A stretch of 64,000 nucleotides of DNA, taken from assembly GCF_034372165.1 (NCBI RefSeq), contig NZ_CP139698.1:1736001-1800000 (forward strand), read 5' to 3'. The notes beneath the pieces were generated by a model. That model saw nothing but the letters and a program-made list of their open reading frames with translations, was not told the origin of the DNA and ran no database searches. This document shows, in pieces, positions 1 through 64,000 of the stretch (positions within the stretch are counted from its first letter, which is position 1; the number at the start of each line of letters is the position of its first letter). The position numbers and the translations under genes were made by a program. The stretch comes from Christiangramia sp. OXR-203 (lineage in GTDB: Bacteria > Bacteroidota > Bacteroidia > Flavobacteriales > Flavobacteriaceae).

Positions 1-829
1 TTTAAATATCATTATTTCGAGTTTTATCTTTGGTCTCGGGCTTGATTACAGCATTTTTATTACTAATTCGTGCCTCAAAGAATATGAAACTGGTAAATCT
101 GAATTAAAAACCTATCAGGCATCCATCATTCTGTCGGTTATCACAACATTGCTAGGAATAGGTGCTTTGATTTTCGCTAAACATCCGGCTCTGAGATCCA
201 TTTCCATTGTTTCAATTATCGGAGTCCTTACGGCGGTTTCGGTAAGTTTTATACTTCAGCGTAGTTTGTTCCGAAAATTGATCTTTCAGCAATTTGGTTC
301 ATTATCCTTCAGAAGAAATAAGAAAAACTTTATTTCTGAAAAACTCTATCATAAAGAAGCAATTCTGAAGCATTATCGCTATCACACAACTTATTCTGAA
401 GCTAAAGCTGAATTCAGGCAACAGAGAGAAAAGTTTCTAAAGATATCACGTTATCTTGCTGAAGTGGATGATATCCTAGTTCTGAATTCTGGAATAGGGA
501 TCTTACCTTTATTCATCAAGATCAAGTATCCTCAAACCGAAGTATACAGCCTGGAATTGGATGAATCAAAAAGAGTAGCGGCAAGGAATGCTTATAGATT
601 GCGAAATGATAAAATCCATATTCTTGAGAGTGCTCAGGAACTTCCTTTGCTTAATAATTATATAATCCAGGGAGATATTCAGGATTCATCATTGCTCAAA
701 GATCTTTCTAAAAGTGCAGAAATGATGGTATTTCTGGATTCTGAAATGAAAACTCGCTGGTTGCTTGATCAAAATTTTGAACTTACGTATCGACAGAATG
801 ATATTCTAATTTATCGTAAACTGACTTAG
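1..829 (+). CDS. MMPL/RND-family exporter fused to a methyltransferase-like domain (5' truncated)
   Basis: The reading frame is open from base 2, so the gene begins outside the window. The first ~97 visible residues are the last transmembrane block of an MMPL/RND exporter: a GLGLDYSIF signature in an early helix, then hydrophobic helices ending near base 290. MMPL proteins export lipids or hydrophobic products across the inner membrane. After a basic linker (RRNKK) comes a soluble domain of ~170 residues that resembles a Rossmann methyltransferase: a glycine loop SGIGIL near base 490 followed by an acidic strand end (YSLELDES). The loop departs from the usual GxGxG, so SAM binding is uncertain. 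The stop codon abuts the next ATG with no gap, which implies co-translation with the C45 lipoprotein. The exporter call is firm; the methyltransferase-like reading is inference. Confidence 0.75.
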   Translation, partial: LNIIISSFIFGLGLDYSIFITNSCLKEYETGKSELKTYQASIILSVITTLLGIGALIFAKHPALRSISIVSIIGVLTAVSVSFILQRSLFRKLIFQQFGSLSFRRNKKNFISEKLYHKEAILKHYRYHTTYSEAKAEFRQQREKFLKISRYLAEVDDILVLNSGIGILPLFIKIKYPQTEVYSLELDESKRVAARNAYRLRNDKIHILESAQELPLLNNYIIQGDIQDSSLLKDLSKSAEMMVFLDSEMKTRWLLDQNFELTYRQNDILIYRKLT

Positions 830-2488
830 ATGAATAGGTTTATTCTACATTTTCTCATTTTATTAGTTTTCAATTCCTGCGGAATCAAAAAGTCTATGGA
901 GCACAAGCCAGATCTTAGCCGTTTTGAACAAATTGATACCACAAGAATTAAACATTCAGATAGTCTATACAGTTTGGGTAATAACCAGCTCTACCGGAAC
1001 GATCTTGGCGTATGGGAAATGTATCTTGAAGGAAATGCCCTGGAAAGAGGAGTTGCTCATGGAAGTCTTGGCCGGGAGCTCATACATCACCAGGAAAATG
1101 CCTTTATGTCCAAGCTTGAAGAAATGGTACCTTCAGAAGATTATCGGGGATTTCTAAAAACTTTTGTTAGTTGGTTTAACCGAAAACTGTACCTCCATGT
1201 TTCCGAAGAATATAAACAGGAGATATATGGGGTTTCGAGGTATGGCCTGAAAAAGTATGATGATTTCGCACCTGCTTATATTCGGATGCTTTATTTTCAT
1301 GGAGCTCATGATATTGGACATGCTTTACAGGATCTAATGTTGGTGGGATGCACAAGTTTTGCAGCCTGGGACGATAAAACCAGCGATGGAGAATTATTAA
1401 TAGGTAGGAATTTTGATTTTTATGCAGGTGACGATTTTGGCGAAAAAAAGATCGCAGCATTTGTGAAGCCCGAAGAAGGTCATAAGTTTATGATGTATAC
1501 CTGGGGCGGGATGATAGGTGCATTAAGTGGAATGAACATGCAGGGCATTACTGTAACTATCAATGCTGGAAAATCCAGAATGCCGCTGGTTGCTAAAACT
1601 CCCATTAGTCTGTTGGCAAGGGAAATTTTGCAATATGCCGGTACAATTGAAGAGGCAATTGACATTGCGAAAAATCGTGAAGTGTTTGTTTCAGAATCTA
1701 TCATGGTTGGAAGTGGAGATGAAAAAAGAACAGTTTTGATTGAAGTCTCGCCGGGTAATTTTGGAGTATATGAAGTGGAGAATCGTGATCAACTAGTTTG
1801 TAGTAATCATTTCCAAAGTGAAGCCTATTCTCATGATAAGAAGAATAAGCTAACCCGTGAGGAAGGTCACACTCAGTACCGTTACGACCGAATGCAGCAA
1901 TTGCTCGATGAGGAGGACAAATTGAATCCATTTAAGGCGGTTGAGATTCTTAGAAATCGGCAGGGTCTGGACGAGCAGTCGATTGGAATGGGCAATGAAA
2001 AAGCAATTAACCAGCTCTTAGCGCATCACGGAATCGTTTTTAAACCGGCGGAAAGAAAGGTTTGGGTAAGCTCAAATCCTTACCAGATGGGAGAATTTAT
2101 ACATTATGATCTAAACCAGGTTTTCGCAGATTACGAGAAGGGCATTAAATCGAGCTCAGTGTCAACGAAGGAATTTAATATACCAGCAAGCAGTTTTCTT
2201 CAAACCCAGGAATATCAAGACTACGAAGCCTTTAGAGCACTAGAAAACGACGTTAAACGTGACTTGAATGGCGATAAACCTTTAAGTGAGGAGAGTGCCA
2301 TACAACTTGTGCAACTTAATCCAGATTTTTGGGAGGCGTGGTATTTGGCAGGCAGGATCTATTATGAGAATAAGGATTACAAAAACGCGTTAATTCATTT
2401 TAAACAAGCCCGAAAAAGAGAAATTACGACCATTCCAGATTTAAGGGAAGTTGAGAAGATGATCATGAAATCGACCGGAAAAATTTAA
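830..2488 (+). CDS. C45-family autoproteolytic acyltransferase/hydrolase lipoprotein with C-terminal TPR
   Basis: 552 residues. A hydrophobic leader ends in a lipobox-like FNSC with Cys17, suggesting an outer-membrane or periplasmic lipoprotein. The core resembles the penicillin acyl-transferase (acyl-CoA:6-APA acyltransferase, peptidase C45) family, Ntn hydrolases that cleave themselves to expose an N-terminal Cys. The GCTSF motif places that nucleophile at Cys174, followed by the typical GRNFDF segment about 20 residues on. A single TPR-like helical pair (residues ~499-535) ends the protein. It starts directly after the MMPL stop codon, and a CoA-ligase-like gene follows 6 nt downstream, so the three are probably one operon. 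The substrate is unknown; amide or ester acyl transfer onto an exported product is a reasonable inference from the neighbours. Confidence 0.75.
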   Translation: MNRFILHFLILLVFNSCGIKKSMEHKPDLSRFEQIDTTRIKHSDSLYSLGNNQLYRNDLGVWEMYLEGNALERGVAHGSLGRELIHHQENAFMSKLEEMVPSEDYRGFLKTFVSWFNRKLYLHVSEEYKQEIYGVSRYGLKKYDDFAPAYIRMLYFHGAHDIGHALQDLMLVGCTSFAAWDDKTSDGELLIGRNFDFYAGDDFGEKKIAAFVKPEEGHKFMMYTWGGMIGALSGMNMQGITVTINAGKSRMPLVAKTPISLLAREILQYAGTIEEAIDIAKNREVFVSESIMVGSGDEKRTVLIEVSPGNFGVYEVENRDQLVCSNHFQSEAYSHDKKNKLTREEGHTQYRYDRMQQLLDEEDKLNPFKAVEILRNRQGLDEQSIGMGNEKAINQLLAHHGIVFKPAERKVWVSSNPYQMGEFIHYDLNQVFADYEKGIKSSSVSTKEFNIPASSFLQTQEYQDYEAFRALENDVKRDLNGDKPLSEESAIQLVQLNPDFWEAWYLAGRIYYENKDYKNALIHFKQARKREITTIPDLREVEKMIMKSTGKI

Positions 2489-2494
2489 TTAGAA

Positions 2495-3748
2495 GTGCAG
2501 CAGTCAGATCGAAAAAAGCAGTGGCAAAGAATTCAGCAGCAGCTGAGCTATACATTCAGAACATCCAGATTCTATCAGCGTGTTTTCCAGGAGCATTGCG
2601 TACAAGTCGATTGTATCACCAGCTATGAAGATTTTTCAAAATTACCTATAACTACCAAAGAACAACTTCAGCAATATAATGAGGATTTTATCTCCATTCC
2701 ACAGGAACAGATTATAGATCATGTTACCACAAGCGGTACTCTTGGTGAGCCGGTTTCCTACTATCTTAATGAGTATGATCTCGAAAGGCTAGCTGAGAAT
2801 GAGTCCCGTTCTTTTAAACTTGCCGGAATTACGAGGCAGGATAAAGTTTTGATCACCACAACACTGGATCGAAGATTTATGGCCGGAATGGCTTATTTTC
2901 TAGGTCTTAGAAAATTAGGTGCTGGAGCGATCAGAACCGGAGGTGGTTTGCCGGGATTACAATGGGAAAGTATTTTTAGATTTAAACCAGAATACATTAT
3001 AGCTGTTCCTTCTTTCCTTCTGAAACTCATTCAATATGCTGAAGAAAATCAGATTGATTATCAAAACTCATCTATTCGGTCGGCAATATGTATTGGTGAA
3101 CCCCTGCGAACTTCCAACTTTGAGCTGAATAGTCTTGGTCAAAAAATTTCTTCCTTATGGGACATTGAGTTGTTTTCTACTTATGCTTCAACCGAGATGG
3201 CTACTGCCTTTACAGAGTGTTACAAGCATAAGGGCAATCATGTCCCGGAAGACCTTATTTTTACTGAAGTCCTTGATCAGGATGGCAATCACGTTGCGGC
3301 AGGTGAAATAGGAGAGCTGATAGTTACACCACTAAACGTGCAAAGTATGCCGCTTATTCGTTTTGCCACAGGTGATATGTTAACTTATACAGATACAGCT
3401 TGTGAATGCGGCAGGAAAGGAAGACGGTTAGGACCAGTAATTGGTAGAAAGCAACAAAAGATAAAACTTAAAGGGACCAGTCTTTATCCACAGCATATCA
3501 TTGAAATATTAAACAGGTTTAATGGACTCCAAAATTTCATCATTGAAGTTTCTCTGGATAAAAATGGTGTTGACCGACTTAAAATATTGATTCCGGAAAG
3601 TTTCAGGGAAATTGAAAGTCTGAAGGAGCATCTAAAAGCATTCCTGAATGTATTGCCTGAGATTCGCTTAGAAGATTCTAAAACTCTTCAGTATCTTAAA
3701 TTTCCTGCTAATAGTAGGAAGCCAAAAATCTTTTACGATCTACGTTAA
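2495..3748 (+). CDS. PaaK/F390-synthetase-like adenylate-forming enzyme
   Basis: 417 residues, read from a GTG start; no ATG lies close upstream in frame. It has the ATP-binding signature TTSGTLGEP (residues ~79-87), the YASTEMA motif (~228) and the PaaK-type C-terminal lid with a CECGRKGRR segment and a KLKGTSLYP turn. This is the phenylacetate-CoA ligase/CapK/F390 synthetase branch of the ANL superfamily, which activates a carboxylate as acyl-AMP and passes it to CoA or another acceptor. Together with the MMPL exporter and the C45 acyltransferase it suggests activation, transfer and export of an acyl or aryl acid, a gene set reminiscent of aryl polyene/flexirubin loci (from memory, not verified). 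Its 3' end overlaps the convergent methyltransferase gene by 9 nt. Confidence 0.75.
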   Translation: MQQSDRKKQWQRIQQQLSYTFRTSRFYQRVFQEHCVQVDCITSYEDFSKLPITTKEQLQQYNEDFISIPQEQIIDHVTTSGTLGEPVSYYLNEYDLERLAENESRSFKLAGITRQDKVLITTTLDRRFMAGMAYFLGLRKLGAGAIRTGGGLPGLQWESIFRFKPEYIIAVPSFLLKLIQYAEENQIDYQNSSIRSAICIGEPLRTSNFELNSLGQKISSLWDIELFSTYASTEMATAFTECYKHKGNHVPEDLIFTEVLDQDGNHVAAGEIGELIVTPLNVQSMPLIRFATGDMLTYTDTACECGRKGRRLGPVIGRKQQKIKLKGTSLYPQHIIEILNRFNGLQNFIIEVSLDKNGVDRLKILIPESFREIESLKEHLKAFLNVLPEIRLEDSKTLQYLKFPANSRKPKIFYDLR

Positions 3749-4933
3749 TTTTGCCTTTTTACCAAAAATTACGATTTTCTCATCTTCCAGGTTTGTAGTA
3801 AAGAAGATGTAATCACTTCCTCCATCCTGAATTCTGTATTTCTTCCGAATATTTTCTACTGAATCTGGAAAATTCCTGGTGGTGATATTAGCTTTTTTAT
3901 TTTTCAATCTTTTCTTTAGCCTCTTGTCTTTAAAACTCTTAACTTCAGTTATTTGAAATTGACGTCCAGGAAATTCTTTAATCAGTGTTTCCGAAGTATA
4001 GATATGAGAATGATCATGCAGTTTTGGAATTCCAAATGTAGTGCTGATTTCTGTGAATAATCCGCTTTTCATGATCGCAGCGTTCGGCTCGTAGAGATAA
4101 TTTAAAGGTTTGGATAGAACCGTATTCAAGGTTTTTATCTCTGTGTCAAAACTAAACTTTTGCACCTTTTTTCCCTGGAAGTTGATGGTAGTCAGTTTAA
4201 GAGCAGATTTCCAGTTCTTTTCAATTAGCCAAAGCAACTCTTTTACCTCATTATTAACCGCAATGACATGAATCTCCTTAACAGAATGAAGTTCACGGAG
4301 TCCTGCTGTGATATCGAGGATGGGGGAAGTTTTTAGAAGAATATGATCAGACTTTTCAAGTAAGAAATCGAGTTCTTCTGGAATATCTGGTGTACAATCT
4401 GATAAATGGTAGACTTTACTGCCATGTTCATCACGTCTTGCAGGATCTGCATAGATCCAGTCAAATTTCTGGCTGGTTTGCTTTAGTAATTCTAGGCTAT
4501 CTCCGTAATTGACTCTAATATTTGAAGCCCCTAATTCTCTGAAATTATGATCAGCTATTTCAGAAAGCTCTTTATTCATTTCGTAATACTGAAAACTGTC
4601 AAATTTCTTTGCCAGGAAAAAGGTGTCTATACCTAAGCCTCCGGTAAGATCGGCCCCAGAAGAACCTTCTATTAATCCTGATTTATATTCAGCAGTGATC
4701 TGAGATGATGTTTGCTCCAGATTAAGTTTAGGAGGATAAAGTATTCGCGGGTTATTAAAAAAAAGTGGAAATTTCTTTTCTGCAATGCGTATGCCTTTTA
4801 TTTGCGTTGCGATATCCTGAATTTTGATATGGTCGAAAGGGCTACCTTTTAAGATCAGAGCAGGTAGGTCCTTCTTCTGATTCTCTCTTATAAAACTTTG
4901 GATTTCTTTCTCTAAAAGTGCCTCCTGAAGCAT
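3740..4933 (-). CDS. Class I SAM-dependent methyltransferase with THUMP-like C-terminal domain
   Basis: 397 residues. A central Rossmann fold carries the SAM loop DLTGGLGID (residues ~95-103), an acidic strand end (YEMNKE) and a YADPARRD motif resembling the catalytic [DN]PP[YF]-type loop of RNA/protein N-methyltransferases. The N-terminal ~90 residues are helical, and the C-terminal ~120 basic residues match the THUMP-like domain of this Bacteroidota family. An RNA substrate is the natural inference, but none is established to my knowledge. It is the last gene of the minus-strand operon that starts at tsaD, 4 nt after the AI-2E-type transporter, and it slightly overlaps the convergent PaaK-like gene. 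Confidence 0.8.
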   Translation of the reverse strand: MLQEALLEKEIQSFIRENQKKDLPALILKGSPFDHIKIQDIATQIKGIRIAEKKFPLFFNNPRILYPPKLNLEQTSSQITAEYKSGLIEGSSGADLTGGLGIDTFFLAKKFDSFQYYEMNKELSEIADHNFRELGASNIRVNYGDSLELLKQTSQKFDWIYADPARRDEHGSKVYHLSDCTPDIPEELDFLLEKSDHILLKTSPILDITAGLRELHSVKEIHVIAVNNEVKELLWLIEKNWKSALKLTTINFQGKKVQKFSFDTEIKTLNTVLSKPLNYLYEPNAAIMKSGLFTEISTTFGIPKLHDHSHIYTSETLIKEFPGRQFQITEVKSFKDKRLKKRLKNKKANITTRNFPDSVENIRKKYRIQDGGSDYIFFTTNLEDEKIVIFGKKAKLT

Positions 4934-4937
4934 CTAA

Positions 4938-6026
4938 TTATAGATCTCTGGTTAATCGTTTCACGATCTTGTACTCACTTAAAGATTCTTTAGCGATCAC
5001 CTTTAGCGCGGTATAAAAAGGAACTGCGACTACCATCCCTGCGATCCCGAACATAAGTCCGGCAATTAGGATAATAAGAAATATTTCAAGTGGATGGGAT
5101 TTTACACTAGCTCCAAATATCATGGGCTGTGAAATAAAGTTATCTATTAGTTGACAGATTGCATAACCCATCATCACGTAAATCAATCTTGGAAGAATGA
5201 CGCTACTGAAATCTGCACCAAGAAAACTGGATATCACGAACAAAGCCATTAAAATTCCTGCTAAAAGTGGTCCCAGATATGGAACAAGATTCAGGAACGC
5301 GCAAATAAAAGCGATGGCAATAGGATTATTGATCTCAAAGACACTAAGTAAAATGGAGTAGAGGAAGAACAATACTGCAATTTGCATAGTTAATCCTACA
5401 AAATATCGACTTAATAGTACCTTGATCTTATTAAAAACTCTTTGAAATTTCTTTTCTTCACCGCGATTGGCAAAAACAAGAATACTATTCAACATTAACT
5501 TGGAATCCTTCAGAAAGAAAAAGGAAATAAAAATTATCGAAAAGACAGCAATCATGGTTGTTCCCAGTATTCCGAAGACATTATTTAAGAATTGCGGAAT
5601 TAGACCAACATCGAAATTTCGTACAAACTCACTTCGTTTAAGACCTTCAATTAAGTTTAACTCGTTAACTCCCAGATAATTATTGACCTGATCGTTTAGA
5701 TCATTCAGGTCACTCTTAAAAGCTTCAATATCAATCTGTCCTAAATATTTACTTTGTTCAATAATAATAGGAACGAAAACAAAAATAATACCTACAAAGA
5801 TGGATAGGACCAGCAAAAGCACCGTAATTACAGCTAATTGGTTGGGGAGTTTCAGCTTATTCCGAAGGAAAATTACGACAGGTCTACCAACTAGTGCTAT
5901 GATACCGGCTATAGCGATATAAACGATTACCGACTGGATTTCCCATAGAAAATAGAGCGCCAGGACGATACCAATCATGATACCTACTGCTCGTAATATA
6001 CCGTTCGCGAATTCTTTTGCTTTCAC
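4938..6026 (-). CDS. AI-2E family transporter (PerM/YdiK type)
   Basis: 362 residues with about seven to eight hydrophobic helices. The order is two N-terminal helices, a long amphipathic periplasmic-type stretch (residues ~90-150), then clustered C-terminal helices including the conserved NLVPYLGPLLAG motif (residues ~244-255). The family was named for autoinducer-2 export, but members also act in ion or proton antiport, so no substrate is assigned. It lies 23 nt after the TrmH-type methyltransferase gene and 4 nt before the THUMP-like methyltransferase gene, so it is probably in the tsaD operon. Confidence 0.85.
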   Translation of the reverse strand: MKAKEFANGILRAVGIMIGIVLALYFLWEIQSVIVYIAIAGIIALVGRPVVIFLRNKLKLPNQLAVITVLLLVLSIFVGIIFVFVPIIIEQSKYLGQIDIEAFKSDLNDLNDQVNNYLGVNELNLIEGLKRSEFVRNFDVGLIPQFLNNVFGILGTTMIAVFSIIFISFFFLKDSKLMLNSILVFANRGEEKKFQRVFNKIKVLLSRYFVGLTMQIAVLFFLYSILLSVFEINNPIAIAFICAFLNLVPYLGPLLAGILMALFVISSFLGADFSSVILPRLIYVMMGYAICQLIDNFISQPMIFGASVKSHPLEIFLIILIAGLMFGIAGMVVAVPFYTALKVIAKESLSEYKIVKRLTRDL

Positions 6027-6049
6027 AGCGTAAATATATTATTTCTTAC

Positions 6050-6553
6050 TTAACTGCGCACCACTTTTGTAATTTCATACAAAGCAATTCCCAGTGATTG
6101 GGCGACATTCATGCTACTGTTTTTTCCAAACATCTCGATATGATATGCAGAGTCACAGTTTTTTAAAATTTCTTCGGAAACGCCGTGCCTCTCGTTTCCG
6201 GCTACTAAAAGGATATTTTCAGCCACAAGTTTAAACTCTGAGATAGGCCTACTTTCTGAGGTGATCTCGACCGCAGTCATTCTATAGCCGTTGCTTTTAA
6301 GATCGCTAATCACTTGGGTGGCATCTTCGTAAACTTCAAAATCCACTGTAGTATGTGTATTTCTGGCTGTTCTTTTTAATCGGTTACTGTTTAGATTTGG
6401 AACGGTTCCATGAAAAATAAGTTTTTCAACTCCAAAAGCATCGGCAAGGCGAAAGATACTGCCAATGTTTGCTTCACTTGTGATGTTGTCTAACAGCAAA
6501 ATTACTGGAAATTGTATGTTCTCGAAGTTCGTGGTGTCGTGAGTAAGTTGCAT
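6050..6553 (-). CDS. SpoU/TrmH-family RNA 2'-O-methyltransferase
   Basis: 167 residues, a single SPOUT domain without the N-terminal substrate-binding extension found in RlmB. Motif 1 (NITSEANIGSIFRLADAFG, residues ~23-41), motif 2 (AGNERHGVS, ~118-126) and motif 3 (SSMNVAQSLGIALYE, ~146-160) of the trefoil-knot fold are all clear. The family methylates a ribose 2'-OH in tRNA or rRNA using SAM. The compact size resembles TrmL or TrmH, but the target base cannot be told from sequence. It starts 2 nt after the DUF4159 gene, within the tsaD operon. Confidence 0.88.
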   Translation of the reverse strand: MQLTHDTTNFENIQFPVILLLDNITSEANIGSIFRLADAFGVEKLIFHGTVPNLNSNRLKRTARNTHTTVDFEVYEDATQVISDLKSNGYRMTAVEITSESRPISEFKLVAENILLVAGNERHGVSEEILKNCDSAYHIEMFGKNSSMNVAQSLGIALYEITKVVRS

Positions 6554-6555
6554 AG

Positions 6556-7203
6556 CTAGTTTTCGAATGCGTATTTGATGATGTTTGCTCCCATTTGCAA
6601 TGCTTTTAGCCGAATTTCTTCCGGGTCATTGTGAACTTCCTGACTTTCCCAGCCATCACCAAGATCACTTTCTACGGTGTATAAAATCAGTAATCTGCCG
6701 TTTTCAAAGATTCCCAATGCCTGAGGTCTTTGCGCATCATGTTCATGGATTTTTGGCAGTCCGTTAGGAAATTCGAACTGATTCCTGAAAATTTCGTGGT
6801 TCGCGGGGACTTCCTGAAGATTTTGGTCGGGAAATAATTCTTTTAGCAAAGGCCGGATATACTCATCCATTCCGTAATTGTCATCGATATGCAGGAATCC
6901 GCCGCTCAATAAGTATTGCCTGAGATTTTCTTTTTCAACTTCGCTAAATACCACATTTCCATGTCCGGTCATATGCATAAACGGATATTGATAAATATCA
7001 GTGCTTCCTGGCTCTACAGTTTCCGGTTTTTCATTTAAAGAAGTTTGTAAGTTCTTATTACAGAATTTAATAAGATTAGGTAGGGCAGTTGGATTCGCAT
7101 ACCAATCTCCACCACCATTATATTTTAGAACGGCAATTTCCTGCCCATTTACCTTAAACGATACCAGCATTAAAAAGAGAATTCCGAATGCGAACTTTTT
7201 CAT
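6556..7203 (-). CDS. DUF4159 domain-containing secreted protein
   Basis: 215 residues from the ATG at 7203. This start is preferred over one 33 nt upstream because it gives a clean signal peptide (MKKFAFGIL...VNGQE) and an ATGA overlap with the rsmE stop codon. The mature protein is the DUF4159 domain, with the family motifs MTGHGNVVFS and GGFLHIDDNYGMDEYIRP. The fold resembles class I glutamine-amidotransferase-like or ThuA-like domains; no activity is established. In many Bacteroidota it occurs in gliding or envelope gene neighbourhoods, but here it sits between two RNA methyltransferase genes. Confidence 0.85.
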   Translation of the reverse strand: MKKFAFGILFLMLVSFKVNGQEIAVLKYNGGGDWYANPTALPNLIKFCNKNLQTSLNEKPETVEPGSTDIYQYPFMHMTGHGNVVFSEVEKENLRQYLLSGGFLHIDDNYGMDEYIRPLLKELFPDQNLQEVPANHEIFRNQFEFPNGLPKIHEHDAQRPQALGIFENGRLLILYTVESDLGDGWESQEVHNDPEEIRLKALQMGANIIKYAFEN

Positions 7204-7913
7204 GAATTTTGATTGATGAGTGCGACTGTGTGACATGCTGCAATCGCTGCAGTTTCAGTCCGTAATCTGCTTTCTCCAAGACTTATTTGCTGCCAGTTTT
7301 CTTTCATCGCAGTTTTTATCTCGTTGGAACTAAAATCTCCTTCAGGACCAATTAAAATATTGATAGTGCTATTGGCCTTCAATTTATTCTGAAGATAGGG
7401 TTTCTTTTCGTCATCCTCGCAGTGAGCAATTAATCTCATACCTTGCATTTCTGTCTGCATTAATTCAGAAAAACTAACAGGGTCGTTCAATTTTGGGAAA
7501 TGCATATGCAGGGATTGTTTCATAGCGCTCAATAGCACTCGTTGATAACGTTCCAGTTTGACGGTTTTGCGTTCACTATGATCACAAATAACCGGCGTAA
7601 TTTCGTGCACACCAATCTCCATCGCTTTTTCCAGAAACCACTCATAGCGATCGTTCATCTTCGTAGGTGCAACAATCATATGTAAATAATAGGGTGGTGC
7701 TGGCTGACTTTCAAAAGAACTGATATTTGCAACACATTGTTTTACATCAGCCAGTATGATCTGAGCCTTAAATAACATCCCGTTTCCATTAGTAATGCTT
7801 AACTCGTCACCTTCAGTTTTCCGCAATACTTTTACAATATGCCTGCTTTCATCCTTCGGAAAAATTACCTGTTTATCGTTTTCTGAAATATTTGGATTGT
7901 AAAATAGCTGCAT
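7200..7913 (-). CDS. rsmE: 16S rRNA (uracil-1498-N3)-methyltransferase RsmE
   Basis: 237 residues, the usual length. An N-terminal PUA-like RNA-binding domain (MQLFYNPNI, HIVKVLR) is followed by a SPOUT methyltransferase domain with the SAM-site motif IGPEGDFSSNEI (residues ~191-202) and the knot segment LGESRLRTETAA (~212-223). RsmE methylates U1498 in helix 44 of 16S rRNA in assembled 30S subunits. It starts 1 nt after the tsaD stop codon and its own stop overlaps the DUF4159 start, so the genes are translationally coupled. Confidence 0.95.
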   Translation of the reverse strand: MQLFYNPNISENDKQVIFPKDESRHIVKVLRKTEGDELSITNGNGMLFKAQIILADVKQCVANISSFESQPAPPYYLHMIVAPTKMNDRYEWFLEKAMEIGVHEITPVICDHSERKTVKLERYQRVLLSAMKQSLHMHFPKLNDPVSFSELMQTEMQGMRLIAHCEDDEKKPYLQNKLKANSTINILIGPEGDFSSNEIKTAMKENWQQISLGESRLRTETAAIAACHTVALINQNS

Positions 7914-7914
7914 A

Positions 7915-8937
7915 TTATATTTTATATCGCGATTGCGCGGTTACCGAAAAATCGGCAAAATCTTTTTGTAGGTATTTGTGATAGCCAGCGATCCCGATCA
8001 TTGCAGCATTATCTGTCGTGTATTCAAACTTCGGAATAAAACATTTCCAGCCCCATTTTTTTTCAGCATCAACCAAAGCCTGGCGTATTCCACTATTTGC
8101 AGAAACTCCGCCACCAATCGCCACCTGGTTGATCCCGGTGTTTTTTACTGCCTTTTTCAATTTATCCATTAAAATTCCTATGATGGTATATTGAATAGAG
8201 GCGCAAATATCTTTTAGATTTTTCTCGACAAATTCAGGATCTTCTTTTGTTTTCTTCTGAATAAAATATAACACAGCTGTCTTAAAACCGCTAAAACTGA
8301 AGTTCAGGTCATCAACTTTCGGCTTAGTAAATTGAAAAGCTTTTGGGTCACCTTCTCTGGCGTATTTATCTATTAACGGGCCTCCGGGATAGGGTAGTCC
8401 TAATATTTTTGCGCTTTTATCAAAAGCTTCACCAACTGCATCGTCCAGGGTTTCACCAATAACTTCCATATCAAAATAATCTGAAACCTTCACGATTTGG
8501 GTATGTCCGCCACTTATGGTCATAGCCAGAAATGGAAATTCCGGCTTGTCAAATCCTTCTTCTTCGATAAAATGTGCCAGGATATGTGCCTGCATATGAT
8601 TAACCTCGATTAAAGGAACATCCAGACCCATTGCGAGTGACTTGGCAAAAGAGGTGCCTACGAGCAAAGAACCCATAAGTCCCGGACCTCTTGTAAATGC
8701 AATTGCAGAGAGATCTTTTTTGTCGATATTTGCCTTTTCCAAAGCCTGATGAATCACCGGAACTATATTCTGTTGATGCGCTCGTGATGCAAGTTCTGGA
8801 ACAACTCCACCATATTGTTTATGTACTTCCTGAGTTGCGACAATATTGGATAGAATTTTACCGTTGGAGAGTACGGCAGCCGCCGTATCATCACAGGAAG
8901 ATTCTATAGCGAGAATGTTTATTAAATGATCAGCCAT
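7915..8937 (-). CDS. tsaD: tRNA N6-adenosine threonylcarbamoyltransferase TsaD
   Basis: 340 residues from the ATG at 8937. The frame is open further upstream, but the added residues are not family-like and the start at MADHLINILAIESSCDDT fits the usual length. Conserved elements are the ESSCDDT N-terminus, the HMQAH metal-binding motif (residues ~115-119), the SGGHTQ loop and the GGVSAN motif near the C-terminus. TsaD transfers the threonylcarbamoyl group to A37 of ANN-decoding tRNAs together with TsaB, TsaE and TsaC. It is the first gene of a minus-strand run ending at 3740, preceded by a TAACTTTG promoter box. Confidence 0.97.
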   Translation of the reverse strand: MADHLINILAIESSCDDTAAAVLSNGKILSNIVATQEVHKQYGGVVPELASRAHQQNIVPVIHQALEKANIDKKDLSAIAFTRGPGLMGSLLVGTSFAKSLAMGLDVPLIEVNHMQAHILAHFIEEEGFDKPEFPFLAMTISGGHTQIVKVSDYFDMEVIGETLDDAVGEAFDKSAKILGLPYPGGPLIDKYAREGDPKAFQFTKPKVDDLNFSFSGFKTAVLYFIQKKTKEDPEFVEKNLKDICASIQYTIIGILMDKLKKAVKNTGINQVAIGGGVSANSGIRQALVDAEKKWGWKCFIPKFEYTTDNAAMIGIAGYHKYLQKDFADFSVTAQSRYKI

Positions 8938-8973
8938 CAGATTTATTTGGGAATAGATATTGTAAATTAGTCG

Positions 8974-9001
8974 CAAAGTTAAAACATAAAAACGTATCAA
9001 A
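8974..9001 (-). promoter_or_regulatory. Putative flavobacterial promoter of the tsaD operon
   Basis: Read on the minus strand, TTTG (9001-8998) is followed after 16 nt by TAACTTTG (8981-8974), an exact match to the Bacteroidota -7 element TAnnTTTG. The start codon of tsaD lies 37 nt further on. The spacing to the -33 box is slightly short. Confidence 0.5.
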
Positions 9002-9028
9002 AAATTCTGGAAAATACTAACGAAAACA

Positions 9029-12000
9029 GTGGTTGCCCTTGTTTTGTTATTCATTATTTTATTGATCGTGTTTTCCATTCCTGCTGTTCAGACTTCAGTA
9101 GCAAGAAAACTCACCAATTCTCTTCAGGAAAATAGTGATGTCAATGTAAATATTGGCCGTGTTTCTATTAGTTATTTTGGAGATATTCTTTTGAATGATA
9201 TTTATGTAGAAGATCATCGTGAGGATACGCTATTTACGGCTAAAGAAATTAGTTCTTCTATTCTAAGCTACTCTAAGCTTATGAGTAACGCTCCAGAACT
9301 GGGAGATACAAGAATTGATAGCCTGAACATGCATATGCGCAGGTATAAAGGTGAAGACAGGGATAATCTGGGTATACTTATTCAAAAACTTCAGAAGGAA
9401 CCAACAGGGGACCCAAAGGATTTTAATCTTACTGCGGAAGATGTACAGATCACGAACAGTCGCTATAGTTTCATAGATGAAAACCTTGATCGCTCTGATG
9501 TTCTGGTCGTTGATGATCTTAATATTTATGCAAACGAACTAAGGATTTTTAATTCTAATATAGATATCGATATTGGAATGCTACGCGGCTACGAGCATCG
9601 CGGGATTCAGATAGATCAGCTTTCTACGTTATTTCATTACGATCCAAACCGGATGAGTCTGCAGAACATGATCTTGCAAACACCGGGATCTATGGTTAAT
9701 GCCGATCTTTCTTTTGAATATGACCTATCAGATTTTTCAGATTTTGAAAATCTAGTACAGGTAGAAGCGAAGTTTCGGGAAAGTATCTTAAACTCTAATG
9801 ATCTTATTACATTTTATGATGGTTTTGGAGAGAATCAACTCGTAAAGTTCCAGACGGAACTTACCGGTACTTTAAATGATTTTCAGTTAGATGGATTCCG
9901 ACTTCAGGGTCTTGATCGAACAGAGATTTATGGGAATTTCCAGGTTGTTGGTTCTTTTTCAGATGAGCCGAATTCTTTCAAATTAGATGGGAGTTTTTCA
10001 GATTTCAATACCAACTACTATGATATGATCAACTTCCTGCCGGGAGCGCTTCAGGGCCAATTGCCTGAAACTCTTCGGGATTTTGGTAATGTGAATATCA
10101 AAGGAAATACGGTGGTGACGAACGGCTTTCTGGATGCAGATGTTGTGATAGCCACACAACTGGGATCTGCAGATGCAGATTTTGAACTTAATAATTTCAA
10201 TAACTCTGCAGCCTCAAGTTATAAGGGTAAACTGATCTTCAAGAACTTTAATCTAGGTCGTTTGATCGGTAATACTCAATTAGGGAAAGCAAGTTTTGAT
10301 ATCGACTTTGACGGGAGAGGTCTGGACCAGGAAAACCTGAATACGCAGTTGAAAGGAACCATTGCTAAACTGGAATTCAATAATTATGCTTATTCCGATA
10401 TCCAGATTATGGGGAATCTTCGGAATCCTCTTTTTAATGGTTATTTCAAGTCGAATGATCCTAACCTGGAAATGGAATTTAATGGTCTGGCCGATGTTTC
10501 AGAAGAAACCAATGTGTATGATTTTGAAGCTTCCGTAGGATATGCCGACCTATACGCGCTCAATTTTGTGAATAGAGATACGGTTTCAGTTTTCAAGGGT
10601 GATGTGATCATGAATATGCAGGGAACGAATGTTGATAATGCATTTGGAGATATTCTGCTTCTAAACACGTCGTATAAAAACCAGAACGATCTTTATTATT
10701 TCGATGATCTTAATATAGCTTCTACATTTGATGGCCCTGTTCGAACTATTACGATCAATTCCCCAGATGTTATAAATGGAGAGGTAAGCGGTATTTTTAA
10801 AGTCAACGAAGTTGGTGCACTAATAGAAAATTCCATAGGTAGTATTTACACTAACTACAAACCTAAAACTATCACGACGAACCAGTATATGGAGTTCGAT
10901 TTCGATATTTATAACCAGATCGTCGAAGTTTTTTATCCTGAAATTGAACTGGCTCCTAATACATTTATTCGAGGTCGGGTGGAGTCTGATGAATCTGAAT
11001 TTAAATTAACCTTCAGGTCTCCAAGAATCGATTTCTTTGAGAATATGGCTGAAGACATTAATCTTCAGGTTGACAATACGAATCCTATCTATAATACCTT
11101 CTTTGAAGCCGATAGCGTTTCCACCGATCTTTATAAATTTTCAGAATTCAGTTTCATTAATGTGACTCAGCGTGACACGCTGTTCATACGTTCAGAATTT
11201 AAAGGTGGAAAGAATAATTCTGATGAATTCAATCTGAATCTATTTCATACGATAAACGAAAACAGTAAGTCTGTAGTTGGAATACAGAAATCAGATTTTA
11301 AATTCAAAAACAAGGTTTGGTACCTGAATGAAAATAGCGATCGTAGTAATAAAATAGTTTTTGATAATAGTTTTCGTGACCTGCAGATCGATTCGCTTGT
11401 TATGAGTCATAAGAATGAACAAATTCGACTCAGCGGAAATATGCGTGATAGCACCTTTAAAAACTTTAAAATGAAGTTTAGTGAGGTGGATATTGGAAAG
11501 ATCACCCCGGAAATAGATAGTCTCGACCTTGCCGGGATACTCAACGGCGATCTCGAACTGCTCCAGGAGGATGGTGCTTATTTTCCGGTCTCGAACTTAA
11601 ATATCAATCAATTTGAGGTAAACGATCTTGTGATGGGTAATCTGGCACTTGATGTAAGCGGAAACCAGGATCTCAGTACCTATTCGGTTTACGCTAAACT
11701 TGAGAAGGAAGGTATCGAATCCTTATCTGCCATAGGCGATATCAATGTAAATGGCAGCGAACCAAGGATAGATCTTGAAGTGAATATGAATCGCCTCAAC
11801 ATGGGTGTATTTACTCCTTTGGGAGCAGATGTTCTAACAGATATTAGAGGATTTGCAACTGGAAGAGCCTTTGTAACCGGGAATTACAAAAATCCTGATT
11901 TCTCAGGATCTTTATCTTTAGCTGAAGCCGGATTACGAATCCCTTATTTGAATGTAGATCTAGATTTCCAAGAAAATGCAGAGATAGATCTTACCCAGCA

Positions 12001-13357
12001 GCAATTTGTTTTTGATAACATCGATATTGTAGACACCAAGTTCAATACGAAAGGAACACTGGATGGTTTGATATCGCATCGTAATTTTTCTGAATGGTTT
12101 CTGGATCTAACGCTGGTTTCAGACCGGATCTTAGTGTTGGATACTGAAGCCGATGAGGATGCCCTCTATTATGGAACCGCATTTATTGATGGAGAAGCTT
12201 CGATCATGGGGCCTACAGATGAACTGGTGATAGAAGTGAATGCGGCTACCGAAAGAGGGACGGTTTTTAAGATTCCGCTAAGTGATACTGAATCTGTTGG
12301 AGATAATTCTTTTATAAGATTTTTAAGTCCTGAAGAGAAAGCAGCGCGTCTTGCGGGAGAAGAGATTGAAATTCCCGAAGTAAAAGGTCTTGAACTGGTC
12401 TTTGATCTTGATATTACCAATGATGCTGAAGTTGAAGTTGTAGTGGACCAGACCAGCGGAAGTACATTGCGTGGTAGAGGTTCCGGGAACTTACTTCTGG
12501 AGATCAATACCAATGGTAAATTCAATATGTGGGGAGATTTTATTGTTTATGAAGGAGTTTATAATTTTAAATATGCCGGACTTGTTCAAAAGGTTTTTAC
12601 GGTCGAGTCTGGAGGAAGTATAAATTGGGATGGAGATCCTATGGATGCCCAACTGGATGTAAGCGCCGTGTACTCATTGAACGCGAATCCCGCAGTTTTG
12701 CTGGAAAACCCATCGGTTAATCGAAAGATTCCTGTAGATGTGGTTATTAATCTACAGGGGGAAATTGCACAGCCTGAGATTGGCTTTTCAATTGACTTTC
12801 CAAGTGCTAGCTCTACCGTCAAATCTGAATTACAGTACCGTATAGATGATAGGGCTACTACCGAATTACAGGCTTTATTCCTGGTTACACAGGGAACGTT
12901 TTATAGTGAGTTTGGATTACGAGGCGCCGCGATTTACGGGACCCTTGCTGAAAGAGCTTCCAGTATCGTAAACGATATTTTTGCTGATGATGATGGTAAA
13001 TTCCAGGTAGGTGTCAATTATGTACAGGGTGACCGCACTCCAGATCAGCAAACCGTAGATAGGTTTGGTTTGACGTTGTCCACCCAGATCTCAGATCGTG
13101 TTTTGATCAATGGTCAGGTGGGAGTTCCTATTGGAGGAGTGACAGAATCTGTTATAATCGGAGATCTGGAAATTGATTTTCTCTTAAATGCAGATGGTAC
13201 TTTAAGGGCTTCAGTATTTAACCGGGAAAACAACATTCAGTTTATTGGTGAGGAGATAGGTTTTACGCAGGGAGTCGGGTTATCCTATAACGTGGATTTT
13301 GATACTTTTAAGGAGTTGATAAGGAAGATAGCAAGTACTACTATTGAAGGTTTTTGA
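9029..13357 (+). CDS. tamB: TamB-type translocation and assembly module protein (DUF490)
   Basis: 1442 residues counted from GTG at 9029. An N-terminal membrane anchor is followed by more than 1,200 residues of repetitive beta-strand (a lipid-transfer groove in this family) and the conserved TamB/DUF490 domain from about residue 1100. TamB-like proteins span the periplasm and act in outer-membrane biogenesis or phospholipid transport. Two oddities: the open frame reaches back to a stop at 8987 and encodes basic residues typical of a signal-anchor start, yet contains no ATG, so initiation may use a rare codon such as ATC at 8996. At the 3' end the frame stops in a T-run, and a +1 shift would add an acidic tail ending at 13445. 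The gene is divergent from tsaD. Confidence 0.9.
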   Translation: MVALVLLFIILLIVFSIPAVQTSVARKLTNSLQENSDVNVNIGRVSISYFGDILLNDIYVEDHREDTLFTAKEISSSILSYSKLMSNAPELGDTRIDSLNMHMRRYKGEDRDNLGILIQKLQKEPTGDPKDFNLTAEDVQITNSRYSFIDENLDRSDVLVVDDLNIYANELRIFNSNIDIDIGMLRGYEHRGIQIDQLSTLFHYDPNRMSLQNMILQTPGSMVNADLSFEYDLSDFSDFENLVQVEAKFRESILNSNDLITFYDGFGENQLVKFQTELTGTLNDFQLDGFRLQGLDRTEIYGNFQVVGSFSDEPNSFKLDGSFSDFNTNYYDMINFLPGALQGQLPETLRDFGNVNIKGNTVVTNGFLDADVVIATQLGSADADFELNNFNNSAASSYKGKLIFKNFNLGRLIGNTQLGKASFDIDFDGRGLDQENLNTQLKGTIAKLEFNNYAYSDIQIMGNLRNPLFNGYFKSNDPNLEMEFNGLADVSEETNVYDFEASVGYADLYALNFVNRDTVSVFKGDVIMNMQGTNVDNAFGDILLLNTSYKNQNDLYYFDDLNIASTFDGPVRTITINSPDVINGEVSGIFKVNEVGALIENSIGSIYTNYKPKTITTNQYMEFDFDIYNQIVEVFYPEIELAPNTFIRGRVESDESEFKLTFRSPRIDFFENMAEDINLQVDNTNPIYNTFFEADSVSTDLYKFSEFSFINVTQRDTLFIRSEFKGGKNNSDEFNLNLFHTINENSKSVVGIQKSDFKFKNKVWYLNENSDRSNKIVFDNSFRDLQIDSLVMSHKNEQIRLSGNMRDSTFKNFKMKFSEVDIGKITPEIDSLDLAGILNGDLELLQEDGAYFPVSNLNINQFEVNDLVMGNLALDVSGNQDLSTYSVYAKLEKEGIESLSAIGDINVNGSEPRIDLEVNMNRLNMGVFTPLGADVLTDIRGFATGRAFVTGNYKNPDFSGSLSLAEAGLRIPYLNVDLDFQENAEIDLTQQQFVFDNIDIVDTKFNTKGTLDGLISHRNFSEWFLDLTLVSDRILVLDTEADEDALYYGTAFIDGEASIMGPTDELVIEVNAATERGTVFKIPLSDTESVGDNSFIRFLSPEEKAARLAGEEIEIPEVKGLELVFDLDITNDAEVEVVVDQTSGSTLRGRGSGNLLLEINTNGKFNMWGDFIVYEGVYNFKYAGLVQKVFTVESGGSINWDGDPMDAQLDVSAVYSLNANPAVLLENPSVNRKIPVDVVINLQGEIAQPEIGFSIDFPSASSTVKSELQYRIDDRATTELQALFLVTQGTFYSEFGLRGAAIYGTLAERASSIVNDIFADDDGKFQVGVNYVQGDRTPDQQTVDRFGLTLSTQISDRVLINGQVGVPIGGVTESVIIGDLEIDFLLNADGTLRASVFNRENNIQFIGEEIGFTQGVGLSYNVDFDTFKELIRKIASTTIEGF

Positions 13358-13445
13358 TGATTCAGAAGAAGAAGAAAACGATCCTGCGTCCCCATCAACT
13401 GCACCAGCTTTTATGAATTTCAAATCTGAAGAAGAAAATGAATAA
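13350..13445 (+). other. Out-of-frame acidic C-terminal tail of tamB
   Basis: Immediately after the tamB stop, the +1 frame reads FDDSEEEENDPASPS...FMNFKSEEENE and ends at TAA 13443-13445. The stretch is acidic, low in hydrophobics and coding-like. Dropping one T from the run at 13351-13355 joins it seamlessly to the TamB frame (EGF then DDSEEEE). It may be a natural frameshift mutation, an assembly indel in a homopolymer or a +1 recoding site (UUU UGA). Confidence 0.55.
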
Positions 13446-13539
13446 AGCTCAAGCTTCAGAAATAATTGAAATCTGGAAGTTCATTTGATTGGCTTCTAAA
13501 AATTTAGTTTGTAGTTTTAATCTATTAAGAAAATTACCA

Positions 13540-14526
13540 ATGAGTAAGAAATTGAAAAAAATTGGGGTGATGACTTCCGGGGGAGATTCTCCGGGAATGA
13601 ATGCTGCAATTCGAGCGGTTGTTAGAACCTGTGCATATTATCATGTTGATTGTATTGGATACTATCGTGGTTTCCAGGGAATGATTGCGGGAGATAGCAT
13701 TCCATTAACTGCGCGTAGCGTACGTAATACCATCAATCAGGGTGGAACGATATTACAGTCGGCAAGATCCAAGGAATTCATGACCAAAGAAGGACGGGCT
13801 AAAGCTGCTGCCAATCTAAAAAAAGAAGGAGTAGACGCTATGATCCTTATTGGAGGTGATGGAACATTTACCGGAGGTCAGGTATTCAGTCAGGAGCATA
13901 ATTTTCCAGTAATTGGTGTACCAGGAACTATCGATAATGACATATTTGGTACTCATTATACCATTGGTTACGATACGGCATTGAATACAGTTATCGAAGC
14001 TATTGATAAGATACGGGATACGGCAAGTTCCCATAACCGACTATTCTTTGTGGAAGTGATGGGTCGCGATGCAGGTTTTATTGCCTTGAATACCGGGATT
14101 GGCGCTGGAGCTGAAGAAATTTTGATTCCTGAAGAAGATCTTGGACTGGATAGACTATTGGATTCCCTGGAACGTAGCCGAAGAGCTGGAAAAACTTCCA
14201 GTATCGTAGTAGTTTCTGAAGGTGATAAAATAGGAAAGAATGTTTTCGAACTCGCAGAATATGTGAAAGAGAACCTCCCGTTTTACGATGCTCGAGTAAC
14301 CGTTCTAGGACATATTCAAAGAGGAGGAAGGCCTTCCTGTTTTGACAGGGTTCTGGCGAGCAGGCTTAGTGTAAAAGCTGTCGAACTTCTATTAGATGGT
14401 AAGCGAGACCTCATGGTGGGAATGATGAATAATGAAATTGAAAGCTGTAGCCTGGACCAGGCATTAAAAGGGAAGCATAATATTAATAAAGATCTTTTAC
14501 GTATTTCTGAAATACTCTCAACTTAA
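13540..14526 (+). CDS. pfkA: ATP-dependent 6-phosphofructokinase
   Basis: 328 residues from ATG 13540; the frame extends upstream to a TTG, but MSKKLKKIGVMTSGGDSPGMN is the family start. It shows GGDSPGMNAAIRA (residues ~12-24), the ATP-loop GGDGT (~104) with Gly rather than the Asp of PPi-dependent enzymes, and the catalytic PGTIDND (~126). These mark an ATP-dependent PfkA phosphorylating fructose 6-phosphate in glycolysis. An imperfect promoter (TTTG then TTAGTTTG) lies about 30 nt upstream. The stop codon overlaps the mgsA start by one base, coupling the two genes. Confidence 0.96.
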   Translation: MSKKLKKIGVMTSGGDSPGMNAAIRAVVRTCAYYHVDCIGYYRGFQGMIAGDSIPLTARSVRNTINQGGTILQSARSKEFMTKEGRAKAAANLKKEGVDAMILIGGDGTFTGGQVFSQEHNFPVIGVPGTIDNDIFGTHYTIGYDTALNTVIEAIDKIRDTASSHNRLFFVEVMGRDAGFIALNTGIGAGAEEILIPEEDLGLDRLLDSLERSRRAGKTSSIVVVSEGDKIGKNVFELAEYVKENLPFYDARVTVLGHIQRGGRPSCFDRVLASRLSVKAVELLLDGKRDLMVGMMNNEIESCSLDQALKGKHNINKDLLRISEILST

Positions 14527-14891
14527 TGAAGACAATAGCGATCATTGCCCATGACGGGAAGAAACCTGAAATGGTTCAATTTCTGAATCAGTTTAATGAG
14601 ATCCTGAATTCCAAGGAAATTAAGATCATAGCTACGGGAACTACCGGTGCCAAAACCGAAGCTGCTGGTTATAAAGTAGAAAAGTTACTATCTGGTCCTT
14701 TGGGTGGAGACGCTCAGATCGCTGCCAGGATTGCTGAAAAGCAGGTAGATATGGTCATATTCTTTAGAGATCCTTTGGATAAGCATCCTCACGAACCAGA
14801 TATTTTTATGCTAATGAGATTATGTGACGTACACAATATCCCCTTAGCGACAAATCCTGCGACTGCCAGACTTTTAATTAGAGGTCTGTAG
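14526..14891 (+). CDS. mgsA: Methylglyoxal synthase
   Basis: 121 residues. It has all core motifs: AHDGKK (His9), ATGTTGAKTE (phosphate loop, ~36-45), GPLGGDAQIA with Asp62 as the catalytic base, and DPLDKHPHEPDI with His89. MgsA converts dihydroxyacetone phosphate to methylglyoxal and inorganic phosphate, bypassing lower glycolysis when phosphate is scarce. It overlaps the pfkA stop by one base, so the committed glycolytic kinase and the bypass enzyme are made from one transcript. It is shorter than the E. coli enzyme (~150 residues) but complete in motifs. Confidence 0.94.
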   Translation: MKTIAIIAHDGKKPEMVQFLNQFNEILNSKEIKIIATGTTGAKTEAAGYKVEKLLSGPLGGDAQIAARIAEKQVDMVIFFRDPLDKHPHEPDIFMLMRLCDVHNIPLATNPATARLLIRGL

Positions 14892-15275
14892 TTAGAATCT
14901 AACTGCTATCGCGCTAATTTCAACATTTACAAACTTTGGAAGATTTGCAACTTCCACAGTTTCTCTTGCCGGAGCATTTTCTGAAGCAAAATATTTTGCA
15001 TAGACATCGTTGATCTTTCCGAAGTTGTTCATGTCACTTATAAAAATTGAAGTTTTGACCACATGATCAAGGGGCAAACCAGCTTCAGTCAATATTGCCT
15101 TTAGATTTTCCAATACTAGTGTAGTTTCAGCTTCGAGATCTTCAGTTTTTAGATCGCCGGTTGCTGGATCTATTGCGATTTGTCCGCTAATATATAGAGT
15201 GTCTCCAGCGAAAATTGCCTGGTTGTAAGGTCCTATCGGTGCCGGTGCATTGTTGGTTTTAATAATCTTTTTCAT
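14892..15275 (-). CDS. RidA-family enamine/imine deaminase
   Basis: 127 residues, a standard single-domain RidA. It has the N-terminal NAPAPIGPYNQA, the SGQIAIDP strand, and the C-terminal PARETVEVANLPKF segment whose Arg is the conserved substrate-binding residue of active RidA (Arg105 in E. coli), with Glu in VEISAIA. RidA hydrolyses reactive 2-aminoacrylate and related enamines from PLP enzymes to 2-oxo acids. It ends directly against the convergent mgsA stop and lies 10 nt downstream of lptD, with which it is probably co-transcribed. Confidence 0.93.
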   Translation of the reverse strand: MKKIIKTNNAPAPIGPYNQAIFAGDTLYISGQIAIDPATGDLKTEDLEAETTLVLENLKAILTEAGLPLDHVVKTSIFISDMNNFGKINDVYAKYFASENAPARETVEVANLPKFVNVEISAIAVRF

Positions 15276-15285
15276 AACTCAGTAT

Positions 15286-17985
15286 TTATAAAGTTCTATC
15301 TCGATCCCGTCGCTTTTCGTATTTTATATCACTTAAGACGCTTGCCTTTATCCTTATCAGGAAGTTCCATGATTTTCTAGGTCCAAATGGAACCCAGCTA
15401 AAACTCATCAACCAGCTATCGAGATCACGTTGAAAACGTAATTGAGTAGGAGTAACACCGCTATTCACAAGGTCGTAACCGGTGCTGGCCCCAATTTTCC
15501 ACTTTGGTGCGATTTCTATATTTCCATTAAACATTAATGAATGAGCAGATACGGTATTCTGTCGGGCAGAATTCGTATAATTCATAGCATAAGCTACACG
15601 AACATCCCATGGTATGTTATAATTGTACCATCCATTTTCGTTCTCCTCCTCTTCACCTTCGAAAGGATCTTCATCGAAAAGACGGCCATCTTCGCCCATT
15701 CCTGTTCCGAAGAGATCATCAGGACGTCCACCATTTCTATAGGTTTCATTGTCCATATCATCGGTTTCTTCCTCTTCAACGCCTTCAAAATCCTTGTTAG
15801 AAAAAGAATAGCCAAAGTTCACTGTTCCCGAAGTAAGTCGAAATAAGCTTCCGCCGTTCTCAATATTCAGCTTGTCGATCCTACGGTTATTATTATTCAG
15901 AGCGTATATATCTAAATTTCCTCCAAAGTTAATATCCAGTTTATTTTTGATCACCGGAATGGACCCACGAAGTGAAATAGGGGACAGGCGCAAGGAGTCT
16001 CCCGCAAGGTTATAACTTGTTCCTATACTAAAGTTATTTAGTAAAGTGATCTTTTCAGGTTCTATCGCGGTGCTATCTTTCGACCTAACCTTGGCTTCAA
16101 TGGTATTGCTTAAGCTGAAGCCTAAAGAACTGGAAAAATTTCTTCCGGGTGCTCCATATAAAGTACCGTCAAATCTCGAATAATCAACAATATCTTCAAT
16201 GATATTTCCATTTTCATCTTCAGATTCCTGGACAAACTGATCGTAAAAACGATCAAAACCGGGATTGATATTATAACTTACTGAGGGTCTCATGACATGA
16301 CGAATTGCCTGTATTTTTTTATCCTTTCCGAAGGTTTTCCTACCATATAATGTAGTTCCAAGGCTAGTATTGAAATTATAAGTACGATAAGAGTCAAAAC
16401 CTTTGATCGTGTCGATCACCACATCATCCAGCACAGGATCATAGGATCTTTCAAAAGTTCTGGAAACCCAGGTTTCTTCATAGCTGGTACCTGTGGAAAC
16501 ACTAAGATATTTGAAAAGTTTAAAGTTTGTGTTTAGCGGAATGCTATGCTGTGCGCCCAGTCTTGCATCATCAAACATCGCCGGAGTAAGAAAAAGGGAA
16601 TCGGCAGTATTGATCTGGTTCTCTGCCCGTAAATTATACTGAAGATTAATATTTTCAATAAAACCTTTTTTACTACCCGAAGCTGGAGCTAAAGGATAGA
16701 TACGAGACATACTCAATTGTAGAGTTGGTAAACTAAGATTTACCGAATTAGTTCTGGTATTTTGAGAATGTCGCGCGGCCAGACTCAAATTCACCTGAGG
16801 TTCACCGGGAAATGTCTTACTGTATGAAACCGAAGAGTTTAGTTCGTTATTCAGGTAATTTCCTGTGTTGGCTTGATTGATGGATTCGGCATAATACTCG
16901 CTGCTCCCTAAGTTTACAGAAGCTGAAAATCTGGAATTTGGACTAGCCTTTGGATCCTGGCTATGAGACCACTGAATGTTATAGCTGGATCTCTCGGCAA
17001 AGTCGGGGAAACCTCTTTCGCTCGTGAATAACTTTTCAAACCTTACTCTCGCATTTCCACGATATTTATACCTGTTAGCGTAATTGGATGAAAATTCCAG
17101 GGTGTAAGAGCCGTTCGTGTAATAACTACCTAAAGCTAATAGATCCACATAATCACTAATAGCAAAATAATAACCGCCATTCTGAAGATTATAACCATAC
17201 TGGGAATCTCCAAACGACGGAATAATAAAACCTGATGTTTCCTCATCTGTTAATGGAAAATAACCAAAAGGAAGTCCTAGAGGAGTAGGAACATCTGCAA
17301 TGTACATGTTTACGAGACCGGTCACGATCTTCTTCTCAGGTACGAACTTGATCTTCCTCGCATAGAAGAAATACTCTGGGTCATCTACATCCTGAGAAGT
17401 GGTAAACCGAACATTCTTCATAAAGTAAACCGAATCATTTTCCCGTTTGGTGACCATACCTTTTACATTAAAGTCGGCTTCCTGGGTTCGGGAATTGTAA
17501 ACCAAAGCTCTTTCAGTATCAAAATTGAACCGAAGTGAATCTGGCTCTACTTTTCTGTTCGCCTGGGTGAAAATAGGTTTTTGGATATAATCTCCAAGGG
17601 AATCCTCAATTCCATAGGCGAAAAACTCATTCTTATTATTGTCGATAACGATGAGTCCTGCCTCTATGGTCATATCACCATAGACGATCTTTGCTTCGTT
17701 ATACAGGTAGATTTTATTTTCTTTTGGACTCAAGCGCATATAATCTTTAGCACTATAATCCACAACATCGGTAATAAACTGGGGCTTTTTGACTGAATCC
17801 TGCTTAACAGTATCGGTAACCTGCAAGTTCTGGGCGATCTCTTCAGGTGTAACTGTGGGAGCTATACTATCCTTCTGACTTTCAACAGGGATCGAGTTAT
17901 TTCCAATCTCCTGCGCATGCAAAAGTGAGGTCATAAATAGCGTGAAAACTAAGCAAAAAAGTGTATTGGGGATATTTGTTTGCAA
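15286..17985 (-). CDS. lptD: LPS-assembly outer-membrane protein LptD (Bacteroidota type)
   Basis: 899 residues. A signal peptide (MQTNIPNTLF...LHAQ) precedes an OstA/LptA-like jellyroll (residues ~70-260, with YLYNEAKIVYGDMTIEAG and related strands). About 550 residues of aromatic-capped beta-strands follow, consistent with the LptD barrel that inserts LPS into the outer leaflet. A very acidic insertion (residues ~725-785) lies in the barrel part. Family length and layout agree with the Bacteroidota proteins annotated as putative LPS assembly protein LptD; cysteine patterns seen in proteobacterial LptD are absent. It is divergent from the murein amidase, with a 135-nt shared upstream region. 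Confidence 0.88.
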   Translation of the reverse strand: MQTNIPNTLFCLVFTLFMTSLLHAQEIGNNSIPVESQKDSIAPTVTPEEIAQNLQVTDTVKQDSVKKPQFITDVVDYSAKDYMRLSPKENKIYLYNEAKIVYGDMTIEAGLIVIDNNKNEFFAYGIEDSLGDYIQKPIFTQANRKVEPDSLRFNFDTERALVYNSRTQEADFNVKGMVTKRENDSVYFMKNVRFTTSQDVDDPEYFFYARKIKFVPEKKIVTGLVNMYIADVPTPLGLPFGYFPLTDEETSGFIIPSFGDSQYGYNLQNGGYYFAISDYVDLLALGSYYTNGSYTLEFSSNYANRYKYRGNARVRFEKLFTSERGFPDFAERSSYNIQWSHSQDPKASPNSRFSASVNLGSSEYYAESINQANTGNYLNNELNSSVSYSKTFPGEPQVNLSLAARHSQNTRTNSVNLSLPTLQLSMSRIYPLAPASGSKKGFIENINLQYNLRAENQINTADSLFLTPAMFDDARLGAQHSIPLNTNFKLFKYLSVSTGTSYEETWVSRTFERSYDPVLDDVVIDTIKGFDSYRTYNFNTSLGTTLYGRKTFGKDKKIQAIRHVMRPSVSYNINPGFDRFYDQFVQESEDENGNIIEDIVDYSRFDGTLYGAPGRNFSSSLGFSLSNTIEAKVRSKDSTAIEPEKITLLNNFSIGTSYNLAGDSLRLSPISLRGSIPVIKNKLDINFGGNLDIYALNNNNRRIDKLNIENGGSLFRLTSGTVNFGYSFSNKDFEGVEEEETDDMDNETYRNGGRPDDLFGTGMGEDGRLFDEDPFEGEEEENENGWYNYNIPWDVRVAYAMNYTNSARQNTVSAHSLMFNGNIEIAPKWKIGASTGYDLVNSGVTPTQLRFQRDLDSWLMSFSWVPFGPRKSWNFLIRIKASVLSDIKYEKRRDRDRTL

Positions 17986-17997
17986 TGCTTTAAGTGC

Positions 17998-18005
17998 TAT
18001 TTTTG
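17998..18005 (+). promoter_or_regulatory. Candidate -7 box upstream of the amidase gene
   Basis: TATTTTTG matches TAnnTTTG on the plus strand, about 115 nt before the amidase ATG. It would give a long leader, so it is only a candidate. Confidence 0.3.
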
Positions 18006-18032
18006 TACGGATTGGCGTGCTTTTTGCAAATC

Positions 18033-18040
18033 CAAAATTA
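18033..18040 (-). promoter_or_regulatory. Candidate -7 box for lptD
   Basis: The minus strand reads TAATTTTG, an exact match to TAnnTTTG, 48 nt from the lptD start codon. No clear TTTG -33 box is seen at the expected distance. Confidence 0.4.
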
Positions 18041-18120
18041 CATATATTTTTTTAGCTGAGTTTTGAGACTGCAGGAAAAATAGCAATAAAATATTCACCC
18101 CACACAAGCGTTAGCTTTCT

Positions 18121-19245
18121 ATGAGAACGAACTTACTTAATCTTTTCGTATTCACAAGCCTTTTCTTTATTACATCAACGGTAACTTTTTCTGCTGAGAT
18201 CCCTCCTAACCTGGATGAATTTGTAGTAGTTCTGGATGCTGGTCATGGTGGGAAAGATCCTGGTAACATGGGTAATGGTTTTAAGGAGAAGGATATTGCT
18301 TTAAGTATAATTCTGAAGATTGGTGCCGAGCTTGAAAAGTATAAGAATATAAAGGTAGTGTATACCAGGAAGTCTGATGTGTTTGTAGAACTATTCGAGA
18401 GAGGTAGAATTGCCAATGAAGCGAATGCAGACCTTTTTGTATCTGTACATTGTAATTCTCATAATTCACAAGCTTCAGGAACCGAAACTTTCGTGCTTGG
18501 ACTTAATAGAAATGAGACTAATTTTGAAGTGGCAAAAAAGGAAAACTCGGTGATCTATCTCGAGGATAACTATGAAGTTACTTATGCTGGATATGATCCT
18601 AATTCCCCTGAATCTACCATAGGCCTTACAATTATGCAGGAAGAATATCTGGATCAAAGTATCTTGCTTGCAGATCTTGTTCAGAAGGAATTTACAAATA
18701 CATTGAAGAGAAAGAATCGGGGAGTTAAGCAAATGGGACTTATTGTGCTACATCAAACCTACATGCCTAGCGTGCTGGTAGAGACTGGGTTCCTTACAAA
18801 TAACCAGGAGGGACCTTATCTTAATAGTTCAAGAGGGAAGGACGATATGGCCCGGGCGATTACCAATGCTATTCTCAACTATAGTAAAACCATTAATTTA
18901 AATACCCTGGAGCAAGTAGCTGCAAGTCAACCTAAAGGAACAGTAGATGAAGGAGTATTACCAGAATCTCAGGTCTTTAAAGATGTGTTGTTTAGGGTGC
19001 AGCTGGCGGCCGGTTCAAAAAAACTGGATACTAAGCCTTATAATTTTAAAGGTATGAAGAATGTTAGCAGGGAGAAAGAAGGAAAACTTTATAAGTATTA
19101 CTATGGAGCAACTTCAGATTATCTAAAGATCCAGAGAATGCACAGCGAGGCAGTAAAAAGTGGATACACAGATAGTTATATCGTAGCCTTTAAGAATGAG
19201 GAAAAAATAACGCTTAACGATGCGTTAAAATCAAAGCTAAAATAG
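18121..19245 (+). CDS. N-acetylmuramoyl-L-alanine amidase (Amidase_3) with SPOR-like C-terminus
   Basis: 374 residues. A signal peptide (to about residue 25) is followed by an Amidase_3 domain with the zinc-site motifs LDAGHGGKDPG (His42), FKEKDIAL (Glu of the KE pair), SVHCNSH and VLVETGFLTN (catalytic Glu). These enzymes cut the lactyl-amide bond in peptidoglycan during cell separation. The last ~80 residues (LFRVQLAAGSKKLD..., ending in DSYIVAF) resemble a SPOR-type septal peptidoglycan-binding domain. The MlaD-type gene follows 50 nt later after a promoter-like box. Confidence 0.92.
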   Translation: MRTNLLNLFVFTSLFFITSTVTFSAEIPPNLDEFVVVLDAGHGGKDPGNMGNGFKEKDIALSIILKIGAELEKYKNIKVVYTRKSDVFVELFERGRIANEANADLFVSVHCNSHNSQASGTETFVLGLNRNETNFEVAKKENSVIYLEDNYEVTYAGYDPNSPESTIGLTIMQEEYLDQSILLADLVQKEFTNTLKRKNRGVKQMGLIVLHQTYMPSVLVETGFLTNNQEGPYLNSSRGKDDMARAITNAILNYSKTINLNTLEQVAASQPKGTVDEGVLPESQVFKDVLFRVQLAAGSKKLDTKPYNFKGMKNVSREKEGKLYKYYYGATSDYLKIQRMHSEAVKSGYTDSYIVAFKNEEKITLNDALKSKLK

Positions 19246-19268
19246 AAGAGCTTTTCTATTTTTATTTC

Positions 19269-19276
19269 TAAATTTG
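19269..19276 (+). promoter_or_regulatory. Candidate -7 box upstream of mlaD-type gene
   Basis: TAAATTTG matches TAnnTTTG exactly, 20 nt before the presumed TTG start. The -33 region is T-rich without a clear TTTG. Confidence 0.4.
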
Positions 19277-19295
19277 TGCGTATTCACTTAAAAAA

Positions 19296-20255
19296 TTGCT
19301 TTTGAAATATTCCAGAGAGGTAAAAACTGCCGTTCTAGCTATCGTGGCGATAGTTATTTTATTGTTTGGTTATAGTTTTCTCAAGGGAGAAAACCTCCTT
19401 GCCCAGAATCGAATTTTTTATGCTGAATATGATGATGTAGAAGGACTCTCACCATCTTCTGAAGTTACCATCAACGGTCTTAAAGTTGGCCAGGTAAGCA
19501 GCATAGAGTTCAAAGACAATTCAGGTAGACTTGTAGTAAGTTTTACTGTAAAGAATGATTTCAAGTTTTCGAAAAATAGTAAGGTGAACATTTATGGTGG
19601 AAGCATCATAGGTGGAAAGTCTTTGGCTATTGTTCCAAATTATGACCAAAAATCTGAATGGGCTGTGTCTGGTGATACACTTCAGGGAGACAAGGAGGAA
19701 GGGATCATGGAACTTGTGAATGATAAGTTAACTCCTTTACAGAATAAACTGGAGAACACGATCACAAGTGCAGATTCGATGTTAACGGCCATTACTGAAA
19801 TCCTTGATGACTCTACAATGAATAATATTCGCGGTACTTTTAAAAATCTTGATGCTACCGTATCCTCATTTAGAGTAACCGCAGATGAGCTTCAGGGTAT
19901 AGTAAAAGGAAATAGTTCCAAGATCGATCGAACGTTTACTAATCTTGATGAAATGTCTACGAACTTTAATAAGTTTTCAGATACATTATCCACCATGAAT
20001 ATTGGCAAGATCACCTCAGATCTTGAAAAGGTAATTGCAGATTTTGAAGGAATCTCGAATAAACTGAACAGCAAGGAAGGAACCGCAGGGAAATTGATTA
20101 ATGATGATGCTGTGTATAATAACTTGGATCAGGCAACCAAACAGCTAGAACAACTCCTACAGGATATCAAACTTAATCCAAAGCGCTACGTTCATTTCTC
20201 AGTTTTCGGTAAGAAAGCTGGAGATTATGAAGAACCGGAAGATTCCTTAAAATAA
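19296..20255 (+). CDS. MlaD/MCE-domain lipid-transport protein
   Basis: 319 residues. A short basic N-terminus leads into one transmembrane helix (residues ~10-27), then an MCE domain (residues ~38-115, with VEGLSPSSEVTINGLKVGQV) and a long helical tail (~140-310) that may form a tunnel or coiled coil. MCE proteins shuttle phospholipids between the membranes. There is no in-frame ATG between the preceding stop at 19269 and the MCE domain, so a TTG (19296 or 19302) must start the protein. It is followed 7 nt later by the Fe-S membrane protein gene. Confidence 0.88.
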   Translation: MLLKYSREVKTAVLAIVAIVILLFGYSFLKGENLLAQNRIFYAEYDDVEGLSPSSEVTINGLKVGQVSSIEFKDNSGRLVVSFTVKNDFKFSKNSKVNIYGGSIIGGKSLAIVPNYDQKSEWAVSGDTLQGDKEEGIMELVNDKLTPLQNKLENTITSADSMLTAITEILDDSTMNNIRGTFKNLDATVSSFRVTADELQGIVKGNSSKIDRTFTNLDEMSTNFNKFSDTLSTMNIGKITSDLEKVIADFEGISNKLNSKEGTAGKLINDDAVYNNLDQATKQLEQLLQDIKLNPKRYVHFSVFGKKAGDYEEPEDSLK

Positions 20256-20262
20256 ATCTATC

Positions 20263-21603
20263 ATGCAAATTGTTTCGCAAATACTATTTGTGATCGCTCT
20301 ATTAGTGGGCGTTGGCTTTTTCGCCAGAAATATTAAAAGACTTATTCGTAATATCAAATTAGGTCGGGAAATCGATCGAACTGATAATGGTGGAGAAAGA
20401 TTTGCCAAAATGGCCAGAATAGCCTTGGGGCAGAGCAAAATGGTAAAAAGACCGGTTTCTGGTTTTCTGCATATTATCGTTTACGTGGGCTTTATTATTA
20501 TAAATATAGAAGTTCTCGAAATCGTTATCGACGGAATTTTTGGTACTCATAGAATCTTTTCTTTTTTAGGTGGTACTTATGATGTTCTCATCGCAAGTTT
20601 CGAAATCTTAGCTTTCCTCGTATTTGTTGGAGTAGTAATCTTCTGGATACGTAGAAATGCACTTAACATCTACCGTTTCCTTGGTCGTGAATTAAAAGGA
20701 TGGCCTAAGAATGATGCAAATTATATCCTGTATTTTGAAATGGTGCTAATGGCATTATTTCTTATCATGAATGCTACAGACTATCAACTGCAAATGAATG
20801 GAGCAGATCATTACGCTTCAGAAGCTGGTATAATGGGTAGCTTTCCAATAAGCCAGTTTTTGCTTCCTCTTTTCGACGGAATGAGCAATGCAACTCTTAT
20901 TATTATTGAAAGAGCTGCCTGGTGGTTGCATATTCTTGGAATTCTGTTCTTCCTGAATTATTTATACTATTCAAAACACTTACATATCCTACTGGCGTTT
21001 CCAAACGTATATTTTTCAAAACTGAGTCTTCAGGGGAAAATGGATAATCTGGAAGCAGTTCAGAAGGAAGTAGCATTAATGATGGATCCAAATGCCGATC
21101 CTTTTGCAGCTCCTGCGGAAGGCGAGGATGAAGGAGAGCCGGAAAAGTTTGGAGCTTCAGATGTCTTTGATCTCAATCAGGTTCAATTGCTGAATTCCTA
21201 TACCTGTACAGAATGTGGTAGATGTACTTCTGAATGTCCTGCGAACCAAACCGGGAAAAAGCTTTCTCCAAGAAAGATCATGATGGACACTCGGGACAGG
21301 CTTGAGGAAGTAGGTGAGAATGTTACCAAGAACGGAAAGTTTGAAGATGACGGGAAGCAATTACTGGACGACTATATACTTAGAGAAGAACTATGGGCAT
21401 GTACTACCTGTAATGCATGTGTAGAGGCCTGTCCTGTTGGGATCGATCCTTTATCCATTATTCTGGATATGAGAAGATACCTGGTAATGGAGCAAAGTGC
21501 CGCTCCTAATGAATTATCCATAGCGATGACAAACATCGAAAACAATGGTGCACCATGGCCTTATAACCAGATGGACCGTTTGAACTGGGCTAAAGAAAAT
21601 TAA
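20263..21603 (+). CDS. Membrane-bound 4Fe-4S dicluster oxidoreductase subunit
   Basis: 446 residues. About five N-terminal transmembrane helices (residues ~1-250; histidines within them could bind heme as in narG-I/DsrM-like membrane subunits) are followed by an acidic linker. A dicluster ferredoxin domain follows: CTECGRCTSECPA (~310) and CTTCNACVEACPVGIDP (~383). This layout is that of HdrE/DsrM-HdrD-like electron-transfer proteins, which pass electrons between quinone and a soluble partner. The partner is likely the next gene, a CCG-domain Fe-S protein. Donor and acceptor are unknown. Confidence 0.85.
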   Translation: MQIVSQILFVIALLVGVGFFARNIKRLIRNIKLGREIDRTDNGGERFAKMARIALGQSKMVKRPVSGFLHIIVYVGFIIINIEVLEIVIDGIFGTHRIFSFLGGTYDVLIASFEILAFLVFVGVVIFWIRRNALNIYRFLGRELKGWPKNDANYILYFEMVLMALFLIMNATDYQLQMNGADHYASEAGIMGSFPISQFLLPLFDGMSNATLIIIERAAWWLHILGILFFLNYLYYSKHLHILLAFPNVYFSKLSLQGKMDNLEAVQKEVALMMDPNADPFAAPAEGEDEGEPEKFGASDVFDLNQVQLLNSYTCTECGRCTSECPANQTGKKLSPRKIMMDTRDRLEEVGENVTKNGKFEDDGKQLLDDYILREELWACTTCNACVEACPVGIDPLSIILDMRRYLVMEQSAAPNELSIAMTNIENNGAPWPYNQMDRLNWAKEN

Positions 21604-21632
21604 TACATTAGAATTTTATAAAGATCGATAAT

Positions 21633-22424
21633 ATGGCGGAAGCACTCAAAGTACCTACAATGGCCGAATATATGGCTGAAGGCAAAAAGCCTGAAGTTCT
21701 GTTCTGGGTTGGTTGTTCGGGAAGTTTCGATGATCGTGCTAAAAAAATAACCAAGGCATTTGTAAAACTTTTGCACAAGGCGGGAGTTGACTTTGCTGTT
21801 CTTGGGACCGAGGAAAGCTGCACCGGGGATCCTGCAAAGAGAGCCGGAAATGAATTTCTTTTTCAAATGCAGGCTGCTACAAATATTGAGGTGTTGAACG
21901 GTTATGAGATCAAAAAAGTGGTTACTGCCTGTCCTCACTGTTTTAATACCATCAAAAACGAATATCCTGCTCTTGGCGGGAATTACGAGGTCATGCATCA
22001 TACTCAGTTTTTAAAAGATCTTTTGAATGAAGGTCGTTTAAAAGTTGAAGGCGGAAAATTTAAAGGAAAGAGAATTACTTTTCATGATCCATGTTATTTA
22101 GGTCGAGCAAATAATGAATATGAAGCTCCACGTGATCTTCTACGTAAGCTTGAAGTTGAGCTTGTGGAAATGCGTAAGTGTAAAAAGAATGGTTTATGCT
22201 GTGGAGCCGGAGGAGGGCAAATGTTCAAGGAACCTGAACCAGGAAACAAGGATGTAAACATCGAGCGTACAGAACAGGCCATGGAAGTGAAACCTGAAAT
22301 AATCGCTGCCGGTTGTCCATTTTGTAACACCATGATGACAGATGGGGTTAAGAATAAGGAAAAAGAAGATAGTATCGAGGTAATGGATGTTGCTGAGATG
22401 ATTGCCAGCGCAGACGAACTTTAA
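21633..22424 (+). CDS. (Fe-S)-binding CCG-domain protein (HdrD/GlpC-like)
   Basis: 263 residues with two cysteine-rich CCG domains. The first holds CTGDPAKRAGNE and CPHCFNTIKNEYP (residues ~65-110); the second holds HDPCYLGR, CCGAGGGQMF and CPFCNTMM (residues ~150-235). Such domains bind noncubane [4Fe-4S] clusters in heterodisulfide reductase HdrB/HdrD and in lactate and glycolate oxidase subunits. It lies 29 nt after the membrane dicluster subunit and together they form a two-part redox module. No flavin subunit is adjacent, although a flavin/Fe-S dehydrogenase is encoded at 27.7 kb. Confidence 0.85.
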   Translation: MAEALKVPTMAEYMAEGKKPEVLFWVGCSGSFDDRAKKITKAFVKLLHKAGVDFAVLGTEESCTGDPAKRAGNEFLFQMQAATNIEVLNGYEIKKVVTACPHCFNTIKNEYPALGGNYEVMHHTQFLKDLLNEGRLKVEGGKFKGKRITFHDPCYLGRANNEYEAPRDLLRKLEVELVEMRKCKKNGLCCGAGGGQMFKEPEPGNKDVNIERTEQAMEVKPEIIAAGCPFCNTMMTDGVKNKEKEDSIEVMDVAEMIASADEL

Positions 22425-22453
22425 AATTCTAAAAGTTAAAAGACCAGTCTCTA

Positions 22454-22484
22454 TTTGACTCCAAGGCTAAATCAATTAGATTTG
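22454..22484 (+). promoter_or_regulatory. Strong flavobacterial promoter for the 22.5-27 kb operon
   Basis: TTTG (22454-22457) and TAGATTTG (22477-22484) are separated by 19 nt, the best full match to the Bacteroidota -33/-7 consensus in the window. The first gene starts 20 nt downstream. Confidence 0.6.
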
Positions 22485-22503
22485 TGTGAATACAAATTTA
22501 GCC
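22465..22503 (+). promoter_or_regulatory. Inverted repeat spanning the promoter (possible operator)
   Basis: GGCTAAAT (22465-22472) and ATTTAGCC (22496-22503) form an 8-bp perfect inverted repeat that brackets the -7 box and predicted transcription start and ends one base before the start codon. It could be a repressor site, or an RNA hairpin if transcription starts earlier. Confidence 0.4.
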
Positions 22504-22504
22504 T

Positions 22505-22990
22505 ATGTTAGTACCATTTGATAGCCTTTCAGAAGATTCAAGAGTTTGGATTTATCAGGCCAACAGATCTTTTACAGAAGAAGAATTACAGGAGATCTCA
22601 TCAAGATTAGACCAGTTCATTGAAAGATGGACAGCACATGGAGGAGATCTCAAGGCTTCCTACGATATCAAGTACAAAAGATTTATTACAATAGCTCTGG
22701 ATCAAAAATTGAATGCTGCAACAGGTTGTTCTATAGATTCTTCCGTGCAATTCATTCAGCAGCTGGAGAAAGACTATAACGTTGATCTTCTCGACAAAAT
22801 GAATGTTTCCTATAAACAAGGAGACTTTGTTGCTTATAAAACACTTACCGATTTCAGAAAAATGGCAAAGGATAAAGCGGTATCCATGAATACGATCGTA
22901 TTCAACAACCTCGTTAATACCAAAGCCGAATATCTTACAGAATGGGAAGTACCTGCTTCTGAGAGCTGGCATAAACGCTTCATGAAATAA
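22505..22990 (+). CDS. Conserved hypothetical protein (often mislabelled ABC transporter ATPase)
   Basis: 161 residues, soluble, with no signal peptide. Similar Bacteroidota proteins are commonly labelled ABC transporter ATPase, but there is no Walker A (GxxxxGKS/T), Walker B or LSGGQ motif here, so that name is unsupported. Visible features are a conserved-looking N-terminus (LVPFDSLSEDSRVWIYQANR), a central D-x-K-Y-K-R-F strand and a hydrophilic helical C-terminus. Its stop overlaps the ATG of the GH3 fusion gene by one base, indicating translational coupling. Function unknown. Confidence 0.8.
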   Translation: MLVPFDSLSEDSRVWIYQANRSFTEEELQEISSRLDQFIERWTAHGGDLKASYDIKYKRFITIALDQKLNAATGCSIDSSVQFIQQLEKDYNVDLLDKMNVSYKQGDFVAYKTLTDFRKMAKDKAVSMNTIVFNNLVNTKAEYLTEWEVPASESWHKRFMK

Positions 22991-25917
22991 TGATATTGAG
23001 AACCCTGTCCCTCAAATTACCACTTTTACTTTTTTTAATTTTAAGTCTTGGTGCATTCTCCCAGGTAAAAAATCCTTTGTTTACCAAAGATCATGCTGCT
23101 CAAAAACAATGGGTGGATAGTACTTACAACTCCATGAATCTGAAGGAAAGAGTTGGTCAATTATTTATGGCTAGTATCTGGTCCAAAAATGATAATGAAG
23201 CCGATACCATTCGCAAACTCATTACTGAAAATCATATTGGCGGACTTATTTTTTCCAAAGGAGGTCCGGTAAAACAGGCTCAGTTAACCAATGAGTTTCA
23301 GAAGATGTCTAAGGTTCCATTGCTAATTGGAATGGATGCTGAATGGGGACTTGCCATGCGACTTGACAGCACTTTTGCATTGCCATGGAATATGACACTG
23401 GGCGCCATCCAGGATAATCAACTGGTCGAGGAAGCTGGTGCAGCTATTTCCAAGCAAACTAAGAGATTGGGTGTACATTTTAATTTTGCCCCTGTAGTGG
23501 ATATAAATACCAATCCAGACAATCCAATTATAGGAAATAGATCGTTTGGGGAAGATAAATTTAATGTCACTGAAAAATCTCTTGCTTTTATGCGAGGTAT
23601 GCACCGCGAAGGAGCACTTAGCAGCGCAAAACATTTTCCAGGTCATGGCGATACAGATTCCGATTCGCATAAGACGTTACCAACGATCAATTTCTCTGCG
23701 GAAAGGATCGAACGCGTAGAACTATATCCCTATAAAAAACTAATTCCCGAAGGGCTTAGTAGTATTATGGTAGCCCATCTCAATGTACCTGATTTAGAGC
23801 CTACAGATGGCAAACCTGCCTCTTTATCTAAAGATATTATTACAGATATATTGAAGAAAGAGCTTGGTTTTAACGGTCTCATTTTTACTGATGCACTTGA
23901 CATGAAAGGTGTTTCGAGAAATACGGAACCAGGTGAAGTTGATCTTGATGCATTTAAAGCAGGAAATGATATCCTGCTAATGAGTGAAGATGTTGGCAGA
24001 GCTTCTCAAAGTATCATGGATGCGGTAAATGATGGTACTATTAGCGAAAGCCGTTTGGCACTTTCAGTAAAGAAAATTTTATACGCTAAGTATAAAGCTG
24101 GTCTTCATGAATTTAAACCGATTAGTACAAATTTCCTGATAGAAGAATTATATACCTCGCGTGATGAAGCTTTACTGGAAGAGCTCTATGAAAACGCTGC
24201 AACGCTTATCAAAAACAATAAAGCTGTAGTTCCGGTTAAAGATCTTTCAGAAGAGAACATAGCCTATGTGAACTTTGGGGACGATGATGGTAGCGTTTTT
24301 CTTCAGCAGCTAAAGAAATATGCAAAAGTAGATTGGGTTCAGGCAGATAAGTTGGCCTCGCTACTTGTCAAACTGGAAAACTATGATCGTGTGATCGTTG
24401 GTTTCCATAAATCGAATAGTAGTCCGTGGGCATCTTATAAATTTTCAAATAACGAATTGGTATGGTTGCATGAGATTGCCCGCAAAAATAAAACGATCCT
24501 TGCGCTGTTCGCAAGACCTTATGCGCTGCTTGATGTAAAAAGCTTTACGAATATAGAAGGGATCATAATTGGTTACCAGAATCATCCACTCGCTCAGAAA
24601 AAGGTGGGTCAGATAATTTTTGGAGCAGCTCAGGCGAAAGGTCGTCTTCCAGTTAGCATACAAAATGAATTTCCTGCAGGAACTGGTTTCAACACTAAAG
24701 ATGTTGATCGCTTAGCTTATGGAACTCCGGAAAGCGTTGGAATGAATTCCCATAAACTTCAGAAGATCGATAGTATTATTAATTATGCCATTTCAGAAAA
24801 AATGACCCCGGGAGCACAGATACTCGTTGCCCGGCAGGGAAAAGTAATATACCAGAAGAATTTTGGCTATCAGACTTATGAAGAAGAGCTACCTGTGACC
24901 GATACTACGGTTTATGATCTGGCATCTCTTACCAAGATCCTGGCTACTTTGCCGCTGGTCATGAAATTGGATGAGAAAGAAGTTCTTGATTTCGATACTA
25001 CGCTTAGTGAATTACTTCCTTCATTAAAAGGTTCGAATAAATCCAATATTAAGTTGCAGGATATGTTGATGCATTATGCTCGATTACAAGCCTGGATACC
25101 ATTCTACATCTCTACGCTCGATACTGAAACAAAGGGACTTTCTACCGATTATTATAGCAATTTACCTTCTGAAACTTACAATACACAGGTTGCAGATAAT
25201 ATGTTTATTAGAAAGGATATTGGAGATACCATCATTAATACGATCAGGCTTAGTGATCTTGAGAAAACGAGGTCTTATAAATATAGCGATCTGCCATACT
25301 ATCTGTTGAAGTATTACCTGGAGAGCTATTATGAATCTTCACTTCAGAATATTACACAGGAACATTTTTACAAATCCCTTGGCGCGAATTATACTGGTTA
25401 TCTACCTAAGACGAGGTTTGATAGCCTGCAAATCGCTCCTACAGAGAATGATCGATTATGGAGAGGGCAGGTTGTTCGTGGATATGTTCATGACCAGGGT
25501 GCTGCAATGCAAGGTGGAATTGGGGGGCATGCAGGTTTGTTTAGTACAGCAAATGACGTCGCGAAGTTGATGCAAACCTATCTAAATGGCGGTTCTTACG
25601 GCGGGAAGAAATATTTGCGTAAAGAAACCATTGAGAAATACAATACCTGCTATTATTGTGAGCAGAATGTAAGAAGAGGAGTAGGTTTCGACAAACCACA
25701 GCTTGGAAACTCAGGACCAACCTGCAACTGCTTGTCTATGAATAGCTTTGGACATAGCGGCTTTACAGGAACATTCGCCTGGGCCGACCCCGAAGAAGAG
25801 ATAGTTTATGTATTTTTATCAAACAGAACTTATCCTGATTCAACGAACAGGAAGCTTATCAGGGAAGATATCCGGTCTGAGATCCAGAAAGTGATATACG
25901 AATCTATAGATTTCTAA
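22990..25917 (+). CDS. Glycoside hydrolase family 3 / class C beta-lactamase-like fusion
   Basis: 975 residues, secreted (signal peptide to about residue 24). Residues ~45-380 are a GH3 catalytic domain of the NagZ-like branch: KHFPGHGDTDSDSH supplies the His/Asp acid-base loop and FTDALDMKG contains the nucleophile Asp. Residues ~385-570 look like the GH3 C-terminal domain. Residues ~590-975 are a serine beta-lactamase/DD-peptidase domain with the SLTK active-site tetrad (S-x-x-K) and a YSD motif. The GH3 part probably removes N-acetylglucosamine from murein fragments; the second part may be an esterase, amidase or peptidase. Fusions of this order recur in Bacteroidota. It is coupled to the gene upstream and lies 3 nt before bshA. 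Confidence 0.9.
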   Translation: MILRTLSLKLPLLLFLILSLGAFSQVKNPLFTKDHAAQKQWVDSTYNSMNLKERVGQLFMASIWSKNDNEADTIRKLITENHIGGLIFSKGGPVKQAQLTNEFQKMSKVPLLIGMDAEWGLAMRLDSTFALPWNMTLGAIQDNQLVEEAGAAISKQTKRLGVHFNFAPVVDINTNPDNPIIGNRSFGEDKFNVTEKSLAFMRGMHREGALSSAKHFPGHGDTDSDSHKTLPTINFSAERIERVELYPYKKLIPEGLSSIMVAHLNVPDLEPTDGKPASLSKDIITDILKKELGFNGLIFTDALDMKGVSRNTEPGEVDLDAFKAGNDILLMSEDVGRASQSIMDAVNDGTISESRLALSVKKILYAKYKAGLHEFKPISTNFLIEELYTSRDEALLEELYENAATLIKNNKAVVPVKDLSEENIAYVNFGDDDGSVFLQQLKKYAKVDWVQADKLASLLVKLENYDRVIVGFHKSNSSPWASYKFSNNELVWLHEIARKNKTILALFARPYALLDVKSFTNIEGIIIGYQNHPLAQKKVGQIIFGAAQAKGRLPVSIQNEFPAGTGFNTKDVDRLAYGTPESVGMNSHKLQKIDSIINYAISEKMTPGAQILVARQGKVIYQKNFGYQTYEEELPVTDTTVYDLASLTKILATLPLVMKLDEKEVLDFDTTLSELLPSLKGSNKSNIKLQDMLMHYARLQAWIPFYISTLDTETKGLSTDYYSNLPSETYNTQVADNMFIRKDIGDTIINTIRLSDLEKTRSYKYSDLPYYLLKYYLESYYESSLQNITQEHFYKSLGANYTGYLPKTRFDSLQIAPTENDRLWRGQVVRGYVHDQGAAMQGGIGGHAGLFSTANDVAKLMQTYLNGGSYGGKKYLRKETIEKYNTCYYCEQNVRRGVGFDKPQLGNSGPTCNCLSMNSFGHSGFTGTFAWADPEEEIVYVFLSNRTYPDSTNRKLIREDIRSEIQKVIYESIDF

Positions 25918-25920
25918 TTA

Positions 25921-27051
25921 ATGAAAATTGCAATTGTTTGTTATCCTACTTTTGGTGGTAGCGGAGTAGTAGCCACCGAGTTAGGCTTAGCGCTTTCCAG
26001 ACGAGGTCATGAGGTACATTTCGTCACCTATAAACAACCTGTAAGGTTGGAAACAATATCCAGTCACATAAGATTTCATGAGGTGAATGTACCGGAGTAT
26101 CCTTTATTTCATTATCAACCCTATGAGCTTGCGTTAAGCAGTAAACTGGTAAATGTTATAAAGAATTACGGAATAGAACTTCTGCACGTTCATTACGCGA
26201 TTCCTCACGCTTATGCCGGATATATGGCTAAGCAGATGCTTGCGGAAGATGGAATTGAAATTCCTATGGTTACGACTTTACATGGAACAGATATCACCCT
26301 GGTTGGTAATCATCCGTTTTACAAGCCTGCTGTAACCTTTAGTATCAATAAAAGTGATTATGTGACTTCAGTTTCAGAAAGCCTAAAAGAGGATACCCTA
26401 AGGCATTTTGAAGTAAAAACAGAAATTGAAGTTATTCCTAACTTTATCGATGTATCTAAATTTCAGAAGAAAACATTTACAGATTGCCAGAGAGAACTAA
26501 TGGCGGCATCTAATGAGAAAATTATAACACACGTAAGTAATTTTCGAAAAGTAAAGAGGGTAGATGATGTTGTGAAGATCTTCTTCGAAATTCAGAAGTC
26601 TGTGAGTGCGCGCTTAATGATGGTTGGTGAAGGTCCGGAAAGAGAAACTGCCGAAAAACTGGTTCGCGATTTAGGTATAACAGACAAAGTATTGTTCCTG
26701 GGGCAAAGTAATGAAATTGATAAGATCCTGTGTTTTTCAGATCTGTTCCTTTTACCTTCTGAAACGGAGAGTTTCGGTTTGGCAGCACTTGAAGCAATGG
26801 TTCATTCCGTTCCTGTAATCTCCTCTAATACAGGGGGATTGCCAGAGGTCAATAAAGATAATTTCTCAGGTTTTCTACATGACGTAGGTGATGTGATCGC
26901 AATGGCAAACAGTGCGATTTCAATTTTGAAATCAGAAGAAGTTTTAAGGAAATTTAAAAGGCAGGCTGGAGAAACAGCAAGGGATTTTGATATTAATATG
27001 ATCGTTCCCAGGTATGAAGAGCTATATAATAAGGCATTGATTAAAGCATAA
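25921..27051 (+). CDS. bshA: N-acetyl-alpha-D-glucosaminyl L-malate synthase BshA
   Basis: 376 residues, a GT4 glycosyltransferase of the BshA type: N-terminal YPTFGGSGVVATELG (residues ~8-22), HVHYAIPHA (~94-102), TTLHGTDITLVG (~117-128) and the GT4 EX7E region FLLPSETESFGLAALEAM (~276-293). BshA joins UDP-GlcNAc and L-malate in the first step of bacillithiol synthesis. BshB and BshC are not in the window. It directly follows the GH3 fusion and is closed by a strong terminator whose stem begins right after the stop codon. Confidence 0.94.
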   Translation: MKIAIVCYPTFGGSGVVATELGLALSRRGHEVHFVTYKQPVRLETISSHIRFHEVNVPEYPLFHYQPYELALSSKLVNVIKNYGIELLHVHYAIPHAYAGYMAKQMLAEDGIEIPMVTTLHGTDITLVGNHPFYKPAVTFSINKSDYVTSVSESLKEDTLRHFEVKTEIEVIPNFIDVSKFQKKTFTDCQRELMAASNEKIITHVSNFRKVKRVDDVVKIFFEIQKSVSARLMMVGEGPERETAEKLVRDLGITDKVLFLGQSNEIDKILCFSDLFLLPSETESFGLAALEAMVHSVPVISSNTGGLPEVNKDNFSGFLHDVGDVIAMANSAISILKSEEVLRKFKRQAGETARDFDINMIVPRYEELYNKALIKA

Positions 27052-27077
27052 AAAAAGGAGCCAATTGGCTCCTTTTT
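27052..27077 (+). terminator. Bidirectional intrinsic terminator after bshA
   Basis: A perfect palindrome GGAGCCAATTGGCTCC (27057-27072) is flanked by A5-6 and T5 runs, so it can terminate both bshA and the convergent outer-membrane protein gene. Confidence 0.9.
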
Positions 27078-27096
27078 CTTTTTATCTTCTATTCAA

Positions 27097-27594
27097 TTAG
27101 AATTGGTATCTAATACCTAAAGCAATATCTGGTGTGAAATCATCGTGATCATCATAGTCCGAAAATCCAATTTCAGGTCTGAAATCTAACGATAGTAAAA
27201 GTGGAAAATCGAAATTATATTCGATTCCTACATTACCTGCTAATAACGCAAAAACCCCGTCATTACGATCAATATCACCTCTACGATTGTCATCATAATT
27301 ACCAAGTCCTGCACCAGCACCTGCATACCAGTTAAAACCTCCTTCAATGTTCCAAACCCATTGGTACAATCCAACAAGCTTGATAGCATCGTAATTGCTG
27401 TCATTTCTCCATCCAAGATCGAACTCTAACCTGTTGTTCTCGCTTGTTGCTCTCTGATATGAAACCTCGGCACCAAATCCACCACCGTCACCCACTCTTA
27501 AACCAAGAGCGTTTTGAGATATCTGCTGTGCATTTGCCTCATTCAGAAATACAGCTCCAAAAATAAAAGCTGCAAATAGAACTAATTTTTTCAT
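27097..27594 (-). CDS. Small outer-membrane beta-barrel protein
   Basis: 165 residues from ATG 27594, which gives a clean signal peptide (MKKLVLFAAFIFGAVF...ANAQ); an ATG 21 nt upstream is less likely. The mature part has alternating strands with aromatic residues (YQWVWNIEGGFNWYAGAGAGLG, GIEYNFDFPLLLSLDFRPEIGF) and ends in the barrel signature IALGIRYQF with terminal Phe. This is a small porin-like or OmpW/OmpX-sized barrel; the role is unknown. A TAAATTTG promoter box lies 27 nt upstream on the minus strand. Confidence 0.82.
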   Translation of the reverse strand: MKKLVLFAAFIFGAVFLNEANAQQISQNALGLRVGDGGGFGAEVSYQRATSENNRLEFDLGWRNDSNYDAIKLVGLYQWVWNIEGGFNWYAGAGAGLGNYDDNRRGDIDRNDGVFALLAGNVGIEYNFDFPLLLSLDFRPEIGFSDYDDHDDFTPDIALGIRYQF

Positions 27595-27620
27595 GTTTGA
27601 TTGTTTTAAATTCATCCCGG

Positions 27621-27628
27621 CAAATTTA
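27621..27628 (-). promoter_or_regulatory. Candidate -7 box for the barrel protein gene
   Basis: The minus strand reads TAAATTTG, an exact TAnnTTTG match 27 nt before the start codon. It lies inside a short CGGC/GCCG dyad. Confidence 0.45.
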
Positions 27629-27717
27629 TGCCGTTTACCAATATGAGAACGTCCAGGCTAGTAAATGTATTGTTAATATTAATTAAGATTCTGTTAAGTC
27701 GGTAAACTGAAACTTCC

Positions 27718-27725
27718 TAAATTTG
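27718..27725 (+). promoter_or_regulatory. Candidate -7 box next to the start of the FAD/Fe-S dehydrogenase gene
   Basis: TAAATTTG lies only 3 nt before the ATG at 27729. If it is the real promoter, transcription would begin at or just inside the start codon, giving a leaderless mRNA. Confidence 0.4.
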
Positions 27726-27728
27726 AGT

Positions 27729-30650
27729 ATGAAATTGAAAAATTCCCTGCGGCAGCTTGCAAATGAATTAGAAGGAGAGCTATACTATGATGAGCTCTGG
27801 AAAACCATTTACGCGACTGATGCTTCTGTCTATCGAGAAATACCGTTAGCCGTAAGCAGACCTAAGTCAAAGCAAGATCTTATAAAACTTATAAAATTCG
27901 CCAGGGAAAATAAAATCACATTGATCCCAAGAACTGCCGGAACATCGTTGGCAGGACAATGTACTGGTGATGGTATCATTGTGGATGTCTCACGTCATTT
28001 TACCGATATTATTAATGTTGATCCCGAAAGCAAAACAGTAACTCTACAGCCTGGAGTGATTCGGGATGATCTCAACCGGAAACTTTTCAAGCATGGTCTT
28101 TTTTTCGGGCCAAATACTTCGACTTCCAACCGCTGTATGATAGGAGGAATGGTAGGTAATAACTCCAGTGGAACTACTTCAATTAAGTATGGTACAACCC
28201 GAGACAGGATCAAATCCATCAAAGCACTGTTAAGTGATGGCAGTGAAGTTGAGTTTAGCGATCTTTCTAAAATTGAATTTCAGAAGAAATTAGAGGTCAA
28301 AGGACTGGAGGGTGATATCTATCGTAAAATTCAGGATATACTTAATTCAGAAGTAAACAGGGAAGCGATCATCAGTAATTTTCCTCCAATGGAGTTACAT
28401 AGACGAAATACAGGTTATGCGCTTGATGAGTTGTTGCATACTGAAGCATTTGAGGAAACTGACAGAAAACTGAATATATGCGACCTTATTGCAGGTAGTG
28501 AAGGAACTTTGGCTTTTATTACTGAAATAACTTTGAAACTGGATATTCTGCCCCCTTCAGAAAAAGCGATGATCGCAGTGCATTTTCGTTCTATAGATGC
28601 CTGTATGCAAGCGGTAGTTCCGGCTATGGAGCACTCGCTTTTTACCTGTGAGATGATGGATAAGATCATTCTTGACTGCACCAGTGATAATTTGAAGTAT
28701 CGTGAGAATAGATTTTTTATAGAAGATGATCCTGAGGCAATCCTGATGCTTGAGTTACGCGCAGAAACACAGGAAGTACTTGAGAAGAAATTGGAAGCTT
28801 TGATGAGTACACTTAAAAGTTCCAATCTTGGTTATGCTTTTCCCGTTCTTTATGGTGATCAAATCGACCTTGCACTCGATCTGCGTAAAGCTGGTTTGGG
28901 ACTATTGGGTAATATGAAGGGAGATCACAAAGCCGTTGCATGTATCGAAGATACCGCTGTAGCCATCCCGGTACTGGCAGATTATATTGCTGAATTTACA
29001 GAGATCATGAAGAATTATGATCAGCAAGCCGTTTACTATGCTCATGCAGGTGCTGGGGAGATTCATCTGCGTCCTATTCTGAATCTGAAAAAATCTGATG
29101 ATGTTGGGTTATTCCGAAGTATTACGCTGGATGTAGCAAAACTGGTGAAAAAATACAATGGTTCACTTAGTGGGGAGCATGGCGATGGAAGGTTGAGGGC
29201 AGAATTTATTGAGCTTATGTATGGGGGAAAAGTGTATTCTCTACTGAAGGATATAAAGTTTGCTTTCGATCCAGATAATATTTTTAATAAAGGTAAGATA
29301 GTGGATGCACCAGCTATGGATACCTCTCTTAGATATGTTCCAGATCGCAAAGAACCGCAAATTGAGACCATCATGGACTTTTCTGACGCTGAAGGTGTCC
29401 TTAAGCTAGCTGAAAAATGTAACGGAAGTGGTGATTGCCGAAAGTCGGTAGAAGCGGGAGGGACTATGTGTCCTAGTTACAGGGCGACCAGAGATGAAAA
29501 AGACACCACCAGGGCTCGTGCAAATGCTTTAAGAGAATTTCTCACGAATTCAGATAAGGAGAATAGGTTTGATCATCCGGAACTAAAGGAAGTGCTGGAT
29601 CTGTGTATTAGCTGTAAAGGATGTAAAAGTGAATGTCCATCTAACGTGGATATGGCTGCTCTTAAAGCTGAATTTCAATTTCAGTATTACAAATCGAACA
29701 AACCTAGTTTAAGGGATCGAACTTTCGCAGGAATCACGAACCAAAACGCCATGGCATCAAAAGTCCCTGGCTTATCGCGATTTGTAATGCAAAACAAATT
29801 TACTTCCAGAATTGCAAAAAGACTACTTGGGGTTGCGGTAGAAAGAGAATTGCCTGCAGTTGGAAAGACTACACTTAAAAAGTTTTACCTGGCTAGTAAA
29901 AAGTCACTCGAAGTTCAAAATCCCCTTAAAACGGTTTATCTCTTTAATGATGAATTTACCAATTATCTCGATGTAGAAGTTGGTATTGACGCTCTCAGAC
30001 TTTTAAGTCGGTTAGGCTACCAGGTTCAAATTATCGACCATCCTGAAAGCGGAAGGAGTTATCTCTCCAAAGGATTCCTGAATGAGGCAAAGAAACTGGC
30101 CAATGAGAATATTAGAATCTTTAATCCTCTAATTAATAAGGAAACTCCATTGCTTGGTGTAGAACCTTCGGCAATATTAAGTTTTAGAGATGAATATTTA
30201 AGACTGGCAGATGATAAGAAGTCAGCCGAGAAACTTGGTGAGAATTGCTTTATAATTGAAGAATTCTTGAAACAAGAGCTGGCAGCGGGTAATATCCGTA
30301 AGGATCAGTTTACCACGGAGGCTGCAACTATTAAAATTCATGGACATTGTCATCAAAAAGCGCTATCCAATACCGCCCGAACTTTCGATATTCTCAATAT
30401 CCCTGAAAATTATAAGGTGACTATCATTCCTTCAGGTTGCTGTGGTATGGCAGGTTCTTTCGGCTATGAAAAAGAACATTATGAGATTAGTATGCGTATA
30501 GGAGAAAATTCTCTATTTCCGGCTATAAGAAAGAGTAAGGAGGGCACAATCATTTCTGCGAATGGAACCAGTTGCAGACATCAAATTAAAGATGGAACTG
30601 GAAGAATAGCACAACACCCGGTGAGTATTCTTTATAAAGCTCTTGCTTAA
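27729..30650 (+). CDS. FAD-linked oxidase fused to Fe-S (CCG) domain, D-lactate/D-2-hydroxyglutarate dehydrogenase type
   Basis: 973 residues from ATG 27729. Residues ~1-215 form the PCMH-type FAD-binding domain (PRTAGTSLAGQCTG, MIGGMVGNNSSG), ~220-540 the FAD-oxidase C domain (AHAGAGEIHLRPILN, LSGEHGDGR). Then come a 4Fe-4S ferredoxin part (CISCKGCKSECPSNVDM, ~627) and a C-terminal CCG region (HGHCHQKAL, SGCCGMAGSFG). The layout equals YdiJ/Dld-type single-chain dehydrogenases that oxidise D-2-hydroxy acids and pass electrons to the respiratory chain. Substrate (D-lactate, D-2-hydroxyglutarate or similar) cannot be fixed from sequence. It is monocistronic by position. Confidence 0.9.
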   Translation: MKLKNSLRQLANELEGELYYDELWKTIYATDASVYREIPLAVSRPKSKQDLIKLIKFARENKITLIPRTAGTSLAGQCTGDGIIVDVSRHFTDIINVDPESKTVTLQPGVIRDDLNRKLFKHGLFFGPNTSTSNRCMIGGMVGNNSSGTTSIKYGTTRDRIKSIKALLSDGSEVEFSDLSKIEFQKKLEVKGLEGDIYRKIQDILNSEVNREAIISNFPPMELHRRNTGYALDELLHTEAFEETDRKLNICDLIAGSEGTLAFITEITLKLDILPPSEKAMIAVHFRSIDACMQAVVPAMEHSLFTCEMMDKIILDCTSDNLKYRENRFFIEDDPEAILMLELRAETQEVLEKKLEALMSTLKSSNLGYAFPVLYGDQIDLALDLRKAGLGLLGNMKGDHKAVACIEDTAVAIPVLADYIAEFTEIMKNYDQQAVYYAHAGAGEIHLRPILNLKKSDDVGLFRSITLDVAKLVKKYNGSLSGEHGDGRLRAEFIELMYGGKVYSLLKDIKFAFDPDNIFNKGKIVDAPAMDTSLRYVPDRKEPQIETIMDFSDAEGVLKLAEKCNGSGDCRKSVEAGGTMCPSYRATRDEKDTTRARANALREFLTNSDKENRFDHPELKEVLDLCISCKGCKSECPSNVDMAALKAEFQFQYYKSNKPSLRDRTFAGITNQNAMASKVPGLSRFVMQNKFTSRIAKRLLGVAVERELPAVGKTTLKKFYLASKKSLEVQNPLKTVYLFNDEFTNYLDVEVGIDALRLLSRLGYQVQIIDHPESGRSYLSKGFLNEAKKLANENIRIFNPLINKETPLLGVEPSAILSFRDEYLRLADDKKSAEKLGENCFIIEEFLKQELAAGNIRKDQFTTEAATIKIHGHCHQKALSNTARTFDILNIPENYKVTIIPSGCCGMAGSFGYEKEHYEISMRIGENSLFPAIRKSKEGTIISANGTSCRHQIKDGTGRIAQHPVSILYKALA

Positions 30651-30758
30651 TAATGTAAAGTTTTGTTAATGCCAGTGTATAATATATTGTGGCGCGTTCA
30701 AAACATTAAATTTAGCGTTCGAAAAAATTACAGACTATTTTTATTGCATTGACTGGGA

Positions 30759-32717
30759 ATGAATAAGGATTTACGGATTCAGGAATTAGAAGAAAAGTCG
30801 AAGGAGAAAGAACTTAGAATCGCAGAGCTCTTAGCCTCCAATGAACGATTAAAATCTGAAAATGAAAACTTAAAAAACGAAGCTCATTCATTTAGAGAAC
30901 TAATTCATTCTTCTCCCTCCATGATTACCCTTTTAAAAGGAAAAAATCTGGTAATTCAGGTAGCAAATGAGCCTATTCTGAAATTCTGGCAAAAAGAGAA
31001 ATGTATATTAGGTAAACCACTCATAGAAGTACATCCTGATATTAGGGAGCTAGGCTTAGAGCAATTACTTCATACAGTTCTTGAATCTGGAGAACCTCAA
31101 TTTGGCTATGAAATGCCAGTTTATATTACCAGAAGTGATAAACGAGAACTTTCGCATTTTAATTTTGTTTATCAACCTCAGAAAAATAGGAATGGAGAAG
31201 TAGAAGGAGTTGCAGTAATTGCTCAGGAAGTAACACCTAAAGCCATTTACCATGAAAAAATTAAGAACAGTGAATTTAGGTATCGCGAACTAATTCATTC
31301 TTCCAATTCTCTTATAGCTATATTGAAGGGTGAAGACATGATAGTGGAAATTGCGAACCAGGCAATTAAGGATGTTTGGGGTAAGGGTGACAACGTGGAA
31401 GGAAAACCATTATTTAATGTACTACCTGAAATGATCGGGCAGGGAATGCCTGAAATTTTTGATGATGTCTATAAAAATGGACAGCCCTATATTGCTCAGG
31501 AACGACCTCTTTTACATCAGCAAAATGGATCATTAAAGCTTGGTTATTTTGATTTCGTTTACCAACCTCAAAAAAATATCTCTGGAGAAATTGAAGGAGT
31601 GGCAATAATTGCTCACGATGTAACCAATCAAGGTCTATTAAATAAGAAAATAAGGGAAAGTGAAAAGAAATTCAGAGAACTGGTGAATTTCATACCTCAT
31701 AAGATTTGTACGACAACTGCCGAAGGTGAACCTGTATTTTACAATAATAGCTGGTTAAATTTTACTGGAAAGACTTCTAATGAATTACTTAAAAATTCAT
31801 GGTATTCGCTTATATATCATGAAGACAGGGAGTTTATTGGTGAACTTGTTGAAAGTAGCATGAATACCGGACAGGATATTGAGACCGAATTGCGGATTTT
31901 TAACAAAGATGGAATACCAAAATGGCACTTAGCCAGAGCAACTGCTATTAAAAATGAAGAAGGCGTAATAAATTCATGGATATCCTCTTGTACCGAAATT
32001 CAGAAATTAAAAGATGATGAGAAGCGAAAGGAAAGTTTTCTAAAACTGGTAAGTCATGAACTCAAGACCCCAGTTACTTCAATTAAAGGTTACATACAAT
32101 TGTTACAATCTATATTACCTGAGAAGGTAGAGGCAGATTCCAGGAATATCCCAGTTAAACCATATTTGCATAGAATAGAGAGCCAGATCGAAAGGCTTAT
32201 TCGATTAATATCTGAAATGCTTGATCTAAGTAGAATTGAGCAAAATGAACTAATTCTTGAGCTAAGCGATTTTCAATTGAATGAACAGATCGAAACAGTA
32301 ATTGAAGATCTATCGTTTTCTCATCGTGAGATGCAGATCGATATAAGTCATGAAGAAAAAATCTCAATAAAAGCTGATAAAGAGAGAATAGGTCAGGTAA
32401 TTACGAATTTAATAACCAATGCCGTGAAATATTCACCCGATACCAAGAAAGTATCGGTAAGGGTTTTTAGGACCGAAGATAATCAAGCTGCAGTAAGTGT
32501 GAAAGATTACGGAATAGGTATAGCTTTGCAGGAACAACAGCAAATATTCAAACGTTTCTATAGAGTTTCTGGAAATAAAGATGAAACTTATGAAGGCTTT
32601 GGAATTGGGCTTTATCTTTCAAATGAAATTATAGAAAAACATCAAGGAAGAATTCTTGTGAAAAGTGAGCCTGGTAAAGGCTCTGAATTTACTTTTAAAT
32701 TACCCCTAAATCAATAA
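30759..32717 (+). CDS. PAS-domain sensor histidine kinase
   Basis: 652 residues without transmembrane segments, so cytosolic. A coiled coil (residues ~1-50) leads to three PAS domains (~48-165, ~175-290, ~300-420). The first two are close copies of each other (both carry IHSS, VEGVAVIA/IEGVAIIA and FVYQPQKN), a likely internal duplication. The HisKA motif VSHELKTPVTS has His433, followed by HATPase_c with the N box ITNAVKYSP, G1 DYGIGIA and G2 GFGIGLYLS. It is followed 4 nt later by a single-domain response regulator, its probable partner. The signal is unknown; soluble PAS arrays often sense redox, light or small ligands. Confidence 0.93.
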   Translation: MNKDLRIQELEEKSKEKELRIAELLASNERLKSENENLKNEAHSFRELIHSSPSMITLLKGKNLVIQVANEPILKFWQKEKCILGKPLIEVHPDIRELGLEQLLHTVLESGEPQFGYEMPVYITRSDKRELSHFNFVYQPQKNRNGEVEGVAVIAQEVTPKAIYHEKIKNSEFRYRELIHSSNSLIAILKGEDMIVEIANQAIKDVWGKGDNVEGKPLFNVLPEMIGQGMPEIFDDVYKNGQPYIAQERPLLHQQNGSLKLGYFDFVYQPQKNISGEIEGVAIIAHDVTNQGLLNKKIRESEKKFRELVNFIPHKICTTTAEGEPVFYNNSWLNFTGKTSNELLKNSWYSLIYHEDREFIGELVESSMNTGQDIETELRIFNKDGIPKWHLARATAIKNEEGVINSWISSCTEIQKLKDDEKRKESFLKLVSHELKTPVTSIKGYIQLLQSILPEKVEADSRNIPVKPYLHRIESQIERLIRLISEMLDLSRIEQNELILELSDFQLNEQIETVIEDLSFSHREMQIDISHEEKISIKADKERIGQVITNLITNAVKYSPDTKKVSVRVFRTEDNQAAVSVKDYGIGIALQEQQQIFKRFYRVSGNKDETYEGFGIGLYLSNEIIEKHQGRILVKSEPGKGSEFTFKLPLNQ

Positions 32718-32721
32718 ACAT

Positions 32722-33108
32722 ATGGCTAGAATCTTAATCGTAGACGACGATCAAACAATTGGATTGATGCTTAAAGATATACTTGAGTTTTCTGATCATA
32801 ATGTAACTGTCTCTCAGCAACCTAAGATTACGAAAGAAAATATATTAAAACACGATATAGAACTGATACTTCTGGATAAGCTTATTTCTGGAGTGGACGG
32901 AACAGATGTATGCGCAGAACTCAAAGCAGATGAAGAAGTTGCTCACATACCGATTATTATGATGTCTGCCTTACACAATGTAGGCGACCTTTGTAAATCT
33001 GTAGGTGCCGTTGAATTCATCCCTAAGCCATTTGACATGGATACTCTTTTGAATAGAGTATCTGAAGTTCTTGCAAGGGACAATAGCGGAAAGTCCGCCA
33101 GCTCATAG
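32722..33108 (+). CDS. Single-domain (CheY-like) response regulator
   Basis: 128 residues, one REC domain with no output domain. The acidic pocket is VDDDQ (Asp8-Asp10), the phosphoacceptor is Asp52 in ILLDKLIS, the conserved switch is MSA and the Lys is in FIPKPF. It must signal by protein contact or as a phosphorelay shuttle. It is encoded 4 nt after the PAS kinase, so it is likely that kinase's substrate. Confidence 0.92.
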   Translation: MARILIVDDDQTIGLMLKDILEFSDHNVTVSQQPKITKENILKHDIELILLDKLISGVDGTDVCAELKADEEVAHIPIIMMSALHNVGDLCKSVGAVEFIPKPFDMDTLLNRVSEVLARDNSGKSASS

Positions 33109-33154
33109 AAATTCAGTAATTAACTAATATAATTCCAAATTAAGCAATAGCCTT

Positions 33155-33169
33155 TTCCCACATTGGGAA
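33155..33169 (+). repeat. Small hairpin upstream of aroC
   Basis: TTCCCA-CAT-TGGGAA is a perfect 6-bp inverted repeat in the 122-nt gap between the response regulator and aroC. It has no T-run, so it is not a standard terminator; the rest of the gap holds only the aroC promoter box. Confidence 0.35.
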
Positions 33170-33207
33170 TATATAGGATTCCACTTTCAAATATGTTCTT
33201 AAAAAAT

Positions 33208-33215
33208 TACATTTG
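33208..33215 (+). promoter_or_regulatory. Candidate -7 box for aroC
   Basis: TACATTTG matches TAnnTTTG exactly, 15 nt before the ATG. A TTTC occurs 20 nt further upstream in the -33 position. Confidence 0.5.
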
Positions 33216-33230
33216 TTCAAAATCGAATAA

Positions 33231-34295
33231 ATGGCAGGAAATTCTATAGGCACACTCTTCAGATTAACTACGTTTGGTGAGTCTCACGGTGTTGCTATTG
33301 GTGGTGTAATTGATGGATGTCCTGCAGGAGTCGAGCTAGATCTGGACAAAATACAGCAGGACCTGGATAGAAGACGTCCCGGGCAATCTGCAATTGTAAC
33401 TCAGCGCAAGGAACCTGACACTGTTGAATTTCTATCTGGAATTTTCGAAGGGCAGTCAACCGGTACTCCAATTGGATTCGTAATTAAAAATGCGAATCAA
33501 AAATCCAAAGATTATTCACATATAAAAGATACTTACAGGCCATCCCATGCTGACTATACCTACGACGAAAAGTATGGTGTTCGAGATTACCGTGGCGGTG
33601 GAAGATCCTCGGCAAGAGAGACGGCTTGCAGGGTTGTTGCAGGTAGTATTGCTAAACAGCTTTTAAGTTCCCTTCAATTTAATGCCTATGTTTCTACTGT
33701 AGGTCATATTGAACTGGATAAAAAATATCAGGACCTGGATTTTTCAGAAGTTGAAAAAAATCCTGTGCGATGTCCAGATCCTGTCAAGGCTAAAGAAATG
33801 GAAACTTTTATCAAGGAAATTCGCTCCAGCGGTGATACGGTTGGTGGAATCGTTGATTGTGTGATTCAAAATGTTCCTAAAGGTTTGGGTGAACCTGTTT
33901 TTGATAAATTACATGCTGAACTTGGTAAAGCGATGCTATCGATCAATGCTGTGAAAGGCTTTGAATACGGCAGCGGATTTGCAGGAACTACTATGAAAGG
34001 TAGTGAGCATAATGACCAGTTCAACCAGGACGGTTCCACTAAGACTAATTTGAGTGGCGGTATCCAGGGAGGAATAAGCAATGGGATGGATATCTACTTT
34101 AGAGTAGCTTTTAAGCCAGTTGCAACACTTATGCAAAAACAACAAACGATCAATTCCAAAGGCGAGCAGGTGGACATGCAGGGTAAGGGAAGACATGATC
34201 CGTGTGTTGTGCCTAGAGCAGTACCCATCGTAGAAGCCATGGCCGCAATAGTGATGGCCGACTATTTTCTTCAGAATAAATCATCAAAAATTTAA
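33231..34295 (+). CDS. aroC: Chorismate synthase
   Basis: 354 residues, full length. Signature segments are [18 protein letters not shown] (residues ~14-31), [16 protein letters not shown] (~47-62), [26 protein letters not shown] (~103-128) and a C-terminal [14 protein letters not shown]. The enzyme converts 5-enolpyruvylshikimate 3-phosphate to chorismate using reduced FMN, the last common step to aromatic amino acids. No other aro gene is adjacent. It has its own TACATTTG box and is followed 18 nt later by a symporter gene. Confidence 0.97.
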
Positions 34296-34313
34296 TAGTA
34301 GAACAACAGGTAT

Positions 34314-35633
34314 ATGAAAAAACTCGCATTGCACTGGCAGATACTTTTAGGAATGGCCGTAGGGGTCATCTTTGGACTTATTATGACTAATTTTAGTTGG
34401 GGACCAGACTTTACAGAGGATTGGATCAAACCTTTCGGAAATATTTTTATTAATGCACTTAAGTTAATTGCAGTGCCATTAATCCTCGCATCTCTTATCA
34501 AAGGGATCTCAGATCTTAAAGATATTTCAAAGTTGTCCAAGATGGGTACCAGAACCATTGCGACATATATAGTCACAACCGTGATCGCAGTTTCTATTGG
34601 ATTGCTCATGGTGAACCTTATCGCTCCAGGGAAAGCAATCTCAGAAGAAACCCGTAGTGATCTTATAGCTAGTTACGAAGGGGATGCCTCGGTTAGAATT
34701 ACAGATGCCCAGAAACAGAAGGATGCAGGCCCTTTACAGGCCCTGGAAGATCTGGTGCCGAGTAATATTTTTGGGGCGGCAAGCGATAACGGGAACATGC
34801 TTCAGGTTATATTTTTTGCGATATTCTTTGGACTCGGACTCATACTTATTCCTGAAAAAACAGCGAAACCAGTTAAGGATTTCTTTGATGGCTTCAATGA
34901 AGTCATCTTGAAAATGATCGACCTTATCATGCTAACTGCACCGTATGGTGTTTTTGCCTTACTAGCAGCACTTGTTGTAGAATCACCAAGTGCAGATCTC
35001 TTTGCAGCTCTTGCTATGTATGCGCTTACCGTACTACTAGGTTTAGCCCTTATGATAGGAGTATATATTTTACTTGTTTGGATTTTTACTAAAAATACAC
35101 CCTCATTTTTCCTTAATGGAATCGGGCCTGCACAATTACTTGCTTTTTCTACAAGCTCCAGTGCTGCTACGCTTCCTGTTACGATGGAAAGGGTAGAAGA
35201 ACACATGGGTGTTAACAAGGAGGTTACTAGTTTCGTGCTTCCAATTGGCGCCACTATCAATATGGACGGTACAAGTCTTTATCAGGCAGTGGCTGCGGTA
35301 TTTATCGCCCAGGCATTCGGTATGGATCTAACACTAGGTGCACAGTTGGGGATCATCGCGACAGCTACATTAGCATCCATAGGCTCGGCGGCAGTTCCGG
35401 GAGCAGGAATGGTGATGCTGGTAATTGTACTTGCCCAGGCTGGAATTCCTGAAGCCGGATTGGCTTTGATATTTGCGGTAGACAGACCATTGGACATGTG
35501 TAGAACTACGGTTAATGTTACCGGAGACGCAGCAGTATCATTGATGGTAGCTAAATCTGTGGATATGATGGGACCTCCTAACGTGAAAGACTGGGATGAT
35601 GATTACCATCCTGAAAATGAGGAAACGGTTTAA
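34314..35633 (+). CDS. Dicarboxylate/amino acid:cation symporter (DAACS family)
   Basis: 439 residues with about eight transmembrane helices and two re-entrant loops. Diagnostic motifs are the serine-rich HP1 tip FSTSSSAATLPVT (residues ~278-290), INMDGTSLYQ in TM7 (the Na+-binding NMDG), and HP2/TM8 RPLDMCRTTVNVTGDA with the substrate-contacting Asp, Arg and Asn. Likely substrates are C4-dicarboxylates or acidic amino acids with Na+ or H+. The C-terminus is acidic. Its stop overlaps the convergent DCC-family gene by 4 nt. Confidence 0.93.
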   Translation: MKKLALHWQILLGMAVGVIFGLIMTNFSWGPDFTEDWIKPFGNIFINALKLIAVPLILASLIKGISDLKDISKLSKMGTRTIATYIVTTVIAVSIGLLMVNLIAPGKAISEETRSDLIASYEGDASVRITDAQKQKDAGPLQALEDLVPSNIFGAASDNGNMLQVIFFAIFFGLGLILIPEKTAKPVKDFFDGFNEVILKMIDLIMLTAPYGVFALLAALVVESPSADLFAALAMYALTVLLGLALMIGVYILLVWIFTKNTPSFFLNGIGPAQLLAFSTSSSAATLPVTMERVEEHMGVNKEVTSFVLPIGATINMDGTSLYQAVAAVFIAQAFGMDLTLGAQLGIIATATLASIGSAAVPGAGMVMLVIVLAQAGIPEAGLALIFAVDRPLDMCRTTVNVTGDAAVSLMVAKSVDMMGPPNVKDWDDDYHPENEETV

Positions 35634-36043
35634 TCCAGAAACTTAGATTTTAGTTCGGGAGTAGGGATCATGCAATTCTCCTTTTTCCCGAACCATTTAT
35701 ATCTATTGCTGGCTACGAGATCATAAATACTATCTCTCAAGCTTTCAGGTAGAAACAAGAAGTTTTTCAGTAAAGAATATCCTCCATTAAGGTCTCTTGA
35801 GATTTCCAGGGCCGCAGTAGATTTTCTATAATAAGCCACACCCGGTTCAATAAGCATAATAGAATCCAGATCTTCAGGATTAAAACCTCTTTCTTCAATA
35901 AGTCGTTTCCCGGTTTCACTTTGCAGGGATGCAAATCTAAACTTATCCTTGCGGTCATGTTTTATAATTAACTGTACCGCGTTATTGCAAAGGTTACAAA
36001 CGCCATCAAACAGTATGATTTTATGTTTGGAAGTAATTTCCAT
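35630..36043 (-). CDS. DCC-family thiol-disulfide oxidoreductase-like protein (DUF393)
   Basis: 137 residues, one thioredoxin-like DUF393 domain. It begins with the family signature LFDGVCNLCNNAV (Cys pair C-x-x-C, residues ~17-20) and continues with FRFASLQSETGKRLI. The DxxCxxC motif gives the family its DCC name. The redox role is inferred from the motif; partners are unknown. It follows mutS2 by 2 nt and is probably co-transcribed with it. Confidence 0.9.
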   Translation of the reverse strand: MEITSKHKIILFDGVCNLCNNAVQLIIKHDRKDKFRFASLQSETGKRLIEERGFNPEDLDSIMLIEPGVAYYRKSTAALEISRDLNGGYSLLKNFLFLPESLRDSIYDLVASNRYKWFGKKENCMIPTPELKSKFLD

Positions 36044-36045
36044 AA

Positions 36046-38232
36046 CTATTTCTTTTTAGCGGATTGTACGAGTTCCAATTGAGCCATGCCAACTGAAGTG
36101 GTGAAAATTCCATAATTTACTAGAGCTTTGTCTTTTTCTATTTTATCGATCGTTCCAACTGCTTTTCCATCTTCGAGCCGAACACGATCCCCAATCTTTA
36201 ATTTAGCTTTTGGTTTATTGGCTTCCTGCTTCTTTAATTGCGTCTCTTTTTTCTTCTCTTCTTTTTTCTTTTCTCGAATAGGTTCAATTTTTTTCTGAAC
36301 CTCTTTTTTCAGCTGTTCTTCTTTATTTCTCTTTGCTTTAAGTTTCTTGGCGCTTTCTTTTTTTCGTTTGGAATTCTCTATTTCCACCAGCTTTATAAAT
36401 TCTCCAATAAGCTCTTTTTTCTTCTTATTGCTGAAGTATTTTTCACTTAGATCATTCACCTTTTGACCAAGGTAGATCATACGTTGATTGCTGTCATAAA
36501 GCTCCTGATAGCTTTCCAGTTTCTGCTGAATTCTGGTGTTTGTTTCTTCCAGCTTTTCTTTTTCTGCAGCGGCCTTTTGCTCTTTGGTCTTAAGGCTATC
36601 GGTTGTTTTTCTAAGGTTGGAGCGCTCCTTCTGAAGGTTCGCAATACTTCGATCAAATCTAATCTTACCACGCTCAACCTTCTTTTTGGAACGATTAATA
36701 AGGCTATAAGGAATTCCGTTTTTCTGTGCAACTTCAAACGTGAAAGAACTTCCGGCTTCTCCAACCTGTAGTTTATATATTGGCTCCAGCGTTTTATTAT
36801 CGAACATCATATTCGCATTGCTCATTTCTGGTAATTCATTGGCCAGTTTCTTCAGGTTAGCATAATGTGTCGTAAGTATACCGAAGGATCCTTTTTCATA
36901 GAATACCTCCAGGAATGTTTCAGCTAAAGCACCACCAAGTTCTGGGTCACTTCCCGTACCAAATTCATCAATTAGAAACAATGTTTTGTCATCACATTTC
37001 CGGAGAAAGTAATTCATGTTTTTAAGTCGGTAGCTATACGTACTAAGGTGATTTTCTATAGATTGATTATCACCAATATCGGTAAGAACTTTTGAGAACA
37101 GGCACATTCTACTATACTCATGAACCGGAATGAGCATTCCGCTTTGAAGCATGACCTGCAAGAGTCCAACCGTCTTAAGTGTGATACTTTTACCACCTGC
37201 GTTTGGACCTGAAATAACCATTATTCGGTTATTAGCACCTAGTTCAATGCTTTGTGGAAACGTTTTCTCGTTCTTTTTCTTATTATTCAGAAGTAATAAT
37301 GGGTGGTAGGCATCCTTCAGAAATAGTTCCCGATCCTTAGTGATCTTTGGTAAGATCCCTTCGATCTTATAAGCGTATTTAGCCTTGGCAGCGATCACGT
37401 CCATTTCACTTAGAAGATCCTGATGCTCTACTAGAACTTCGCGATAGGGTCTGGTAAATTCTGTTAGTTCTTTTAAGATTCGTTTGATCTCTTCCTTTTC
37501 CTCGTATTCTAAATTGTTCAGCTCCCGGGTGAATCGATGAGTAGCTTCCGGCTGAATATAAACAATACTGCCGGTTTTGGAATTTCCCATGATCCCGCCT
37601 TTTACCTTACGGCGATACATGGATTTTACAGCGAGCACCCGCACATTCTCTACAACACTTTCTTTGATCTCGTCTAGATACCCATAACCGTTGTAAGTAG
37701 TTAAGGCTGAATTGAAACTTATATTTATCTGCCCCTTTACAGCATTGATCGATCTTCGCAACTGCTGCAAATACGTGGAAGCATCATCTTTCATTTCTCC
37801 AAACCTATCAATAACTGAATTAATCCTTTCTACAAGGCTTAGGTCATATTCCAGATGTGAAACAGTCTCAGACAAAGCGGGATAGAGATGCTTATTTTTT
37901 CTGAAGAATTTCAGATGATTGTTCACCGTTTCATTTAATGAAGAAATCTTTCTGAAACCTCCAATTTCCAAAACCGACTCTTCTATAGCCAGTAATCGAA
38001 GCTCAGGTTCAATACTGTCGAATCCATGATTCGGGATCGCTTCATCCTGAGTTTTGGATTTAACAAATTCGTTGGTTTGATCGAGTCCAAAAACGGTTTT
38101 CTGAAAACTCGGGTATGGTTGGATCTTAAGAGCCTTCTCTTTTCCTTGTCCTGTAATGCAAAGTTCGCTTACCTGTGCGCATACTACCGGAAATTCCAAA
38201 TCATCAAGACTCCTGGAACTAATTTTTATCAT
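36046..38232 (-). CDS. mutS2: MutS2-type DNA-binding ATPase, lacking an Smr domain
   Basis: 728 residues. The layout is MutS2: helical core and clamp (~1-320), ATPase with Walker A GPNAGGKS (residues ~340-347), Walker B LFLIDEFGTGSDP (~420) and a TTHY switch. A long Lys/Glu-rich coiled coil follows (~520-670), then a small KOW-like beta domain (KIGDRVRLEDGKAVGTI). MutS2 proteins usually end in an Smr nuclease domain; none is present. MutS2 acts on recombination intermediates or collided ribosomes rather than mismatch repair. It is divergent from ung with a 47-nt gap holding promoter boxes for both. Confidence 0.9.
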   Translation of the reverse strand: MIKISSRSLDDLEFPVVCAQVSELCITGQGKEKALKIQPYPSFQKTVFGLDQTNEFVKSKTQDEAIPNHGFDSIEPELRLLAIEESVLEIGGFRKISSLNETVNNHLKFFRKNKHLYPALSETVSHLEYDLSLVERINSVIDRFGEMKDDASTYLQQLRRSINAVKGQINISFNSALTTYNGYGYLDEIKESVVENVRVLAVKSMYRRKVKGGIMGNSKTGSIVYIQPEATHRFTRELNNLEYEEKEEIKRILKELTEFTRPYREVLVEHQDLLSEMDVIAAKAKYAYKIEGILPKITKDRELFLKDAYHPLLLLNNKKKNEKTFPQSIELGANNRIMVISGPNAGGKSITLKTVGLLQVMLQSGMLIPVHEYSRMCLFSKVLTDIGDNQSIENHLSTYSYRLKNMNYFLRKCDDKTLFLIDEFGTGSDPELGGALAETFLEVFYEKGSFGILTTHYANLKKLANELPEMSNANMMFDNKTLEPIYKLQVGEAGSSFTFEVAQKNGIPYSLINRSKKKVERGKIRFDRSIANLQKERSNLRKTTDSLKTKEQKAAAEKEKLEETNTRIQQKLESYQELYDSNQRMIYLGQKVNDLSEKYFSNKKKKELIGEFIKLVEIENSKRKKESAKKLKAKRNKEEQLKKEVQKKIEPIREKKKEEKKKETQLKKQEANKPKAKLKIGDRVRLEDGKAVGTIDKIEKDKALVNYGIFTTSVGMAQLELVQSAKKK

Positions 38233-38245
38233 ATCAATTTTTCCC

Positions 38246-38253
38246 TACATTTG
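38246..38253 (+). promoter_or_regulatory. Candidate -7 box for ung
   Basis: TACATTTG, an exact TAnnTTTG match 26 nt before the ung ATG. Confidence 0.5.
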
Positions 38254-38261
38254 AGGTTCTA

Positions 38262-38269
38262 CAAAGTTA
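38262..38269 (-). promoter_or_regulatory. Candidate -7 box for mutS2
   Basis: The minus strand reads TAACTTTG, an exact TAnnTTTG match 29 nt before the mutS2 ATG and only 8 bp from the ung box. The two polymerases would compete for the same DNA. Confidence 0.5.
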
Positions 38270-38279
38270 CTCAATTCTC

Positions 38280-38945
38280 ATGAACGTAAGAATAGATCAA
38301 AGCTGGAAAAAAGTTCTAAATGCTGAATTTGAAAAGGACTATTTCAAGAATTTAATTCAATATGTAAAAAAAGAGTATACGGAATATAAATGTTTTCCTC
38401 CAGGCAGTGAGATTTTCGCTGCTTTTGATCATTCTACTTTTGATAATACCAGGGTAGTTATCCTGGGTCAGGATCCATATCATGGAGTAGGGCAGGCGAA
38501 CGGTTTGTGTTTTTCTGTTCGTGATAATGTCCAGATTCCTCCTTCGCTAATCAATATTTTTAAGGAGATCGAGACTGATCTAAATAAACCCGCGCCTTCC
38601 AACGGAAACCTGGAAAGATGGGCAGATCAAGGCGTACTTTTATTAAATGCTACCTTAAGTGTGCGAGCTCACCAGGCTGGTTCCCACCAAAATAAAGGCT
38701 GGGAAGTCTTTACAGATGAAGTGATCAGACTAATTTCCCAAGAAAAAGAAAATGTTGTTTTCATGCTTTGGGGTGGATATGCCAAGAAAAAATCCAAGCT
38801 AATCGATAGTTCCAAACATCTTATTTTAACCAGTGGTCATCCTTCACCATTAAGTGCAAATAGAGGATACTGGTTTGGAAACAAACATTTTAGTAAAGCC
38901 AACAAGTATTTGCAATCAAAAGGGAAAAATCCAATTAACTGGTAA
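38280..38945 (+). CDS. ung: Uracil-DNA glycosylase (family 1)
   Basis: 221 residues, standard length. The catalytic water-activating loop is GQDPYHG with Asp65; the uracil-binding LLLNATLSVRAHQAGSHQNKGW and the minor-groove loop SGHPSPLSANRG (with the catalytic His) are intact. The enzyme removes uracil from DNA to start base-excision repair. It faces away from mutS2 and shares its short upstream region. Confidence 0.97.
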   Translation: MNVRIDQSWKKVLNAEFEKDYFKNLIQYVKKEYTEYKCFPPGSEIFAAFDHSTFDNTRVVILGQDPYHGVGQANGLCFSVRDNVQIPPSLINIFKEIETDLNKPAPSNGNLERWADQGVLLLNATLSVRAHQAGSHQNKGWEVFTDEVIRLISQEKENVVFMLWGGYAKKKSKLIDSSKHLILTSGHPSPLSANRGYWFGNKHFSKANKYLQSKGKNPINW

Positions 38946-38964
38946 GCAAACTCAATAATTGCAA

Positions 38965-39531
38965 TTAGAATCTATATCCAAGGTTGACCATAAACTGACC
39001 AGCTATTGTTGGTGATCTCTCACTGAACAAGTTTCTTCCTATACCACCGCTTAGGTCTAATAAAAAACCACCTTTAGAAACAAACTTACCGCCCAAACCG
39101 AATCCTATGGCAAAGTCGGTATAGTCATAAGTATCATAAATATAATCGTCAACGCCTGCGTCGTAGTAATATCCATCTTCATATTCACCATTGGATAACA
39201 TTCCAAAACCATGAACATAAAATCCACGCGCATATTTAGAACTAAAGAAATGCTTGTATTTCCCGGTTAATGAGAGCTCTTTATAATAAGCATCATTGAG
39301 ATAATCATCCTTAGTTGGATGGTAAAAAGCTTCGATCGCCCAGGTAGAATTTTCAGAAATTATGCGTTCATAGGTAATATCCACGATACCGAAGGCAACG
39401 AGATTGAAAGCATTCAGACTTAATTCTTGATTTCCGGATTCCCTTGAAATTGCGCTGGAAATACTGTCGTTGGTCTGGCTAAAGCCCAGAGATGTAGCTG
39501 CTAAAAGCAAGCAGGTAAGTAAGAATTTCAT
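38965..39531 (-). CDS. Outer-membrane beta-barrel protein, hypothetical
   Basis: 188 residues. A signal peptide (MKFLLTCLLLAATSLGFSQ) precedes a barrel-like sequence with alternating aromatics (FNLVAFGIVDITYERII, KYARGFYVHGFGML, YTDFAIGFGLGGKF) and a C-terminal strand ending FMVNLGYRF. It resembles DUF3575-type porins. A Tyr/Asp-rich loop (residues ~116-138) could bind cations. It lies 12 nt after the solute-binding-like gene, so it may be in the same transcript. Confidence 0.8.
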   Translation of the reverse strand: MKFLLTCLLLAATSLGFSQTNDSISSAISRESGNQELSLNAFNLVAFGIVDITYERIISENSTWAIEAFYHPTKDDYLNDAYYKELSLTGKYKHFFSSKYARGFYVHGFGMLSNGEYEDGYYYDAGVDDYIYDTYDYTDFAIGFGLGGKFVSKGGFLLDLSGGIGRNLFSERSPTIAGQFMVNLGYRF

Positions 39532-39543
39532 TTAAGAGGTAGA

Positions 39544-40404
39544 TTATTTAGCCCTGAAATTATGAATTAATTCCTTACAATCTACTTTTTCGGAAATAAG
39601 TTTAAGTCTTTTTAAATAGTCCTGAACTTCAATTAGATCCTGATTGGCAATTTGCTGCTGACTCCAATGGGTGAGATCAAGCCATTTACGGATATCTTCC
39701 AGTTTCTGTCCGTATCTTTTTGCCAGTTCAACATCTATATTTTTCTGAATTTTAAAATCGCTTGTTTCAGTATTCAAAACATCCAGCATTTGAACAAGCT
39801 CATCAGGTTTTTCATCGATCGCATTTTGAGAAGCGGCAATAACAAAACAAGGCCATGGAGTAGGGCAGTCGGCAATAAGTCTGAAGGTATTATTGTCTAC
39901 CAGAGGTTTTGTAGTAAAATGTTCCCACATAAAATACTGTGCATCATCCTGTCTTAAAGCTTCAATAGCTCCATTTAAATTGTGAACGATTTCGAATTTT
40001 AGTGAATCTGTATTCCACCCAACATTTTCAGCATTTACATAGGCCATTAGATGTGAGCCACTTCCTTCACGGCTAATCGCAGCCTTTGAACCCTTAAGGT
40101 CATTTATGTTTTTAAAGGAAGATCTACCATCCACATGAATTCCCCAAATAAGCGGACTTCCAATATAATTCTGAATGATCTTACTTTGATTACCATTTAT
40201 AATATCACGAGTTATACCTTCTGTTAGTATAACTGCTACGTCTATTTCCTCTTCCCGAAGCAAATTACACATCGCTCCTGTACCTTCCGGAACTTCTCTC
40301 CATTCGAGGTCTATTCCTGCTTCTGTGAATTTGTTATTCTCTATACAGCGATGCCAGGGTAAATTAAAATGCTCCGGTACACCACCAACTTTGATCTTAG
40401 TCAT
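39544..40404 (-). CDS. NMT1/THI5-like solute-binding-fold protein without signal peptide
   Basis: 286 residues. The fold is a type II periplasmic-binding protein of the SsuA/NMT1/TauA type: GGVPEHFNLPWHRC start, GAMCNLLREEEIDVAVILTEG, and SKAAISREGSGSHLMAY, a typical hinge and ligand-loop pattern. There is no signal peptide or lipobox: the protein begins MTKIKVGGV directly at the first strand. No ABC permease or ATPase lies nearby. It is therefore probably a cytosolic ligand binder or an enzyme of the THI5/menaquinone-MqnA-like superfamily. It overlaps the 3' end of ppk1 by 8 nt, suggesting co-expression with polyphosphate synthesis. Confidence 0.75.
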   Translation of the reverse strand: MTKIKVGGVPEHFNLPWHRCIENNKFTEAGIDLEWREVPEGTGAMCNLLREEEIDVAVILTEGITRDIINGNQSKIIQNYIGSPLIWGIHVDGRSSFKNINDLKGSKAAISREGSGSHLMAYVNAENVGWNTDSLKFEIVHNLNGAIEALRQDDAQYFMWEHFTTKPLVDNNTFRLIADCPTPWPCFVIAASQNAIDEKPDELVQMLDVLNTETSDFKIQKNIDVELAKRYGQKLEDIRKWLDLTHWSQQQIANQDLIEVQDYLKRLKLISEKVDCKELIHNFRAK

Positions 40405-42460
40405 TTGAATGCTTTTCTTTTAAGTAGTCATAAATCGCATATTGCGAACGCACTGTCTCCTCGTTATCTTCTTTCTGAACATAGGTATTGGTTTCGTCTT
40501 TATCCTGAATACGAGCTTTCACATTATCCCTTAACTGAAGATGTAGTATATCTTTAAATTCGTTGAAAATATCTTCATCCAGCACTGGAGAAATAACTTC
40601 GATCCTGCGATCAAGATTACGACTCATCCAGTCTGCACTCCCATAAAACATCTTTTCGTCACCACCATTTTCAAAAAGATAGATTCTACCGTGTTCCAGA
40701 AAACGATCAACTACACTGGTGATATAAATATTTTCACTCATCCCTTCAACTCCTGGAATTAGACAGGTAAATCCGCGTATCAGCATTCTAATTTCTACAC
40801 CCGCTTCGCTCGCCCGGTACAACAACTCGATCATTTCATCATCTTCAAGGCTGTTCATCTTGGCAGTAATCTTCGCCTTTTTACCATCTCTGGCATTTTC
40901 GATCTCGTTGTAGATAAGTTTGGTGAATTCCTGCCGTGTAGAAAATGGAGAGATCAAAAGGTTCTTTTCTCTTGGTATGATTAGTTCCCCTTCCAGTACT
41001 TTGAATAGGCGGTCGAGTTCTTTGGTGATCAGTTTATTTGCTGTAAAGATTGCATGATCGCAATAGATTTCAGAGGTTTCTGCATTGAAATTTCCCGTAC
41101 CAATATAAGCATATCGTACAGTTTCACCCTTCTCCTGCCTTTTTACCAGCATGATCTTGGAATGTACTTTTACCTTTGGAAAAGAATAGATTACATGAGC
41201 GCCTTTTTCTTCAAATTTTCTTCCCCAGCTAATATTGTTTTCCTCATCGAATCTTGCTTTGGCTTCCACAAAAACAGTAACACTTTTACCGTTTTCCAAC
41301 GCCTGCATTAGAGAGTTAGTCAGCTTAGATTCATCGGCTACCCGATAAAGAGAAATACTAATATCAGTGACCTGGTCATCTGCTGCGGCCTGTTCTACAA
41401 ATTTCTCTACATAGTCAAAAGACATAAAAGGAAAATGCAACGCCTGATCTTTCTCTAAAATAGATTTAAAGTAATCATTACTTTTTTCAAGGGTTTTATG
41501 GGGTAGAGGTGGTAGCTTTTTAAAATGAAGATCGCTATTGCTACTTGGGTCAGGAAAAGTAAAGAAGTCTTTAAAATTATGATATTTACCTCCCGGCATC
41601 ATATCGATCTTCCCTAATTCCAGAAGTTTCCTGATTTTTCTATGAACAGGATCGGGCATGCTTGCATCATAAAGTAATCTCGTAGGCTGTCCATCTGTTC
41701 TTTGCTTTAAAGATTCATAGATCTTTTCTGCCAGTACGCCTTCATATATATCGTCAATATATAATTCAGCATCACGGGATAATTTGATTTCATAAATTCC
41801 TGTAATATCGCTTTCAGGAAAAATTTTAAACAGTTGATGTCTTAAAATTTCATCTAAATAAGTGATCTGATGTTTATCTGCTTCATCCTTAAAAGTTACG
41901 AATCGGCCACATTCTTCTACCGGTATATTAACAATGGCTAATTTATTTTCATCTTTAAAAGTAACCAGAAAATAAAGGATAGAATTTTTTAAAAATAGCT
42001 CATTTTCTTCATTCAGATTAACAAGTATTGGATCTAAATGTTGCTGAATGTTCTCCTTAAAATAATCTTCAGCAAAGGCCTTTTGCTTTTGATCGTAATG
42101 ATCTGCCTCCAGTAAGAATATATTGTTCGCCGCTAGTTCCGGAATGATCTGTTTTTTATAGATATCACCAAACTGATTTTGTTGCTTTTTAACTTCTTCG
42201 ATGATCTGCTTAGTGATCCTTGAAGGTTTGAGGGCTAGTTTTTTCCTGATACTTTTCTTCACCCGTTTCATTTGGCGGAGTTGAGAAACACGTACACGGA
42301 AATACTCATCCAGGTTGGAAGAAAAAATTGCCAGGAATTTCATTCTGTCGTAAAGAGGATTAATTTTATCTGCAGCCTCCTGTAGAACCCTTTCGTTAAA
42401 ACTCAACCAGTTTAGATCTCGGTGTCTAAAACGGTTTTCATTAGGTTGCGACATGGACAT
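40397..42460 (-). CDS. ppk1: Polyphosphate kinase 1
   Basis: 687 residues, the usual Ppk1 length; ATG 42460 or 42454 both fit. Signatures are the N-terminal RDLNWLSFNERVLQEA, SNLDEYFRVRVSQLRQM, and the two phospholipase-D-like halves with KVKVHSKIML (containing the autophosphorylated His), YIGTGNFN and a C-terminal MLIRGFTCLIPG. The enzyme polymerises ATP gamma-phosphate to polyphosphate. It precedes and overlaps the solute-binding-like gene. Confidence 0.96.
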   Translation of the reverse strand: MSMSQPNENRFRHRDLNWLSFNERVLQEAADKINPLYDRMKFLAIFSSNLDEYFRVRVSQLRQMKRVKKSIRKKLALKPSRITKQIIEEVKKQQNQFGDIYKKQIIPELAANNIFLLEADHYDQKQKAFAEDYFKENIQQHLDPILVNLNEENELFLKNSILYFLVTFKDENKLAIVNIPVEECGRFVTFKDEADKHQITYLDEILRHQLFKIFPESDITGIYEIKLSRDAELYIDDIYEGVLAEKIYESLKQRTDGQPTRLLYDASMPDPVHRKIRKLLELGKIDMMPGGKYHNFKDFFTFPDPSSNSDLHFKKLPPLPHKTLEKSNDYFKSILEKDQALHFPFMSFDYVEKFVEQAAADDQVTDISISLYRVADESKLTNSLMQALENGKSVTVFVEAKARFDEENNISWGRKFEEKGAHVIYSFPKVKVHSKIMLVKRQEKGETVRYAYIGTGNFNAETSEIYCDHAIFTANKLITKELDRLFKVLEGELIIPREKNLLISPFSTRQEFTKLIYNEIENARDGKKAKITAKMNSLEDDEMIELLYRASEAGVEIRMLIRGFTCLIPGVEGMSENIYITSVVDRFLEHGRIYLFENGGDEKMFYGSADWMSRNLDRRIEVISPVLDEDIFNEFKDILHLQLRDNVKARIQDKDETNTYVQKEDNEETVRSQYAIYDYLKEKHSND

Positions 42461-42527
42461 TATTTTGTTTAATCAAAAATACAAAGTAAGCCATGCAGAG
42501 CTTTTAATATATTGTTAAATAAGCTGT

Positions 42528-43397
42528 CTAAGCAACGATCCGTTCAAGACAGTATTTAATAAGATTATCCACAAGTTTTTTAGGATCTGCTGAAAATTCT
42601 CCGGTAGCTCTGTTCGCCAATACGGCGTTCATAGAAACTGCATGATGTCCCAGTAATTTGGACATCCCGTAAATTCCTGAAGTTTCCATCTCAAGATTGG
42701 TAATAGACCTTCCGTTAAAATTGAAGGCGGCGATATTTTGGTTCATATCTGCCTCAGGAATGGAGTTTCGAAGCACTCTTCCCTGTGGTCCATAGAAACC
42801 AATATTCGTAGCAGTAAAACCTTTGACAGTATCTTTAGATGAGAATTTCTCGATGAGTCGATTGCTTCCTTCGACTACATATGGATATGCTTTTTTAGAA
42901 GACCAGTTCGTTTGCTTTACAAATTCTTCAGCATAATTAGCCTGTAAAAAACTATCACTTTCATAGAAATACATAAGACCATCAAAGCCCATTGCAAGTT
43001 CACTTACCAGAAATGAATCTAATGCGATATCTTCTCTAATAGAACCGGTGGTACCAATTCTAATAATTTCCAAAGCTTTAAGATCATTCTTAACTTCTTT
43101 CTTCTGCAGATCGATATTTGCCAGCGCATCCAGTTCGGTTAAAGCGATATCAATATTATCGGTTCCCATTCCTGTAGACATTACGGTGATTCTTTTTCCA
43201 TCCAGAAGACCAGTATGAGTACAGAATTCACGTTTTATTCGCGTGATCTCGATCTTATCAAAATAGGCACTGATTCTTTCTACTCTCGCCGGGTCACCTA
43301 CGGTAATTACTGTATCTGCGATTTCGTGTGGTAGTAAACCAAGGTGATATATGGAACCGTCCTCATTGAGGATCAATTCTGAAGCTTTTAAACTCAT
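42528..43397 (-). CDS. Nucleoside phosphorylase (uridine-phosphorylase-like)
   Basis: 289 residues of the PNP/UDP phosphorylase family: VGDPARVERIS phosphate loop (residues ~33-43), STGMGTDNI (~74-82), GTTGSIRE (~114-121) and the ligand segment NLEMETSGIYGM. The Glu-Met-Glu stretch binds ribose in this family. Base specificity (uridine versus purine) is not clear. It lies one base after the DUF1835 gene and belongs to a minus-strand run from 45672. Confidence 0.9.
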   Translation of the reverse strand: MSLKASELILNEDGSIYHLGLLPHEIADTVITVGDPARVERISAYFDKIEITRIKREFCTHTGLLDGKRITVMSTGMGTDNIDIALTELDALANIDLQKKEVKNDLKALEIIRIGTTGSIREDIALDSFLVSELAMGFDGLMYFYESDSFLQANYAEEFVKQTNWSSKKAYPYVVEGSNRLIEKFSSKDTVKGFTATNIGFYGPQGRVLRNSIPEADMNQNIAAFNFNGRSITNLEMETSGIYGMSKLLGHHAVSMNAVLANRATGEFSADPKKLVDNLIKYCLERIVA

Positions 43398-43398
43398 T

Positions 43399-44328
43399 CT
43401 ATAATTTTAATAATCGGTTCAATTCAGGATCATAGAGAAAATCGAATTTTCGAACTCCGCCATAAATCTGTTCATTTGAAAGTTCACGATAGAAGTTCTT
43501 TTTCCCATTTAATACCTGAATTCCTTTATCAGTAAGTTGTATTTTATTTTCGTTTTCAGAAAAGAACAGGGAGAGCCTGTCCAGTTTTCTTTGCATCTGG
43601 CTATCGCTATACCCATAGTAACCCTGATGCTGAAGAGCGTATCCCAGTAAATGATTTCTACTTGTAATCTCTCTTGACTCTATAAGCTTTAAAATGTTTC
43701 TGTCAAGGGAGTTGATCCCTGTCTTACTATTTGGAAACCTTTCAATATGCGCTCTTATGCAGCTTGATAAATACTCAAAATTAGACTTGGTCTTGATTTG
43801 TGCTTTTAATTTTAAAGGATCTTCACCACAATACAGTTCCCAAATCAACAATGCAACTTCAATATCTTCAGAAGTTAATGCAATGCTGTTTTCATAATGG
43901 TTCTTTAATTCCGAAATTGATAGCTGGCATAAAGGTTGAAATTCCTTGTCGCCCTTGAGTTTTTTGCTACACACAAGAAATACGGGCATATCCATTTTCT
44001 TGTTCGCTAGCACCTGAATAGCAGCAAGCATATTGATATGGCAAAAAAGATCATACTCGAACCACAGATAGACTTTGTCATAGTCATCCATGGCTTTTAA
44101 TCTTTCAACTTCAGAAATAAACCGTTCTTCATAATTTTCCGCAGAGATATCGTATGCCTTCAACAGGAATTTCTTGCGCATTTTGAAGAACTTGTCATTA
44201 AGCTTCCTGTTTGTAGGACCTTCACATAAAAGTTCGCGCCATATAATCAATTCACCCGGTAAGTTTAGCTCCTGCATTTGCCCGGCCAAACCATCACCGT
44301 TCACTATATGTAAAGTCTTTTCGCTCAT
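43399..44328 (-). CDS. DUF1835 domain-containing protein
   Basis: 309 residues. The N-terminus matches DUF1835 (HIVNGDGLAGQMQE, IWRELLCEGP), with a following acidic/aromatic core (VYLWFEYDLFCHINML). A helical C-terminal half with winged-helix-like character (QMQRKLDRLSLFF...LTDKGIQVLNG) may bind nucleic acid. The function of the family is not known to me. Spacing suggests an operon with the SUI1 factor upstream (27 nt) and the nucleoside phosphorylase downstream (1 nt). Confidence 0.82.
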   Translation of the reverse strand: MSEKTLHIVNGDGLAGQMQELNLPGELIIWRELLCEGPTNRKLNDKFFKMRKKFLLKAYDISAENYEERFISEVERLKAMDDYDKVYLWFEYDLFCHINMLAAIQVLANKKMDMPVFLVCSKKLKGDKEFQPLCQLSISELKNHYENSIALTSEDIEVALLIWELYCGEDPLKLKAQIKTKSNFEYLSSCIRAHIERFPNSKTGINSLDRNILKLIESREITSRNHLLGYALQHQGYYGYSDSQMQRKLDRLSLFFSENENKIQLTDKGIQVLNGKKNFYRELSNEQIYGGVRKFDFLYDPELNRLLKL

Positions 44329-44355
44329 ATTTGAGATATAAAAAACGTGCTGAAA

Positions 44356-44712
44356 TTAACCTCCAACACGTTTAACCTGATATCCTTGTTTTTGCAGGAT
44401 CTGCATTATTTTTTCACGATCGTCACCCTGAATAATTATTTCTCCATCCTTGGTACTACCGCCAACGCCACATTTTTTCTTCAGTAATTTCCCTAGCTTT
44501 ATGAGTTCTTCTTCAGGACCCTGGTAATTCTTGATGATAGTCACCGTTTTACCGCCTCTTCCTTTATTACTGAAATGTGCTTCTAATTGCTGATCCTCTG
44601 GAGCGAGTTCTTCCTGGGAATCTCCATTGGTATATGATGTTTCATCAAATTCATCATTGGTCGAAAACACGAAACCTCCCAGATCTTCCAGACCTAATTT
44701 CTTTTTCGCCAT
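44356..44712 (-). CDS. SUI1/eIF1-like translation factor (YciH family)
   Basis: 118 residues. The C-terminal ~75 residues are the SUI1 fold with GRGGKTVTIIKNY (~52-64), KKKCGVGGSTKDGEIIIQGD (~88-107) and a basic end QGYQVKRVGG. The N-terminal ~45 residues are acidic and probably disordered. Bacterial SUI1 proteins (E. coli YciH) influence start-codon selection fidelity in vitro; the physiological role is unclear. It is encoded 3 nt after the Fe(II)/2OG oxygenase gene. Confidence 0.9.
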   Translation of the reverse strand: MAKKKLGLEDLGGFVFSTNDEFDETSYTNGDSQEELAPEDQQLEAHFSNKGRGGKTVTIIKNYQGPEEELIKLGKLLKKKCGVGGSTKDGEIIIQGDDREKIMQILQKQGYQVKRVGG

Positions 44713-44715
44713 TAT

Positions 44716-45672
44716 CTATTTTTTTAAGAGACCAATCTCCACAAGACGCTGATGCAAAAATTCTCCTGCAGTAATGTCTTCATATTGTTTTGGATTGTCT
44801 TCATCGATACATTCTTCAAGACAGTCAAGTCTCATGTCACTACGAGGATGCATAAAGAAAGGGATAGAATATCTAGGTTTTCCCCATTGATCTATTGGTG
44901 GGTTTGTAACCCGGTGAATAGTAGAACGAAGTTTGTTATTGGTATGTCTTTCCAGCATATCCCCAACGTTGATCACTAGTTCATCTTCCTGCGGAACTGC
45001 ATCGATCCATTCACCATCCTTCCGAAGTACTTGCAGACCTCCGGTAGATGCCCCCATCAATAGAGTAATTAAATTGATATCTCCGTGAGCTCCAGCTCTA
45101 ACTGCTCCTTTTGGTTCTTCAGTGATCGGCGGGTAATGTATTGGTCTTAAAATACTATTTCCATTACTTGCCCAATGATCAAAATAGTGCTCTTCCAATC
45201 CAATGTATAAAGCAAGGGCACGAAGCACGTAAATACCAGTTTTTTCCAGCATTCTATATGCTTCCATCCCAGTTTTATTAAAATCTGGTAATTCTTCCAC
45301 CTGCACATTTTCAGGATATTCCTCAGACAGTTTCGCATCTTCTGAAGGTTCCTGTCCAAAGTGCCAGAACTCCTTTAAATCTCCTTCTTTTTTACCTTTC
45401 GCATGCTCTTTTCCGAAGGAAATATAACCTCTTTGGCCAGCCAGCCCTTCAATCTCGTAGTTCTTCTTAGTTTCAACCGGTAAGTCAAAAAAATATTTTA
45501 CTTCTTTGTAAAGATTGTCAACCAGACTATCACTCAAAAAGTGATTTTTAAGAGCTACAAAACCTATTTCTTCATAAGCCTTACCAATCTCGTTAACGAA
45601 CTTTTCTTTTCTTTTAGGATCTTCCGAAAGAAAATCGGCGAGATCTACACTGGGAATATTATTCATTGCCAT
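44716..45672 (-). CDS. Isopenicillin-N-synthase-like Fe(II)/2-oxoglutarate oxygenase
   Basis: 318 residues. The N-terminal DIOX_N region (IPSVDLADF, GFVALKNH) is followed by the double-stranded beta-helix with the HxD...H metal triad: GAHGDINLITLL gives His and Asp, STIHRV gives the second His, and RYSIPFF supplies the 2-oxoglutarate-binding Arg-x-Ser. The substrate is unknown. ATG 45672 or 45666 could start it. It heads a minus-strand run with the SUI1 factor, DUF1835 and a nucleoside phosphorylase, preceded by a good TAACTTTG box. Confidence 0.88.
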   Translation of the reverse strand: MAMNNIPSVDLADFLSEDPKRKEKFVNEIGKAYEEIGFVALKNHFLSDSLVDNLYKEVKYFFDLPVETKKNYEIEGLAGQRGYISFGKEHAKGKKEGDLKEFWHFGQEPSEDAKLSEEYPENVQVEELPDFNKTGMEAYRMLEKTGIYVLRALALYIGLEEHYFDHWASNGNSILRPIHYPPITEEPKGAVRAGAHGDINLITLLMGASTGGLQVLRKDGEWIDAVPQEDELVINVGDMLERHTNNKLRSTIHRVTNPPIDQWGKPRYSIPFFMHPRSDMRLDCLEECIDEDNPKQYEDITAGEFLHQRLVEIGLLKK

Positions 45673-45701
45673 ATAGCGCTTTTAAAATTTTAGGTAACAA
45701 A

Positions 45702-45709
45702 CAAAGTTA
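45702..45709 (-). promoter_or_regulatory. Candidate -7 box for the 45.7-42.5 kb minus-strand operon
   Basis: The minus strand reads TAACTTTG, an exact TAnnTTTG match 30 nt before the oxygenase start codon. Confidence 0.5.
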
Positions 45710-45791
45710 AGTAAAATTAAGTAATTCATGGATTTTTAGCATCCATTCAACTTTATAATTTTACTTACATTTATCGAACAAATTATAATAT

Positions 45792-47798
45792 ATGTCTTCT
45801 GTAGATACTTCACAAACCAAAATACTATACAATTCCAGCAATCATGATACCGAGACTCTTCAGGATCTGTATTCTGCGCTATTAAAACCCAGAATGATCG
45901 AAGAAAAGATGTTGATCTTGCTGCGTCAGGGTAAGATTAGTAAATGGTTTAGTGGAATTGGGCAGGAGGCGATTTCTGTAGGAGTAACCAAGGCTTTATC
46001 CAAGCACGAGTATATTTTACCTATGCATCGAAATCTCGGTGTTTTCACTACCCGTGAAATTCCATTGAAACGGTTGTTCGCTCAATGGCAGGGGAAAGCT
46101 TCTGGTTTTACAAAAGGTAGAGACCGGAGTTTTCATTTTGGAACACAGGAATTCAATATAGTAGGAATGATCTCTCATCTGGGACCACAGCTTGGAGTGG
46201 CAGATGGTATTGCACTTGCTAGCAAACTCAAAAAAGAAGGATCTGTAACTGCAGTTTTCACTGGTGAGGGTGGTACTAGTGAAGGTGATTTTCATGAAGC
46301 ACTGAATATTGCCTCGGTTTGGGATCTACCAGTTTTGTTCTGTATCGAGAATAATGGTTACGGACTCTCAACTCCGACTACGGAACAGTATAGATGTAAG
46401 GATCTTGCAGATCGCGGTGCTGGCTATGGGATGGAGGCGCATATCATAGATGGCAATAATATTCTCGAAGTTTATGAGAAAATCTCTGCAATAGCTGAAA
46501 GTATGCGGAAAGAACCCAGGCCGGTTCTTGTGGAATTCAAGACTTTTAGAATGAGAGGACATGAGGAAGCCAGTGGTACCAAATATGTTCCGAAGGAATT
46601 AATGGATGAGTGGCAGGCAAAGGATCCCGTGCTCAATTTTGAAAATTACCTTCTTGAAAATAATATTATATCACTAGATCATATTTCAGGAATAAAAGAA
46701 AAAATATTACAGGAGATCAACCAACATCTCGAAATCGCCAATTCTGAACCAATCGTTTCCGCAAATCTGGAAACTGAATTAAAGGATGTGTATGCAAATT
46801 ATGAATATGAAGAAGTTCAGCCTGCATCTACAACTTCAGAATTAAGATTTATAGATGCCATTGCTGCATCTGTTTCAGAATCTATGGAACGTCACCCCAA
46901 TCTTGTGCTTATGGGACAGGATATTGCAGATTATGGTGGTGTTTTTAAGATTACCGACGGTTTGCTTGCTAAATATGGTAAGGAAAGAATCCGCAATACG
47001 CCCATATGTGAATCGGCAATAGTTAGCACAGCCATGGGTCTATCCATAAAGGGTATGAAAGCTATGGTTGAAATGCAATTTAGTGATTTTGTAAGTTCGG
47101 GATTCAATCCAATCGTAAATTACCTTGCAAAAGTAAATTACCGATGGAACCAAAATGCCGATGTCGTCATCAGAATGCCATGCGGGGGTAGTGTAGGTGC
47201 AGGACCATTCCATAGCCAGACCAACGAAGCCTGGTTTACAAAAATCCCCGGGTTAAAAATCATCTATCCTGCTTTTCCTGCAGATGCTAAAGGTTTGTTG
47301 AATACAGCCTTTAATGATCCTAATCCCGTATTATATTTCGAGCACAAAGCGCTTTATCGAAGTATCAGGCAGGAAGTTCCAGAAGGGTATTACACTGCAG
47401 AATTCGGAAAAGCTTCCTTAATTAGAGAAGGTAGCGATGTTACTATAATCACTTACGGAGCAGGTGTTCATTGGGCTATGGAAATTCTGGATGAGTTGGA
47501 AGTGGATTCTGCAGACCTTCTGGACCTTCGAAGTTTACAACCACTTGACAAGGAAGCAATTTGTGAATCAGTCACAAAAACAGGAAAAGTGATCGTACTA
47601 ACAGAGGATTCACTAACGGGTAGTTTTGCTTCAGAAATTGCTGCCATGATCACTGAGAATTGTTTTGAAAGTCTTGATGCTCCAGTATATAGAGTGGGTT
47701 CTTTGGAAACACCAATACCATTCGCAAAGGAGCTGGAAAACCAGTATTTGCCAAAGGATCGCTTCAAATTAAAATTACAGGAATTATTGAATTATTAG
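45792..47798 (+). CDS. Fused alpha-beta E1 component of branched-chain 2-oxoacid dehydrogenase
   Basis: 668 residues, an E1-alpha/E1-beta fusion. The alpha half (~1-330) holds the thiamine-diphosphate motif GEGGTSEGDFHEALN...ENNGYGLS and HRNLGVFT. The beta half (~345-668) has MGQDIADYGGVFKIT, CESAIVSTAMG and the transketolase C-terminal part LDLRSLQPLD. The enzyme decarboxylates branched-chain 2-oxo acids (from Val, Leu, Ile) and passes the acyl group to lipoyl-E2, giving primers for iso-branched fatty acids common in flavobacteria. E2 and E3 are not in the window. It is divergent from the oxygenase gene. Confidence 0.92.
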   Translation: MSSVDTSQTKILYNSSNHDTETLQDLYSALLKPRMIEEKMLILLRQGKISKWFSGIGQEAISVGVTKALSKHEYILPMHRNLGVFTTREIPLKRLFAQWQGKASGFTKGRDRSFHFGTQEFNIVGMISHLGPQLGVADGIALASKLKKEGSVTAVFTGEGGTSEGDFHEALNIASVWDLPVLFCIENNGYGLSTPTTEQYRCKDLADRGAGYGMEAHIIDGNNILEVYEKISAIAESMRKEPRPVLVEFKTFRMRGHEEASGTKYVPKELMDEWQAKDPVLNFENYLLENNIISLDHISGIKEKILQEINQHLEIANSEPIVSANLETELKDVYANYEYEEVQPASTTSELRFIDAIAASVSESMERHPNLVLMGQDIADYGGVFKITDGLLAKYGKERIRNTPICESAIVSTAMGLSIKGMKAMVEMQFSDFVSSGFNPIVNYLAKVNYRWNQNADVVIRMPCGGSVGAGPFHSQTNEAWFTKIPGLKIIYPAFPADAKGLLNTAFNDPNPVLYFEHKALYRSIRQEVPEGYYTAEFGKASLIREGSDVTIITYGAGVHWAMEILDELEVDSADLLDLRSLQPLDKEAICESVTKTGKVIVLTEDSLTGSFASEIAAMITENCFESLDAPVYRVGSLETPIPFAKELENQYLPKDRFKLKLQELLNY

Positions 47799-47868
47799 CA
47801 AGCTTTTATCATTAAATTGAGATAATTAAGAATAGTTAACACATTCTCTGTTAAATAATTAATAATCT

Positions 47869-47900
47869 TTTGTTGACGCCTTACTACTACTGTAATTTAG
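47869..47900 (+). promoter_or_regulatory. Candidate promoter for the DUF1328 gene
   Basis: TTTG (47869-47872), 20 nt, then TAATTTAG (47893-47900), one mismatch from TAnnTTTG. The small gene starts 28 nt downstream. Confidence 0.4.
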
Positions 47901-47928
47901 ATTCAACTAATCAATAAATCTATACATT

Positions 47929-48090
47929 ATGGTACGTTTAATCGTCATTTTTCTGATTATTGCAATCGTTGCCGCAATCTTCGGTTTTGGAGGAATTGCA
48001 GACGGTGCAGCAGATATCGCGAAGATAATTTTTTACATCTTCCTTGTACTACTGGTAATCTCATTACTAAGTCGTTTATTCAGAAGATAA
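47929..48090 (+). CDS. DUF1328/YtjA-type small membrane protein
   Basis: 53 residues, easily missed because of its size. The sequence has two hydrophobic helices (residues ~2-20 and ~33-50) joined by a small Gly/Ala turn containing the family motif [15 protein letters not shown] and ends in basic RLFRR. This is the DUF1328 (YtjA) family of inner-membrane miniproteins found in many bacteria; function unknown, sometimes stress-linked. It has its own promoter-like sequence upstream and a clear terminator 18 nt downstream, so it is a stand-alone transcript. Confidence 0.88.
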
Positions 48091-48107
48091 TCGAACAATA
48101 ACATTTT

Positions 48108-48151
48108 AAATCCAATGTGCTTCGGAACAATCCTTGTCACATTGGATTTTT
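48108..48151 (+). terminator. Intrinsic terminator after the DUF1328 gene
   Basis: AAATCCAATGTG (48108-48119) pairs with CACATTGGATTT (48138-48149) across an 18-nt loop; the stem runs into a short T-tract. Confidence 0.75.
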
Positions 48152-48171
48152 ACTTTTAAATCAAATCCTAC

Positions 48172-48654
48172 ATGAAAAAGATATTTATTTTACTTGCAAC
48201 AATTGGACTACTTGCTTCCTGTGGAGGAACGAGTAAAGTTGCCAAAGAGGCTAGAAAGAGCTTTGATGGTCAATGGATATTAACAAGTGTTACTTATCCA
48301 AATAATCCGGGCCAATTCAATGTGACTCTTTTCAACGAAGCTCAGGCTTCCTGTTTCGAGAACAGTAACTGGGACTTTGTTTCCAATAATAACCGTGGAA
48401 CTTACACAGTTTCGGGTACAGGTTGTGATGGAGAAACGAACCAGTTCATCTGGTCTATCGATGAAGAGAACACCCCTCAGGGGATATACGATTTTCTTCT
48501 GAAGCCTACTAATGAAGATTACAAATCTACGACAGGAAATGAAGGATTCAGACTGAACTTACAGAGTTTAACTGATACTAATATGACCTGGTCACAAACA
48601 GTTAGTCTTGATGGCTCACCGTTTACAATCAAAATGAATTTTACTAAACTTTAA
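48172..48654 (+). CDS. Lipocalin-like lipoprotein
   Basis: 160 residues. The leader MKKIFILLATIGLLASCGG has a clear lipobox (LASC, Cys17). The mature domain begins with a lipocalin-type FDGQWILTSV motif and continues as alternating strands (TYTVSGTGCDG, GFRLNLQSL, FTIKMNFTKL), with two Cys that may form a disulfide. Such short lipocalin-like proteins are common in Bacteroidota; the ligand is unknown. It lies 14 nt before the OmpA-family gene, so the two are probably an envelope operon. Confidence 0.82.
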   Translation: MKKIFILLATIGLLASCGGTSKVAKEARKSFDGQWILTSVTYPNNPGQFNVTLFNEAQASCFENSNWDFVSNNNRGTYTVSGTGCDGETNQFIWSIDEENTPQGIYDFLLKPTNEDYKSTTGNEGFRLNLQSLTDTNMTWSQTVSLDGSPFTIKMNFTKL

Positions 48655-48668
48655 TTATACAGAAAGCT

Positions 48669-49373
48669 ATGAAAACAGTAATTAATAGAATGTTCGTAAT
48701 ACTTTTTGCATCCACACTTTTATTTGGATGTGATGCAGTACAGAACGCAAATAATAAGCAAAAAGGTGCTGTGATAGGTACTGCAGGCGGAGCCGTAATT
48801 GGTGGCGTAATAGGTAACAACACGGGTGATGGTAATACTGCTCTTGGATCCATCATTGGTGGCGTTGTTGGTGGTGCAGCCGGAGCTATTATTGGAAATA
48901 GAATGGATGAACAGGCTAAAAAGATCGAGAATGAGATTCCTGGAGCGGAAGTTGAAAGAGTTGGTGAAGGGATTAACGTCACATTTGACGAAAATAGCGG
49001 AGTTTATTTCGATACCGAGAAATATGCAATCAACGCAAAATCCCAGGAAACGTTGAATAAGCTCGCTGGTATTTTTAAAGAGTATCCTCAAACAAATGTT
49101 CTGGTTGAAGGTCATACCGATAATACAGGTAGTGACAGTTATAACCTAACCTTATCAAAAAACAGAGCACAAGCGGTTACTGGCTACCTTGTAGATAACG
49201 GAATTGAAAAAGGAAGATTTACTACAAAATGGTATGGTGAAACTCAACCAAAGTACGATAACTCTACTGCTGATGGAAGAGCAAAGAATAGAAGAGTAGA
49301 GCTTGCTATTGTAGCTAATGAAGAATTAAAAGAAGAGGCTAAGGAACAGGCCGAGCAGCAAGATGGTAACTAA
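48669..49373 (+). CDS. OmpA-family lipoprotein with glycine zipper
   Basis: 234 residues. A lipobox-ended leader (LLFGC, about Cys20) is followed by a glycine-zipper stretch (GAVIGTAGGAVIGGVIG, then GGVVGGAAGAIIGN, residues ~36-80) that likely packs into the outer membrane. An OmpA peptidoglycan-binding domain follows (~115-220; VLVEGHTDNTGS, NRAQAV, GRAKNRRVEL). The tail is Glu-rich. It tethers the outer membrane to murein; similar proteins respond to envelope stress. A terminator follows 28 nt after the stop codon. Confidence 0.92.
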   Translation: MKTVINRMFVILFASTLLFGCDAVQNANNKQKGAVIGTAGGAVIGGVIGNNTGDGNTALGSIIGGVVGGAAGAIIGNRMDEQAKKIENEIPGAEVERVGEGINVTFDENSGVYFDTEKYAINAKSQETLNKLAGIFKEYPQTNVLVEGHTDNTGSDSYNLTLSKNRAQAVTGYLVDNGIEKGRFTTKWYGETQPKYDNSTADGRAKNRRVELAIVANEELKEEAKEQAEQQDGN

Positions 49374-49400
49374 GATTTTATTTTAAATTAATTGTGAAAG

Positions 49401-49426
49401 ATCCCGGTTTATGCCGGGATTTTTTA
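49401..49426 (+). terminator. Intrinsic terminator after the OmpA gene
   Basis: ATCCCGG-TTTATG-CCGGGAT followed by T6. It separates the OmpA transcript from the polyketide operon that starts at 49450; the short spacer contains only an imperfect promoter-like TAAATTCA. Confidence 0.9.
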
Positions 49427-49449
49427 TGATTAATAGCTAAATTCAAAAA

Positions 49450-50574
49450 ATGAATTCAAGAGATGTTATTATACTGGGAGGAGGACTAGCAGGTCTTGTA
49501 GCAGGGATACATCTCATAAATGCTGGTGCTAATGTTTGCCTGATTGAAAAAGACTCATATCCAAGACATAGGGTATGTGGAGAATACTTGTCCAATGAAG
49601 TAAAATCGTATTTGGAATTTCTAGGCCTTGATTTACAGAGTATTCATATCCCAGAACTTGCAAGGATGCAATTTAGCACACAGAGAGGGCATGCACTTGA
49701 ATGCGAGCTAGATCTTGGAGGAATGGGTATTAGTAGGTATACTCTAGATCATCTTTTATTCCAAAGATTTTTAAAAGTAGGAGGTGAAATTATTCAGACA
49801 ACTGCTGAAAATTGTAAATTTCAGGAGAACATTTTTTCAGTTCATTGCAAGAACGGTAAAACTCTCGAAGCAAATTTTGTACTCGGGGCATATGGCAAGA
49901 GGTCCAGTCTTGACAAGATTCTTAAGCGATCCTTTATAAATAAAAGATCTGCATGGATGGGTGTTAAGGCCCATTACGATAACAAGGATTTTCCTGATGA
50001 TCTGGTAGCACTGCATAACTTTCGAGGAGGATATTGCGGACTGTCAAGAACCGATCTTGATACTGTGAATGTCTGTTATCTGGCGACTTATGAATCATTT
50101 CAGAAACATGGAAATATTAAAGCATTTGAGAACAAGGTTCTTAGCCGTAATCCATTTTTAGAGGATTTTTTTCAGAATTCAACCATGGTCTTCGAAAAAC
50201 CTTTGAGTATCGCCCAAATTTCATTTGAAAATAAGAAAATGTTCGAAAATCATATGATCATGATCGGGGACGCGGCAGGTCTAATTCATCCATTATCAGG
50301 TAACGGAATGGCGATGGCCATACGTAGCGCTAAGCTGGCTTCGGAAGCATTATTAGAGTTCAAGCTAGATCCTAACGACCGGGAAAGAATAGAATCAAAT
50401 TATACTCATTCCTGGAAAAATAATTTTAGAACAAGAATGAAAACTGGCAGGATACTTCAGAAGGTACTAATGCAGGAAAAGCTGAGTAATATTTCACAAA
50501 GTTTTGTACAGCATGTGCCCGGATTACTTCCGAAGATCATAAAACTAACCCACGGAAAAGAAATGCATGTCTAA
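49450..50574 (+). CDS. FAD-dependent oxidoreductase of the geranylgeranyl-reductase/PHBH type
   Basis: 374 residues, first gene of an eight-gene biosynthetic operon. The dinucleotide loop is LGGGLAGL (residues 9-16), followed by YPRHRVCGEYLS (~39-50), typical of the geranylgeranyl-reductase-like branch of the PHBH superfamily. The second FAD motif is IGDAAGLIHPLSGNGM (~271). Relatives hydroxylate aromatic rings or reduce isoprenoid or acyl double bonds. The halogenase signature WxWxIP is absent. Next to a type III PKS and a methyltransferase, it probably modifies the polyketide ring (hydroxylation to a quinol/quinone) or its side chain. It overlaps the methyltransferase gene by 8 nt. Confidence 0.88.
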   Translation: MNSRDVIILGGGLAGLVAGIHLINAGANVCLIEKDSYPRHRVCGEYLSNEVKSYLEFLGLDLQSIHIPELARMQFSTQRGHALECELDLGGMGISRYTLDHLLFQRFLKVGGEIIQTTAENCKFQENIFSVHCKNGKTLEANFVLGAYGKRSSLDKILKRSFINKRSAWMGVKAHYDNKDFPDDLVALHNFRGGYCGLSRTDLDTVNVCYLATYESFQKHGNIKAFENKVLSRNPFLEDFFQNSTMVFEKPLSIAQISFENKKMFENHMIMIGDAAGLIHPLSGNGMAMAIRSAKLASEALLEFKLDPNDRERIESNYTHSWKNNFRTRMKTGRILQKVLMQEKLSNISQSFVQHVPGLLPKIIKLTHGKEMHV

Positions 50575-51274
50575 AATAGATACAACAAAACGATCTCTCG
50601 AGCCTGAAATCATGGACGATTTTGACTTTAGAGGTGAAGAATTGAGAATAACTCTGGAGGATCTTGAAAAGGTCAATTCCTGGCTGGGCGGTAATCAAAT
50701 TAGTATAGATGGTCTGAAGAAACTGGATCTTGATAAAAATACAGAAATCTCAATCGTAGATGTAGGTTGTGGTAATGGAGCAATGTTACGTAAAATAGCA
50801 GATTGGGGCAGAAAGGAAAAGTTAAAACTAAAACTTACAGGAGTAGATGCCAATGCATATGCCATCGAGATTGCACAGAATCTATCCAAAGAATATCCTG
50901 AAATATACTTTGCAGCTCAGAATATCTTTAGCTCAGAATTTCGCAGCTCAAATTTTGATGTTGTGATGTGTACGCTAACATTACATCATTTCAAGGATTC
51001 CCAGATTCCGGAAATTTTGCATCAGTTCTACGATCAGTCTAAAATAGCAGTGATCATCAATGACCTGCAACGTTCAGCAATAGCTTACAGATTGTTTAAA
51101 ATGTTCTGCGCGGTATTTGTGAACAATGAAATTGCCAGGAAAGATGGTCTCATCTCAATTTTGCGAGGTTTTAAAGAACATGATATAAATAAATATATGA
51201 ATGCTATTAAAGTTGATACCTACTCGATCGAATGGAAATGGGCTTTCAGATATCTATGGATCATTAACAAATAA
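50567..51274 (+). CDS. Class I SAM-dependent methyltransferase (polyketide tailoring)
   Basis: 235 residues. Motif I VDVGCGNGAML (residues ~64-74), the acidic strand end GVDANAYAIE and motif IV DVVMCTLTLHHFKD (~131-144) show a UbiE/Methyltransf_11-type fold acting on a small molecule. The N-terminal ~30 residues are charged. It overlaps the preceding FAD gene by 8 nt and lies 4 nt before the type III PKS start, so the three are translated together. Methylation of a resorcinol, pyrone or quinol product is inferred from context. Confidence 0.88.
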   Translation: MSKIDTTKRSLEPEIMDDFDFRGEELRITLEDLEKVNSWLGGNQISIDGLKKLDLDKNTEISIVDVGCGNGAMLRKIADWGRKEKLKLKLTGVDANAYAIEIAQNLSKEYPEIYFAAQNIFSSEFRSSNFDVVMCTLTLHHFKDSQIPEILHQFYDQSKIAVIINDLQRSAIAYRLFKMFCAVFVNNEIARKDGLISILRGFKEHDINKYMNAIKVDTYSIEWKWAFRYLWIINK

Positions 51275-51278
51275 TAGA

Positions 51279-52331
51279 ATGAGTGTACATATAGTAAACG
51301 TTGAAAAGCAATTACCGGAATATTTTCGGGAAACCAAGGATATCATACCTCTGGTAGAAGATTGGCTTGGTGACCAGGATGACAGATTCCGTAGAAAAAT
51401 TGTTAAGATTTTTGAAGGTGCAGCCGTAGATAGGCGCTATTCGATCATGGATCCTGAGGAAGTCTTTACTGCAACTTCATTTGAGGATAAAAATAATATT
51501 TATGTAAGAGAGGTTAAGAAGCTGGGTAGCCAGGTTTTAAAAAAGTCGTTGGCTGCTGCAAACTGGGATGCTCAAAGTATCGATTTTATCATAACCGTAA
51601 GTTGTACCGGGATCATGATTCCTTCTCTGGATGCTTATTTGATCAATGAATTAAAATTGAAACAGGATGTTACTCGTTTGCCGGTTACCGAAATGGGATG
51701 TGCGGCAGGTATTTCTGGAATGATATACGCTCAAAATTTTTTGAAATCAAATCCAGGAAAACGTGCCGCTGTGATTGCTGTTGAAAGTCCTACGGCTACT
51801 TTTCAACTTTCAGATCTAAGTATGGCGAATATGGTAAGTGCCGCAATTTTCGGGGATGGGGCGGCTTGTGTATTACTTTCTTCTGAAGAAGGTCTTGATA
51901 GCCCGAGAATTATTGGAGAAGAAATGTACCATTTCTATGATGCGACACAAATGATGGGCTTTGATCTCAAGAATGAAGGTCTGCAAATGATTCTTGATCC
52001 GGCGGTTCCTGAAACTATATCCAAGCATTTTCCGAAAATCGTTCATCCGTTTCTCGAAAAACATGGATCTTCTATACAAAAAGTGGATCATTTAATATTT
52101 CATCCTGGTGGGAAAAAAATAGTGCAGACAGTTTCTGAACTTTTTGGTAACTTAGGTAAGAATATTGACGATACTCGCGAAGTGTTGAAATTATTCGGAA
52201 ATATGAGCAGCGCCACGGTACTTTACGTTCTGGAAAGATTTCTGGATAAAGATATTGCTAAGGGTGAACAGGGATTGATGTTAAGTTTTGGACCTGGTTT
52301 TTCTGCTCAACGAATTTTGATAGAATGGTAA
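51279..52331 (+). CDS. Type III polyketide synthase (chalcone/stilbene synthase family)
   Basis: 350 residues from ATG 51279; the frame extends upstream inside the methyltransferase gene but this start gives the family length. The catalytic triad is intact: Cys141 in TEMGCAAG, His275 in IFHPGG and Asn308 in LFGNMSSATV, with the closing SFGPGFSAQ. Such enzymes extend an acyl starter with malonyl-CoA and cyclise it to a resorcinol, pyrone or phloroglucinol. The product-gating residues cannot be judged by eye. Its stop overlaps the next start by 7 nt. The downstream KS/DH/ER/ACP set suggests an ACP-bound fatty acyl starter, as in the Azotobacter ars alkylresorcinol system. Confidence 0.95.
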   Translation: MSVHIVNVEKQLPEYFRETKDIIPLVEDWLGDQDDRFRRKIVKIFEGAAVDRRYSIMDPEEVFTATSFEDKNNIYVREVKKLGSQVLKKSLAAANWDAQSIDFIITVSCTGIMIPSLDAYLINELKLKQDVTRLPVTEMGCAAGISGMIYAQNFLKSNPGKRAAVIAVESPTATFQLSDLSMANMVSAAIFGDGAACVLLSSEEGLDSPRIIGEEMYHFYDATQMMGFDLKNEGLQMILDPAVPETISKHFPKIVHPFLEKHGSSIQKVDHLIFHPGGKKIVQTVSELFGNLGKNIDDTREVLKLFGNMSSATVLYVLERFLDKDIAKGEQGLMLSFGPGFSAQRILIEW

Positions 52332-53119
52332 AAGACTTCAGAAATACAGATTATTGGGCGGTAATACTTGGAGGTAGTAGCGGTCTTGGGTATGCGAGTG
52401 CAAAGAAGCTTGCAAACCACGGAATGAATATTATTATAATCCACCGCGACAGAAGATCTGAAATTGAAGATATAGAAGAAGCTTTTGAAAGTATACGTAA
52501 AACTGGTGTGGAATTTCGCAGTTTTAATACAGATGCAATTCAGAAGGAGAACCGGAATGAACTCGTTTTAAATATCAAGAAATCTCTTGGTAAGCATGGT
52601 AAGGTAAGAACCCTTTTACATAGTATCGCAAAGGGTAATTTAAAACCTATGCTAGGAGATGAACAAACTCTGAGTAATATCGACTTTCAGTTGACCATAG
52701 ATGCCATGGCATTAAGCCTGTATGACTGGACTCAGGAACTATATAGAAATGACCTTTTCGCGAAAGATGCCCGTGTGATCGCTTTTACCAGTGAAGGAAA
52801 TAAAAAGGCATGGAAAAATTATGCAGCAGTTTCAGCAGCAAAAGTAACTCTGGAATCCTTAACCAGAGGGATCGCTCTTGAGTTTGCTGAAAAAGGAATT
52901 CGCGCAAATTGTATTCAGGCGGGTATAACGGTTACTAGATCTTTCCAGATGATTCCGGGCAATCAAACTCTTAGGGAACATGCTTTGAAACACAATCCAT
53001 TCAAAAGATTAACAGTCCCGGATGATGTCGCAAACGTTGTCTATTTACTGAGTAAAGATGAAGCATCCTGGATTACCGGGAGTATCATCCCTGTTAATGG
53101 TGGTGAGCACTTAATGTAA
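52325..53119 (+). CDS. SDR-family enoyl-ACP reductase, FabL-like
   Basis: 264 residues. The Rossmann loop is GGSSGLG (16-22). The active-site spacing is Tyr166-x6-Lys173 (NYAAVSAAK), the enoyl-reductase pattern of FabI/FabL, not the Tyr-x3-Lys of ketoreductases; the following VTLESLTRGIALEF also resembles B. subtilis FabL. It should reduce the trans-2-enoyl-ACP intermediate during chain building. It overlaps the type III PKS gene by 7 nt. The Tyr found ten residues before the catalytic Tyr in FabI is not obvious here, so reductase activity is inferred from the overall pattern. Confidence 0.82.
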   Translation: MVKDFRNTDYWAVILGGSSGLGYASAKKLANHGMNIIIIHRDRRSEIEDIEEAFESIRKTGVEFRSFNTDAIQKENRNELVLNIKKSLGKHGKVRTLLHSIAKGNLKPMLGDEQTLSNIDFQLTIDAMALSLYDWTQELYRNDLFAKDARVIAFTSEGNKKAWKNYAAVSAAKVTLESLTRGIALEFAEKGIRANCIQAGITVTRSFQMIPGNQTLREHALKHNPFKRLTVPDDVANVVYLLSKDEASWITGSIIPVNGGEHLM

Positions 53120-53130
53120 ATTCGCAGTTC

Positions 53131-53577
53131 TTGAAAAGTATAGAAATAACCTCCAAACTACCTTATTCAGCACCTTTTCTATTCGTAGACGAAATCACGT
53201 CTGTCAGCGAGAATACTATTGAAGGTAATTACCTTTTCAATAAATCCCATGATTTTTATCGTGGCCATTTCAAGGTTAATCCTGTAACTCCGGGAGTGAT
53301 CCTGGCTGAATGTATGGCGCAAATTGGTGTGGTCTCCCTTGGTATCTACTTGTTAAGTAAGCAGAGTGAGGCTTCTGCAACCCCTCGCATCGCTATGACT
53401 TCTTCTAATGTGGAATTTATTAAACCCGTTTATCCTGGCGAAAAAGTATTCGTAAAGTCTGAAAAAAAATACTTTAGATTTAATAAATTAAAGTGCGTGG
53501 TGATCATGACTGATACTGAAGAAAACATTATATGCCGGGGTGAAATTTCGGGAATGATTTTAAAAGCTGAATCATGA
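53131..53577 (+). CDS. FabZ-like 3-hydroxyacyl-ACP dehydratase
   Basis: 148 residues from a TTG start 11 nt after the SDR stop codon; no ATG is available at the start. It is a single hot-dog domain: SAPFLFVDEI, then the catalytic GHFKVNPVTPG with His46 and Glu60 in LAECMAQ. FabZ-like enzymes dehydrate 3-hydroxyacyl-ACP. Its stop overlaps the ketosynthase ATG by 4 nt (ATGA). The dehydratase completes a KS-DH-ER set that lacks only a ketoreductase. Confidence 0.88.
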   Translation: MKSIEITSKLPYSAPFLFVDEITSVSENTIEGNYLFNKSHDFYRGHFKVNPVTPGVILAECMAQIGVVSLGIYLLSKQSEASATPRIAMTSSNVEFIKPVYPGEKVFVKSEKKYFRFNKLKCVVIMTDTEENIICRGEISGMILKAES

Positions 53578-54848
53578 GTAGAAGAGTAGTGATTACTGGA
53601 TTGGGTGTTGCCGCGCCTAATGCAATTGGAATTGATCAATTTGACCAGGCTTTGAGGAATGGCAATAGCGGAATCAAATTCTACCAGAATCTAAAAGATC
53701 TTAATTTCAGTTGCCAGATAGGAGGGAAGCCACCGGTTACTCAAGAGATGATAGACCAGTATTTTAATCCGCTTCAGCAAAAAGGCTTGAATAGCAGCGG
53801 ACTCATTTATGGAGTGATGGCTGGCGTAGATGCGTGGAAGGATGCCATGCTTCCAATTTCTTCGGAAGAGGATCCAGACTGGAATTCAGGGATCATTTTT
53901 GGCACTGGAATCCTTGGAGTCGACAAATTTAGACAAGCGATCCATCTGATTGATGCCGGGAAAACCAGAAGATTGGGAAGCACGAGTGTAATCCAGACGA
54001 TGGCTAGCGGTATTAGTGCTTACTTAGGAGGAATGCTAGGTTGCGGTAACCAGGTAACAACAAATTCTTCCGCATGTACTACAGGAAATGAAGCGATTAT
54101 CCTTGGATATGACCGGATAATTTCAGGGAAGGCTCAAAGAATGCTGGTTGGAAGTTGCGGTGATGATGGACCTTATGTTTGGGGAGGATTTGACGCGATG
54201 AGGATTCTTCCGGGGAAATACAATGATAATCCAGAAGAAGCTTCCAGACCTATGAGTGCAACTGCTTCTGGATTTGTGCCGGGAAGTGGAGCAGGAGCTC
54301 TGCTGCTTGAATCGCTGGAATCTGCTTTGCAAAGAGGAGCAAATATTTATGCGGAAGTACTTGGGGGAGCTATCAATAGTGGCGGTCAGAGAGCTGGTGG
54401 AAGTATGACCGCAGCAAATAATGAAGCTGTGCAAAGATGTATAAAGGATGCTATTAGTTTTGCTGGAATTCAGGCTGAAGATATAGACTATATAAATGGA
54501 CATCTCACAGCTACTACCAGAGATGCTACAGAAATCGAGAACTGGACTTCTGCACTCGGACTTTCAGGAGAAAAATTTCCGAAGATTAATTCCCTGAAAG
54601 GCATGACCGGACACTGTTTGAGTGCTTCTGGTTCAATTGAAAGTGTTGCTAGTATACTTCAGATTAAAAATCAATATGTATTCGGGAATATTAACTGTGA
54701 AGATGTTCATCCAGATATAATTGATTTAATCGATGGCTCCTGTATTCCGAAGAAAACATTAGATTTTGGTATTAATATCGCAGCTAAAGCCAGTTTTGGT
54801 TTTGGAGATGTAAATGCGGTCACTATCTTTAAACGGTATAAAAAATAG
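53574..54848 (+). CDS. 3-oxoacyl-ACP synthase (KAS I/II family)
   Basis: 424 residues, thiolase fold. The Cys-His-His triad is intact: Cys168 in SSACTTG, His310 in NGHLTATTRD and His347 in GMTGHCLSASG, at spacings like FabF (163/303/340). The HLTATTRD segment replaces the usual HGTxTxxND, so it is a divergent, specialised ketosynthase. It condenses acyl groups with malonyl-ACP and presumably works with the adjacent dedicated ACP. It lies 3 nt before that ACP gene. Confidence 0.93.
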   Translation: MSRRVVITGLGVAAPNAIGIDQFDQALRNGNSGIKFYQNLKDLNFSCQIGGKPPVTQEMIDQYFNPLQQKGLNSSGLIYGVMAGVDAWKDAMLPISSEEDPDWNSGIIFGTGILGVDKFRQAIHLIDAGKTRRLGSTSVIQTMASGISAYLGGMLGCGNQVTTNSSACTTGNEAIILGYDRIISGKAQRMLVGSCGDDGPYVWGGFDAMRILPGKYNDNPEEASRPMSATASGFVPGSGAGALLLESLESALQRGANIYAEVLGGAINSGGQRAGGSMTAANNEAVQRCIKDAISFAGIQAEDIDYINGHLTATTRDATEIENWTSALGLSGEKFPKINSLKGMTGHCLSASGSIESVASILQIKNQYVFGNINCEDVHPDIIDLIDGSCIPKKTLDFGINIAAKASFGFGDVNAVTIFKRYKK

Positions 54849-54851
54849 CTA

Positions 54852-55103
54852 ATGACCAATCAGGATATAATTTCTAAGATTAAAACAATTGTCACTCCAT
54901 ATACTCAGCGTACAGAAGGCTTATCTGAATTCGATGAAAGCACCAACTTTTTAAATGACCTTGAGATCAATTCTGCTAATCTGGTTGACGTAGTGCTGGA
55001 TGTTGAAGATGAATTTGATATTGAAATCGACAATGAATCCATGGACGGAATGATGACTGTAGGTGATGCCAGGGATATCATCGTCAAAAAACTGGATGAT
55101 TGA
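54852..55103 (+). CDS. Acyl carrier protein
   Basis: 83 residues, acidic and helical. The phosphopantetheine serine is Ser41 in the motif LEINSANLVDVV; the residue before it is Asn instead of the usual Asp of DSL, marking a divergent ACP. Helix II/III (VEDEFDIEI, TVGDARDII) is family-like. It is encoded between the ketosynthase and the phosphopantetheinyl transferase, which overlaps its stop, so it is the private carrier of the operon. Confidence 0.92.
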   Translation: MTNQDIISKIKTIVTPYTQRTEGLSEFDESTNFLNDLEINSANLVDVVLDVEDEFDIEIDNESMDGMMTVGDARDIIVKKLDD

Positions 55104-55651
55104 TCATTGGAAATGATATTATAGATCTTGAGATCGCACTGGATAAACCAAGGTTAAAGAATGATCGCTTTTTATCCAAAGTTTTTACAAAGAATGAAAT
55201 TACGCAAATTCATTTACACCCTAATCCGGAACTGGCAATCTGGAAAATGTGGTCGATGAAGGAAACAGCCTATAAAGCTCATCAAAGACTTTTTCAACTC
55301 CCTGCCAGACTTGATCCAATAAGTTATGAATGCGATCTTGATAAGCTATATGTTATAAAAGATAAGAATACATATATAATTAATTTGGAAAACGACGAGA
55401 ATCAAATTTACTCCTGGCTGGAGTTTAAAAATTTAGAACATATTAAACTCCCATACTCTCCAAATTATAAGTCTGATTTTTTAAAAGAGTTTTCCATTCG
55501 AACAGACCTAGATCTTCGAAACATTGAACTCTGTAAAAACAACTTGGGAATTCCAGAATTGTTTGTGAAGAACACCAATAACAGCTTACCTATTTCGATC
55601 ACCCACCATGGCAGGTTTGCTGCAATTTGCTTTCCGTTAATTAACTGCTAA
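55100..55651 (+). CDS. 4'-phosphopantetheinyl transferase (AcpS/Sfp superfamily)
   Basis: 183 residues from a TTG that overlaps the ACP stop (TTGA), so translation is coupled. Conserved parts are GNDIIDLE near the N-terminus (Mg-binding Asp) and WSMKETAYKAHQ (residues ~51-62), the W-S-x-K-E-x-x-x-K signature. It transfers phosphopantetheine from CoA to the ACP serine. The C-terminus SITHHGRFAAICFP fits the superfamily. As the last gene, it likely activates the divergent ACP of the cluster. Confidence 0.9.
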   Translation: MIIGNDIIDLEIALDKPRLKNDRFLSKVFTKNEITQIHLHPNPELAIWKMWSMKETAYKAHQRLFQLPARLDPISYECDLDKLYVIKDKNTYIINLENDENQIYSWLEFKNLEHIKLPYSPNYKSDFLKEFSIRTDLDLRNIELCKNNLGIPELFVKNTNNSLPISITHHGRFAAICFPLINC

Positions 55652-55660
55652 AAGCAGTTA
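55642..55660 (+). terminator. Weak hairpin at the end of the polyketide operon
   Basis: TAACTGC (55642-55648) pairs with GCAGTTA (55654-55660) around a 5-nt loop, overlapping the PPTase stop codon. No T-run follows, so termination here is uncertain. Confidence 0.35.
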
Positions 55661-55732
55661 AACATTTAAAAACTCCATTGTTGTCTCTGCACCTCTTTTG
55701 TATCTTCAATCGAGAAATCAAAAATTAAAATT

Positions 55733-56449
55733 ATGAAGCAAGTAGATAAAATGGAGATCGTTCACAGTCAGTCAGCTGAGTTTATTGAACAAGGCGAACA
55801 GGGAAAATTTTTGAAAATGATCCCGGATACTTTTCTTATCAAAGGAGATGAAGTGGATGGTAAGTATAATCAAGGTTACGCAATTAGACATTTAAATAGA
55901 AGAGACATCCTATTAATTGACGTTGTTGAAAAATCATCAAAAGCTGCGGTAAAAAAATTCGTGGAAGAAGGTTACCAGATCAAAGGTATTTTGATCACCT
56001 GTGACGCTATACTTGAGACTGCCTATGCAGATTTGAAAACTATTTCTGAAGATGCTGGTGGTGCTGCTATTTATGCTCATCCAAGAAATAATATTAAGGA
56101 CGATTTTAAGACAAAAGATATCACAAAAAGAGATCCCGTGCTGGACAGTTTCTCTATCAATATTTTCGATCTTCCTGGTGCTAGTGGCGCTTCTGTAGTT
56201 GTTTATTCCGAAATTAATGACGGAATGCTATTTCCAGGAGAAGATGCTGTAGGATCTGATTATTCTTCTGATCTCACTACGTTCTCCAGACCTGAAAAAA
56301 CTAATGCAAATAACGATTACGGATTAGCTGAGAGCTGGGCTGCTTTCGACACAGAATTCAGCTTTTTATTTCCTCGAAAGGGAAAACCAGGTTTCAATTT
56401 AGAAGAAGGAAATCAAATTGATATTCTAAACACTCTTGGAAAGAGCTAG
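55733..56449 (+). CDS. Metallo-beta-lactamase-fold protein with lost metal ligands
   Basis: 238 residues, soluble, no signal peptide. The order of strands follows the MBL fold: YAIRHLNRRDILLIDVV, GILITCDAILETAYADL at the position of the THxHxDH metal motif (residues ~85-101), AAIYAHPRN, then LPGASGASVVVY where active enzymes have PGHTPGS (148-154), and MLFPGEDAVG where they have GD. The metal-binding His residues are therefore missing (T89-C90-D91-A92 in place of THxH). This reading is by eye. It would be a structural or ligand-binding pseudoenzyme. It starts 82 nt after the polyketide operon and may or may not belong to it. Confidence 0.6.
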   Translation: MKQVDKMEIVHSQSAEFIEQGEQGKFLKMIPDTFLIKGDEVDGKYNQGYAIRHLNRRDILLIDVVEKSSKAAVKKFVEEGYQIKGILITCDAILETAYADLKTISEDAGGAAIYAHPRNNIKDDFKTKDITKRDPVLDSFSINIFDLPGASGASVVVYSEINDGMLFPGEDAVGSDYSSDLTTFSRPEKTNANNDYGLAESWAAFDTEFSFLFPRKGKPGFNLEEGNQIDILNTLGKS

Positions 56450-56791
56450 TTTCTGAAGTATCAATATATAATATAAAAGGTTGTTTAGATAGATCTTACA
56501 CGATCACGATTGCCCTGAATTCAGCAAATCCGTCGATGTAGTTTCTCTCAAAAGCAACCTTTTTTTATGAGAAAACTTGAAACATAAGAGTATGTAGAAT
56601 CTCCAGAGACCTTATCGATTCAATTTCTGCAATCTTAAAACAAGCTAGAAAATAGCTAACTGAACATAAAGAAAATGCACTACTACCACTAAGCACAAGA
56701 ATCCAAAAAACACTTACTTAAACTAAGGTTCTGTTAAACTGCTGCTGACTTCAGCTAAAACTTTCTAATTTAAAGAATAAATTAACCAACT
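56450..56791 (+). other. 342-nt gene-free gap upstream of the aconitase gene
   Basis: No credible ORF in either strand. The left half holds the hairpin-bounded element described at 56475-56566. The right half is A-rich with no exact TAnnTTTG box, although TAATTTAA occurs about 25 nt before the aconitase ATG. Confidence 0.5.
56475..56566 (+). ncRNA. Candidate structured RNA or leader element with terminator-like closing stem
   Basis: AAAAGGTTG (56475-56483) pairs with CAACCTTTT (56555-56563), closing a ~71-nt interior, and the 3' arm runs into T7. The layout is that of a small RNA or attenuator ending in a terminator. The interior is less AT-rich than the flanks and contains TTGCCCTGAATTCAGC. 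I recognise no known family; it may also simply terminate the MBL-fold gene. Confidence 0.35.
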
Positions 56792-58777
56792 ATGTCAAAA
56801 TTGAATGTCACTCAAAAATTAATCAAAGAACATTTACTGGAAGGGGAGATGACTCCCGGGAAGGAAATAGGAATAAAAATAGATCAGGCACTACTTCAGG
56901 ATGCTACAGGAACTCTTGTACAATTGGAGTTGGAAGCGATGGGACTTAAGAAAGCTCAGACTGAAGTTGCAGTACAATATGTAGATCATAACCTGCTACA
57001 AACCGATTTTAAAAATGCTGATGATCACCTATTTCTACATTCTGCAGCTGAAAGATTTGGTCTATGGTATAGTAGGCCGGGAAATGGGGTAAGCCATCCT
57101 GTTCACATGCAAAGATTTGGAAAGCCAGGAAAAACCATGGTAGGATCTGATAGTCATACTCCGGCAGCCGGTTCTTTGGGAATGTTAGCGATAGGTACTG
57201 GAGGTCTTGATGTTGCGTCAGCAATTGCAGGTCAGCCATATTTCGTAAAGATGCCTGAGGTGATGGGAGTTAAACTAACTGGAAAATTACCAGATTGGGT
57301 GAGTGCAAAGGATGTGATTCTGGAAATGCTTAGACGTTACGATGTGAAAGGCGGAGTAGGGAAGGTTATCGAGTATTATGGAGATGGTCTTAAGAATCTA
57401 AGCGCCATGGACCGCCACGTGATCGCAAACATGGGAGCAGAACTTGGAGCTACGACTACTGTTTTTCCTAGTGATGAAGAAACAAAAAGATTTTTGAAAT
57501 CTCAGGATAGAGAATCAGATTGGGTGGAACTGCTGGCAGATGAAGGTTGTGAGTATGAATATCATGATGAAATTATTCTTGATGATCTTATTCCCCTAAT
57601 AGCATTTCCAACCAGTCCGGGTAATGTTGTTCCAGTTTCTGAAGTTGCAGGTAAAAGTATTAGCCAGGTAGTTATTGGGTCTTCAGCGAATCCTGGACTT
57701 AGAGACTTCTGGATCGCTGGAGCAATTGTAGAAGGGAAATCTGTTAATACAGATGTATCATTTGATATAAATCCAACATCAAGACAAATGATTCAGAATA
57801 TGATCGAGAACAGAGCTTTTGCCAACTTAATCAAGGCAGGAGCAAGGTTTCACCAATCTGGATGTATGGGATGTATTGGAATGGGACAGGCACCAGCATC
57901 CGGAACCATCAGTTTGAGGACTATGCCTAGAAATTTTCCAGACAGATCTGGAACTAAAGATGACCAGGTACATTTATGTAGTCCTGAAACTGCGGCAGCT
58001 TCAGCGTTAACAGGAAAAATCACAGATCCAAGAGACCTGGAGAAATTATATGATATGAAATATCCTATATTTCAGCATCCTGAAATCGAGATTATTAATA
58101 CGGATATGCTAGTGGCTCCTCCGGAAGATGGGACAGATGTAGAGCTAGTTAAAGGTCCTAATATTCAATCCTTACCACATATAGACCCTATTCTAAGTGA
58201 ATACGAAGTACCTGTACTTCTGAAAATGGGCGATAACGTATCTACAGACGAAATATTGAAGGCAGGTGCTGAAGTATTACCCTTCCGAAGTAATTTACCT
58301 GAGATTAGTAAGTATGCATTTACCGTTATTGATGAAACCTATTATGATCGAGCAATGGACACTAAAGATAGCCATGGAGGTCATATAGTAGTTGCGAAGG
58401 ATAATTATGCGCAGGGTTCGAGTAGAGAACATGCTGCAATTGCTCCAAAATACCTTGGACAGGTCGCAGTAATAGCGAATTCTTACGCCAGAATCGCATG
58501 GCAGAATTTAGTGAATTTTGGAATTTTACCACTGGAATTTATAGATATATCTGACTATGAAAAGATCGAGCAGGGTGACATCGTGAAATTTGAAAACCTG
58601 CAAAGAGATATTAAAGAAAGAAATAACATTAAAGTTGTTGTGAAAAAGGAAAGTGGCAGTGAGGAAACTTTCGAAACAAAACACTCTATGAGTGATAGAC
58701 AAATTCAGGTTCTACTGAAAGGTGGAATTATAAATGAATTCAAAGAGAAATTAGAGCAGGAAGATTTAACTGCTTAA
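56792..58777 (+). CDS. Aconitate hydratase, Aquifex-type
   Basis: 661 residues. Aconitase signatures are VGSDSHTPAAGSLGMLAIG (~118-136), the [4Fe-4S] cysteines in LCSPETAA and SGCMGCIGMG, and the swivel-domain motif QGSSREHAAIAP (~550). The length matches the shorter 'Aquifex-type' aconitase branch (~650 residues) rather than the ~755-890-residue enzymes used in most TCA cycles. The enzyme isomerises citrate and isocitrate; relatives act on other 2-hydroxy tricarboxylates. A main aconitase is presumably elsewhere in the genome. A strong bidirectional terminator follows. Confidence 0.9.
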   Translation: MSKLNVTQKLIKEHLLEGEMTPGKEIGIKIDQALLQDATGTLVQLELEAMGLKKAQTEVAVQYVDHNLLQTDFKNADDHLFLHSAAERFGLWYSRPGNGVSHPVHMQRFGKPGKTMVGSDSHTPAAGSLGMLAIGTGGLDVASAIAGQPYFVKMPEVMGVKLTGKLPDWVSAKDVILEMLRRYDVKGGVGKVIEYYGDGLKNLSAMDRHVIANMGAELGATTTVFPSDEETKRFLKSQDRESDWVELLADEGCEYEYHDEIILDDLIPLIAFPTSPGNVVPVSEVAGKSISQVVIGSSANPGLRDFWIAGAIVEGKSVNTDVSFDINPTSRQMIQNMIENRAFANLIKAGARFHQSGCMGCIGMGQAPASGTISLRTMPRNFPDRSGTKDDQVHLCSPETAAASALTGKITDPRDLEKLYDMKYPIFQHPEIEIINTDMLVAPPEDGTDVELVKGPNIQSLPHIDPILSEYEVPVLLKMGDNVSTDEILKAGAEVLPFRSNLPEISKYAFTVIDETYYDRAMDTKDSHGGHIVVAKDNYAQGSSREHAAIAPKYLGQVAVIANSYARIAWQNLVNFGILPLEFIDISDYEKIEQGDIVKFENLQRDIKERNNIKVVVKKESGSEETFETKHSMSDRQIQVLLKGGIINEFKEKLEQEDLTA

Positions 58778-58795
58778 TTCAGTTTAAAAGTAATA

Positions 58796-58824
58796 AAAAA
58801 ACCCTCTGAATAGAGGGTTTTTTT
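58796..58824 (+). terminator. Bidirectional intrinsic terminator after the aconitase gene
   Basis: ACCCTCT-GAAT-AGAGGGT (58801-58818) flanked by A6 and T7, serving the aconitase gene and the convergent hibernation-factor gene. Confidence 0.9.
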
Positions 58825-58842
58825 ATTTTCAAGATCGCAATA

Positions 58843-59142
58843 TTAGTGAGAACTCATTTTTGCCTTACGTTTTTCGCATTGTCTGTCAAGATCACGAACA
58901 GTCTCTGCAATTGATGCTTCGTAGGAGTTCTCGTTCGACTGTGCAAATATTTCCGGTCCTGGAGCACTCAATCTAACTTCAGTAATATATCCATTCGGCT
59001 TTTGATTTTCATCATGTTTGAAATAGATATTTGCTCTAACAATCCAGTCATATTTATTCTCAAGCTTCTCTAACTTTTTTTCAGTAAAAGCTTCAAGATT
59101 TTCACTTTTATCAATGTTTACAAATTCAAATACAGTTTCCAT
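58843..59142 (-). CDS. Ribosome hibernation-promoting factor (HPF/YfiA family, short form)
   Basis: 99 residues. The single S30AE/HPF domain begins METVFEFVNIDKSENLEAFTEKKLEKLE and has the basic C-terminus RDLDRQCEKRKAK that contacts 16S rRNA in the family. It lacks the C-terminal dimerisation domain of long HPF. The protein blocks the mRNA/tRNA channel in stationary phase. It is monocistronic and converges on the aconitase gene. Confidence 0.88.
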   Translation of the reverse strand: METVFEFVNIDKSENLEAFTEKKLEKLENKYDWIVRANIYFKHDENQKPNGYITEVRLSAPGPEIFAQSNENSYEASIAETVRDLDRQCEKRKAKMSSH

Positions 59143-59320
59143 TTAATTCAATTTTTTGATTGTTTAAATTAACCTAATATCTCTTGGGACACCAAGCCTG
59201 TTATGGCTCTTTTAGCAAAGTTTTAATAAAGTATTTAGAGCATTCTTATTACTTACTTAAAGTATTTCTAATAAATAGATAAAGAATACAAAACAAGTAT
59301 TGCTGGGTAGGTTCAATCAT

Positions 59321-59328
59321 TACTTTTG
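59321..59328 (+). promoter_or_regulatory. Candidate -7 box next to the guanine-deaminase-like start
   Basis: TACTTTTG matches TAnnTTTG and lies only 4 nt before the ATG at 59333, implying a leaderless or nearly leaderless transcript. The rest of the 190-nt gap between 59143 and 59332 shows no further features. Confidence 0.4.
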
Positions 59329-59332
59329 TTAT

Positions 59333-59788
59333 ATGAAAACAAAGGACTTACCCAAAAAGATGATGGGAAAAGCTATTTCCCTGGCAAAAGAAGGAGCTGA
59401 AAGCGAAAACGGTGGTCCATTTGGAGCAGTGATCACGAAAGGAGAAGAGATCATTGCAGCAACTTACAATAGAGTTTCTGGAGATCAGGACTGCACTCAG
59501 CATGCAGAATTAAGAGCAATACAATTAGCTTGTAAACAACTCGGGACTAAAAACCTGGAAGGTTGCGTGTTGTACACCAGTTGCGAGCCATGTATGATGT
59601 GTCTTGGAGCAGCCCATTGGGCAAATTTTGACTATATTTACTATGCGGCTTCTGCTGAAGATGCCAAGGAAAATGGATTTTTGTACTCAGATTTGTATTA
59701 TAACTCTTCTAAGGAAAACAGACATCAGGAGTTCAAAATGATACAATTATGTAGAGACGAAGCGATGAAAGTCTGGATTAAGAAATAA
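59333..59788 (+). CDS. Nucleoside/guanine deaminase (CDA superfamily)
   Basis: 151 residues from ATG 59333; an in-frame start 33 nt upstream overlaps the promoter box and is less likely. Zinc-site motifs are THAE-like QHAELRAIQ (His and Glu) and TSCEPCMMC (two Cys). The segments GGPFGAVI and YYAASAEDAKENGF match the B. subtilis GuaD type more than TadA, so guanine to xanthine deamination is favoured. A TadA-type tRNA activity cannot be excluded. It lies 27 nt before the FNT channel gene. Confidence 0.85.
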   Translation: MKTKDLPKKMMGKAISLAKEGAESENGGPFGAVITKGEEIIAATYNRVSGDQDCTQHAELRAIQLACKQLGTKNLEGCVLYTSCEPCMMCLGAAHWANFDYIYYAASAEDAKENGFLYSDLYYNSSKENRHQEFKMIQLCRDEAMKVWIKK

Positions 59789-59815
59789 ATAATCATTACC
59801 CTACTCAAAATAAAT

Positions 59816-60670
59816 ATGAATAACGATCAGAAAAATGAAGAAGCTGAAAAAGTAAATAAAGAATTAGACAGTCAGGATTCTCAGGATAAAACCATGACTA
59901 AAACACATGGTGAGATCTTAAAAGAACAGATCATTGAAGGTTGTGAAACCTATGATCGTAGTAAGAGTAGCATTCTACTAAGTTCATTTACTGCAGGACT
60001 CGAAATTGGTTTCAGTTTTCTTATGTTATGCTCATTATTCAGCTTTCTGGAAGGCAAAGTTGCTGAAGAAACTATATTTAAACTAATAGCTTTCGTTTAT
60101 CCCATTGGATTTATTCTGGTTGTCCTGGGAAAATCCATATTATTTACAGAACAGACTTCTTTACTAGCATTGCCGGTATTAAATAATCGTAGAAGTGTTT
60201 GGAGCTTATTCCAAATTTGGGGAGTAGTTATTTTCGGTAACCTGGCAGGAGGCATGCTTATGGGTCTTACGGTCTCATGGCTTGGCTCCGGATTAAACTT
60301 GTTTGAAGCCGAAGTAATTGCTAAAATTGGTGAGCACTTTGTAGACTACGATATACTAACAATCTTTTTAAGTGCTATTATGGCCGGTTGGTTAATGGGC
60401 CTTTTAAGCTGGCTGGTCACTTCTTCTAAGGAAACTACGGCAGAGATCCTGATTATTTATTTGATTACCGCAGTAATGGGCTTTACAGGATTGCATCATA
60501 GTATCATTGGTCATATTGAAATTTTTGCAGGGATGCTGGTTTCGGATAAGATAACCTTTCTTGTATATCTAAAAACATTGGGAACTGCATTGGCAGGTAA
60601 TGCTGTTGGTGCAACAGTATTCGTGGCATTACTAAAGTATAGAGCATTTGTATTCAATATCAAGATGTAA
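59816..60670 (+). CDS. Formate/nitrite transporter (FNT) family channel
   Basis: 284 residues. An unusual 45-residue charged N-terminal extension (Asp/Glu/Lys-rich, MNNDQKNEEAEKV...) precedes six transmembrane helices typical of FNT pentamers: FTAGLEIGFSFLML, FVYPIGFILVVLG, FGNLAGGML, GWLMGLLSWL and the closing AGNAVGATVF, where Asn and Gly line the helix break. FNT channels pass formate, nitrite, hydrosulfide or other small anions. The substrate is not apparent. A small acidic protein gene follows 68 nt downstream. Confidence 0.88.
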   Translation: MNNDQKNEEAEKVNKELDSQDSQDKTMTKTHGEILKEQIIEGCETYDRSKSSILLSSFTAGLEIGFSFLMLCSLFSFLEGKVAEETIFKLIAFVYPIGFILVVLGKSILFTEQTSLLALPVLNNRRSVWSLFQIWGVVIFGNLAGGMLMGLTVSWLGSGLNLFEAEVIAKIGEHFVDYDILTIFLSAIMAGWLMGLLSWLVTSSKETTAEILIIYLITAVMGFTGLHHSIIGHIEIFAGMLVSDKITFLVYLKTLGTALAGNAVGATVFVALLKYRAFVFNIKM

Positions 60671-60738
60671 AACGAATGTTAAACTCAGATTAATCCTGAG
60701 GTTATAGATTTTCAATTAATTAAATTAAGAAAAAAATT

Positions 60739-60942
60739 ATGGCAAACACTAACGATAAAGATCAGGCAGACTGGCAGAAAAATTCAGGAAGACCTTCTAA
60801 TTTTAATGAAAAAGATGAGAGTCTTTATAAAGGAGAAAATGGTAACCTGAGAGTGAAAAAAGAGAAAGACGGTCTTAGTGATGAAGAGGATCAAACTATT
60901 CAGGACACTTTAGATAGTCTCGAAGGAAACGAGGAAGAATGA
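60739..60942 (+). CDS. Small highly charged hypothetical protein
   Basis: 67 residues with no hydrophobic segment or Cys. It is composed mostly of Asp, Glu, Lys, Asn and Gly (MANTNDKDQADWQKN, then KKEKDGLSDEEDQTI), so probably disordered, with a Glu-rich end. It overlaps the next start (ATGA, 4 nt), supporting a real, translated gene. It may be a stress-related hydrophilin-like protein; that is inference. Confidence 0.65.
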   Translation: MANTNDKDQADWQKNSGRPSNFNEKDESLYKGENGNLRVKKEKDGLSDEEDQTIQDTLDSLEGNEEE

Positions 60943-61430
60943 AGAGGTTAGTTCTTCTAATGTTTGGCTTGTTTAGCTTTATATGCATTTCTTCTTGTAA
61001 AAGCACTAAAGATAATACTTCAGATTTGAGTGAGTTACTCACGCTGATTGAATCAAGATCTTTTGATATAGAGAATAACTGGGCCTTACCACTACTTGGC
61101 GCTCAGATCAACCTGGTGACTAACGATAATCATTTGAGATTTAGAAAGGATTCAATCGATATATTTTTACCATATTTTGGAGTAAGACAGTTTTCTGGTG
61201 GATATAATGCTGAAGCCGGTATTCGTTATGAAGGATTATTAAATGACCTTAAAATAGATTCCAGTCACGCAGATAAAGTGAAATTGAGATTCGAAACCAG
61301 TACAGGGACTGAACAGATTAGATATATCCTAACGATGTATCCCAATGGAAAATCTAATTTGCAGTTATTAATGAATCAACGAGATAATATTTCTTATAGA
61401 GGTTTCTATTCAAAAGAGGAAGTAAAGTAA
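60939..61430 (+). CDS. DUF4251 lipoprotein
   Basis: 163 residues. A lipoprotein leader (MKRLVLLMFGLFSFICISSCKS, Cys at about 20) is followed by the DUF4251 beta-rich domain with FDIENNWALPLLG, LPYFGVRQFSGGYN and NGKSNLQLLMNQRDNISYRGFY. The domain is common in Bacteroidota periplasm; function unknown. It overlaps the upstream small charged gene by 4 nt, so the two are translationally coupled. Confidence 0.85.
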   Translation: MKRLVLLMFGLFSFICISSCKSTKDNTSDLSELLTLIESRSFDIENNWALPLLGAQINLVTNDNHLRFRKDSIDIFLPYFGVRQFSGGYNAEAGIRYEGLLNDLKIDSSHADKVKLRFETSTGTEQIRYILTMYPNGKSNLQLLMNQRDNISYRGFYSKEEVK

Positions 61431-61476
61431 AATATCCTATTTTACATAATATAAATTATAGTTCAAACATATATAC

Positions 61477-61836
61477 TTGGAATACTTGAGTACTCTTACA
61501 TTCTTAGTCTATTTCTCATCTATATCGTTTCTTTTCTTCGGAATAAGTTGTTTCACCACGGAACCTATGAAAACCGAATTTATCCGTTACGGTCTCACGA
61601 GCTACCTTAAACTCGTAGGTGCATTACAGATCCTCGGAGCTATCGGTTTACTTGTAGGCTATTATTATGAACCGATCCTGGCAATAAGTTCCGCCATTGG
61701 GCTTGCGGTACTAATGATCTTCGGTTACGGCGTCCGCAGAAAAATAAAGGATAATTTTATACAATCTGCACCATCATTTATCTATGCTGTTTTCAATATT
61801 TACTTAGCTTATGCATTATACGCCCTTAATTATTAG
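61477..61836 (+). CDS. DoxX-like four-helix membrane protein
   Basis: 119 residues from TTG 61477 (a second TTG at 61486 is possible; no ATG). Four hydrophobic helices with the DoxX-like pattern ISFLFFGISC, YLKLVGALQILGAIGLLVGYYY, ISSAIGLAVLMIFGYGVRRKI and FIYAVFNIYLAYAL. DoxX family members are small redox- or quinone-associated membrane proteins. It has no other clear partner and ends just before the convergent msrA. Confidence 0.75.
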   Translation: MEYLSTLTFLVYFSSISFLFFGISCFTTEPMKTEFIRYGLTSYLKLVGALQILGAIGLLVGYYYEPILAISSAIGLAVLMIFGYGVRRKIKDNFIQSAPSFIYAVFNIYLAYALYALNY

Positions 61837-61838
61837 CA

Positions 61839-62318
61839 TTATTCTTTAAGTAAAGTTTTGAATTCCTTTAAAAGTAAATCCAGTTTAGGCTGTATATATC
61901 TGGTGCAAAATGGTCGCTGAGGATCTGTTTGATAGTAATTTCTAATTTCAGCACGTGATTCCTTGAAGCATGCTAATTCATAGGCTCTAGTTACAAACTT
62001 TGACCCAGCGCTATTCTCAATTGTCTTCAAAGTTTGCCTGGTTTTTCTCAGCTCTAATTGGTTGTACACATATACAGCCGACCTGTATTTGTGCCGCATG
62101 CTATGATCTTTCATACTTTGATGAGTTCTCAAATGGATAAGAATAAGATCTTCCAAAATTACCATTTCTGGATCATAATTCATGATTATCCCTTCGTAAA
62201 ACTGATCTGGCAATTCCTTAGCAGAAATATATCCCTGTCGTACATTATATACCCCTTTAACAGCTTTGAAAACTGCTTCTGTACACCAGTGGCAACCACC
62301 TCCGAGTCCTATTTTCAT
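61839..62318 (-). CDS. msrA: Peptide-methionine (S)-S-oxide reductase, divergent MsrA
   Basis: 159 residues. The catalytic site at the N-terminus reads GGCHWCTEAVF, so Cys9 is the nucleophile in a variant of the usual GCFWGxE (His for Phe, Cys for Gly). The Glu is kept (Glu14). The family segment VYNVRQGYISAKE is present, but the usual TGGDQPNP-type and DPTxxNRQGNDxG motifs are replaced (LPDQFYEGIIMNY, THQSMKDHSMRH). It probably repairs methionine S-sulfoxide, but the substitutions lower confidence in normal activity. No signal peptide. Confidence 0.8.
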   Translation of the reverse strand: MKIGLGGGCHWCTEAVFKAVKGVYNVRQGYISAKELPDQFYEGIIMNYDPEMVILEDLILIHLRTHQSMKDHSMRHKYRSAVYVYNQLELRKTRQTLKTIENSAGSKFVTRAYELACFKESRAEIRNYYQTDPQRPFCTRYIQPKLDLLLKEFKTLLKE

Positions 62319-62380
62319 TAAATTAACTTTTAACTATCTTCTTAGTTTCAACGAATGCTTAAATTTATAAAAAGTGTTTT

Positions 62381-63001
62381 ATGTGTTATCGTACTAAGTT
62401 GAATAAAAAGATCTTTTCCCTGGAAAAATCATTGGATGCCAGGTTTTTGGAACCAGATAAATACCAGCCCCAACTAGAGATCAACGCCTTTAGTTTTTCT
62501 GAAACTCCTGTAATTACGTACGATAGTCCTGGTGAGATACAAATGTTCCCATGGGGTTTAATTCCCTTCTGGGCTAAAGATGATACTATTAAAAAAATGA
62601 CTTTAAATAGTAAAATAGAAACTGCAGCTGAAAAACCAGCTTTCAGAAATTCTGTAGATAATAGATGCCTCGTGATTGCTGAAGCCTATTACGAATGGCA
62701 ATGGCTTGACCCGAAAGGTAAAACCAAACAAAAATTCATATTGGAGCCGAGGGATCAGGAGATATTTGCTTTCGCCGGAATATTCTCTACCTGGAAGAAT
62801 CCTGAAAATAATAATATCATCAACTCCTACTCTATCCTAACTACAGAAGCCAATGATTTAATGAGCAAGGTTCATAATAATAAAAAGCGGATGCCAGTAG
62901 TTTTAAAATCTCAGGATCATAAAAACTGGTTGCAAGGTAGTGATTTAAGAAATTTTGCCTTTCCATATGATGTTCCGCTAACAGCTACCGCTATCGATTA
63001 A
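62381..63001 (+). CDS. SOS-response-associated peptidase / abasic-site sensor (SRAP, YedK/HMCES)
   Basis: 206 residues starting MCYRTK, so after Met removal Cys2 is the N-terminal nucleophile that forms a thiazolidine link with abasic sites in single-stranded DNA. The rest of the site is present: LNSKIETAAEKPAFRN (Asn and Glu of the NARSET-type motif), RCLVIAEAYYEWQW and KVHNNKKRMPVVL (catalytic His). SRAP proteins shield abasic sites during replication. It is divergent from msrA, with a TAAATTTA box upstream, and its end overlaps the convergent MBL hydrolase by 4 nt. Confidence 0.93.
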   Translation: MCYRTKLNKKIFSLEKSLDARFLEPDKYQPQLEINAFSFSETPVITYDSPGEIQMFPWGLIPFWAKDDTIKKMTLNSKIETAAEKPAFRNSVDNRCLVIAEAYYEWQWLDPKGKTKQKFILEPRDQEIFAFAGIFSTWKNPENNNIINSYSILTTEANDLMSKVHNNKKRMPVVLKSQDHKNWLQGSDLRNFAFPYDVPLTATAID

Positions 63002-64000
63002 TCATACTGCTTCCACCAGTTTACTTTCTTGCTGCTTTGAATTGTAAATATTTCTCCTGGTTCCGGAATACAATAATTCTGATCCTTTGCCGCATCAATG
63101 AATCTTTCTACAGGATCTAACCAGTGATGTAATGAGAGTGCAAAACCGGCCCAATGCACAGGCATTATATTTTTAACCTGTGAATCCCTGGCTGCCTGCA
63201 CACATTCTTCCGGATACATATGAATTTGCTTCCATTTTTCATCATATTGCCCGCATTCCATAAAGCCAAAATCAAAAGGCCCCAGTCTGTGACCAATCTC
63301 CACAAAATGGCTACCGTAACCACTGTCTCCGCTAAACCAGATATTTTCTGTAGCGGTTTTTAGATTCCAACCACCCCAAAGTCCCTGAGCTCTGTCATTT
63401 AAACCTCTACCCGAGAAATGTCTTGTTGGTGTAAAGGTAATTTCTATTCCGCCTACATTAATTTTATCCCACCAATCATATTCCTTGATCCTTTCAGGTT
63501 CTACACCCCATTTTTCTAAATGTCTTCCTACGCCCAAAGCGGTATGAAAAACTTTAGTTTTATGCTGAAGTTTTTTTATGCTTTCAAGATCGAGATGATC
63601 GTAATGATCATGTGATATTAGAACAAGGTCAATCTCAGGAAGTTCGTCCAGTATGTGTAAGGTATTAGTCGAAAAACGCTTAATACTAAATGGTGAAATT
63701 GGCGCGGCATCAGGACCGAACATTGGATCTATAAGGATCGTTAGCTCATTTATACGTAGCAAAATTACAGAATGACCGAACCAGATCATCTTACTATCTA
63801 CTGAAGGCTTTAAAAATTCCTGTAAATTAAAAGCTTTGATCTGAATTTCTTTCGATGGCTGCCGACCATTCTTCTCAAAAAACTGTTTGTACAATAGTTT
63901 AGGAATATCTTTGATATGGATATCCATTCCAGTCTTTTTCAGATTCATGAACCTGGCTTCTTTCCAGTTCTCAGATCGCTCGTATCTTTTTATATTCTCT
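62998..64000 (-). CDS. MBL-fold metallo-hydrolase (UlaG/NAPE-PLD-like), 5' truncated at the window edge
   Basis: At least 334 residues. An ATG sits at 63948, but the minus-strand frame stays open to the last base and encodes ...ERSENWKEARFMN, a natural N-terminal continuation of this family (typically ...NYKDGxFxN), so the start is outside the window. The metal site is SHDHYDHLD (with His, Asp and His ligands), and WFSGDSGYG and the C-terminal MPVHWAGFALSLHHW complete it. Relatives include N-acyl-phosphatidylethanolamine phospholipase D-like and UlaG-like lactonases; the substrate is unknown. Confidence 0.87.
   Translation of the reverse strand, partial: ENIKRYERSENWKEARFMNLKKTGMDIHIKDIPKLLYKQFFEKNGRQPSKEIQIKAFNLQEFLKPSVDSKMIWFGHSVILLRINELTILIDPMFGPDAAPISPFSIKRFSTNTLHILDELPEIDLVLISHDHYDHLDLESIKKLQHKTKVFHTALGVGRHLEKWGVEPERIKEYDWWDKINVGGIEITFTPTRHFSGRGLNDRAQGLWGGWNLKTATENIWFSGDSGYGSHFVEIGHRLGPFDFGFMECGQYDEKWKQIHMYPEECVQAARDSQVKNIMPVHWAGFALSLHHWLDPVERFIDAAKDQNYCIPEPGEIFTIQSSKKVNWWKQYD

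Follow-up and report, generated by a model that had tools for sequence, protein, structure and literature searches.

The analysed window, a 64,000-nucleotide stretch of the Christiangramia sp. OXR-203 genome, contains on its forward strand (49450-55651) eight abutting co-directional genes with intact catalytic residues, which probably encode a two-part system: a type III polyketide synthase (PKS), supplied by an acyl carrier protein (ACP), would produce a phenolic lipid that is then hydroxylated and methylated. This model is built on the families of the gene products, their intact residues, the gene order and the co-inheritance of the parts, and from these we infer the direction of transfer, the starter, the ring type and all of the reactions.

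Gene content and boundaries of the operon

The genes are ordered flavoprotein, methyltransferase, type III PKS, SDR, FabZ-like dehydratase, ketosynthase (KS), ACP and 4'-phosphopantetheinyl transferase (PPTase) (Table 1). An earlier note on this DNA had described a packed set of eight genes, with overlaps of 4-8 nt or gaps of at most 11 nt. All eight were found in place on the + strand, their Pfam assignments agree with it (FAD_binding_3, Methyltransf_25, Chal_sti_synt_N/C, adh_short_C2, FabA-like, ketoacyl-synt N/C, PP-binding and ACPS), and the measured junctions match (FAD/MT, overlap of 8 nt; MT/PKS, gap of 4; PKS/SDR, overlap of 7; SDR/FabZ, gap of 11; FabZ/KS, overlap of 4; KS/ACP, gap of 3; ACP/PPTase, overlap of 4). 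For the PKS, the start at 51279 was used (the mechanical ORF begins at 51201), and TTG start codons were assumed for FabZ and PPTase. The catalytic triads had also been numbered correctly, and both are invariant among the aligned relatives (C141-H275-N308 of the PKS in 84/84, C168-H310-H347 of the KS in 81/81). The same is true of the H and E of the FabZ-like enzyme (84/84), of the ACP Ser41 (79/79) and of the SDR residues S156/Y166/K173 (48/48).

Table 1. Genes of the operon and the inverted repeat that precedes them (window positions).
Feature	Positions	Strand	Length	Status	Family match or other evidence
FAD-dependent monooxygenase/GGR-like flavoprotein	49450..50574	+	374 aa	core	PF01494 3.7e-13
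Class I SAM methyltransferase, PRK06202-like	50567..51274	+	235 aa	core	PF13649 2.3e-15
Type III PKS	51279..52331	+	350 aa	core	PF00195 1.4e-20, PF02797 6e-19
SDR	52325..53119	+	264 aa	optional	PF13561 5.6e-43; Y-x6-K spacing of enoyl-ACP reductases
FabZ-like dehydratase	53131..53577	+	148 aa	core	PF07977 1.9e-14; H46/E60; TTG start
FabF/FabB-type ketosynthase	53574..54848	+	424 aa	core	PF00109/PF02801
Acyl carrier protein	54852..55103	+	83 aa	core	PF00550 4.9e-05; Ser41
4'-Phosphopantetheinyl transferase	55100..55651	+	183 aa	optional	PF01648 1.2e-10; TTG start
Terminator-like inverted repeat	49401..49425	+			ATCCCGG-TTTATG-CCGGGAT-TTTTT, between OmpA-like gene and operon; read by eye

The inverted repeat upstream was not among the sites returned by the consensus scan, and promoter- or terminator-like consensus sites at the operon were no commoner than in shuffled sequences, giving no support to its boundaries. 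Further genes were considered as operon members and rejected: the flanks vary by lineage, and those that were read look housekeeping or unrelated (among them acetyl-CoA synthetase, aldehyde dehydrogenase, TerC-like and transaldolase genes, identified by eye without a family search). A branched-chain keto-acid dehydrogenase gene upstream (45792-47798), a candidate for starter supply, is found in the orientation of the operon at 36 of 84 loci, perhaps only as an inherited neighbour. The same genome carries an aryl-polyene/flexirubin-like cluster, which ends approximately 49 kb upstream of the operon.

Distribution and co-inheritance of the two parts

The PKS, the only one of type III in the genome, belongs to a private Bacteroidota clade (at least 56% identity inside it, at most 36% to the other matches listed). 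This clade PKS occurs in 142 of 397 Flavobacteriaceae genomes, about a third of those sampled, and the flavoprotein is present in exactly the same 142 and nowhere else among the 397. The KS was found in 141 of the 142 PKS-bearing genomes (140 by search, plus L177, where the end of the contig truncates it) but never in the 255 others (Fisher p 2e-109, uncorrected for kinship, a statistic inflated by genome relatedness); in one genome (G138) the PKS half is present without the KS.

The earlier note had proposed comparing gene order across related genomes, and the order FAD-MT-PKS-(SDR)-FabZ-KS is identical in all 77 relatives with enough flanking DNA, most of them nearest relatives, with split or interrupted sets occurring in other genomes. 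This conservation is far beyond chance. The ACP was detected in 75 of these 77 loci and the PPTase in 53 (the Christiangramia genome encodes two PPTases, the operon one included).

Three genera carry the set as two separate blocks, FAD-MT-PKS-SDR and FabZ-KS-ACP, and retain both of them, either on one contig approximately 355 kb apart (G190) or on different contigs (G276), the third genus being represented by two genomes (G144 and G329). Since the gene after the SDR is common to two of the three genera, the splits, at least two events, may be only two. That both halves are retained after separation is the strongest indication that the clade PKS is served by the KS/FabZ/ACP part. The surroundings of 28 further type III PKS loci from Bacteroidota gave no KS, FabZ or ACP match (tblastn, E <= 1e-4, approximately 7 kb on each side, less at contig ends). 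The earlier view of these three proteins as dedicated partners of the PKS is thus supported by the distribution of the KS, also where the parts are unlinked, and this co-occurrence favours an ACP-delivered starter, as in the Azotobacter Ars system but with discrete proteins.

The "private fatty-acid module" of the earlier note stands as regards a dedicated KS, FabZ and ACP, which share about 33% identity, over most of their length, with the nearest FabF-like, FabZ-like and ACP paralogues of the same genome, but not as regards its completeness. No gene for a ketoreductase was noticed among the members of the set and the SDR is missing from 32 of 77 loci (present in 45), so the supply part alone cannot finish a fatty-acid cycle. 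Christiangramia and Salegentibacter are among the carriers with the SDR, Pedobacter and most Flavobacterium among those without it. The SDR had been described as a FabL-like reductase of the chain-building set. Its nearest solved chain is indeed an enoyl reductase (3oic), and it reaches 136.5 bits against the NCBIfam FabL model (cut-off 328). Its place in that set is not supported: no match was found elsewhere in 21 of 21 tested genomes with an SDR-less locus, which means that the SDR is dispensable, lost and not relocated, and in the four split genomes seen it stays on the PKS half.

Tailoring enzymes and comparison with known systems

The flavoprotein fold is closest to flavin halogenases and to 3-hydroxybenzoate 6-hydroxylase. 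Flavin-dependent halogenases carry a W-x-W-x-I-P motif; this motif is absent from the 374-residue sequence and, although the fold agrees, a halogenase assignment was discarded. The methyltransferase matches class I SAM families only, scores 144 bits against NF004851 (under the cut-off of 243) and has a mixture of C-, O- and N-methyltransferases as nearest folds.

These assignments bear on the resemblance to the Streptomyces srs operon. The srs operons contain an isoprenylcysteine-type methyltransferase and a flavoprotein. The association of a type III PKS with a methyltransferase is shared with the srs, bps and bcs systems (in srs, with a flavoprotein too), but the methyltransferase found here is of a different class, and the isoprenylcysteine type seen in four bps/bcs-like plasmid loci does not occur in the Christiangramia operon. 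In the earlier prediction of an ACP-delivered starter and a methylated, oxidised lipid, the starter is favoured by the co-occurrence of the KS; the srs analogy is not supported.

In each of four other Bacteroidota genomes, the genome-wide best matches of the flavoprotein (38-43% identity) and of the methyltransferase (29-37%) are full-length relatives that adjoin a type III PKS. The hierridin hidABC genes combine a methyltransferase, a flavin oxidoreductase and a type III PKS within a single operon. Passages of PMC10896814 place hidABC-type operons in cyanobacteria and related ones in Planctomycetota, with three genes in the order MT-oxidoreductase-PKS and without KS, FabZ, ACP or PPTase, whereas the Christiangramia operon has these four and the order FAD-MT-PKS. 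The PKS lineages are also distinct: grouping with five Bacteroidota/Deinococcus trio PKSs, used as a proxy for HidC, gave AU p 3e-8. Hierridin-like trios are a nearer match than srs for the flavoprotein and the methyltransferase, not for the PKS. As described in the same passages, the Planctomycetota trio PKSs make alkylresorcinols, the oxidoreductase role is undefined and the methyl group is probably on carbon (PMC10896814), which makes the tailoring steps proposed below guesses.

Concerning chain supply, the Azotobacter ars system likewise joins a type III PKS to its own source of fatty chains, with ArsB/ArsC receiving acyl chains from the ACP of ArsA (passages of PMC6274091). It differs in using the type I FAS ArsA/ArsD and two PKSs, in contrast to the separate small KS, dehydratase and ACP and the single PKS of Christiangramia, which adds a flavoprotein and a methyltransferase. 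In the cylindrocyclophane (cyl) pathway, a free-standing ACP and chain-extending enzymes supply a ring-forming type III PKS; CylI accepts an ACP-built chain, and HidC reportedly works with acyl-ACP (passages of PMC8086630). Unlike the Christiangramia operon, cyl has type I PKSs, a halogenase and a dimerising enzyme.

Starter, ring type and proposed pathway

The PKS is a member of the chalcone synthase superfamily (Chal_sti_synt N and C domains, Cys-His-Asn triad), and in the best tree the sister of its clade (support 94/84) is a group that includes PKS11, CylI, Bps/Bcs-like and rhizobial enzymes. The AU test speaks against grouping with CylI alone without rejecting it (p 0.07). A placement among families with non-fatty starters had been named as grounds for abandoning the fatty-acyl starter; the tree favours the side where starters are mostly fatty, while the AU test does not reject a topology in which the clade joins the malonyl-primed THN synthases (p 0.447). 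The pocket contains clade-specific Pro171 and Phe228, a combination without counterpart among 37 other rows compared, so that starter and cyclisation are not readable from it; the Phe228 site is often aromatic (18 of 19 other Bacteroidota rows have Trp there), which makes such a residue non-diagnostic. The ArsB Trp281/ArsC Gly284 rule, for which Phe228 would be a candidate position, was set aside, the ArsC entries 3VS8 and 3VS9 (named in PMC6274091) being absent from the 60 best matches listed.

The best-scoring solved relative is PKS11, named an alpha-pyrone synthase, and Bacillus enzymes of the sister group produce pyrones (PMC8086630, in its section 14), which speaks for a variant of the two-part model in which the ACP-fed PKS lactonises and the tailoring enzymes decorate an alkylpyrone instead of a resorcinol. 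We consider this rather unlikely, given that the flavoprotein and methyltransferase are closest to the pair adjoining the trio PKSs, which in Planctomycetota lead to alkylresorcinols (PMC10896814, passages cited above).

The PKS could also be malonyl-primed, making a small phenol (phloroglucinol-, THN- or dihydroxyphenylacetate-like) to which an acyl group made by KS, FabZ and ACP is attached later. The same pattern of co-inheritance would be expected, Cys109 aligns with the THNS Cys106 place, the THNS grouping survives the AU test, and a Rhizobium etli enzyme of the kind found in the sister group reportedly forms a heptaketide pyrone from malonyl units only (passages of PMC6274091). Against this stand the affiliation with mostly fatty-starter enzymes in the best tree, the fact that no acyltransferase, ligase or thioesterase was seen as a constant member of the set, and the score with the DpgA model NF042429 (174 bits, cut-off 425), which was rejected as a functional match because the scores of eight other type III PKSs are similar (142-202 bits); we therefore judge this alternative unlikely.

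Aryl polyene logic also includes a KS, a dehydratase and an ACP without an enoyl reductase, and this, together with the aryl-polyene/flexirubin-like cluster of the same genome, fits a reverse order (the PKS would make an aromatic acyl starter and pass it to the ACP for elongation by KS and FabZ, in aryl-polyene/DpgA-hybrid style), but this is very unlikely, since the set is without an activating ligase or ketoreductase and the operon KS shares more identity with the FabF-like paralogue (32.5%) than with aryl-polyene-like KSs (26-29%).

In the two-part model, the first part (starter supply) would comprise the core KS, FabZ-like dehydratase and ACP, with an optional PPTase converting the latter into holo-ACP. 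The KS would extend, on the private ACP, an acyl chain drawn from cellular fatty-acid synthesis, and a housekeeping ketoreductase together with the FabZ-like enzyme would yield an enoyl- or acyl-ACP. In the second part (ring formation and tailoring; core PKS, flavoprotein and methyltransferase, optional SDR), the PKS would receive the chain from the ACP, add malonyl units and cyclise, most likely giving an alkyl- or alkenyl-resorcinol, after which the flavoprotein may hydroxylate the ring and the methyltransferase methylate it. The SDR, where kept, would probably reduce a double bond or carbonyl, either adjacent to the ring or in the chain being delivered.

A further reading, possible though doubtful as a whole, is that discrete enzymes of the type II FAS kind, acting on a private ACP, would here feed a type III PKS family for the first time. 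A reductase-less KS/FabZ pair would then deliver an alpha,beta-unsaturated acyl-ACP, SDR-less lineages would make 1-alkenyl and SDR-bearing ones saturated phenolic lipids, and a third of Flavobacteriaceae would retain the methylated, oxidised product as a membrane lipid of quinone-like or antioxidant character.

No publication describing the gene set was recognised among the titles, abstracts and passages searched, a corpus outside which most subscription papers fall. In the passages retrieved, PMC7440613 gives counts of Flavobacteriaceae "T3PKS" clusters, PMC6139392 mentions once an Aequorivita gene with a 69% match to a Zobellia type III PKS, PMC8072126 suggests "a PKS" of Maribacter as a possible source of thallusin, with no tie to these eight genes, and PMC10149447, PMC12565237 and PMC8307928 contain nothing bearing on them.

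A common flavobacterial "T3PKS" cluster, without an assigned product, now has a defined core and a membership test for its genes. The split loci constitute a natural experiment and argue for a handover from a dissociated fatty-acid-type module to a type III PKS. If the model is true, marine and soil Bacteroidota would be expected to contain a widespread phenolic lipid that has so far escaped discovery, and type III PKSs would have a new priming route.

Layout of the operon and gene order among relatives

The sequence and the Pfam families, which are those named in the earlier note, confirm eight co-directional genes, encoding a flavoprotein (FAD), a methyltransferase (MT), a type III polyketide synthase (PKS), an SDR, a FabZ-like dehydratase, a ketosynthase (KS), an ACP and a phosphopantetheinyl transferase (PPTase), with overlaps of 8, 7, 4 and 4 nt and gaps of 4, 11 and 3 nt at their junctions. 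The PKS is the single type III PKS match (PF02797) in the host genome (one contig, 3.395 Mb) and shares 93% identity with its Christiangramia portivictoriae counterpart. A consensus scan did not return the inverted repeat ahead of the operon. The 238-aa downstream protein has no match in Pfam or NCBIfam. Loci from Christiangramia, Salegentibacter and Gillisia keep its gene on the 3' side of the operon.

Coordinates of the operon, its surroundings and features in related loci
Feature	Coordinates	Setting	Basis
Fused branched-chain 2-oxoacid dehydrogenase E1-like gene	window 45792-47798	upstream of operon	identified by eye
Inverted repeat + T run	window 49401-49425	between OmpA-like gene (upstream) and operon	read in sequence
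Eight-gene operon	window 49450-55651		sequence and Pfam
Gene for 238-aa protein	window 55733-56449	start 81 nt past operon's last stop	
Aryl-polyene/flexirubin-like cluster	L169 578-14830 = G000:C1:1722577-1736829	same genome; overlaps window's first 829 bases	families by eye; KS, ACP, FabA-type by search matches
887-aa ORF	L037 9421-12084	uncultured Aquimarina; between PKS and SDR	
Clade PKS match in two pieces	G150:C1:841126-842162	either sequencing error or decaying gene	

For the comparison we used the best 80 of 254 confirmed PKS relatives (all at least 70% identical; Flavobacteriaceae, Pedobacter and Kaistella) plus four further loci (L139, L140, L147 and L148), giving 84, and gene order was counted by profile searches up to 5.5 kb from the PKS in the 77 loci with at least 2 kb upstream and at least 5 kb downstream. 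The order FAD-MT-PKS-(SDR)-FabZ-KS is kept on a single strand in all 77. An ACP was detected in 75; in the Aquimarina locus L037 it is present at a greater distance from the PKS, and locus L044 gave no ACP match within the 5.5 kb searched. PPTase (53/77) and SDR (45/77) are less constant, requiring 5 and 6 changes, respectively, by parsimony on a quick PKS tree, and the genes flanking the operon vary from lineage to lineage. Among the aligned relatives, the catalytic residues are invariant in the PKS (C/H/N, 84/84), KS (C/H/H, 81/81), FabZ (H/E, 84/84), SDR (S/Y/K, 48/48) and ACP (Ser, 79/79). The E1-like gene lies near the operon on the same strand in 36 of the 84 relatives (about 60 nt or less from the FAD gene in Croceitalea, L027), and one genus (g11, L182-L184) carries an extra 1.6-2.5 kb of DNA between FabZ and KS.

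PKS lineage and tailoring pair

In a 60-row tree, the PKS clade to which the window's enzyme belongs is recovered as one group with 100/100 support, its stem being long at 1.3 changes per site. A 49-row tree that also includes PKS18 and an algal PKS places the clade as sister (94/84) to a group that contains PKS11, CylI and Bps/Bcs-like enzymes. The AU test rejects (p 3e-8) a grouping of the clade with the PKSs of hierridin-like trios (MT, oxidoreductase and type III PKS) from other Bacteroidota and from Deinococcus; grouping with CylI alone gives p 0.07, and grouping with THNS is not rejected (p 0.447). Pro171 and Phe228 occur in 84/84 clade PKSs and in 0/37 other rows compared; Phe228, 47 residues ahead of the catalytic His, is at the presumed place of CHS Gly256. 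Cys109 stands at the THNS Cys106 place, likewise in trio PKSs, and Pro171 at the position of PKS18 Cys205, which corresponds to CHS Thr194 (PMC6274091). Neither the starter nor the ring type is settled by these three residues. A published tree (PMC8086630) has the Bacillus, PKS11 and CylI kinds using long aliphatic starters. The rhizobial enzymes of the sister group are an exception, since one PKS from Rhizobium etli reportedly yields a pyrone built from malonyl units only (PMC6274091).

No product assigned to this gene set was found in the literature open to search. When expressed in a foreign host, trio PKSs of Planctomycetota produce pentadecyl- and heptadecylresorcinols; methylation by one of the MT/oxidoreductase pairs was also seen, probably on carbon, and that study left the role of the oxidoreductase open (PMC10896814). 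The likeness to the Streptomyces srs operon, drawn earlier, needs correction. In four other Bacteroidota genomes with trios (G571, G536, G464 and G456), the best genome-wide FAD and MT matches adjoin the type III PKS (38-43% and 29-37% identity), other flavoprotein matches being at 25-30%, except for a second at 38% and a 55-residue stretch at 42% in G464, where the PKS-side copy contains one stop codon. None of 28 further Bacteroidota loci with a type III PKS gave a match to KS, FabZ or ACP; four of them have both MT and FAD, and two more have MT alone. The set thus looks chimeric, with tailoring genes of hierridin-like type, a PKS from another lineage and a supply part added on.

The folds nearest to the flavoprotein model (mean pLDDT 87.8) are flavin halogenases and aromatic hydroxylases, and since the halogenase motif is absent, hydroxylation is the likelier predicted reaction. 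For the methyltransferase (model mean pLDDT 93.5), C-, O- and N-methyltransferases matched alike.

Proposed supply part and its co-inheritance with the PKS

Type III PKS matches (E <= 1e-20) were found in 143 of 397 Flavobacteriaceae genomes, 142 of them in the clade (56-100% identity) and one outside it (31%, G072). A Bacteroidota sample gave matches in 174/395 genomes, with 33 clade members (at least 63% identical; 30 from the same family, two from family f3, one from f10), and among the matches listed the next below the clade reach at most 36%. All 226 plasmid records with a PKS match (of 72,556) are below 60% identity, the 60 listed being at 28-34%.

The flavoprotein (E <= 1e-60) is present in exactly the 142 Flavobacteriaceae genomes with a clade PKS, and the KS (E <= 1e-85) in 140 of these vs 0/255 others. 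In G293, one of the two genomes missed, a contig end truncates the KS (L177); in the other, the draft genome G138, FAD-MT-PKS-SDR is present and no KS was found. With G293 counted, 141/142 against 0/255 gives Fisher p = 2e-109 for PKS/KS co-occurrence, kinship between genomes being ignored. Four genomes in which PKS and KS are unlinked have FAD-MT-PKS-SDR at one locus and FabZ-KS-ACP at another (G190, on one contig, with the halves about 355 kb apart; G144 and G329, of one genus; and G276, whose FabZ locus also has the PPTase). A further candidate, G066, was rejected for a contig break inside FabZ. G190 and G144 have a similar gene directly 3' of the SDR, so the three split genera may represent two events, not three.

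The SDR sits with the PKS genes in each of the four split genomes and in G138, which corrects its placement in the chain-building set. Genome-wide searches of 24 genomes found the SDR in the three positive controls (61-63% identical), and the 21 with an SDR-less operon gave no match (E <= 1e-30). Its Y-x6-K spacing is that seen in enoyl reductases, and the closest solved structure is the enoyl reductase chain 3oic; against the FabL model the SDR scores 136.5 bits, far short of the cut-off of 328. The gene set contains no ketoreductase, so that the supply part comprises KS, dehydratase and ACP and has to rely on the cell for ketoreduction at the least, and the description as a complete private fatty-acid module had to be amended.

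The host genome holds, the operon's own included, two PPTases, three ACPs, eight KS-domain and three FabA/FabZ-type matches. Being only 32-34% identical to their nearest own-genome paralogues over most of their length, the operon KS, FabZ and ACP are, as judged from these identities, a diverged dedicated copy; FabZ and one match in the aryl-polyene-like cluster share 43% over 42 residues. That cluster comprises aromatic ammonia-lyase-like, ketoreductase, acyltransferase, dehydratase, KS, ACP, LolA-like, glycosyltransferase and MMPL-like exporter genes.

The finding that the halves are separated yet retained together argues for a common pathway and not for hitch-hiking. The core claim of the earlier note, a PKS with a putative dedicated ACP-based supply, gains support from this co-inheritance and from the split loci.
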